Source: Clostridia bacterium
Lineage (GTDB): Bacteria > Bacillota > Clostridia > Christensenellales > UBA1242
Reading direction: 5' to 3'
Assembly (NCBI GenBank): GCA_028694075.1
Contig: JAQUUD010000003.1
Coordinates: forward strand, 1 to 33,892
Length of the DNA: 33,892 nt
Part shown: positions 1 through 33,892 of the stretch, one piece after another
Position numbering within the stretch: the first letter of the stretch is position 1
How the letters are laid out: each line of letters opens with the position of its first letter
The notes under the pieces: generated by a model
Told to the model about the DNA's origin: nothing
What the model saw: the letters and a program-made list of their open reading frames with translations, nothing else
Databases searched by the model: none
Position numbers and translations under genes: made by a program

Positions 1-2
1 AT

Positions 3-1001
3 ATCATACAAAATAAGATTCCGTGCCCAAAATGCGGAAAAAGCAATTTTACTCCAATCAGGCAGTTTAATCTAATGTTTGAAACAAACAGAGGCGTTAC
101 AAAAGAATCCTCAAGCATTATTTATTTGCGACCAGAAACAGCACAGGGTGAATTTGTGAATTTTTTGAATGTGCAAAGAAGTTTAAGATTAAAAATTCCG
201 TTTGGCATTGCACAGGTCGGAAAAGCATTCAGAAATGAAATAACTCCTGGTAATTTTACATTCAGAACAATCGAATTTGAGCAAATGGAACATCAGTGGT
301 TTTGCAAAAAAGGTACTGATGAAGAATTTTATGAATTTTATAAACAACTTTCAATGGATTTCTTATCAGGACTTGGAATTCCAAAAACCAAGTTAAGATA
401 TAAAGACCACGATAAACTCGCACATTACGCAAAAAGTGCCTGTGATGTGCAATATAAGTTTATGATGGGTTGGGACGAAATTAATGGGATACACAACAGA
501 ACAGATTATGATTTATCTCGCCATCAGCAATTTTCGAGCAAAAGTATGGAATATTTGGACCCCATTTCAAACGAGAAATTTATTCCATATATTATTGAAG
601 CATCTTACGGGCTTGACAGAATTGTTCTCGCAATTTTGGATAATGCTTATAATATTGAAACCTTGGAAGACGGTTCTGAAAGAGAAATTTTAAAAATCAA
701 TTCTGAAATTGCACCATATAAAGTTGCTGTGCTTCCATTAATCAAAAAAAATCACAGCGAAAAGGCAAAACAAATATATTCCTTGCTTTGTAAACGATTT
801 AGAGCCATTTATGATGATACTGGTAGCATTGGAAAAAGATATCGAAGGGAAGATGCAATTGGAACACCTTTTTGTTTGACAATTGATGATAATACCCTTT
901 CAAATGATACTGTTACAATAAGAGAACGGGATACAATGCAACAAGTTACGTTGAAGATTGACGAAGTTAAAAATTATATTGAAGATAAAATGCAATTTTA
1001 A
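3..1001 (+). CDS. glyS: Glycyl-tRNA synthetase (dimeric class II type), 5'-truncated by window edge
   Basis: Frame stays open from nt 3 (IIQNKIPCPKCGKSNFTPIRQFNLMFETNRG...), with class II motifs YLRPETAQGEF, GKAFRNEITPGNFTFRTIEFEQMEHQWF and YIIEASYGLDRI; stop at 1001. The listed ATG at 75 is internal. Confidence 0.96.
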   Translation: MIQNKIPCPKCGKSNFTPIRQFNLMFETNRGVTKESSSIIYLRPETAQGEFVNFLNVQRSLRLKIPFGIAQVGKAFRNEITPGNFTFRTIEFEQMEHQWFCKKGTDEEFYEFYKQLSMDFLSGLGIPKTKLRYKDHDKLAHYAKSACDVQYKFMMGWDEINGIHNRTDYDLSRHQQFSSKSMEYLDPISNEKFIPYIIEASYGLDRIVLAILDNAYNIETLEDGSEREILKINSEIAPYKVAVLPLIKKNHSEKAKQIYSLLCKRFRAIYDDTGSIGKRYRREDAIGTPFCLTIDDNTLSNDTVTIRERDTMQQVTLKIDEVKNYIEDKMQF

Positions 1002-1042
1002 TTTTTTTATAAACTCATTTTGATTTTTTTAATATTTTTATT

Positions 1043-1076
1043 AAAAGACTGAAGTTTGGTTTTCAGTCTTTTGTTT
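1043..1076 (+). terminator. Intrinsic terminator of glyS
   Basis: Stem aaaagactgaa (1043-1053) / ttcagtctttt (1062-1072), followed by a T-rich tail. Confidence 0.75.
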
Positions 1077-1247
1077 TTATTAAAAAAACTTATTTTTGTT
1101 GCAAGTTATGTTGTGTCAGGTTTTCTGATTGTTATTTTTTAGTTAAGTCGTTAATAATGATTTAAGTTAATTTTCTTATTATTTGAATTTAATTAGTTTG
1201 AATTTTTTATATTAGTTTCATTGAGATTTGAGTTTTGTATGTTTTTT

Positions 1248-1349
1248 CCGCCGGCGGAATAAAGATTTTGCTAAAAGCAAAATCTTTTGCAAATGCTTGA
1301 AAGCACTTGCCGTTATCGCCTTTTAAAGGCGATAACATTCCGCCGGCGG
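1248..1349. repeat. Cloverleaf intergenic element copy 1
   Basis: Outer stem ccgccggcggaat (1248-1260)/attccgccggcgg (1337-1349). Hairpins: aaagattttgct-aaa-agcaaaatcttt (1261-1287); gcaaatgct..agcacttgc (1289-1310, one mismatch); gttatcgcc..ggcgataac (1312-1336). Confidence 0.9.
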
Positions 1350-1440
1350 GTCTATGTTTCATTAGTCATTATTTTTCAACATTTTTATTATTTTTTTATA
1401 ACTTAAATCACTTTTTTATTCACATTAACTCAAATCTACT

Positions 1441-1914
1441 TTAATCATAAACTCCTAAAATTTTAAAACACCTTATTTCTTTCGGAAAATATAATTTCAA
1501 AGATTTATTTAAAGCATTGTTTGTATGAGCAGTAACATAAATTTCGCCGTCACTAATTTTTGTTACAATCAAACTGTGATTAAAAAAAGTTGCTTGTTTG
1601 ATTTGAATAAGATCGCCAAGTTCAATTTCGTGTAACTCACAAAGTCTGGCAAAAGGTCCTTTTGTTCTATTATTTAACAAAAAGTTTTTTAAAAAATCCA
1701 CCCCTGTCCAACTGGGACTTTTATCATTCGGATTTATATAGAACCAACCGCCCTGCCGATTAAAATTCATTATTTCACTGCCTGCATAAATACATTGCGA
1801 TGCGAAATTTGTGCAATCACCACCAAGCCCTTCATAATTATAAAACCTTGGATTTGTGCTATTCCACCAAATAAAAGCATAATTGACTACTTTATCTCTT
1901 TGATATTCTTTCAT
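1441..1914 (-). CDS. Putative amidase domain protein (Amidase_6-like)
   Basis: 157 aa: KVVNYAFIWWNSTNPRFYNYEGLGGDCTNFASQCIYAGS resembles Amidase_6 proteins, with GGDCTNFASQC and later H residues (NHSLIV, AHTNN). Confidence 0.75.
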   Translation of the reverse strand: MKEYQRDKVVNYAFIWWNSTNPRFYNYEGLGGDCTNFASQCIYAGSEIMNFNRQGGWFYINPNDKSPSWTGVDFLKNFLLNNRTKGPFARLCELHEIELGDLIQIKQATFFNHSLIVTKISDGEIYVTAHTNNALNKSLKLYFPKEIRCFKILGVYD

Positions 1915-1949
1915 AATAAAATCTTATTCAAACTAATAATTTGATGTTA

Positions 1950-1987
1950 AAAATAAAAAAATGGAAGTATTTTACTTTTTCCATTTC
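1950..1987 (-). terminator. Intrinsic terminator of the Ppx/HD gene
   Basis: Stem aaatggaa (1959-1966) / ttccattt (1979-1986), U-rich tail on the minus strand. Confidence 0.55.
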
Positions 1988-2004
1988 TTATATATTATTT
2001 TAAT

Positions 2005-3516
2005 CTAAATAATCTGAAAGTTTTTATTAAAAACTTTTTTGAACGAGCTTGACAACTTTTCTGCCTCAGCCATTTCGTAACTTACATCTTTTTTAGACTT
2101 TACCTTAATAATTACAATATCACCTAAAATATCACAATTGATATCAGTGATTTTTTGCATTTTATTGCAATCCAAACTTTCTGCAAGCTTTATTATAACG
2201 CCAATTCTCCTAGCAATAATTAAATCTTCTTCGCTGACTATATTTTTGAATTTAATCCACTCTGATAATTGGAAATTATCTAAATTTTGACATTGACACG
2301 CAAATGCTGCAACAACAATATCACGATGTGAAGCGCCGTAAATTTTGGAGTTTAAAATAATGTCTTTACTATATTTTGGGTGATTTTCAAAATCAATTCG
2401 CTTTCCGCAATCATACATATATGCTGCAATTCTAAGTGCCTTGTAATGCTTTCTTGTAAGTTTATGAATAATTGAAGTTTGTTTAAATAAATTAAGTGTC
2501 ATATTATAAACCCAATCTGCATTAGATTCTTCCGAACCATAATAAAATCTTATATTTTCAAGACTCACTTCCAAAACATCAGCAGAATTTGAATCAGTAA
2601 TTGTTTCTCTGATTATCTTTGAAGATATTATTGCATCGCTGATTGTCTTGGTTGAAATATAAAATTTTTCATTTGCAACTGTTTGGAAAAATGCTTCAAC
2701 AATGGCACAGCCACCAATCAAATTATCCAGCCTTTCATTTGATATATTTGAGAGGCGTTTTGTCCTGTCAAAGCCATTTTCTTTCAAAAGGTCAAAAGCC
2801 TTATCAAAATCAGGTTTTTTGATAACAAAGTTATTATCTTGATCAAGCGGATAATGCGTCATTTTTCTAACCAATTTACTTAAATCAACAACATATTGCC
2901 CCGCACCAATAAATCCAATCTCTTCAGGATTGACATCAAGTTTTAAATCACTTAATTGCGCTTTAACATAATCAACCATTTCAGACACTGCTTGATTTGC
3001 ATCGCCAGTCTCTTTAAATTTGTATGCAAGAGTGTTTGCCCCAAAGGGTAAAATATGCGTTGACAAAACATTTCTTTTTGAAAAATTAACAATCAATGTA
3101 TTATTAGGATTAATATATAAAGCGACCGCTTTATTCGGTTCAACTGAGTTCAAGATTGAATTATAAACATGTTTTATTTCTTCTTCTTCAGTTAAAAAGT
3201 TAAAATTAAAACTGGTTGAATTTGAAATTTCTTCGAAAAGCCCGCGCATATTTTTGACATTCAAAAAAATTGATGAAGCAACACAATATATCTTGTTAAT
3301 ATTGTTAAATTCACATAAATTCCTAAACATATTTAATAATTTCACGCAATCATTAAGTTTTGAGATGCTAATTGACTGATTTTCATATATATCTTCATCA
3401 AATCTGATTATCTCGTTAATTTCATTGATCTTTTTATAGTATGTTCCCCCGACTAATGCTATTGTTGTCATTTTAAGCGATGTCGGGCACATTTCTATTA
3501 ATGTTGCTTTCTCCAA
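2005..3516 (-). CDS. Ppx/GppA-like N-terminal region fused to HD-like C-terminal region, motifs degenerate
   Basis: 503 aa. Ppx-like TEEEEIKHVY and a C-terminal HD-like region AAYMYDCGKRIDFENHPKYSKDIILNSKIYGASHRD, similar to Ppx-associated HD domains. Confidence 0.7.
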   Translation of the reverse strand: MEKATLIEMCPTSLKMTTIALVGGTYYKKINEINEIIRFDEDIYENQSISISKLNDCVKLLNMFRNLCEFNNINKIYCVASSIFLNVKNMRGLFEEISNSTSFNFNFLTEEEEIKHVYNSILNSVEPNKAVALYINPNNTLIVNFSKRNVLSTHILPFGANTLAYKFKETGDANQAVSEMVDYVKAQLSDLKLDVNPEEIGFIGAGQYVVDLSKLVRKMTHYPLDQDNNFVIKKPDFDKAFDLLKENGFDRTKRLSNISNERLDNLIGGCAIVEAFFQTVANEKFYISTKTISDAIISSKIIRETITDSNSADVLEVSLENIRFYYGSEESNADWVYNMTLNLFKQTSIIHKLTRKHYKALRIAAYMYDCGKRIDFENHPKYSKDIILNSKIYGASHRDIVVAAFACQCQNLDNFQLSEWIKFKNIVSEEDLIIARRIGVIIKLAESLDCNKMQKITDINCDILGDIVIIKVKSKKDVSYEMAEAEKLSSSFKKVFNKNFQII

Positions 3517-3529
3517 AGTATGCTCCTTT

Positions 3530-3697
3530 TTATTCTATTGTTATTGCTTGAGTCGGACAAATAACCACACAACTTCCACATTTAATACATAAATCTTTGT
3601 TAATTTGTGGCTTTCCGTCTGCTCCAAAACTTATTGCATTAACTGGACAAGTTGCAACGCAACTTCCACAAGCAATACATTTATCTTTATCAATCAT
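3530..3697 (-). CDS. Small 2x[4Fe-4S] ferredoxin (55 aa)
   Basis: My translation of the minus strand: MIDKDKCIACGSCVATCPVNAISFGADGKPQINKDLCIKCGSCVVICPTQAITIE*, two CxxCxxCxxxCP motifs. Absent from the supplied ORF track. Confidence 0.93.
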   Translation of the reverse strand: MIDKDKCIACGSCVATCPVNAISFGADGKPQINKDLCIKCGSCVVICPTQAITIE

Positions 3698-3887
3698 ATT
3701 TTTATCCCCTGTGTTATTATAATATCATATAATAGCATAAAATACCTAATTTGTAAACAATTAATTAAGTTTTTGAAATTAAAAAAAATTTTTATAATTG
3801 AATAATAAAAAACAGTTTTATAATCAAATTTTTCTGATAAAATGATTAATATTTTGTTAAGATTTTAGAAAGTAAGCACTTATTTCT

Positions 3888-4262
3888 TTATTCATTTTTT
3901 TTTATAAGCTTAAAAAACTCAAAAAAGGAAAGAATAATCAAAAATCCGGCAAAAATGTAATGCAAGATTTCTGAGTCAATTACAGATATTAATAATGCCC
4001 CGACAATACAAAAAGCAATGCCGAAAATATCTAACAATATAATACTTTTCAAATCCACCATTTTATTTTTAATATGAATTATCAAAACAATAATTGCCAT
4101 AATCAAAAATGATATGAGATTGTTACCTTGCGCAAGTTTTTGATTAACGGCAAGAAAAATGGTTAAAAGCGGGATTAAAAGAGTTCCACCGCCCATTCCC
4201 ATACCGCCGAACACACCGCCTATTATTCCAAAAAGTATTGTTAAAAAAATTTCCATAATCAC
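3888..4262 (-). CDS. Half-length TauE/SafE (TSUP) membrane permease subunit
   Basis: 124 aa hydrophobic; GIIGGVFGGMGMGGGTLLIPLL matches the TauE/SafE glycine-rich repeat. Confidence 0.8.
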   Translation of the reverse strand: MIMEIFLTILFGIIGGVFGGMGMGGGTLLIPLLTIFLAVNQKLAQGNNLISFLIMAIIVLIIHIKNKMVDLKSIILLDIFGIAFCIVGALLISVIDSEILHYIFAGFLIILSFFEFFKLIKKNE

Positions 4263-4351
4263 CTAAAAGTTTAACAAAGCGAATTATACTGCTGACTAAA
4301 AACAACTTTTTATGTATATAATTTCTTTGTTCTTAAAAATTTGTGTTTGCG

Positions 4352-4744
4352 TTAACTGATAATCATATAAATCCCAGAGCCGAGCATTAAAAAAGCAAAA
4401 ATTATCCTGATAACTTTTCCACTTAAATTTTTCAGCAGGAAACTGCCCAAAATTCCGCCGGCTGTAACGCTCACCGCTAATATTACTAATATCAGCCAGT
4501 TAAACTCTATTGTAAGTGTATAAACAAACGCACTTACAACCGATAGCGGAAACATAACGGCAATCGCCGTGGCATGTGCTTTCTTGTTGTCAAGTTTTTT
4601 GATTTTCTCTAAAATTGGAACAGCAATCATTCCTCCGCCACCACCCAAGAAACCATTTACAAATCCGATTATGCTTCCAAATACCGCATCTAATATCCAG
4701 TTTAAAGACTTTTTTTTCTTTTTCATTATTATATTATTTGGCAT
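4352..4744 (-). CDS. Half-length TauE/SafE (TSUP) membrane permease subunit
   Basis: 130 aa; GSIIGFVNGFLGGGGGMIAVPILEKI and KKAHATAIAVMFPLS are typical of TauE/SafE. Confidence 0.85.
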   Translation of the reverse strand: MPNNIIMKKKKKSLNWILDAVFGSIIGFVNGFLGGGGGMIAVPILEKIKKLDNKKAHATAIAVMFPLSVVSAFVYTLTIEFNWLILVILAVSVTAGGILGSFLLKNLSGKVIRIIFAFLMLGSGIYMIIS

Positions 4745-4842
4745 TTTATTAAATTTATAAATTTTATTTGATTTTTAATTGATTTTTATTAAGAATTATT
4801 ATATAATATTTAAGTTAAAAAAACGATAGCAGAAGGTGAAAG

Positions 4843-7800
4843 ATGAGATTTTTTAAAAAAATAGTTTATGTGGTTTGTTTTATACTTACTGCTTTTGCAC
4901 TTAATGTTAATGGCATAAATTATTTTGTATACGCTTATACAAATAACAATACTGTGAGTTTTGAAGAAGTGACTTTAACAAACGGAGAGTTTGATAACAA
5001 TTCTAATTCCACTTCACTTGAAAAGAACCCGTCCGGTTGGTCTATTATTAAACAATCTAGTTCTGCAACAAGTGGTATAATTAATGTTGATGAAAAAGCA
5101 AACAAATTTTCCGCAAATTATTCCACTTATCAGTTGGCAAGCACTGAAAATCCGAAAACAATCAGTTCGGATTGTGATGACCACGTTTTAATGATAAATT
5201 CAAGAAATTCAAATTTTGTTGAAACAGACACTTCACAAGGTTATGTTTCAAGCAATATAAGTTTGGAAAGTTATTCTTATTATGAAATTAGCGTTCTGGT
5301 AAACACTATGAACAATGCTTACGCAAGTATATATTTAACCGGTTTTGAAGATTTTGATGACGAAATTCAAAATTATGCTGTCACCAATCCTGATAAATTT
5401 AATTATATAAAAACAAATAACCGCAATTGGGCAGAATATACTTTTTATGTTCAAACAAATTTCAATGATATATCGGCAACTCTTGAACTTTATTTAGGAC
5501 CGACAAGCGACTATACTTCAACTGGCGTTGTATTCTATGATAATATTTCAATTTTAAAAGTAACCGAAAGCAAATATATCTCAGACTTAGATAATGAAAC
5601 AAATAATTACAATGTTGTTAAAATGGACATAAATTATATCTCTGAATATTTCTCATCTGATTATAACTTTGATTTTGAAACAAGCAAAACTATGAATAGT
5701 TGGGTTATCGACGGCTCTTATGATGCTTCAACAACAGTTGCACGTGTTTTAAAAGTATCTTCAGCAGAAATAATGCAAAGTTATAACATTGTAAGTTTAG
5801 GTACTGACAACACAAGTGAAAATGATTATGCGTTAGTTTTATCAAGCACAGAAGAGGCTAATATTGGGTTTTCTTCCAAAGACATTCAAATTGAGCAATA
5901 TGGCATTTATAAAATTTCCTTAAATGTAAAATGCAATAATATTGTGGGCAATGCCTATATAAAAATTATTGAAAATGATGATGTTAGCTTGATCTATGGA
6001 GAAAATTTGGGTTATTATACCCCGTCATCAAGTTATATAACAATATCATCAAATTCAACTAATGCTTTAAAAAATGATTATACTAACGTGAGTTTTTATG
6101 TTTCAGGTCATACAAGATATGACACTTCAATCAAACTTGAATTGCGTCTTGGTGACGAAGAAGATTTATCAAGTGGAACAGTTGTTTTTGATAATATTAC
6201 TGTTGAAAAATTAAGTTATGAACAACTTGAATCAATCTCTACTGATGATAATAATAAAACTTTAGCATTTACAACCGTTTCAACATCGCCGACTGTTGAA
6301 AATGGCAACTTTAATGATGTAATTAATCAAGATGCAAATTTAACTTATCCGCTTCAACCAGATAAATGGGAACAAACAACCGCAGGAAACGAAAACTCAG
6401 TTGCGTGGGGAGTTGTAAACACCAAATCAACAAAATGGGATACTAATGATATTAATTTAACAAATCCAAGAAACCCAATAATTCGAGTTGGCACAACATC
6501 AGTCACCACGCCAATTACAGATACAAATAATATTCTAATGATTTATAACAAAGGAACAACATATCAAACAATAACAAGTCCGGAAATTTCTGTAAGCAAA
6601 GATTCTTATTATACCCTTTCGTTTGATTATATGGCTTTAAAATTCAATCCAACTGGAAATTCAATATTAAATATTTATATCATAAATGAAAATGATAAAG
6701 TTGTTTTTGAAGATTTAAATGTAGTTTCAAGTTCTTGGGCAAACTATAAAATTACAATAAAAACCGAACAATTTGCTTCTACACTTAAACTTGTTTTGGA
6801 AGTTGGAAGTGAAGCCAAACCGGCTCAAGGTGTCGTATATTTAGATAATGTTAGCTTTGCAACTGAAAGTTACTCAAGCGAACAATATTCAACAATCGTT
6901 CAAGCAAACAATAGTAAAATTTTAGATTTATCAAACATTGGTTTTTATATTAAAAGCAGTGATAAAAATATTTATGGAATATATGATGCCTTGTTGTTTG
7001 ATAGCAACACTGATGCTCAAGCAAATTCAAGCGAGCCAGCAACCGGCGGAATAATTGATGAAGAAAATTATTTTAATATAAACTTTCCAGAACATAATAT
7101 AAGCGAAGTTAAAAATATGCTGGCAATTTCAACTTACGGAGAAGCAACTTATTCATTAACCTCAAAATATGATTTAAGTTTAAGTGCAAATTCTTATTAT
7201 AAGTTTACTATCTATATAAAAACTCAGTTCGCGTCTGCTATTGAAGATGAAGAAGAGCATAATTATGGTGCGGAATTTTCAATTAACGGTCTTTTAGGTG
7301 CATCAATAAAGAATATTAAATCTGATGAATTCAGTCAATATACAATTTATGTATTTGTAGATACAGCATACACAATTCAGGTTCAATTTGCTTTAACAAG
7401 TGATGATTATAACACCTCGGGCAATGCCTTTTTTGACACGTTTGCTTATGAAACAATAGATAAAACTCAGTATACTGAAGCAACTGACTCTGATACTGTA
7501 TTGTTGTTCAGCACCACTGATATTGAAGAAGAAAGTCAAGATGTTGAGGAAACAGATGATGAAGATGTAACAACTTCAAGTGCTCAATTTTGGATTGCAC
7601 TTTCAACAATAATAATGACATTAACCGTTATTCTTGCCGTTGTGCTTTCATATTTAAGAAGAATTGAACTAAAGAAATATCAAGTTAAAAAACCTACTAA
7701 GATTTCATATGATAGAGCAACAACTGTTTCACCAGAGATTGTTATAAGAGAAGCGAAAAACAGAAAAGACTCGGAAATTAAAATGATTAATCAAGAAATT

Positions 7801-8106
7801 AAAGAACTTGAAGAATATCTTGCTAATTTGGAAGAAGAAAACAAACAAAGAATATCTCGACATAGAGCCGAAGGTATAACAAGAAAATCCGAACATGAAT
7901 TTAAAACTTATGCCAGTTCAAGAAGAAAATTTCTAAAAGACATTGATAAACTAAATGAAAAAATTAAAGAAGTTAACTCACCTGAATGGTTAATGCAACA
8001 AGAAAAACAAATTACCAATGAAAGAGCCAAACTTAAAATTGTTGATAAAACAGGCGCTGAAAGCACTGAACCAACAAAAAAACAAGATAATGAAATCAAA
8101 GATTAA
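4843..8106 (+). CDS. Large secreted/anchored protein with repeated CBM-like (jelly-roll) extracellular modules, one C-terminal TM helix and a charged coiled-coil tail
   Basis: 1087 aa; signal peptide MRFFKKIVYVVCFILTAFALNVNG. Recurrent module ends VVFYDNISILKV, VVFDNITVEKL, VVYLDNVSFATE, AFFDTFAYETI. TM WIALSTIIMTLTVILAVVLSYL, then a Lys/Glu-rich coiled coil. Confidence 0.75.
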   Translation: MRFFKKIVYVVCFILTAFALNVNGINYFVYAYTNNNTVSFEEVTLTNGEFDNNSNSTSLEKNPSGWSIIKQSSSATSGIINVDEKANKFSANYSTYQLASTENPKTISSDCDDHVLMINSRNSNFVETDTSQGYVSSNISLESYSYYEISVLVNTMNNAYASIYLTGFEDFDDEIQNYAVTNPDKFNYIKTNNRNWAEYTFYVQTNFNDISATLELYLGPTSDYTSTGVVFYDNISILKVTESKYISDLDNETNNYNVVKMDINYISEYFSSDYNFDFETSKTMNSWVIDGSYDASTTVARVLKVSSAEIMQSYNIVSLGTDNTSENDYALVLSSTEEANIGFSSKDIQIEQYGIYKISLNVKCNNIVGNAYIKIIENDDVSLIYGENLGYYTPSSSYITISSNSTNALKNDYTNVSFYVSGHTRYDTSIKLELRLGDEEDLSSGTVVFDNITVEKLSYEQLESISTDDNNKTLAFTTVSTSPTVENGNFNDVINQDANLTYPLQPDKWEQTTAGNENSVAWGVVNTKSTKWDTNDINLTNPRNPIIRVGTTSVTTPITDTNNILMIYNKGTTYQTITSPEISVSKDSYYTLSFDYMALKFNPTGNSILNIYIINENDKVVFEDLNVVSSSWANYKITIKTEQFASTLKLVLEVGSEAKPAQGVVYLDNVSFATESYSSEQYSTIVQANNSKILDLSNIGFYIKSSDKNIYGIYDALLFDSNTDAQANSSEPATGGIIDEENYFNINFPEHNISEVKNMLAISTYGEATYSLTSKYDLSLSANSYYKFTIYIKTQFASAIEDEEEHNYGAEFSINGLLGASIKNIKSDEFSQYTIYVFVDTAYTIQVQFALTSDDYNTSGNAFFDTFAYETIDKTQYTEATDSDTVLLFSTTDIEEESQDVEETDDEDVTTSSAQFWIALSTIIMTLTVILAVVLSYLRRIELKKYQVKKPTKISYDRATTVSPEIVIREAKNRKDSEIKMINQEIKELEEYLANLEEENKQRISRHRAEGITRKSEHEFKTYASSRRKFLKDIDKLNEKIKEVNSPEWLMQQEKQITNERAKLKIVDKTGAESTEPTKKQDNEIKD

Positions 8107-8121
8107 TTTCAATCACTAGAC

Positions 8122-8150
8122 AAAAACACTTTTTAAAAGTGTTTTTTTGT
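8122..8150 (+). terminator. Intrinsic terminator after the 1087-aa CDS
   Basis: aaaaacactttt / aaaagtgttttttt hairpin plus T-run. Confidence 0.75.
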
Positions 8151-8160
8151 TTAGAAATTA

Positions 8161-8274
8161 TTTGCGGATTAACCTAAATTTTAACGGACTAATTAAAACT
8201 TTTGCGGTTTTAACCTAAGCGGATTAATCTAAACTGTTTGCCAATTAACTCAAACTTGTGCGGTTTGGATTGCC
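8161..8274. repeat. Degenerate ~20-nt tandem repeat (consensus about TTTGCGGATTAACCTAAACT)
   Basis: Units at 8161 (tttgcggattaacctaaatt), 8181 (ttaacggactaattaaaact), 8201 (tttgcggttttaacctaa), 8219 (gcggattaatctaaactg), 8237 (tttgccaattaactcaaact), 8257 (tgtgcggtttggattgcc). Confidence 0.55.
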
Positions 8275-8471
8275 TACAGCATTTTTTAATATTATCAACA
8301 GACAACAGACTTAAACAACGGTCTGCCGAACATTATAACAAACTGAATCGGTTAAAATGACTTTTTTCAATTTCAGTTTCGCAAAATTTCTGCTGGCAAA
8401 TTTTAATTCGCTCACTATGTTTTTAATATTCAGCATTAAATTTTGTTACTTTATTTGCTTAATTAATCTAT

Positions 8472-9173
8472 TTAAATATCCTCGTTTATGTATTTCAAAT
8501 GCTCTTTTATTGTGGCAAGGGCTTTGGTTTCTAAACGAGAGATATATGACCTCGAAATTCCTAGCGCAACAGCCACTTCTCTTTGCGTAAGTGCTGGAAT
8601 TCCACCAATTCCATATCGCATTTTTAAAATATCCGCTTCTCTTTTAGTCAAAACTTTGTCAATCAAATTAACAATTTTTTCTGTCATAATATTGCCTTCA
8701 ACAACACCATAAATTTCATCGTCTAGCGAAGGGATTATATCCAAAAGTTCCACATCATTCCCATCTTTATCCTGTCCTAAATTTTCTTGAAGAGATATCA
8801 CTTTTTTATGCTTTTTACTTACACGAATAAGCATTAATATTTCATTTTCAATACATCTTGCCGCATATGTTGAAAGTTGGGTACCCTTTCCATATTCAAA
8901 TGTATTAATTGCTTTGATTAAGCCAATTGCCCCAACTGAAAGCAAATCATCAGCCTCACCTGCACCAGAATATTTTTTGACAATATGAGCCACAAGCCTT
9001 AAATTGTGATTTATTAATGTTTCTTTTGCTTTTTTATCGCCGTTTTTGAATTTTTCGAAATACATTTTTTCTTCTTCCGCTGATAGGGGCTTTGGAAAAC
9101 CTGACGCATTATTTATGAAGGAAGAAAATAAAAGTATTTTATTCATAAAGAGAATAAAATTTTCAAATACCAA
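8472..9173 (-). CDS. sigK: RNA polymerase sporulation sigma factor sigma-K (pro-sigma-K)
   Basis: FPKPLSAEEEKMYFEKFKNGDKKAKETLINHNLRLVAHIVKKY...TYAARCIENEI...SLQENLGQDKDGN...TQREVAVALGISRSYISRLETKAL. Preferred start is TTG at 9173, preceded by TGGAGG, rather than the GTG at 9203. Confidence 0.88.
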   Translation of the reverse strand: MVFENFILFMNKILLFSSFINNASGFPKPLSAEEEKMYFEKFKNGDKKAKETLINHNLRLVAHIVKKYSGAGEADDLLSVGAIGLIKAINTFEYGKGTQLSTYAARCIENEILMLIRVSKKHKKVISLQENLGQDKDGNDVELLDIIPSLDDEIYGVVEGNIMTEKIVNLIDKVLTKREADILKMRYGIGGIPALTQREVAVALGISRSYISRLETKALATIKEHLKYINEDI

Positions 9174-9428
9174 ATTCGACCTCCACGCAAAAAAAATAAG
9201 CACACTTTTTCAGTATGCTATTTATATATGCTGTTTTTTGTCGATTTTTGCTTGTACGGTCAAAATATCGGTTCGTTTGCTGAATTTGGCTACAGAATTT
9301 AATGATTTTTTTAAACGAGTTTTATGCAAAGTTCTTTATTTTAAATTTTATAAAAATTTATAAACTTAAAAGTTTTTTTAAAAATTTATTAATATAAAAA
9401 TAATTGCGATAAAGCACACAAAACAAAC

Positions 9429-9525
9429 TTGCCGGCGAAAGAAAATTTTAGCATTCGCTAAAATTTTGGCAAGTGCTTGAAAAGCACTTGCACCGGGCTT
9501 TTCAAGCCCGGACTTTCGCCGGCAA
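9429..9525. repeat. Cloverleaf intergenic element copy 2
   Basis: Outer stem ttgccggcgaaag (9429-9441)/ctttcgccggcaa (9513-9525). Hairpins aaaattttagc-attc-gctaaaatttt (9442-9467), gcaagtgctt-gaa-aagcacttgc (9469-9491), ccgggctt-ttc-aagcccgg (9493-9511). Confidence 0.92.
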
Positions 9526-9634
9526 TTAGAAATTCCAACTTCTCAAAAAATCTTAACTCAATAATTCTATAATCTCAACTAAATTAAAAATCAAATTGAA
9601 AAAATCTGTATTAAAAAAACAATTTAAAAATCAA

Positions 9635-10531
9635 TCAAAATAAATTATTTATGAAATCTACTGACTCAAACAGTTCTAAGTCACCTATTTTCTCACCGAC
9701 ACCCACAAACACAACCGGCAAATTAAATTGCCGAATTATTGCAAGAATAACCCCGCCTTTTGCCGTTCCGTCTAATTTTGTTAAAATCACGCCATCAATC
9801 TTAACATATTCATTAAAATTCTGAATTTGAGCAAGTGCATTCTGCCCGATTGTCGCATCTAAAACAATAAAATTATACTTGTTCGCATCGGCATATTCCC
9901 TGTTTACAATTCGGTCAATTTTACCAAGTTCCTGCATTAAATTAACTTTTGTATGCAGTCTTCCAGCCGTATCAATAATTAAAACATCTGTTTTTTTTGA
10001 TTTTGCACTTATAATCCCGTCATAAACAACTGCTGCCGCATCAGCCCCTTCAGTATGCTTAATAATCTTGACTTTATTTCTATTCGCCCACTCAGCAAGT
10101 TGAGCCGACGCCGCTGCACGAAAAGTATCACCGGCAACCAAACTCACTTCCTTTTTCAAACCTTTAAAATAATGTGCAAGTTTGCCAATGCTTGTTGTCT
10201 TTCCCACACCATTAACGCCAATTATTGTGATAACCGCAGGATATTTTATTTCAAAATTTTCATTTAATGATATACTTTTTGTTAAAATATCTTTAAAAAG
10301 TTGTTTTGCATCATCAGATTTCTTAATTTTTTTTCTGATTATTTCCTGTTTAAACTCATCAATAATCAGCCCACTTGTTTGAACGCCGACATCGCTTGAT
10401 ATTAAAATTTCTTCAAGTTTATCATAAAATTCGCCGTTCAACTCACTTCGTTTAAAAATTTCATTGATTCTTCTTTTAAAAGCATCTCTTGTTTTTGCAA
10501 GTGCTTTAGCTATTTTTTTAAACAGCGCCAT
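9635..10531 (-). CDS. ftsY: Signal recognition particle receptor FtsY
   Basis: GVNGVGKTTSIGKLAHYFK, VAGDTFRAAASAQLAEWA, DTAGRLH, TKLDGTAKGG. Confidence 0.96.
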   Translation of the reverse strand: MALFKKIAKALAKTRDAFKRRINEIFKRSELNGEFYDKLEEILISSDVGVQTSGLIIDEFKQEIIRKKIKKSDDAKQLFKDILTKSISLNENFEIKYPAVITIIGVNGVGKTTSIGKLAHYFKGLKKEVSLVAGDTFRAAASAQLAEWANRNKVKIIKHTEGADAAAVVYDGIISAKSKKTDVLIIDTAGRLHTKVNLMQELGKIDRIVNREYADANKYNFIVLDATIGQNALAQIQNFNEYVKIDGVILTKLDGTAKGGVILAIIRQFNLPVVFVGVGEKIGDLELFESVDFINNLF

Positions 10532-13500
10532 TTAACTGATCCTCCTGACCACCGGCATTAGAAATTGCTTCACTTAATTTAACTGATACAATTCTTGAAA
10601 TGCCTTTTTCTTCCATTGTAACCCCATATAAACTGTCGGCAAGTTCCATTGTTGGCTTCCTATGCGTTATAACAATAAACTGAGTATCATTTGCAAAACG
10701 CCTTAAATATTGTGCAAATCTTTCAACATTTGCTTCATCAAGGGCTGCTTCAATTTCGTCAAGTAAACAGAATGGCATCGGCTTTAATTTTAAAATCGCA
10801 AACAAAATTGCAATTGCAGTCAAGGCTTTTTCGCCACCGCTTAAAAGTGTAATATTCTGCAATCTTTTACCAGGCGGTTCTGCAACAATATCAACTCCGG
10901 CTTCCAAAACATTATCCGAGCCAACAAGTTGCAAATTCGCATTTCCACCACCGAATAATTCCTTAAAAGTTATATTGAAATTTGCATTGATTTTATGGAA
11001 TTCTTCAATGAAGCGCACAGTCATTTCTCCGGCAAGTTCATCAATAATTTTTGTCGTATCTTGCTCGGCTTTTTCAAGGTCATTCACTTGCGCAGACATA
11101 TCTTCAAATCTTTCATAAATAACCTTAATGTCTTCAATAGCGTTAACATTAACATACCCTAGCTTTGCAATTTCTCTTTTAAGTTCACTAATTTGATGTG
11201 ATGCCGAAATAAAATCGAAATCACTTCGTTTGAATTCTAAGCAGGTATTATATGTCAACTCATATTCTTCATAAATGCGTTTTTCTGTTGCTTCAACATC
11301 AGTTTCAAGTTTGTTCAGTTCGGTTTCAATGCGAAATTTTTTGTCATTAATGCGGTTAATATCTTGCATTAACTGTTCTTTTTTCACATCAATTATTTTT
11401 AATTGCTCTTGATATTTTATTTTGTTTTGCTCTAATTTTTCCTGCTCTTTTCTGATTACTTCAAGTTGTTGCTGATTTTCATAACCGATATTTTTCTCTT
11501 GCAATCTTTTGATATTTTCTTGTTCTTTTAATATGTAGGAACTATTATTCTCAATTTGTTGCTTGTTTAGTCGCAAACTTCCTTCTGTTTCTGTTATTTG
11601 CAATTCAATACGCCTAAAATCCTGCTCAATTGCATTAATTTCAGTTCTTATTTCGGCAATTTTAACCGCTTCAGTAATTTGAGTGCTGTTTTTCTTTTGT
11701 TCCAGTTCTTCAATATATTTCTTGTTTTCGTCGAGTTTGTCGGTTAAATTTTTTATAAACGCATTTTTGCTGATAAAATCCGCTTTTGCTTTTTGAATTT
11801 CAGCTAATAAATCAGTTATTTCTCTGCCCCTGCTTATTAAATTAACAGACTGCGATTTTCTTGAACCGCCTGTCATTGCACCCGACGGATTAATAACATC
11901 GCCGTCAAGCGTCACTATTTTGAAAGCGAACTGAGAATTTTTTGCAATTTTTACAGCAATGTCAAGGTTATCAACCAAAACAATTGCACCCAAAAGATTA
12001 TCCACCACGCTTTTTATTCTTTTGTCAAAAGTGATAACTTCGCTTGCAATTCCATGGCAACCAGCAGTTGTCAATGCCAGTCTTCTGTGTTCCAGTTGCA
12101 AATATCTAGGCTTCATTGAATTGACAGGCAAAAAGGTTGCGCGCCCAAATTGATTGCTCTTCAAATAATTTATTAGGCTTTTAGCATTTTCTTCATTTGT
12201 TGTAACAATATTTTGAAGCGCATTGCCAAGTGCAACTTCAATTGCAGTTTCAAATTTTTCCGGCACTTTGATTAAAGACGCTAAAATTCCAATCATTTTA
12301 TCTTTGATAAAACTGTTTTTCTCACTTTCTTTTAATAATTTACGAACGGCATAAGCATAACCTTCAAATTCGGATTGCATTTCAACAAGCAAACGATGTC
12401 TATTTTCATAAACTTGAATTTTAGCATTTAAATTAGATAAATTCTGCTCTTCTTCCTTAATTTGTGATGTTAAATTAATTATACTCAATTTTAATGCGGA
12501 ATAATTATTTAATAAATTTGAAAATTCGCCTGATGCTTCTTCCAGAATTTTAGATTTTTCCAAAAGTTCATCTTTTCGTTTTTCTTTCTGCTCTTTTTCT
12601 GCTTTAAATTTTATTAAACTGTTCTCACCGTTTAATAAATCGAGATTTATTTTTTCATTTTGCGAGTTTAAATTATTGATTCTTTCCTGAAATAATTTTA
12701 TTTCTCCAAGTTGTTTTTCAAGCCCAACCGTTAAGATTAGAATTTCATTGTTTATATTTTTAATTTGCTCATCTAAATTTGTAATTTGTTCCATTGTATC
12801 ATTATTCTTTTGGTTCAAACTTACAATTTCAGTTTGTCTTAAAGATAATTCTTCCAAAACAGCATTCATTTTTGTTGTAATCTGAGATTTTACTTCGCCT
12901 GAATTTTCATATTGATATATGTAGGAATTAATTTCTAGGTCTTTTAAGTTTTGCCTGAAATCTAAATATTTTTTAGCAGTTTCTGCTTGTTTCTTTAAAG
13001 GTCCAAGTTGCCTTTCAATTTCTCCAACTATATCACGCAACCGGCTCAAATTATCCCTTGTTCGTTCCAGTTTACGCTCCGCTTCTTCTTTTCTGGACTT
13101 AAATTTTGCAATTCCCGCCGCTTCTTCAAAAATCTTTCGCCTGAGTTCTGGTTTGCTTGAAATTATTTCTTCAACTTTGCCTTGACCGATTATTGAATAC
13201 CCGTCCCGACCTATTCCAGAATCAAAGAAAAGATTTACAATATCTTTTAATCTACATTGATTTTTATTTATTAAATATTCACTTTCGCCACTGCGATAAA
13301 GTTTTCGCGTAACTGAAAGTTCATCATAATCAATATCAAAAAATCTGTCTGTGTTGTTGAAATAAAGCGTAACTTCACAATATGAAAGGCTTCTCCTTTT
13401 TTCAGTTCCGCTGAAAATAACATCTTGCATTGAATTTCCACGCAAACTTTTGGAACTTTGCTCACCTAAAACCCATCTTATTGCATCGCCTACATTGCTT

Positions 13501-13610
13501 TTTCCGCAACCGTTAGGACCAACGATTGCGGTTACGCCATCATCAAATTTTATTTCTATTTTTTCAGCAAATGACTTAAATCCGAAAAGTTCTATTTTAT
13601 TGAAATTCAT
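10518..13610 (-). CDS. smc: Chromosome segregation protein SMC
   Basis: Walker A GPNGCGKSNVGDAIRWVLGEQ, coiled coils, hinge region, signature LLSGGEKALTAIAILFAIL, Walker B FCLLDEIEAALDEANV. Overlaps the ftsY start. Confidence 0.97.
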   Translation of the reverse strand: MNFNKIELFGFKSFAEKIEIKFDDGVTAIVGPNGCGKSNVGDAIRWVLGEQSSKSLRGNSMQDVIFSGTEKRRSLSYCEVTLYFNNTDRFFDIDYDELSVTRKLYRSGESEYLINKNQCRLKDIVNLFFDSGIGRDGYSIIGQGKVEEIISSKPELRRKIFEEAAGIAKFKSRKEEAERKLERTRDNLSRLRDIVGEIERQLGPLKKQAETAKKYLDFRQNLKDLEINSYIYQYENSGEVKSQITTKMNAVLEELSLRQTEIVSLNQKNNDTMEQITNLDEQIKNINNEILILTVGLEKQLGEIKLFQERINNLNSQNEKINLDLLNGENSLIKFKAEKEQKEKRKDELLEKSKILEEASGEFSNLLNNYSALKLSIINLTSQIKEEEQNLSNLNAKIQVYENRHRLLVEMQSEFEGYAYAVRKLLKESEKNSFIKDKMIGILASLIKVPEKFETAIEVALGNALQNIVTTNEENAKSLINYLKSNQFGRATFLPVNSMKPRYLQLEHRRLALTTAGCHGIASEVITFDKRIKSVVDNLLGAIVLVDNLDIAVKIAKNSQFAFKIVTLDGDVINPSGAMTGGSRKSQSVNLISRGREITDLLAEIQKAKADFISKNAFIKNLTDKLDENKKYIEELEQKKNSTQITEAVKIAEIRTEINAIEQDFRRIELQITETEGSLRLNKQQIENNSSYILKEQENIKRLQEKNIGYENQQQLEVIRKEQEKLEQNKIKYQEQLKIIDVKKEQLMQDINRINDKKFRIETELNKLETDVEATEKRIYEEYELTYNTCLEFKRSDFDFISASHQISELKREIAKLGYVNVNAIEDIKVIYERFEDMSAQVNDLEKAEQDTTKIIDELAGEMTVRFIEEFHKINANFNITFKELFGGGNANLQLVGSDNVLEAGVDIVAEPPGKRLQNITLLSGGEKALTAIAILFAILKLKPMPFCLLDEIEAALDEANVERFAQYLRRFANDTQFIVITHRKPTMELADSLYGVTMEEKGISRIVSVKLSEAISNAGGQEDQLNGAV

Positions 13611-13802
13611 ATAATTCCCTTTAATGTCAAGTTGAATTTTCTTTATTTATTATTTTTTCGCCCACATTATAAGTTAAAAATTATGTTAAAGAGTTAATTT
13701 TTAATTAATATTAATTATTTATTTAAGTTTGTTTTTTATTCGGGTTTTCAGATTACAATCTAAATTTTATTGCTTGATTTTATGTAATACGGCCGGCTTT
13801 TC

Positions 13803-13908
13803 GCCGGTGAAAGCGGGCGGGTTTGCTTTGATAAAAGCAAACCCGTAGCAGTGCCAACGGCACTGCTGAATTTTTTGCCTTGGCAAAAAATTCCCCGCTT
13901 TCACCGGC
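13803..13908. repeat. Cloverleaf intergenic element copy 3
   Basis: Outer stem gccggtgaaagcggg (13803-13817)/cccgctttcaccggc (13894-13908). Hairpins cgggtttgctt..aagcaaacccg (13818-13845), agcagtgcc-aac-ggcactgct (13847-13867), gaattttttgcc-tt-ggcaaaaaattc (13868-13893). Confidence 0.93.
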
Positions 13909-13988
13909 ATTATGTTTTAACCGCATCAGTTGTCAGTATAAATTAATTTTATATAAGCAATTATAACATCTTAAACAATACAATTAAA

Positions 13989-15008
13989 TTAATTTTCTTC
14001 AATTTGCACCGAGCCAACAATTTCTTCAATTTTATCATTAACATTATTTTTTGCAACTTTAATTGCCTGTTTGATTACAATTAAAATTGATTCTGCATCA
14101 CTGTTTCCGTGTGCTTTAAAAATTGGTTTTTTACACCCTAAAAACTGCGAACCGCCATATTGCTTATAATTCATTTTTTCTTTTAGTTTATTAAAAGATT
14201 TTTTCATAAACAAATATCCAATTTTTGAACTTGTTGAGGATTTTATTGCATTTTTCAAATGGTCCATAACAAATAAAAGTGTTCCCTCGATTGACTTCAA
14301 TGTTAAATTTCCTGAAAATCCATCTGCAACCAAAACATCATAATCTCCACTCATACAATCTCGTGCTTCAATATTTCCAACAAAATTGATAGGTAATGTT
14401 TTAAGCAACTTAAAAGTTTCTTTAATCAGCATATTACCCTTTGCATCTTCAACTCCAACATTCAAAAGGGCAACTTTCGGCTTTTCAACATTATATAATG
14501 AACTGTAATAAACAGAACCCATCATTGCAAAATGACAAAGGTTAATTGGCTTACAATCTGCATTTGCACCACAGTCAATAAGTAAAACACCTTTGTTGTC
14601 AATTTTTGTAGGAAGTAAAGGTGCTAAACCTGGTCTAGAAACGCCCTTAAGCCTACCAAGTTTTAAAATCCCGCCGGCCAAAACCGCCCCCGTACTGCCT
14701 GCTGAAATCATTGCATCAATATCATTTCTTTGTTTTAAAGCATCAAGTGCCACAACAATTGAAGAATCAGGCATTGCTTTAATCAATTTAGCAGGATTTT
14801 CATCGTCACAAGAAATCACAGTTTCTGCATTCAAAATTTCAATTTTATTGCCAGTATAATTCAATTTTTTTAAGCAATTTTCTAATTCTTGCTGTTTCCC
14901 CGTAATAATAACAGTCAAATCCTCTATTTCATTTACTGCCTGAACCGAACCTTTAACAATTTCTAGCGGTGCATTATCGCCCCCATAACCATCAATAATT
15001 ATTTTCAC
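13989..15008 (-). CDS. plsX: Phosphate acyltransferase PlsX
   Basis: MKIIIDGYGGDNAPLEIVKG, SAGSTGAVLAGG, LLIDCGANADCKP, VADGFSGN. Confidence 0.96.
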   Translation of the reverse strand: MKIIIDGYGGDNAPLEIVKGSVQAVNEIEDLTVIITGKQQELENCLKKLNYTGNKIEILNAETVISCDDENPAKLIKAMPDSSIVVALDALKQRNDIDAMISAGSTGAVLAGGILKLGRLKGVSRPGLAPLLPTKIDNKGVLLIDCGANADCKPINLCHFAMMGSVYYSSLYNVEKPKVALLNVGVEDAKGNMLIKETFKLLKTLPINFVGNIEARDCMSGDYDVLVADGFSGNLTLKSIEGTLLFVMDHLKNAIKSSTSSKIGYLFMKKSFNKLKEKMNYKQYGGSQFLGCKKPIFKAHGNSDAESILIVIKQAIKVAKNNVNDKIEEIVGSVQIEEN

Positions 15009-15333
15009 AATATTCCCCTTAATTATTATTTTATATTTTTATTTACTATACTCAAATAACTTGATAAATCAATAACTTCTATCAATAAAAATGATAACAT
15101 AATCAAATAAATAAATCAACTCATTTTAAGTTTTACCAATAATGTAGATTTTTATTTTAATAAAAAATATTATTAAAAAAAATTCATTATTCTATAATAA
15201 TTATTTAAAATTTTAAGTTTTAACTGAAAAAATTTAGTTTTGATAAAACAACTTAAATAATAAAAAATAAAAAAATAAATCAAAATAACTCTGATTCATT
15301 TCAATTTTATTTTAAATGTATCTAAAATCTAAA

Positions 15334-15537
15334 TTAAGCGACTTCTTTTTTTTCTTTCTTTTCGGTATCTAAAACTTTTTTACCTTTATAAACTCCGCAT
15401 TTTGGGCAAACTTTATGAGGTTGTTTTAATTCGTGGCAAAATGGACACTCAACAAGTGCCGATAAAGTGATTTTTGAATTAGATGATTTTCTTTTATCTC
15501 TTCTAGCCTTAGAAACCTTATATTTTGGTACTGCCAT
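15334..15537 (-). CDS. rpmF: 50S ribosomal protein L32
   Basis: MAVPKYKVSKARRDKRKSS...CPFCHELKQPHKVCPKCGVYKGKKV. Confidence 0.96.
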   Translation of the reverse strand: MAVPKYKVSKARRDKRKSSNSKITLSALVECPFCHELKQPHKVCPKCGVYKGKKVLDTEKKEKKEVA

Positions 15538-15793
15538 TTTAATTTCTCCTGATTTTCACAAAAATAATTTTATTTTAATTAAGCATTATTAAATCAAATT
15601 TATATAATTTTAAAGAATATGCTTATAAAATTTTGCTTTATAATTTACATTTAACAATAAAATATAAATTTATATTATGCACTCTTATTAGTATAACGAA
15701 ATTATCTCATTTTGTCAAGTTGTTTATTCGTTTTTATCTCTAAATTAAGCAAAAATATAATAATTAATATATAACTCAAACTTTTTTCGCTAT

Positions 15794-16786
15794 TTAATAT
15801 AATTGTGCTTGTATAACCGTTATTGCAATCAACATTACAATTTCATTTATTGAGGCATTTCTTGTTACATCATTAACGGGGCGCGCAAAGCCTTGTGCAA
15901 CAGGTCCGATGCAAGTGTAACCAGCAACACTGTGTAATGCTTTTACAAGCAAACTTCCTGAGTTTATGTCCGGCACAATCAATATATTTGCCTCACCATT
16001 AATTTGACCGATATAATTTTTTGCTTTGCAGGCTTTCTTAGACAATGCAACGTCAATTTGCAATTCTCCATCAGCAACAACTTCCGGATAAGTTTTTTTA
16101 AATAAATCTGTGCCACTTCGCATTTTTGCAATGCTTTCACTTTTGGCACTGCCCTTTGTTGAATATGATAAAAACGCAACTTTTGGCTCGCTATAAAACA
16201 GCATTTTCCAAAAATCTACAGAATTTTTGGCTATTTCAACCAAATTTTCTTTGGTTGGATTTTCAACCAATGCACAATCTGATATTAAAATCGGACGAAC
16301 TTTAAACAAGCCTTTTTTAATAAAAACCAACATACTTGATGACACAAGTTTATTCGGCAAAACTCCTTTGATAAGTTGCAATGCCGGCTTGAATGTTGAC
16401 GCACTGAAACTTTCAGTTCCTGAAACCATACCATCAGCATATCCGTCTTTCACCATCATCGTAGCAAAGTATATAGGGTCTTCAAGCATTTTTTCGCATT
16501 CTTCTTTTGTCACACCCTTTGATTTTCTTAACTCGCATATCTCTTCAATGAATAAATTTCTGAGTTCAGAAGTTTTTGGATTTATTATCTGAATATTTTC
16601 ATCAGCAAGCGCACTATATCTAAGATATAACGCACTTTCATCGCCCAAAAGAATAGCCTTTGCCAATTTTTTTTGTGTTGCAATTCTCACTGCTTCAATT
16701 ATTTTATCGCTAAAACCGGCTTCAGGAAATACGATTGTTTTGACATCTTGTTTTGCCATATTAAAAATTTGTTTTTTAAAACTCAT
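15794..16786 (-). CDS. pta: Phosphate acetyltransferase
   Basis: VFPEAGFSDKIIEAVRIA, DGMVSGTESFSASTFKPALQLI, FLSYSTKGSAKSE, DGELQIDVAL, IGPVAQGFARPVNDVTR. Confidence 0.95.
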   Translation of the reverse strand: MSFKKQIFNMAKQDVKTIVFPEAGFSDKIIEAVRIATQKKLAKAILLGDESALYLRYSALADENIQIINPKTSELRNLFIEEICELRKSKGVTKEECEKMLEDPIYFATMMVKDGYADGMVSGTESFSASTFKPALQLIKGVLPNKLVSSSMLVFIKKGLFKVRPILISDCALVENPTKENLVEIAKNSVDFWKMLFYSEPKVAFLSYSTKGSAKSESIAKMRSGTDLFKKTYPEVVADGELQIDVALSKKACKAKNYIGQINGEANILIVPDINSGSLLVKALHSVAGYTCIGPVAQGFARPVNDVTRNASINEIVMLIAITVIQAQLY

Positions 16787-17161
16787 ATAAACCTCATAAG
16801 TAAATGTTAAAAATATAAAATGCTTTATGTTCTGATTATCAATTTAATTTTCAGTGTAAAAAAATTTTTTTTCAATCAACTCAAATTTAAGTGCAATGAA
16901 TAAACATTGAATTTTTAAATAATTTTTTATATTCAAAACTTATGATAAGAAAAATTTTTATATTTTCACATTATCCGTTTGGATAACTTAAACTTAAACT
17001 TTTGTTAAAACTTAATTATCAAGTATCATTTATAGTATGTGTAGTAATAACTTACTTATTATATATAATATATTAATTAATGTCAAGAGGTATGAAAAAA
17101 GCGTCAATTTTTTTTTAATTATTCTCAAATTTTTAATTTTTTCAACCAATGATTTTTTAAT

Positions 17162-18124
17162 ATGAATAAATTTTATTGGATTATAACTTTTTTTGTCATT
17201 TTTATAGTGATTGCGCTTGCCATTTCTCCGGAAGTTTATTTGGTTGCCTGTTCAAAGGGAATTCTAGTTTGGGCAACAGTTGTTCTTCCGGCAATTTTTC
17301 CATTTCTTTTTTTTACTAAAATTTTAACTGATTTAGGCGTTATGAATGTGTTAGCAACTAAATTTACAATATTTACATCAATTTTTAAAACTCCGCCAAT
17401 TGGTGCATTTGCTTTTTTAACAAGCATTCTTTCGGGGTATCCGGTTGGGGCTAAGGTTGTTAGCGACCTTTATGAAAACGGAAGCATAACCAAAGAAGAT
17501 GCTTTCAAAATAACGACTTTTACTTCAAACTCCGGGCCAATGTTCATTCTCGGCTCGGTTGGCATCGGGCTTTTACTTTCTCGCAGGCTGGGGCTTATTA
17601 TTTTATTTTCCCACATTATCGGAGCAATTTTAAATGGCATTTTATACAGAAATCACAAGGAAAAACCCACCAATATAAGATTTAGCACGCAATCAATTAA
17701 TAACATATCTTTTCAACCGGCAGAATTAATGTGGAATTCAATAATATCAATCCTAATAATCGGCGGTTATATTTGCATTTTTTTTGTATTGATTGAAATG
17801 TTAAATTATTTAAACATCTTGCCACCCATTGCGACTTTTTTCTCTTCGATAACCGGCATTAACAGCGAAATTTTCGTTGCAATTTTTAACGGATTATTTG
17901 AAATAACTCACGGTTGTATTGATATTGCAAATTTACAATTAACCGAATTTACTTCAACAATTTTATGTTGTGGATTGATAACATTTGGTGGGCTTTCAAC
18001 TATGATGCAAGCAATTGTCTTTTTGCAAAAATTTCAAATGCGATTAGGCTTTTTTCTTAAACAAAAATTAACCCATACTATATTTTCAATTTTAATTTGC
18101 ATCATATTTCTTTTAATTTTTTAA
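17162..18124 (+). CDS. ylbJ: Sporulation integral membrane protein YlbJ-like
   Basis: 320 aa polytopic; VLPAIFPFLFF, SGYPVGAKVVSDLYENGSI, TSNSGPMFILGSVG are typical of YlbJ/nucleoside-recognition-domain proteins. Confidence 0.85.
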   Translation: MNKFYWIITFFVIFIVIALAISPEVYLVACSKGILVWATVVLPAIFPFLFFTKILTDLGVMNVLATKFTIFTSIFKTPPIGAFAFLTSILSGYPVGAKVVSDLYENGSITKEDAFKITTFTSNSGPMFILGSVGIGLLLSRRLGLIILFSHIIGAILNGILYRNHKEKPTNIRFSTQSINNISFQPAELMWNSIISILIIGGYICIFFVLIEMLNYLNILPPIATFFSSITGINSEIFVAIFNGLFEITHGCIDIANLQLTEFTSTILCCGLITFGGLSTMMQAIVFLQKFQMRLGFFLKQKLTHTIFSILICIIFLLIF

Positions 18125-18474
18125 ATATTTTTTTATTTAACAATTTAATTAACATTTTTCTACTTACTATTTCGATTTAATTATTAAATTTTTTTAGATA
18201 TAAAATAATTAAATTTTAACATTTATAAATTTACTTCATATTATGATATGAGGGAAAAAACTTTTCCCGTAAGATAAAAAATCTTTATCTTAAAAAACAG
18301 TCTTGCTTTGAAAAATTTAATTATTAAAGGCATTTTAAGTGAAAAATAATAATTCCGAACAAATTGAATTATTAAAAATTTCAAAAGATAAAATTTCTTA
18401 AAATTATTATTAATTTCGAATAAAAGATTTTTAAATAATATTAAATTTAACGCTTTAAAGATTTATAACCTTAG

Positions 18475-18720
18475 TATTAAAATCCAAAGACACCTATTTT
18501 GGTTATGCAATTGACTGTCAAAATTTCTTTTCTGTTAGACAAGTAATTGATTTAACAAAATGAATTAGAAAAATTTACAGTTTATAAAGAAATCCCTTCC
18601 TTTTAAATTGCATTCCTATCAAACGGATTTTGATTAAAGCATAAAAATTAAGTTAGAAAATTGAATTATTCAAAAAGATAAAAATAAAAGATTTTAAGCC
18701 GACAAGTTTATTAATAAACT
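18475..18720 (+). pseudogene. Possible decayed coding remnant, perhaps an integrase-core transposase
   Basis: Discontinuous frames read KDTYFGYAIDCQNFFSVRQVIDLTK*IRKIYSL and, after a frameshift, YQTDFD*SIKIKLEN*IIQKDKN. Faintly like DDE integrase-core text, with multiple stops. Confidence 0.25.
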
Positions 18721-19797
18721 TTAACGCTTTAAGTGATAATCTTTAAAATTATTAACTGAATGTTTGCCTGCTTTGTTGGTTTTTAAACCCAGGTCTAAAC
18801 TAAATTCAATATGGAAAAATTTTAAAATTAATATAATACCGAAAAATCCGATTAGTGGATAACAATAATTAACAATTTTTTCAAAGCCGATAAGGCTGAT
18901 AAGCAGAACGGCACTGCAACAAAGCAGTGGCGTTTTGTTTTTTTGTCCGCTTTTAAAAATTGAATTAACTGTATGCAATGCGGTGAACAGTGAAGTTATT
19001 ATTCCCAAAAACAAAACGAACATAAACAAAATTGGAAAAGGTTCGCCAAGTCTTAAAGTTAAAAGCACAAACGGCATACTCGCGTTCATAACAACAGCCC
19101 CATTAGTTATCAAACAGATTATGCAAATTAATATAACAAAGCAAATGATTGATGTTGCACCAAAACTTACAATCTTAATTTGCCTTTCATTTAAATCTTT
19201 TCCTGCTTGAATTAAAATATAATAAGAAAGAAGCATATTGCCCGCAACATAAATAATAATCGAAACCGGAAGAATATAAGCATTGACCGAACTTGGAATA
19301 TATGATATGTCCGTAACAGGATTAAGCGTTGAATATACAGAATAAATTATCAAAAGTAATATTACAAGCGGGATTAAAATTATATTAATTTTGTAAAGCC
19401 CTTTCAATCCAGTTCTTAAAACAAAGAAACTAATGATAAAAATTATAATATGAAAAACAAATGTCGGCACTTCAATTAAATTCGAACTTAGAACTTCAAC
19501 AGCGCCGGAAAACATTGCAGCAGCATAAATTAAGAAAATAGCAATAATTGTGATATTAAAAAAAATTGAACAATTAATTTGTTTGTTCACATCTAAGATA
19601 TTTTTAAAATGTCTTCTTGAACCGATTATCAGAAATATTTTAAAGCAATAATAAAACAATATAAAAACAATAGGCAAGAAATAAAGGCTTGCATACCCGA
19701 ATTCAGCAAAAAAAAGTGATAGTTCTCTTCCGCTCGCAAAACCTGCCCCGATAATACTGCTTGTAATCAAAAAAACGCACAGACATATTTTTTTCAT
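18721..19797 (-). CDS. YkvI-family (COG3949-like) membrane transporter
   Basis: 358 aa, about 10 TM; ITSSIIGAGFASGRELSLFFAEFG is characteristic. Confidence 0.8.
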   Translation of the reverse strand: MKKICLCVFLITSSIIGAGFASGRELSLFFAEFGYASLYFLPIVFILFYYCFKIFLIIGSRRHFKNILDVNKQINCSIFFNITIIAIFLIYAAAMFSGAVEVLSSNLIEVPTFVFHIIIFIISFFVLRTGLKGLYKINIILIPLVILLLIIYSVYSTLNPVTDISYIPSSVNAYILPVSIIIYVAGNMLLSYYILIQAGKDLNERQIKIVSFGATSIICFVILICIICLITNGAVVMNASMPFVLLTLRLGEPFPILFMFVLFLGIITSLFTALHTVNSIFKSGQKNKTPLLCCSAVLLISLIGFEKIVNYCYPLIGFFGIILILKFFHIEFSLDLGLKTNKAGKHSVNNFKDYHLKR

Positions 19798-19929
19798 AAT
19801 AACATTATATGGCTGATTTTTTTAATACATAACCAGATAAATAATGCTTCATATATTTGTTTTATTGTTTCTAAATATGTAAAACTTAATAAAATTTTGA
19901 AATAACCTACAAATTATTAACTCAGAAAC

Positions 19930-19955
19930 AAAAACCCGCATTTTTAGTGCGGTGT
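19930..19955 (-). terminator. Intrinsic terminator downstream of tRNA-Glu
   Basis: Minus strand caccgcactaaaaatgcgggttttt: ccgca/tgcgg stem and T-run. Confidence 0.6.
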
Positions 19956-19961
19956 TTCGGT

Positions 19962-20037
19962 TGGTACCCTCAAGGGGAATTGAACCCCTGATTCCACCTT
20001 GAGAGGGTGGCGTCTTAACCTCTTGACCATGAGGGCA
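19962..20037 (-). tRNA. tRNA-Glu (anticodon CTC), CCA encoded
   Basis: Minus strand tgccctcatggtcaagaggttaagacgccaccctctcaaggtggaatcaggggttcaattccccttgagggtacca folds as a tRNA; anticodon loop ctCTCaa. Confidence 0.95.
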
Positions 20038-20208
20038 AATTAATTTTATTATAACATAAATTTTTAAAAAATCAAATAGAGATAGGTGAATTATTTTCAT
20101 TGAATATAATTTAAATACAGTCCTGACTTCCTATCAAAAACATTTCTGTTTTTAAAATAAGCAAATAAAATGCCTAGATTGAAATCTTTTTTGAAAAAAT
20201 TTTAATTT

Positions 20209-20553
20209 TTAATAAAACGCATCTTCAATGTGATTTATTGTATCATTGAAAATTTCAATAACATCAAAACGAATTTTATCAGTTGATATTCTTCTCAGTT
20301 TTAAAAATTCAAGTGCACCTTTTTTTATTCTGATTTGTTTTATTTTTGTGACTTCTTCCTGCGGAAATCCGTAATTTAAATTTGATTTTGTTTTGACTTC
20401 AACAAATATGTATTGTTTTTTTAATTGTGCAATTATATCGATTTCGCCATAAATGTTCACGTAATTCACTTTTAAGATTTTATAGCCTTTATTTTTCAAA
20501 AATAGAACGGCGTTTGCTTCGCCGATTTTCCCCAAAGTGTGTGGTTTAAACAT
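20209..20553 (-). CDS. yraN: YraN/UPF0102 family endonuclease-like protein
   Basis: LGKIGEANAVLFLKNKGYKILKVNYVNIYGEIDIIAQLKKQYIFVEVKTKS. Confidence 0.93.
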   Translation of the reverse strand: MFKPHTLGKIGEANAVLFLKNKGYKILKVNYVNIYGEIDIIAQLKKQYIFVEVKTKSNLNYGFPQEEVTKIKQIRIKKGALEFLKLRRISTDKIRFDVIEIFNDTINHIEDAFY

Positions 20554-20589
20554 TTAATTTTTAGGCAATCAATTTTTAAATTAATCAGT

Positions 20590-21435
20590 TTAAAGCAAGG
20601 TTATGTTGCCCAATCTCCTTTTTCTGAAGTCATCTAAAATCATAACGCAAGTTCGGTCATAATCAATTTCTCCGCCTTTAATTAGCATTTTTTTGGATAG
20701 TGCAATTTGCTTAATCTTTTCGATTGCTGAGCCGTTTAACTCGATGTTATAACGATTTTTCAGTGTATTAGGGTATTGTCTTTCAAGTGCTTCAATAAAA
20801 ATCAATACAAGTTCATTAATGTCCAAAACATTATCACTGATACTGCCGATATATCCCAAATATTCCGCTGTTTGTTCATCTGATAAATCAGGATACAAAG
20901 TTCCGGGAGTGTCTAAAACCTGAATATTGCTTGATATGTGGACCCATTGTTTCCCTTTTGTAACACCCGGCTTGTTTCCGGTTAGTGTTTTGCCTTTTCC
21001 GCATAAATTATTTACAAAAGTGCTTTTACCCGAATTTGGCACACCAATAACCATTGCTTTTATAAACGAGTTTAAGCCCTTTGCAGTGTTTTTCTTTATT
21101 TTTTCCGCACTCAAAATCTTTAATTTTGATAAAACCATTTTCGAAATTCCAGATGCCGTGCTATTGCTTTCAATAATCTGAAAGTTATTTTTAAAAATTT
21201 TTTGAATATTTTCTTTAACAAGCGAAAATTTTGATTTATCAGCCATATCTGCCTTGTTTAAAACAAATAATACGGGCTTGTTTATTATTAATTTATCAAA
21301 TTCTGGATTTAAACAAGCAAGCGGAGCGCGTGAATCAAGCATATAAATAACCACATCAATATTTTTTACTTCCGAGTGCATTGTCCTTAATGCTTTGGTC
21401 ATATGCCCGGGAAACCAGTTTATTTTCATATGCAA
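20590..21435 (-). CDS. rbgA: Ribosome biogenesis GTPase RbgA (YlqF)
   Basis: INWFPGHMTKALRTM, circularly permuted GTPase NKADMAD ... GVPNSGKSTFVNNL ... DTPGTLYP. Confidence 0.95.
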   Translation of the reverse strand: MHMKINWFPGHMTKALRTMHSEVKNIDVVIYMLDSRAPLACLNPEFDKLIINKPVLFVLNKADMADKSKFSLVKENIQKIFKNNFQIIESNSTASGISKMVLSKLKILSAEKIKKNTAKGLNSFIKAMVIGVPNSGKSTFVNNLCGKGKTLTGNKPGVTKGKQWVHISSNIQVLDTPGTLYPDLSDEQTAEYLGYIGSISDNVLDINELVLIFIEALERQYPNTLKNRYNIELNGSAIEKIKQIALSKKMLIKGGEIDYDRTCVMILDDFRKRRLGNITLL

Positions 21436-21607
21436 TCCTTTTAAATTTTAGATATTTTTTATTTATTTAACGAACAGTAACTACTTTTTATTGAAATTTC
21501 CAATAAAATGAATTAAATTTATTACTATATTAACTGCAATTCCTTTCCATAAAACTAATATTCATCATTTGTTTATTTTTTGTTATTCAAGCAACATTTT
21601 TTTAAGA

Positions 21608-21703
21608 TGCCGGCAGAAGAGTCGGTTGCCTTTTAATGCAACCGACGGCAACCTGAAAGGTTGCCGGTCTTTGGGCTTTGCCCAAAGACCGCTTCTGCCG
21701 GCA
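21608..21703. repeat. Cloverleaf intergenic element copy 4
   Basis: Outer stem tgccggcagaag (21608-21619)/cttctgccggca (21692-21703). Hairpins gtcggttgc..gcaaccgac (21621-21646), ggcaacct-gaa-aggttgcc (21647-21665), ggtctttgggc-ttt-gcccaaagacc (21666-21690). Confidence 0.94.
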
Positions 21704-21708
21704 AATTT

Positions 21709-22416
21709 TCATTTTTTTTCATTTTTTTGATTAGTTTTAGATTTTTTTATAAATTCTTTATATAAATCTTTGCGTCTTTCTTTTGTTATTTTTATAGATT
21801 GTTTTAATCTCCAATCATTAATTTTTTGATGATTGCCGGTTATCAAAATTTCAGGCACTTTTAGCCCCTTGAATTCTTGCGGGCGAGTATATTGGGGATA
21901 TTCTAATAATCCGTCAGAAAAACTTTCTTCAAGAAGTGAACTATCCGTAATAACATCGGGAACATACCTACAAACTGCATCTAAAATCACCATTGCGGGG
22001 ATTTCTCCACCCGTCAGGATATAATCGCCGATTGAAATTTCACAGTCCACACAAAGATTAATTATACGCTCATCAATGCCTTCATAATGCCCGCAAACTA
22101 TAATCAAATGCTCATATTTCGCAAGTTCACACACTTTTCCCTGATTTAAAACATCTCCCTTTGGCGACATCAAAACCACTAGTGATTTTTCAATTTTAAC
22201 ACTCATAATTGCATCATATAAAGGTTGCGGAGTAAGCACCATTCCAAAGCCACCGCCATAAGGATAATCATCGCATTTTTTATGTTTTTCAATTGAAAAC
22301 TGACGAACGTCAATTATATTTATTTCAACTTTATTAGCCTTTATTGCCCTGCCTATAATGCTGGCTTTAATGCAATCAAACATCTCAGGGAAAAGTGTTA
22401 GAATGTCAATTTTCAT
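21709..22416 (-). CDS. trmD: tRNA (guanine-N1)-methyltransferase TrmD
   Basis: MKIDILTLFPEMFD, DDYPYGGGFGMVLTPQPL, CGHYEGIDERI, EISIGDYILTGGEIPAMVILDAVCRYVP. Confidence 0.97.
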   Translation of the reverse strand: MKIDILTLFPEMFDCIKASIIGRAIKANKVEINIIDVRQFSIEKHKKCDDYPYGGGFGMVLTPQPLYDAIMSVKIEKSLVVLMSPKGDVLNQGKVCELAKYEHLIIVCGHYEGIDERIINLCVDCEISIGDYILTGGEIPAMVILDAVCRYVPDVITDSSLLEESFSDGLLEYPQYTRPQEFKGLKVPEILITGNHQKINDWRLKQSIKITKERRKDLYKEFIKKSKTNQKNEKK

Positions 22417-22910
22417 ATTTTATTTTCCTCATATAATTTTTGATTTATCTCTGCCCTCTTGCCTTTAATATCAACTTTTAAAAAAATTTCTTTAAGAAAA
22501 GATATTGAATAAGTTGCAAATTTTTCTTTAATTAAAAGTATATCAGATGCGCCGTAAAATTCAGTACCTATAATTTCTCCAATTTCTCGTCCGTCGGTGT
22601 TAAAAACTTTTATTCCGATTAAATCATCAATGAAATAATTATCAGGCTCCAAACTTCCAAATTCTTCTTTTGTTATATATAAAGTTTTGTTTCTGAATTT
22701 TTCCGCTTGTTCAATCGTACTAACACTTTCAAGGCTTATATAAACAAAACCCAGGCGATAAACTCCTGAGATAATGTCATAACTTTTATTATCGCATATT
22801 ATTGATTTCAACTTTGAAAAAACATTAATACGCTCGGTTAAAGCCTTGCACTTTAACTCGCCTTTTAAACCCTGCGGTTTCAAAACTTTGGCTATGGAAA
22901 TTTTTTCCAT
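22413..22910 (-). CDS. rimM: 16S rRNA processing protein RimM
   Basis: IAKVLKPQGLKGELKCKALTE...; ATGA overlap with trmD; conserved trmD operon position. Confidence 0.92.
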   Translation of the reverse strand: MEKISIAKVLKPQGLKGELKCKALTERINVFSKLKSIICDNKSYDIISGVYRLGFVYISLESVSTIEQAEKFRNKTLYITKEEFGSLEPDNYFIDDLIGIKVFNTDGREIGEIIGTEFYGASDILLIKEKFATYSISFLKEIFLKVDIKGKRAEINQKLYEENKI

Positions 22911-23144
22911 TTATTCTCCGATTTTAATTCTATATCTCTTGCTTGTTTTATTTCCAATTGTTTTCACTATTGTTCTGATGCTGTTAACAACCTTTCCGCC
23001 TTTGCCAATAATTTTGCCTAAATCATTCTCATTTGCTTTAATATAAATTATTGAATTGAGATCATCTTCTGCTTCTGTTTTCACACTAACTTGCTCGGGA
23101 CAACTAACTAAATGCTTTACTATAAATAAAACTAATTCTTCCAT
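22911..23144 (-). CDS. khpA: KH domain RNA-binding protein KhpA (YlqC)
   Basis: MEELVLFIVKHLVSCPEQVSV...IIGKGGKVVNSIRTIVKTIG; between rpsP and rimM. Confidence 0.93.
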   Translation of the reverse strand: MEELVLFIVKHLVSCPEQVSVKTEAEDDLNSIIYIKANENDLGKIIGKGGKVVNSIRTIVKTIGNKTSKRYRIKIGE

Positions 23145-23158
23145 AAAAAAATAACTCC

Positions 23159-23467
23159 TTATTTTTCTGCTTTTTGTTTGCGTTTTGGTTTTGGTTTAGC
23201 GTTTGTTTTAATCACTGCTGGCTTTTTCATTATTCCGGCTTTAACCAAAATATCTTTTGCAGTTTCGGTTGGCTTTGCGCCTTGACTAATCCAAGTCTTA
23301 ACTTTTTCAGAGTCAACTTTTATTTCAGATGGATTTGTTAAAGGATTGTAAGTGCCTAAAATTTCAATAAATTTTCCATCTCTTGGTGACTTTGAATCTG
23401 CAACCACGAGCCTGTAAAAAGGTGATTTTTTATCTCCCATTCTTGTTAAACGTATTTTAACTGCCAT
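23159..23467 (-). CDS. rpsP: 30S ribosomal protein S16
   Basis: [43 protein letters not shown]. Confidence 0.97.
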
Positions 23468-23588
23468 TTTTCCCTCCTGTTAATATTTATATATCTTCAT
23501 TAAATTTTTAATTTAATGTTAATACCGAATTTTTCATTTGATAATTTAATTCTTTTTCATTTGATTGAATTTCTTTAAAAGTCTGACC

Positions 23589-23634
23589 GTGCGCCCTAAT
23601 TATCGCATATTTACCCAGCACTTTTAGGGCGCAC
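23589..23634. repeat. Perfect 11-bp inverted repeat in the ffh-rpsP intergenic region
   Basis: gtgcgccctaa (23589-23599) / ttagggcgcac (23624-23634), 24-nt loop. Confidence 0.75.
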
Positions 23635-23722
23635 ATATAAACCCTCGCTTTTTTCAACCTTAAATTATGGTTGTATATAAATTTCTAAGATTTTCACGAA
23701 ATATTATTTTTAAATTATAAAA

Positions 23723-25036
23723 CTAAATTTTAAAACCGCCCTTCTTGTTTTTGAATTGTCGCATCATTTCTTTTGACTGCTCAAATTTTTTCAATAATGA
23801 ATTAACATCTTGAATTTTTGTTCCGCTACCTTTTGCGATTCTTTGTCTTTGACTGCCTTTAATGATTTCCGGGTGCCTTCGCTCTTTTATTGTCATACTC
23901 TGAATTATTGCTTTATTTCTTTTTATTTCGTTTTCATCAACATCATAAGTTTTAAGTTTTGAACTGATATTACTCGGGAGCATTTGCACAATATCTTTGA
24001 TATTTCCCATTTTGTTTACATTTTCAATTTGACTTAAATAATCTTCAAATGTGAATGAGTTTTCACGGAAACTTTTTTCCAGTTTTTTCGCCTGTTCTTC
24101 GCTTACAACATCTTTGGCCTTATCAATTAATGTTAAAACATCGCCCATTCCCAAAATTCTAGAAGCAATTCTTTCCGGATAAAAAGGTTCAATGTCGCCA
24201 ATCTTTTCTCCAACACCAGTAAACTTTATCGGTTTGCCTGTTATTGATTTGATTGAAAGTGCGGCACCGCCCCTTGTATCGCCGTCCAGTTTGGAAAGCA
24301 CAACGCCTGTGATGTCAAGTTGTTTATTAAACTCTTCCGCAACTGTAACAGCATCTTGTCCTGTCATTGCATCAACAACCAGCAAAATCTCCGCTGGCTG
24401 AAATTCTTTTTTTATGCTGACAAGTTCGTTCATCAATTCCGTGTTGATATGAAGCCGACCAGCGGTGTCAATTATCACGGTATCAAGCCCTTGTTTTAAA
24501 GCGTGTTCAACCGCTTGCTTTGCGGTTTTAACTGGATTTTGCAATCCCCGTTCAAAAACCTCAATATTTGCTTGTTTGCCGACAACCTGCAACTGATTTA
24601 TTGCCGCAGGTCTATAAATGTCACACGCAACCAAAAGTGGTTTTTTGCCCGTTTTTTTAAGATATGCACCAAGTTTCCCGCACATTGAAGTTTTGCCGGC
24701 ACCTTGCAAACCGCATAACATAATAACTGTCGGAGGTTTGGGATCAATTTTAAGTTTGGAATTGTTCGAACCTAAAAGTTCAATCAGTTCTTCATTTACA
24801 ATTTTAATAACTTGCTGAGCAGGCGTAAGCGACTGCATAACTTCATTGCCGAGTGCTTTTTCAGAGATTTTGGCGATAAAATCTTTTGCAACCAAATAAT
24901 TAACATCTGCTTCCAAAAGGGCAACTCTGATTTCTCGCATTGCTTCTTTTATTTCAACTGCCGTTAATTTTCCACGACCAGACAACTTACTAAAAATATG
25001 TGCTAATCGTTCACTTAAATTTGGAAATAAAGACAA
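23723..25036 (-). CDS. ffh: Signal recognition particle protein Ffh
   Basis: GLQGAGKTSMCGKLGAYLK, ACDIYRPAAINQL, DTAGRLH, SKLDGDTRGGAALS, Met-rich C-terminus. Confidence 0.97.
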   Translation of the reverse strand: MSLFPNLSERLAHIFSKLSGRGKLTAVEIKEAMREIRVALLEADVNYLVAKDFIAKISEKALGNEVMQSLTPAQQVIKIVNEELIELLGSNNSKLKIDPKPPTVIMLCGLQGAGKTSMCGKLGAYLKKTGKKPLLVACDIYRPAAINQLQVVGKQANIEVFERGLQNPVKTAKQAVEHALKQGLDTVIIDTAGRLHINTELMNELVSIKKEFQPAEILLVVDAMTGQDAVTVAEEFNKQLDITGVVLSKLDGDTRGGAALSIKSITGKPIKFTGVGEKIGDIEPFYPERIASRILGMGDVLTLIDKAKDVVSEEQAKKLEKSFRENSFTFEDYLSQIENVNKMGNIKDIVQMLPSNISSKLKTYDVDENEIKRNKAIIQSMTIKERRHPEIIKGSQRQRIAKGSGTKIQDVNSLLKKFEQSKEMMRQFKNKKGGFKI

Positions 25037-25037
25037 A

Positions 25038-25412
25038 CTATAATTCCTCCTGCAACTGTTTTAAAATTCGTTCAAATTTTTCTAGTTTGATTTGTGCATT
25101 AAGATAATTCTTATTATCTTTAAAAGTTTCATTCAAGTCTTGCCAGTCAACCAATAAATTTTCACCTAGATTTTTTATTCGCTCCAATTTTTTGCAAAAT
25201 CCCAGTTCAGATTCAATTTCTTCAAGTCTTTTTGAGCAAGCATCAATAATTTTAAAAATTGCTTGCTTTGAAACTTGTTTTAATTGTGCGATTTCAATGA
25301 TTTGCAAGTTTTTGAACAAATATAAGTTCATTATTTCCTGCTGTTTTACTTTTAGCAATTTACCATAAGAGTCATATAAACGGCTTATTTCAATCATTTC
25401 ATTAAATTTCAT
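25038..25412 (-). CDS. ylxM: YlxM-like helix-turn-helix protein upstream of ffh
   Basis: LYDSYGKLLKVKQQEIMNLYLFKNLQIIEIAQLKQVSKQAIFKIIDACSKRLEEIE; position abutting ffh. Confidence 0.88.
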   Translation of the reverse strand: MKFNEMIEISRLYDSYGKLLKVKQQEIMNLYLFKNLQIIEIAQLKQVSKQAIFKIIDACSKRLEEIESELGFCKKLERIKNLGENLLVDWQDLNETFKDNKNYLNAQIKLEKFERILKQLQEEL

Positions 25413-25487
25413 AACTCACTCCGTAAACTCTTTTTAGTTTACTAATTCAAATTATATCACATTTATTTTTAAAATGCAATCATTATT

Positions 25488-26843
25488 TTATGGTATTAAT
25501 TTTAAAATAATTTGATTCATAACCCCAAAATGTCTTTCATTAACAAAAAGATGAGATGGCGTTTTGGTTATTATGTTTTTTTCAATAAGTATTTTTATTT
25601 CGCTTTGCTTTTCTTTTATAATATCAAAACCCAGTTTTTTTAATTTTGAAATTTTCAGACCTTCTTGCGTTCTTAAAGAAAGCATTATATATTCTTCAAT
25701 TTTTTGTTTTTTTGTTAGTGCTTCAATTTTGTAGATTGAACTTTCTTCAATATTTTTTAAATCCTGTTCATTGATATTTGATTTTTGTTCAACTATACTA
25801 TATAAATTTTTTTTCATTAAAGGTTTCAATTCAACTTCAGTTATTATTTCAGACTTTGTTAACGGCTGAACGGAATTTGATTTATTTCTTTTATATTGCT
25901 CATTAAAATTGACATATTCAATTATATCGGAAGTAATTTCAATTCTTTTGCCTTTTATGTAACTATGTGCAGAAGCCCCAAAACTTAAATATTCTCCGCA
26001 ATCCCAATAATTCAAATTGTGTTTACATTCGAAACTTTTCAACGCAAAGTTAGAAATTTCATAACGATTAAAGCCTATGTTTTTTAATAAATCAACAATT
26101 TTATTATATTCATTAACACATTCATCATCGGATAATGGCTTAAACAAGCCAGTTTGAATCTCTGAATATAATTTTGTGCCATTTTCAAGCATTAACATAT
26201 AAACTGAAATATGTTTCAAACCAAATTTTTTAAGTTTTAAGATATTTTGCTCAAAATCTGATAAATCAGTTTTTTTAGCACCAATGATAAAATCAAGGCT
26301 TATATTTTCAAAGCCAGCATCAAATGCCATTTGCACCGCATTAAAAATTTGAGATGCATTGTGTCGCCTGCCCAGAAGTTTAAGCACTTCATCATCAAAA
26401 CTTTGTGCTCCGAAACTAATCCTTGTGAACCCCGCATTTTTAAATTCGATTAATTTTTTAATCTCGACAGAACACGGATTACATTCAATGCTAATCTCTG
26501 CATTTTCATTTATCAAATATGTTTTTCTTAATGACTTTAAAATATTCAAAATATAATCAGTTTTAACTGATGACGGTGTACCCCCGCCAAAATAAATAGA
26601 AGAAACTGGAACCTTTTTACATAGATAATTATCTGAGATAATTTCATTTGTTAAAGCCTTAAAATATGATTTTTTTATTGTTTCATCATAAACGCCTGAA
26701 ACAAAATTACAATATGAACATTTACTATCACAAAAAGGAATATGAATATAAAGACCAAAATTTTTATTGTGATTTTTATCAATAACGATTTCGTTGTTTT
26801 GATTAATTTCAGTTTCTTGATTATTTTCTTTTGAATTTTGCAC
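25488..26843 (-). CDS. hemW: Radical SAM HemW-like (oxygen-independent coproporphyrinogen oxidase family)
   Basis: GLYIHIPFCDSKCSYCNFVSG, YFGGGTPSS, ISFGAQSFDDEVLKLLGRRH, YEISNFA, HNLNYWDCGEYLSFGASAHSYI. Confidence 0.93.
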   Translation of the reverse strand: MQNSKENNQETEINQNNEIVIDKNHNKNFGLYIHIPFCDSKCSYCNFVSGVYDETIKKSYFKALTNEIISDNYLCKKVPVSSIYFGGGTPSSVKTDYILNILKSLRKTYLINENAEISIECNPCSVEIKKLIEFKNAGFTRISFGAQSFDDEVLKLLGRRHNASQIFNAVQMAFDAGFENISLDFIIGAKKTDLSDFEQNILKLKKFGLKHISVYMLMLENGTKLYSEIQTGLFKPLSDDECVNEYNKIVDLLKNIGFNRYEISNFALKSFECKHNLNYWDCGEYLSFGASAHSYIKGKRIEITSDIIEYVNFNEQYKRNKSNSVQPLTKSEIITEVELKPLMKKNLYSIVEQKSNINEQDLKNIEESSIYKIEALTKKQKIEEYIMLSLRTQEGLKISKLKKLGFDIIKEKQSEIKILIEKNIITKTPSHLFVNERHFGVMNQIILKLIP

Positions 26844-26908
26844 TTTTGAAATACTCCTTTAATGTTTATAGTTGTTATATTATTTTCAAGTTAAAACTAA
26901 TTTTTTAA

Positions 26909-27002
26909 TCGCCGGCAGAAGTGTCGGTTGCTAAGGCAACCGACTGCAACCTGAAAGGTTGCCGGTTTTTGGGCTCTGCCCAAAAACCACTTCTGCCGGC
27001 GA
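26909..27002. repeat. Cloverleaf intergenic element copy 5
   Basis: Outer stem tcgccggcagaagt/acttctgccggcga. Hairpins gtcggttgc-taag-gcaaccgac (26923-26944), gcaacct-gaa-aggttgc (26946-26962), ggtttttgggc-tct-gcccaaaaacc (26964-26988). Confidence 0.94.
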
Positions 27003-27065
27003 GTTTTAATTCAACCTTTTGTTGCATTATTTTATTTACAATCAAAATGTAAAAAAATCCAAAGT

Positions 27066-28871
27066 TTAATCTTCACTATCAACCCGAAGAATGCCAACAA
27101 ATGCTTCGCTTGGGATTTCAACATTTCCGAATTGTTTCATTCGCTTTTTACCCTCTTTTTGCTTATCAAGCAATTTGCGTTTTCTGCTAATATCCCCGCC
27201 ATAACACTTAGCCAAAACATCTTTTCTCATTGCACTTATTGTTTCTCTTGCAATAACTTTGTTGCCAATGCACGCCTGAATAGGCACTTCGAAAAGTTGC
27301 CTTGGTATAACTTTTTTAAGTTTTTCAGTAATTATTCTGCCCCGAGAATATGCCTTCTCTTTATGCACAATCAAAGAAAGTGCATCACAAAGTTCGCCGT
27401 TCAATAATATGTCCAAACGCACTAAATCACCCTGCTGGAAGCCCATTAAATCATAATCAAGACTTGCATAACCACGAGTGCGGGATTTCAAACTGTCAAA
27501 AAAATCATAAACCATTTCATTAAGTGGAAGATCATATTCAAGTTTAACACGCTTCTCATCAAGATATTGCATATCTTTATAAGTTCCGCGTTTGTCTTGA
27601 CAAAGTTCCATTATACTTCCAACATAATCGGGCGGAGTAAAAATTTTTATTTTAGTCATTGGCTCTTCAATTCTATCAATTTCTATGACATTGGGAAGAT
27701 GTGTTGGATTTGAAATACTAATCATTGAACCATTGATTTTATATACATTATAACTTACGCCCGGTGCGGTTGTTATTATGTCTAAATTAAATTCCCTTCT
27801 TAATCTTTCGGTGATGATTTCCATATGCAAAAGTCCCAAAAATCCACAACGGAAACCAAAACCCAAAGCCTGTGACACTTCTGGAATGTAATCAAGTGAG
27901 GCATCATTTAATTTGAGTTTTTCAAGTGCATCTTTTAAGTCATTATATTTTGACCCATCAACCGAAAAAATCCCGCAAAACACAACAGGCTGAACTTTTC
28001 TATAACCCGGCAAATGCTCTTTTGTTGGATTATCAGCCAAAGTGATTGTGTCGCCCACTTTAATATCGGAAACATTTTTTATGCTTGCAACAAGATAACC
28101 AACATCACCGGCTCTTAAGATTTCAACTGACTTCATTGATGGTGTGAACACACCAACTTCCGTTACTTCATAAACTTTGTCTGTTATCATCATTTTTATT
28201 TTTGTGCCGGCTTTCACTTCGCCGTCAAAAATACGAATAAAACTGATTGCACCTTTAAAGTTATCATAAAGACTATCAAAAATAAGTGCTTTTAAGGGTG
28301 CTGTTTCATCACCTTTTGGTGAAGGAACTTTTTTGATAATTTGCTCTAATACCTGTTCGATATTTATGCTTTGCTTTGCCGAAATGCAAGGGGCATCATT
28401 TGCAGGAAGCCCTATCGCTTCTTCAATTTCTTTTTTAACCTCTTCTGGACGAGCACTTGGCAAATCAATTTTGTTTATAACTGGCAATATTTCAAGATTA
28501 TTATCAACTGCGAGATAAGCATTGGCAAGCGTTTGTGCTTCAACTCCTTGATTTGCATCAACAACCAAAATTGCACCCTCACAAGCAGCAAGCGAACGGG
28601 ATACTTCATATGTGAAATCAACATGCCCGGGGGTGTCAATTAAATTCAAAGTATAATCGACGCCCTCAAATTTATAAAGCATACGGGTTGGAGTGAGTTT
28701 TATTGTTATACCTCTTTCACGCTCCAAATCCATACTGTCTAATATTTGATTTTCCATATTTCTTTTTGAAACAGTGCCTGTTTTTTCAATCAATCTGTCG
28801 GCAAGAGTGCTTTTGCCGTGGTCAATATGTGCAATTATGCAAAAATTTCTTATTTTATCCTGTCTTTCCAT
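27066..28871 (-). CDS. lepA: Elongation factor 4 (LepA)
   Basis: [69 protein letters not shown]-like C-terminus ([27 protein letters not shown]). Confidence 0.98.
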
Positions 28872-29002
28872 TTTTTATTCCGATTTATTTCCCTTTATTT
28901 AGAAATTAATTATACACGATTTTATAGCATTATCAAAATAATAAATAAAATATTTTTATATAGGTGTTTTAAGTTTAAGTATTTACTTGCTTTTGCTTGT
29001 TC

Positions 29003-29098
29003 CCGCCGGCAGAAGCGACTTTTGGGGCGAAGCCCCAAAAGTCTGTCAGCGAAGCTGACAAGCGATTGCCTTTAGGCAATCGCTTCTTCTGCCGGCGG
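29003..29098. repeat. Cloverleaf intergenic element copy 6
   Basis: Outer stem ccgccggcagaag (29003-29015)/cttctgccggcgg (29086-29098). Hairpins gacttttggggc-gaa-gccccaaaagtc (29017-29043), tgtcagc-gaa-gctgaca (29044-29060), agcgattgcc-ttta-ggcaatcgct (29061-29084). Confidence 0.95.
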
Positions 29099-29171
29099 AC
29101 TTAATCATTTAAATTTTATTTGCTTTATATCAAATAATACAATTCCAATTTCTGTAAATTAAATTTTCGCT

Positions 29172-29204
29172 TAAAAAAAGTACCCAGAAAAATCTGAATA
29201 CCTT
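29172..29204 (-). terminator. Intrinsic terminator of rplJL
   Basis: Minus strand aggtattcagatttttctgggtactttttttaa: 11-bp stem with G-U pairs, then a U-run. Confidence 0.75.
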
Positions 29205-29231
29205 TATAATCGCACAAATATTAAAATTCAA

Positions 29232-29609
29232 TTATTTAAGTTCAACCGTTGCGCCTGCTTCTTTAAGTTTGGCTTCCATTTCTTTTGCTTCTTTTGTCTG
29301 AACATTTTCTTTGATTGTTGAAGGTGCACCATCAACTAGTGCTTTCGCTTCAGATAATCCAAGACTTGTGATTTCTCTAACTGCTTTGATAACGGCAATT
29401 TTGTTAGCACCGATTTCTTTTAAAATCACATTAAATTCAGTTTTTTCTTCTTCTGCTGCCGCAGCTGCACCAGCCACTGGAGCCGCTGCCATTGCCATAG
29501 GTGCAACCGCACTCACTCCAAATTCTTTTTCTAACATTTTTACAAGTTCACTTACTTCAACTATTGTAAGTTTTTTAATTTCTTCAACTAATTCATTTAA
29601 TTTTGTCAT
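29232..29609 (-). CDS. rplL: 50S ribosomal protein L7/L12
   Basis: [12 protein letters not shown]...[48 protein letters not shown]. Confidence 0.98.
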
Positions 29610-29650
29610 TTTTTTAAAATCTCCTTTTTATTTTTTAAAAATTTATAAAT

Positions 29651-30169
29651 TTATTTTTTATTAGCTACAGCATCAAGTGCTGTAACCATACCCCTTGCCG
29701 GAGCAGAAAGCACACGCACGGTTTTTCGCATAGGTTCTTGTAATACCCCAAGTAACATTGCCACAAGAATTTCTTTTGACGGCAATTTTGCAAGCACCTC
29801 AACGGCACCAGCATCTATGGCTTTTCCAGACAGTATGCCAAATTTAACTTTTATTTTTTTTGTTTTCTCAACTGTTTCAAGTAATATTTTAGGAATAATA
29901 ACTTCATCTTTTAAGCTAAAAGCGATTGCCGTGTTTCCTTCCAAATATTTATCACAGCCAGTTATGCCTAAATCATTTAGCGCTCTAAGCATAAGGCGGT
30001 TCTTATAAACCTTATATTCTCCGCCGGCTTCACGAAACGCTTTTCTCATTTCATAATCTTGTTGAACTGTCATTCCGCAATAATCCACGAAAGCCGCTGA
30101 TTTTGCATTTGTTAATTTATTTTTAATTTCGTCTACAACTAATTTCTTAGCCTCTAAATTTGCGCTCAA
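29651..30169 (-). CDS. rplJ: 50S ribosomal protein L10
   Basis: KSAAFVDYCGMTVQQDYEMRKAFREAGGEYKVYKNRLMLRAL...; directly upstream of rplL. Confidence 0.97.
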   Translation of the reverse strand: MSANLEAKKLVVDEIKNKLTNAKSAAFVDYCGMTVQQDYEMRKAFREAGGEYKVYKNRLMLRALNDLGITGCDKYLEGNTAIAFSLKDEVIIPKILLETVEKTKKIKVKFGILSGKAIDAGAVEVLAKLPSKEILVAMLLGVLQEPMRKTVRVLSAPARGMVTALDAVANKK

Positions 30170-30215
30170 AACATACCTCCTTTTTAAATTGATTTAAATT
30201 TGTGCGGTAAAAAAA

Positions 30216-30345
30216 CAAAACCTTCCGGACCGAAGAAAGAACGGTCGGAAGGCAAAAATTTTTAACCTTATTCGAACACCTTCTTTCTCGGCAAGCAACT
30301 TTTTTAAGTTTTACGCTTTTGCACTTGCTATCTCTGAAACAAAGA
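30216..30345 (-). ncRNA. L10 leader (rplJ autoregulatory leader) with attenuator-like terminator
   Basis: Minus strand upstream of rplJ contains gcaagtgcaaaagcg...gcttgccgagaaagaaggtgttcgaataagg, then ccttccgaccg...cggtccggaagg and tttttgttttttt. Position and motif fit the L10 leader. Confidence 0.7.
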
Positions 30346-30365
30346 TTATGTTATTTACAAAAAAA

Positions 30366-30394
30366 ATTATACCTTAGTTTTTTACCATTGTCAA
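30366..30394 (-). promoter_or_regulatory. Sigma-A promoter for the rplJL leader
   Basis: Minus strand TTGACA (30394-30389), 17-nt spacer, TATAAT (30371-30366): consensus match. Confidence 0.8.
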
Positions 30395-30486
30395 GTATTT
30401 TTTATTTATTTTTAACAGTTTTTTTTGAATTGTTTTTATTATAAACTTTTTTAAAGATAAACTTTAAAATAACAAAAACTGGTATC

Positions 30487-30515
30487 TTGACAAATTCTAC
30501 CGTATATGATAATAT
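30487..30515 (+). promoter_or_regulatory. Promoter-like sequence for paralogue A
   Basis: TTGACA (30487-30492) in cTTGACAaattc, 17-nt spacer to TAATAT (30510-30515). Confidence 0.45.
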
Positions 30516-30556
30516 TTTAATAATGAAATGTATTATATTGAAAGTAAGGAGGATTT

Positions 30557-31201
30557 ATGGGAGAAATACTTGATAAATTGATTGGAAAAAAATTTACAAT
30601 AAAAATAGTTGATAAATTAATTAAAGAACAGCAGATACCTGACTGCATTTTAAATAATCCTGAATTTAAAAGAATTAAAAATATTCTTGACAGAGATGCT
30701 TCTCCGGAAACTGGGTGCCGTATTGAAGGCAGATTTGTTTCCTGTGAAAAAATTGTTAACAATTCAGGTTCCGGTTTATTACTAACTGAAGAAAAATCAA
30801 AATTAGGAAAGCCTAAACCAGAAATTTACGGAAGTTATTCATATGAAGTAATAAGCAGACCCGGATATGAAATACCACTTATACCCGAAGGCGAAAAAGC
30901 AGATGTCAAAAGTGTCGAATTTAACATTGATATAACTGATAAATATTACTTACAGCTTATAAAATTTTATGGAGTTAAAATTCCTAAATCATTAAAATTT
31001 GAAGTATTGCCTAACCCAGAGTCTTTTAAACCAAAGACTTCTAGTTTGAAACAAAATGCCACACTTGATATTTCACAAATTATAAAAGTTACTCAAAAAA
31101 CTTTTTCTGATCAAACTTCAATTACTCATTATGATAAAAATGGCATGGTTTTGGAGTCATCATTATCCAAACTAGCTGAATCTGTCTTAATGCCTAGATA
31201 A
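30557..31201 (+). CDS. Unknown protein, paralogue A of a tandem pair
   Basis: 214 aa with RBS aggagg upstream; shares IPDCIxxNPEFKxI, VEFxxxIxD, KFEVLxxPExxK, DIxxIIKVTxKT, DKNG with the downstream ORF. Confidence 0.75.
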   Translation: MGEILDKLIGKKFTIKIVDKLIKEQQIPDCILNNPEFKRIKNILDRDASPETGCRIEGRFVSCEKIVNNSGSGLLLTEEKSKLGKPKPEIYGSYSYEVISRPGYEIPLIPEGEKADVKSVEFNIDITDKYYLQLIKFYGVKIPKSLKFEVLPNPESFKPKTSSLKQNATLDISQIIKVTQKTFSDQTSITHYDKNGMVLESSLSKLAESVLMPR

Positions 31202-31341
31202 GTATGCACAAAAATAAAGTTCATTTTTTTGTGAAAGCGGACAAATCTTGCAAACAAAATGCAATGAACAAGCAATTGAATGCGTTGGAATTTCAACACC
31301 GAAAGTACCAGAAAATCTGATTTCAGGTCTACCTTTTACTC

Positions 31342-31370
31342 TTGACAAAATTCGTTATTTATGTTATTTT
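31342..31370 (+). promoter_or_regulatory. Promoter-like sequence for paralogue B
   Basis: TTGACA (31342-31347) in cTTGACAaaattc, 17-nt spacer to TATTTT (31365-31370). Confidence 0.45.
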
Positions 31371-31396
31371 ATTATACTATTAAAAAAGGCGGAATT

Positions 31397-32173
31397 ATGG
31401 AAAATTCAAGTGATTCAGAGGGGTCACATAATTTATATCAAAATCTTAAAACCTCATTAACAAATTATTTCAAAAAAATTAACTTTTCAACATATTCGCA
31501 AAATTTGCAATTTACTTTAGATGATTTTGTAAAAATACATCAAATTCCTGATTGCATTTCAAAGAATCCAGAATTTAAACAAATAGGCGATGTTTTTAAT
31601 ATCGCTGATGCTAACGATTGGTGTAAATTTGAATCACAAACAGGTGAGGACACTGACTATTTGGTTAATTTTGGTGTTGGGCATTTGAAATCAAAAAGCA
31701 AATCAATATTCGGTTTTCATGCAAATATGATTGTTGGTGCAAATTATGAATATAAAATTAAATCAAAAATCAACTATGGAGATGTCGAAGATGAAATTCA
31801 AACGGTTGAATTCAAATTTAAGATTTTTGATGAAAATATTTTAAAGAAATTGGTTACATATTCAAAATGCATTAAGTTTGATATTTTGTCAAAACCTGAA
31901 AATTACAAATCATCAAATAAAAATGAGTTTGATATAGATAAAATTATTAAAGTCACTGAAAAAACATACGCTCAAAATCATTTTGTTATGTTTTTTGATG
32001 AATATGGAAAGAGATTACAACCGTTAGAAAATGTTTGGTGGGCTATTGAATTAGTTGGTTCATCAAAACCCAAATCAGTAACAGTTGTTGAAAATATGAT
32101 AGATGATTGGCAAGATTTTAATCAAAATGCTTTACCGAATTCCAGCGCAAAAGACAAAGGTTTGGAACAATAA
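31397..32173 (+). CDS. Unknown protein, paralogue B of a tandem pair
   Basis: 258 aa from MENSSDSEGS (RBS aaggcgg upstream of ATG at 31397). Shared motifs with paralogue A. The tracked start at 31361 overlaps the promoter-like sequence. Confidence 0.75.
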   Translation: MENSSDSEGSHNLYQNLKTSLTNYFKKINFSTYSQNLQFTLDDFVKIHQIPDCISKNPEFKQIGDVFNIADANDWCKFESQTGEDTDYLVNFGVGHLKSKSKSIFGFHANMIVGANYEYKIKSKINYGDVEDEIQTVEFKFKIFDENILKKLVTYSKCIKFDILSKPENYKSSNKNEFDIDKIIKVTEKTYAQNHFVMFFDEYGKRLQPLENVWWAIELVGSSKPKSVTVVENMIDDWQDFNQNALPNSSAKDKGLEQ

Positions 32174-32271
32174 ATTTAAATAAAATGACTTTTAATATAA
32201 AAATAATTTTAATGCCGAGCATATTACTTAATTTAAAAACAAATATTAATTTAAACATTTTAAAAAAATTC

Positions 32272-32316
32272 AACCCGACAATTTTTTGGGGAAAACCAAT
32301 TTTGTCGGGTTTTTTA
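32272..32316. terminator. Bidirectional intrinsic terminator between convergent genes
   Basis: aacccgacaa (32272-32281) / ttgtcgggtt (32302-32311) with a T-run to the right. Confidence 0.7.
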
Positions 32317-32335
32317 ATTTTATTTTATAAATTTT

Positions 32336-32986
32336 TCATTTAACTTCCGCTAAAACATCATTAATATTTCGCTCTGCGTCTTCCAATGTAATTCTATTGA
32401 TTGAAATTTCATATGCCGTTTTGGTTATGATATCTCCATTATCACTTTTTTTCTGATAATCACGACTTTGAATTCGCCCGACAATGTCAATCTTTGCTCC
32501 AATTTTTGCATCTTTGATATATCTTGCATTTCTGCCCCAAGCAATGCAAGGCAAGTAATCTGATTTATTATACGCTCTATTAACAGCAACTAAAACATCA
32601 CAAATTTCCCTGTTAAAAGGTGTTGTTCTATATATAGGTCCTTTGCAAATAAAACCAGACACTTCCACAATGTTAGGGTTCATTGATTTATCAACTTCAA
32701 TAATTTCACGGGCAAAAACACTTAAAATAAGCCTACTTTTGCCATCATTTAATTTATTGAAACTTCTAAACTGCCCTTTAATTCCCAATTCTTGCCCCAC
32801 TGCAATGCTTTTCAACATTTTTTCTGAAATTATCACCGGCAAAATGTCCATATGTTCGGAAAGTCTTGGCACAGACAATTTTATTTCATAAAATCCCTCT
32901 CCAAATGTTTCATGGCTAAACACTGGCTCTTCAAATATTGTACCCATTAAAAAGGTTTTGTTGTTATTTAACATTTCGTATTTCAT
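32336..32986 (-). CDS. Single-stranded DNA-binding-like protein with two OB-fold regions
   Basis: 216 aa; C-terminal half VEVSGFICKGPIYRTTPFNREICDVLVAVNRAYNKSDYLPCIAWGRNARYIKDAKIGAKIDIVGRIQSRDYQKK is SSB/PriB-like. N-terminal half FLMGTIFEEPVFSHET...GIKGQFRSFNK looks like a second OB fold. Confidence 0.8.
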   Translation of the reverse strand: MKYEMLNNNKTFLMGTIFEEPVFSHETFGEGFYEIKLSVPRLSEHMDILPVIISEKMLKSIAVGQELGIKGQFRSFNKLNDGKSRLILSVFAREIIEVDKSMNPNIVEVSGFICKGPIYRTTPFNREICDVLVAVNRAYNKSDYLPCIAWGRNARYIKDAKIGAKIDIVGRIQSRDYQKKSDNGDIITKTAYEISINRITLEDAERNINDVLAEVK

Positions 32987-33068
32987 AAATTTCTCCTATC
33001 ATTATAAAATATTTTTAATCTAAATGCTACCAAATTTTTTAATTGCTATTTTGTGCTTTTAATTTCTT

Positions 33069-33839
33069 TTAATTTACTTTTTGATGTTGAATGCCATTTC
33101 TGTCAACCGAATAATTATCTTTATAAATCAGTTCTCCAACGGAAACGACCTTATACCCCTGCATTTTAAGTCTTTCAAGTATCATTGTAAGGGCAGGGAT
33201 AATATTGTCTGCATTGTTATGGCAAAGTATAATTGAGCCGTTTTTAACGCCATTTAACACCCTTGTTGTAATGTCCTGTGCTGAAAGCCCTTTCCAATCC
33301 AAACTGTCCACGTCCCACTGCACAGGTATCATATTAAGTGCTTCAATGGTTTCAATTACGGCATTATTATATGCCCCGAACGGACACCTAAAAAGTTCGA
33401 CTTCTTCGCCAGTTATATCTTTAATCATATTATTTGCCAGCATTATTTCTTCACTGATTCGGTCTTTGCTAAGCGTTGTTAGGTCTGGATGAGTGTTTGA
33501 ATGACAGCCAATTTCTAAGCCTGCATCTTTTATTGCTTGAACTATTTCCGGGTATTTATCCACCCAAAAACCAACCAAAAAAAATGTTGCGGACGCATCA
33601 TATTCATTCAGCGTATCAATAATCGCCTGAGTTTTTTCAGCACCCCAAGAAGCATCAAAACTTATCGCCACAGTTTTTTCAATGGTGTCAACGCAATAAA
33701 CTGGCAACTTTTTTGTGGAATAACCAAAAAACACCTGAGCCGACGCAACGCCATTAACTCCAATAGCGAGCAATATAGCAACTAAAAGCATAATTAAGGT
33801 GAACTTAATGGCTTTTGATTTAACAACGCAAAAAGGCAT
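33069..33839 (-). CDS. pdaB: Polysaccharide deacetylase, PdaB-like (sporulation-associated)
   Basis: TVAISFDASWGAEKTQAIIDTLNEYDASATFFLVGFWVDKYPEIVQAIKDAGLEIGCHSNTHPDLT...RCPFGAYN. Confidence 0.88.
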   Translation of the reverse strand: MPFCVVKSKAIKFTLIMLLVAILLAIGVNGVASAQVFFGYSTKKLPVYCVDTIEKTVAISFDASWGAEKTQAIIDTLNEYDASATFFLVGFWVDKYPEIVQAIKDAGLEIGCHSNTHPDLTTLSKDRISEEIMLANNMIKDITGEEVELFRCPFGAYNNAVIETIEALNMIPVQWDVDSLDWKGLSAQDITTRVLNGVKNGSIILCHNNADNIIPALTMILERLKMQGYKVVSVGELIYKDNYSVDRNGIQHQKVN

Positions 33840-33857
33840 TAAATTTCCTCCCTTTTA

Positions 33858-33877
33858 CTATAAGATAAATCTTATAG
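33858..33877. promoter_or_regulatory. 20-bp palindrome upstream of pdaB (possible operator)
   Basis: ctataagat-aa-atcttatag perfect inverted repeat, just upstream of the RBS on the minus strand. Confidence 0.35.
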
Positions 33878-33892
33878 ATAAGTAAAATTAAA

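Follow-up and report, generated by a model that had tools for sequence, protein, structure and literature searches.

The cloverleaf at positions 29003–29098 of the studied window (the whole stretch of 33,892 nucleotides analyzed here) is, in our judgement, probably one of several dozen dispersed non-coding elements whose conserved property is their shape, and it is probably at the level of DNA that this shape matters. What can be read directly from the sequences is a uniform shape, loops and closing pairs of the DNA type, co-change of paired bases that keeps almost entirely to Watson-Crick pairs, and a gain of the elements between genes. Conserved bacterial palindromes are usually argued to be RNA or DNA structures without a clean discriminator. 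In the present case, four features all point to folded DNA as what is conserved: a loop rule specific to DNA (GNA, whatever the N), symmetry between the strands, the near absence of G·T pairs, and two-sided change.

Cloverleaf elements in the window and in related genomes

The window is a contig of an AT-rich, fragmented metagenome draft of 1.11 Mb (G000; 84 contigs, 90% complete). By its LepA relatives, this genome belongs with uncultured gut Clostridia. The cloverleaf (copy 6, or element 6; 96 nt, no strand assigned) consists of a 13-bp closing stem around three perfect hairpins, of 12 bp (loop GAA), 7 bp (loop GAA), and 10 bp (loop TTTA). On the plus strand, the 5′ side of the closing stem, CCGCCGGCAGAAG (29003–29015), pairs with its 3′ side, CTTCTGCCGGCGG (29086–29098). 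Between them lie arm 1 (29017–29043, loop at 29029–29031), arm 2 (29044–29060, loop at 29051–29053), and arm 3 (29061–29084, loop at 29071–29074). One unpaired base adjoins the closing stem on either side, and the arms abut directly. The predicted ssDNA fold has an energy of −47.5 kcal/mol on the plus strand and −48.2 kcal/mol on the minus strand (z of approximately −11.8), which is matched by none of 200 shuffles. The ViennaRNA parameter sets used give essentially equal energy to every triloop, and their ranking of loops is therefore uninformative.

The preliminary description reported two exact GCGAAGC caps in copy 6, and both are present, in arm 1 (29027–29033) and in arm 2 (29049–29055). 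Exceptional stability of DNA mini-hairpins is known to go, as a rule, with GNA or GNNA loops on short G-C stems, and GCGAAGC has a Tm of 78 °C (PMC4686876); arms 1 and 2 combine the GNA triloop, the C-G closing pair, and the G-C pairs of such hairpins. The bare heptamer is unremarkable in the window (four occurrences versus 1.8 expected; 8 of 100 shuffles reach four). It stands at 7 of the 138 hairpin tips of the 46 elements described below, and copy 6 is the sole element with two. What makes these heptamers significant is that they cap two hairpins, together with the tally over the whole family, and not the bare count.

Five further elements of identical architecture, likewise without an assigned strand, bring the number in the window to six. 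Element 1 (1248–1349) occupies a gap between convergent genes. Element 2 (9429–9525; loops ATTC, GAA, and TTC) lies downstream of ftsY, and element 3 (13803–13908; loops GATA, AAC, and CTTG) in the smc-plsX gap. Element 4 (21608–21703) is found in the trmD-ylqF gap, 5 nt past the trmD stop, and element 5 (26909–27002) in the lepA-hemW gap; the middle arm of each has the loop GAA. The window also encodes two adjacent hypothetical proteins (30557–31201 and 31361–32173) that share the DNA repeat D3 (75% identity, 30611–30675 and 31520–31584), which suggests a duplicated gene.

Elements were sought with a structure-based detector that requires the closing stem to be perfect and the interior to be branched and at least 80% paired, and that leaves the number of arms free. 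It replaced a search for a pattern of GCCGG pairs, whose matches in relatives were mostly coding sequences and tRNAs. The detector returned 46 non-coding elements of 84–127 nt in 713 kb of the window's genome, a sample partly picked around stem-motif matches, so that the density is not an unbiased estimate; shuffled sequence yielded none. Exactly three simple hairpins, with 0, 1, or 2 unpaired bases per junction step, are present in all 46. Their closing stems, which form terminal inverted repeats, are perfect and have a mean length of 12 bp, absolute perfection being overstated since the detector prefers near-perfect copies. A covariance model built from the elements finds approximately 53 copies in the same 713 kb, i.e., adds only about seven weaker ones; in 833 kb from other Firmicutes it detects no copy. 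GCCGGC recurs often, but not always, as the closing stem, and both stem and arm sequences turn over.

Further species of the genus and of the family share this architecture, much more sparsely and with unrelated arms, and it recurs in assemblies made independently from other species (L106, L114, L121, L204, and G076). Many copies are present in only some genomes; for relatives, the counts over whole genomes are minimum values, as few candidates were scored per genome. Two loci of G076 (L300:17168–17303 and L304:13474–13608) hold closely similar cloverleaves of approximately 135 nt, longer than usual and in opposite orientation, with the common stem GGGGCGGGCTT. An Rfam search of the window gave only a tRNA above the gathering score and no structured RNA family match for the elements, and BLAST of copy 6 against phage and plasmid sequences gave no match.

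Hairpin loops and paired changes

Triloops close 83 of the 138 hairpins. GNA or its complement TNC accounts for 39 of these 83, versus approximately 8–11% expected from composition (p = 1e-20; this and the following p-values count homologous arms as independent, against which the second genus and the counts of unique tips serve as guards). After identical tips are collapsed the share is still 17 of 44 (p = 5e-8). Control perfect hairpins of the same genome have GNA in only 4 of 69 cases (p = 4e-9 for the comparison with the elements). AAA and TTT loops are nearly as frequent as GNA in this genome (29 of 83 triloops), and the N of GNA is mostly A, which makes common descent of the arms a concern.

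The decisive replicate is the second genus, G076: the arms of its 11 elements are unrelated to those of the window's genome and all four N occur (A in 6 loops, C in 5, G in 4, and T in 1). All 16 of its element triloops are GNA, compared with 4 of 28 in its own controls (p = 1e-8); a candidate overlapping an apparent tRNA 3′ end (L296:94–182) was left out of the loop counts. One homologous G076 arm, AAAC[TNC]GTTT, varies at N (T, C, or A) and keeps the G·A positions. Among other relatives, GNA makes up 7 of 14 element triloops versus 17 of 144 in general Firmicutes hairpins (p = 0.001). The 5′ loop-closing base is a pyrimidine (C or T) in 82–90% of element hairpins, giving a 5′-pyrimidine/3′-purine closing pair, and in 44–49% of controls, and family-wide the GNA loops are often closed by T-A. 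The preliminary description had proposed tabulating loops over the copies, with a lack of GAA/GNA enrichment as the outcome that would refute its reading; the tabulation clearly gave the opposite, with GNA enriched in the window's genome, in the second genus, and in other relatives.

G·T pairs are scarce, at 20 of 1945 stem pairs (approximately 1%) in the 46 elements, and only four internal 1×1 mismatches occur. Where related copies differ at a shared stem pair, both bases have changed in 120 cases and a single base in two, in comparisons of copies that are not independent of each other. A functional RNA stem is expected to show many G-U intermediates. Read in the direction of the neighboring genes, GAA and TTC loops occur about equally often (10 versus 14), so that GNA loops have no preference for either strand with respect to genes. 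The scarcity of G·T, the two-sided changes, and the lack of a gene-sense bias of loops point to DNA, not RNA. The pattern fits constraint or templating of folded DNA, as a single strand or a cruciform, better than it fits a conserved RNA.

Paired changes of exactly this kind arise when replication switches template between hairpin arms, and loops can be inverted in the process (PMC8794818, PMC8604942). One clear inversion, GAA to TTC or the reverse on an identical stem, separates two near-identical copies; as a general feature, inversion was not found (1 of 15 comparable loops). The preliminary description had further suggested that the element is tuned to fold as ssDNA. This suggestion appears to be right in part: it agrees with the GNA enrichment, the rarity of G·T, the two-sided changes, and the absence of gene-sense bias. 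On the other hand, few tips carry the exact heptamer, AAA and TTT loops are common, a cruciform would fit equally well, and part of what is seen could stem from neutral template switching.

Genomic placement and rival explanations

The elements are intergenic and lie mostly in tandem or convergent gaps, with only 2 of 41 in divergent ones (p = 0.015). The lepA-hemW gap measures 223 nt with element 5 versus 3–14 nt in most of the relatives in which this gene pair is retained, and the trmD-ylqF gap 274 nt with element 4 versus 8–64 nt in three relatives; judging by these gaps, the elements look inserted into tight operon junctions. In the relative L114, cloverleaves with unrelated arms are located at both of these junctions too (L114:5329–5458 and 13035–13120), which would reflect either old shared insertions with rewritten arms or recurrent insertion at the same sites. 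Two copies with 97% identity, 1.1 kb apart, have unrelated flanks, and their boundaries are the stem ends; thus the moving unit appears to be the folded stem-to-stem DNA. There is no excess of 2–9 bp flanking duplications over 39 elements, and no excision products of the elements were found. The outward flanks are T-rich on both sides (T 374 versus A 229 in the first 10 nt), and runs of four or more T are present within the first 8 outward bases in only 20 of 78 flanks. A different GC-rich degenerate repeat, with units like CCGGTTGACTG...ACTTGCCCG and not hairpin-like, is present on several contigs of the window's genome (C9:359–445, C13:2669–2745, and C38:8833–8934).

Preference for tandem and convergent gaps and T-rich flanks are what one would expect if the elements acted mainly as RNA, i.e., as bidirectional intrinsic terminators or as stabilizers of mRNA 3′ ends between genes. 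We consider such a main role unlikely, since three quarters of the flanks are devoid of a T run of that length, hardly any G·T pairs or one-sided changes are seen, and the triloop class is one favored in DNA and indifferent to gene sense. Moreover, the control hairpins, which should include terminators, have neither the GNA nor the 5′-pyrimidine pattern, and a strong terminator at lepA-hemW or trmD-ylqF would presumably be polar. A terminator side-effect is possible, as the outward flanks are mildly T-rich. The elements could also be a neutral by-product, if template switching perfects any multi-hairpin DNA and GNA tips are over-represented through easy folding, with neither mobility nor function involved. 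The two-sided changes and the loop inversion are indeed signatures of template switching (PMC8794818, PMC8604942), and we leave this explanation a minor share of probability; however, it does not account for the constant number of three arms, for the spread of one family over dozens of sites with the stem as boundary, or for a high copy number in only some genomes.

In their size, their dispersal between genes, their compensatory changes, and their ssDNA folding, the elements resemble the REPIN/REP families moved by RAYT (a Y1 tyrosine transposase), for which folding in a “clover” form has been suggested (PMC3116915), and Y1 transposases are present in two species of the same genus. Yet a search for Y1_Tnp (PF01797) gave no match in either of the two richest genomes, G000 (90% complete) and G076 (97% complete), and no cloverleaf accompanies the Y1 loci in those two species, so that membership in such a family is quite improbable. 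The transposase search covered the Y1 and IS110 families, and IS110 was likewise not found in the two richest genomes. An assembly or binning artefact might be suspected in a fragmented metagenome assembly, but identical architecture in independent assemblies of other species, with unique flanks, makes it hardly credible.

A proposed folded DNA unit and its known counterparts

According to the DNA-level proposal that we prefer, each element would be a perfect DNA four-way junction, made up of the closing stem and exactly three hairpins, into which either strand can fold. We infer that the fold arises in the cell, as a single strand or a cruciform. GNA caps would ease hairpin formation in ssDNA, as on the lagging strand, or extrusion from negatively supercoiled duplex, and the folded unit may be what is copied or recognized, by a putative structure-specific enzyme. 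Intra-strand template switching in replication would keep re-perfecting the arms, so that the sequence drifts and the shape stays. More tentatively, the elements might constitute mobile DNA of a class that shape, not sequence, defines, namely a perfect GNA-capped four-way junction that is copied or moved by a putative structure-specific enzyme while template switching continually rewrites its sequence; we regard this extension as possible, with doubts outweighing our confidence in it. Dozens of natural DNA four-way junctions are a resource for asking whether cruciforms occur in living cells and which enzymes read DNA shape. The elements also bear on how template switching maintains perfect palindromes.

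REPIN- and MITE-like dispersed palindromes are the closest known kind, and the elements look like a new variant of it. REPINs and REP-BIMEs are also dispersed intergenic palindromes of approximately 100 nt with compensatory changes and proposed ssDNA folding and mobility (PMC3116915). The REPIN hallmark of ssDNA folding with compensatory changes is found in the elements, as a predicted fold. Unlike REPINs, the elements have a closing stem with exactly three perfect arms, no Y1/RAYT was found in the genomes rich in them, and their arm sequence turns over almost completely, with no conserved REP core in an inverted doublet. Bacterial MITEs and the pneumococcal BOX, RUP, and SPRITE repeats are similarly small and non-coding, with terminal inverted repeats, internal hairpins, and intergenic insertion (PMC3049150). 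The elements differ from MITEs and BOX in having no target duplications and a full four-way junction fold; the number of boxB modules in BOX is variable, whereas the number of arms here is always three.

Two other systems are alike in the kind of structure. Early promoters of phage N4 form small DNA hairpins with a GNA triloop and a C-G closing pair, and C-GNA-G is required there for hairpin extrusion at physiological supercoiling (PMC4496689). The N4 structure is a single promoter hairpin read by the phage RNA polymerase and involves neither dispersal nor a four-way junction. The LIMP palindromes of Lobosphaera mitochondrial DNA are dispersed as well, and cruciforms have been proposed for them (PMC4524435); they differ in that each is a single hairpin, built from repeated units and with a loop that does not vary, and in belonging to an algal organelle.
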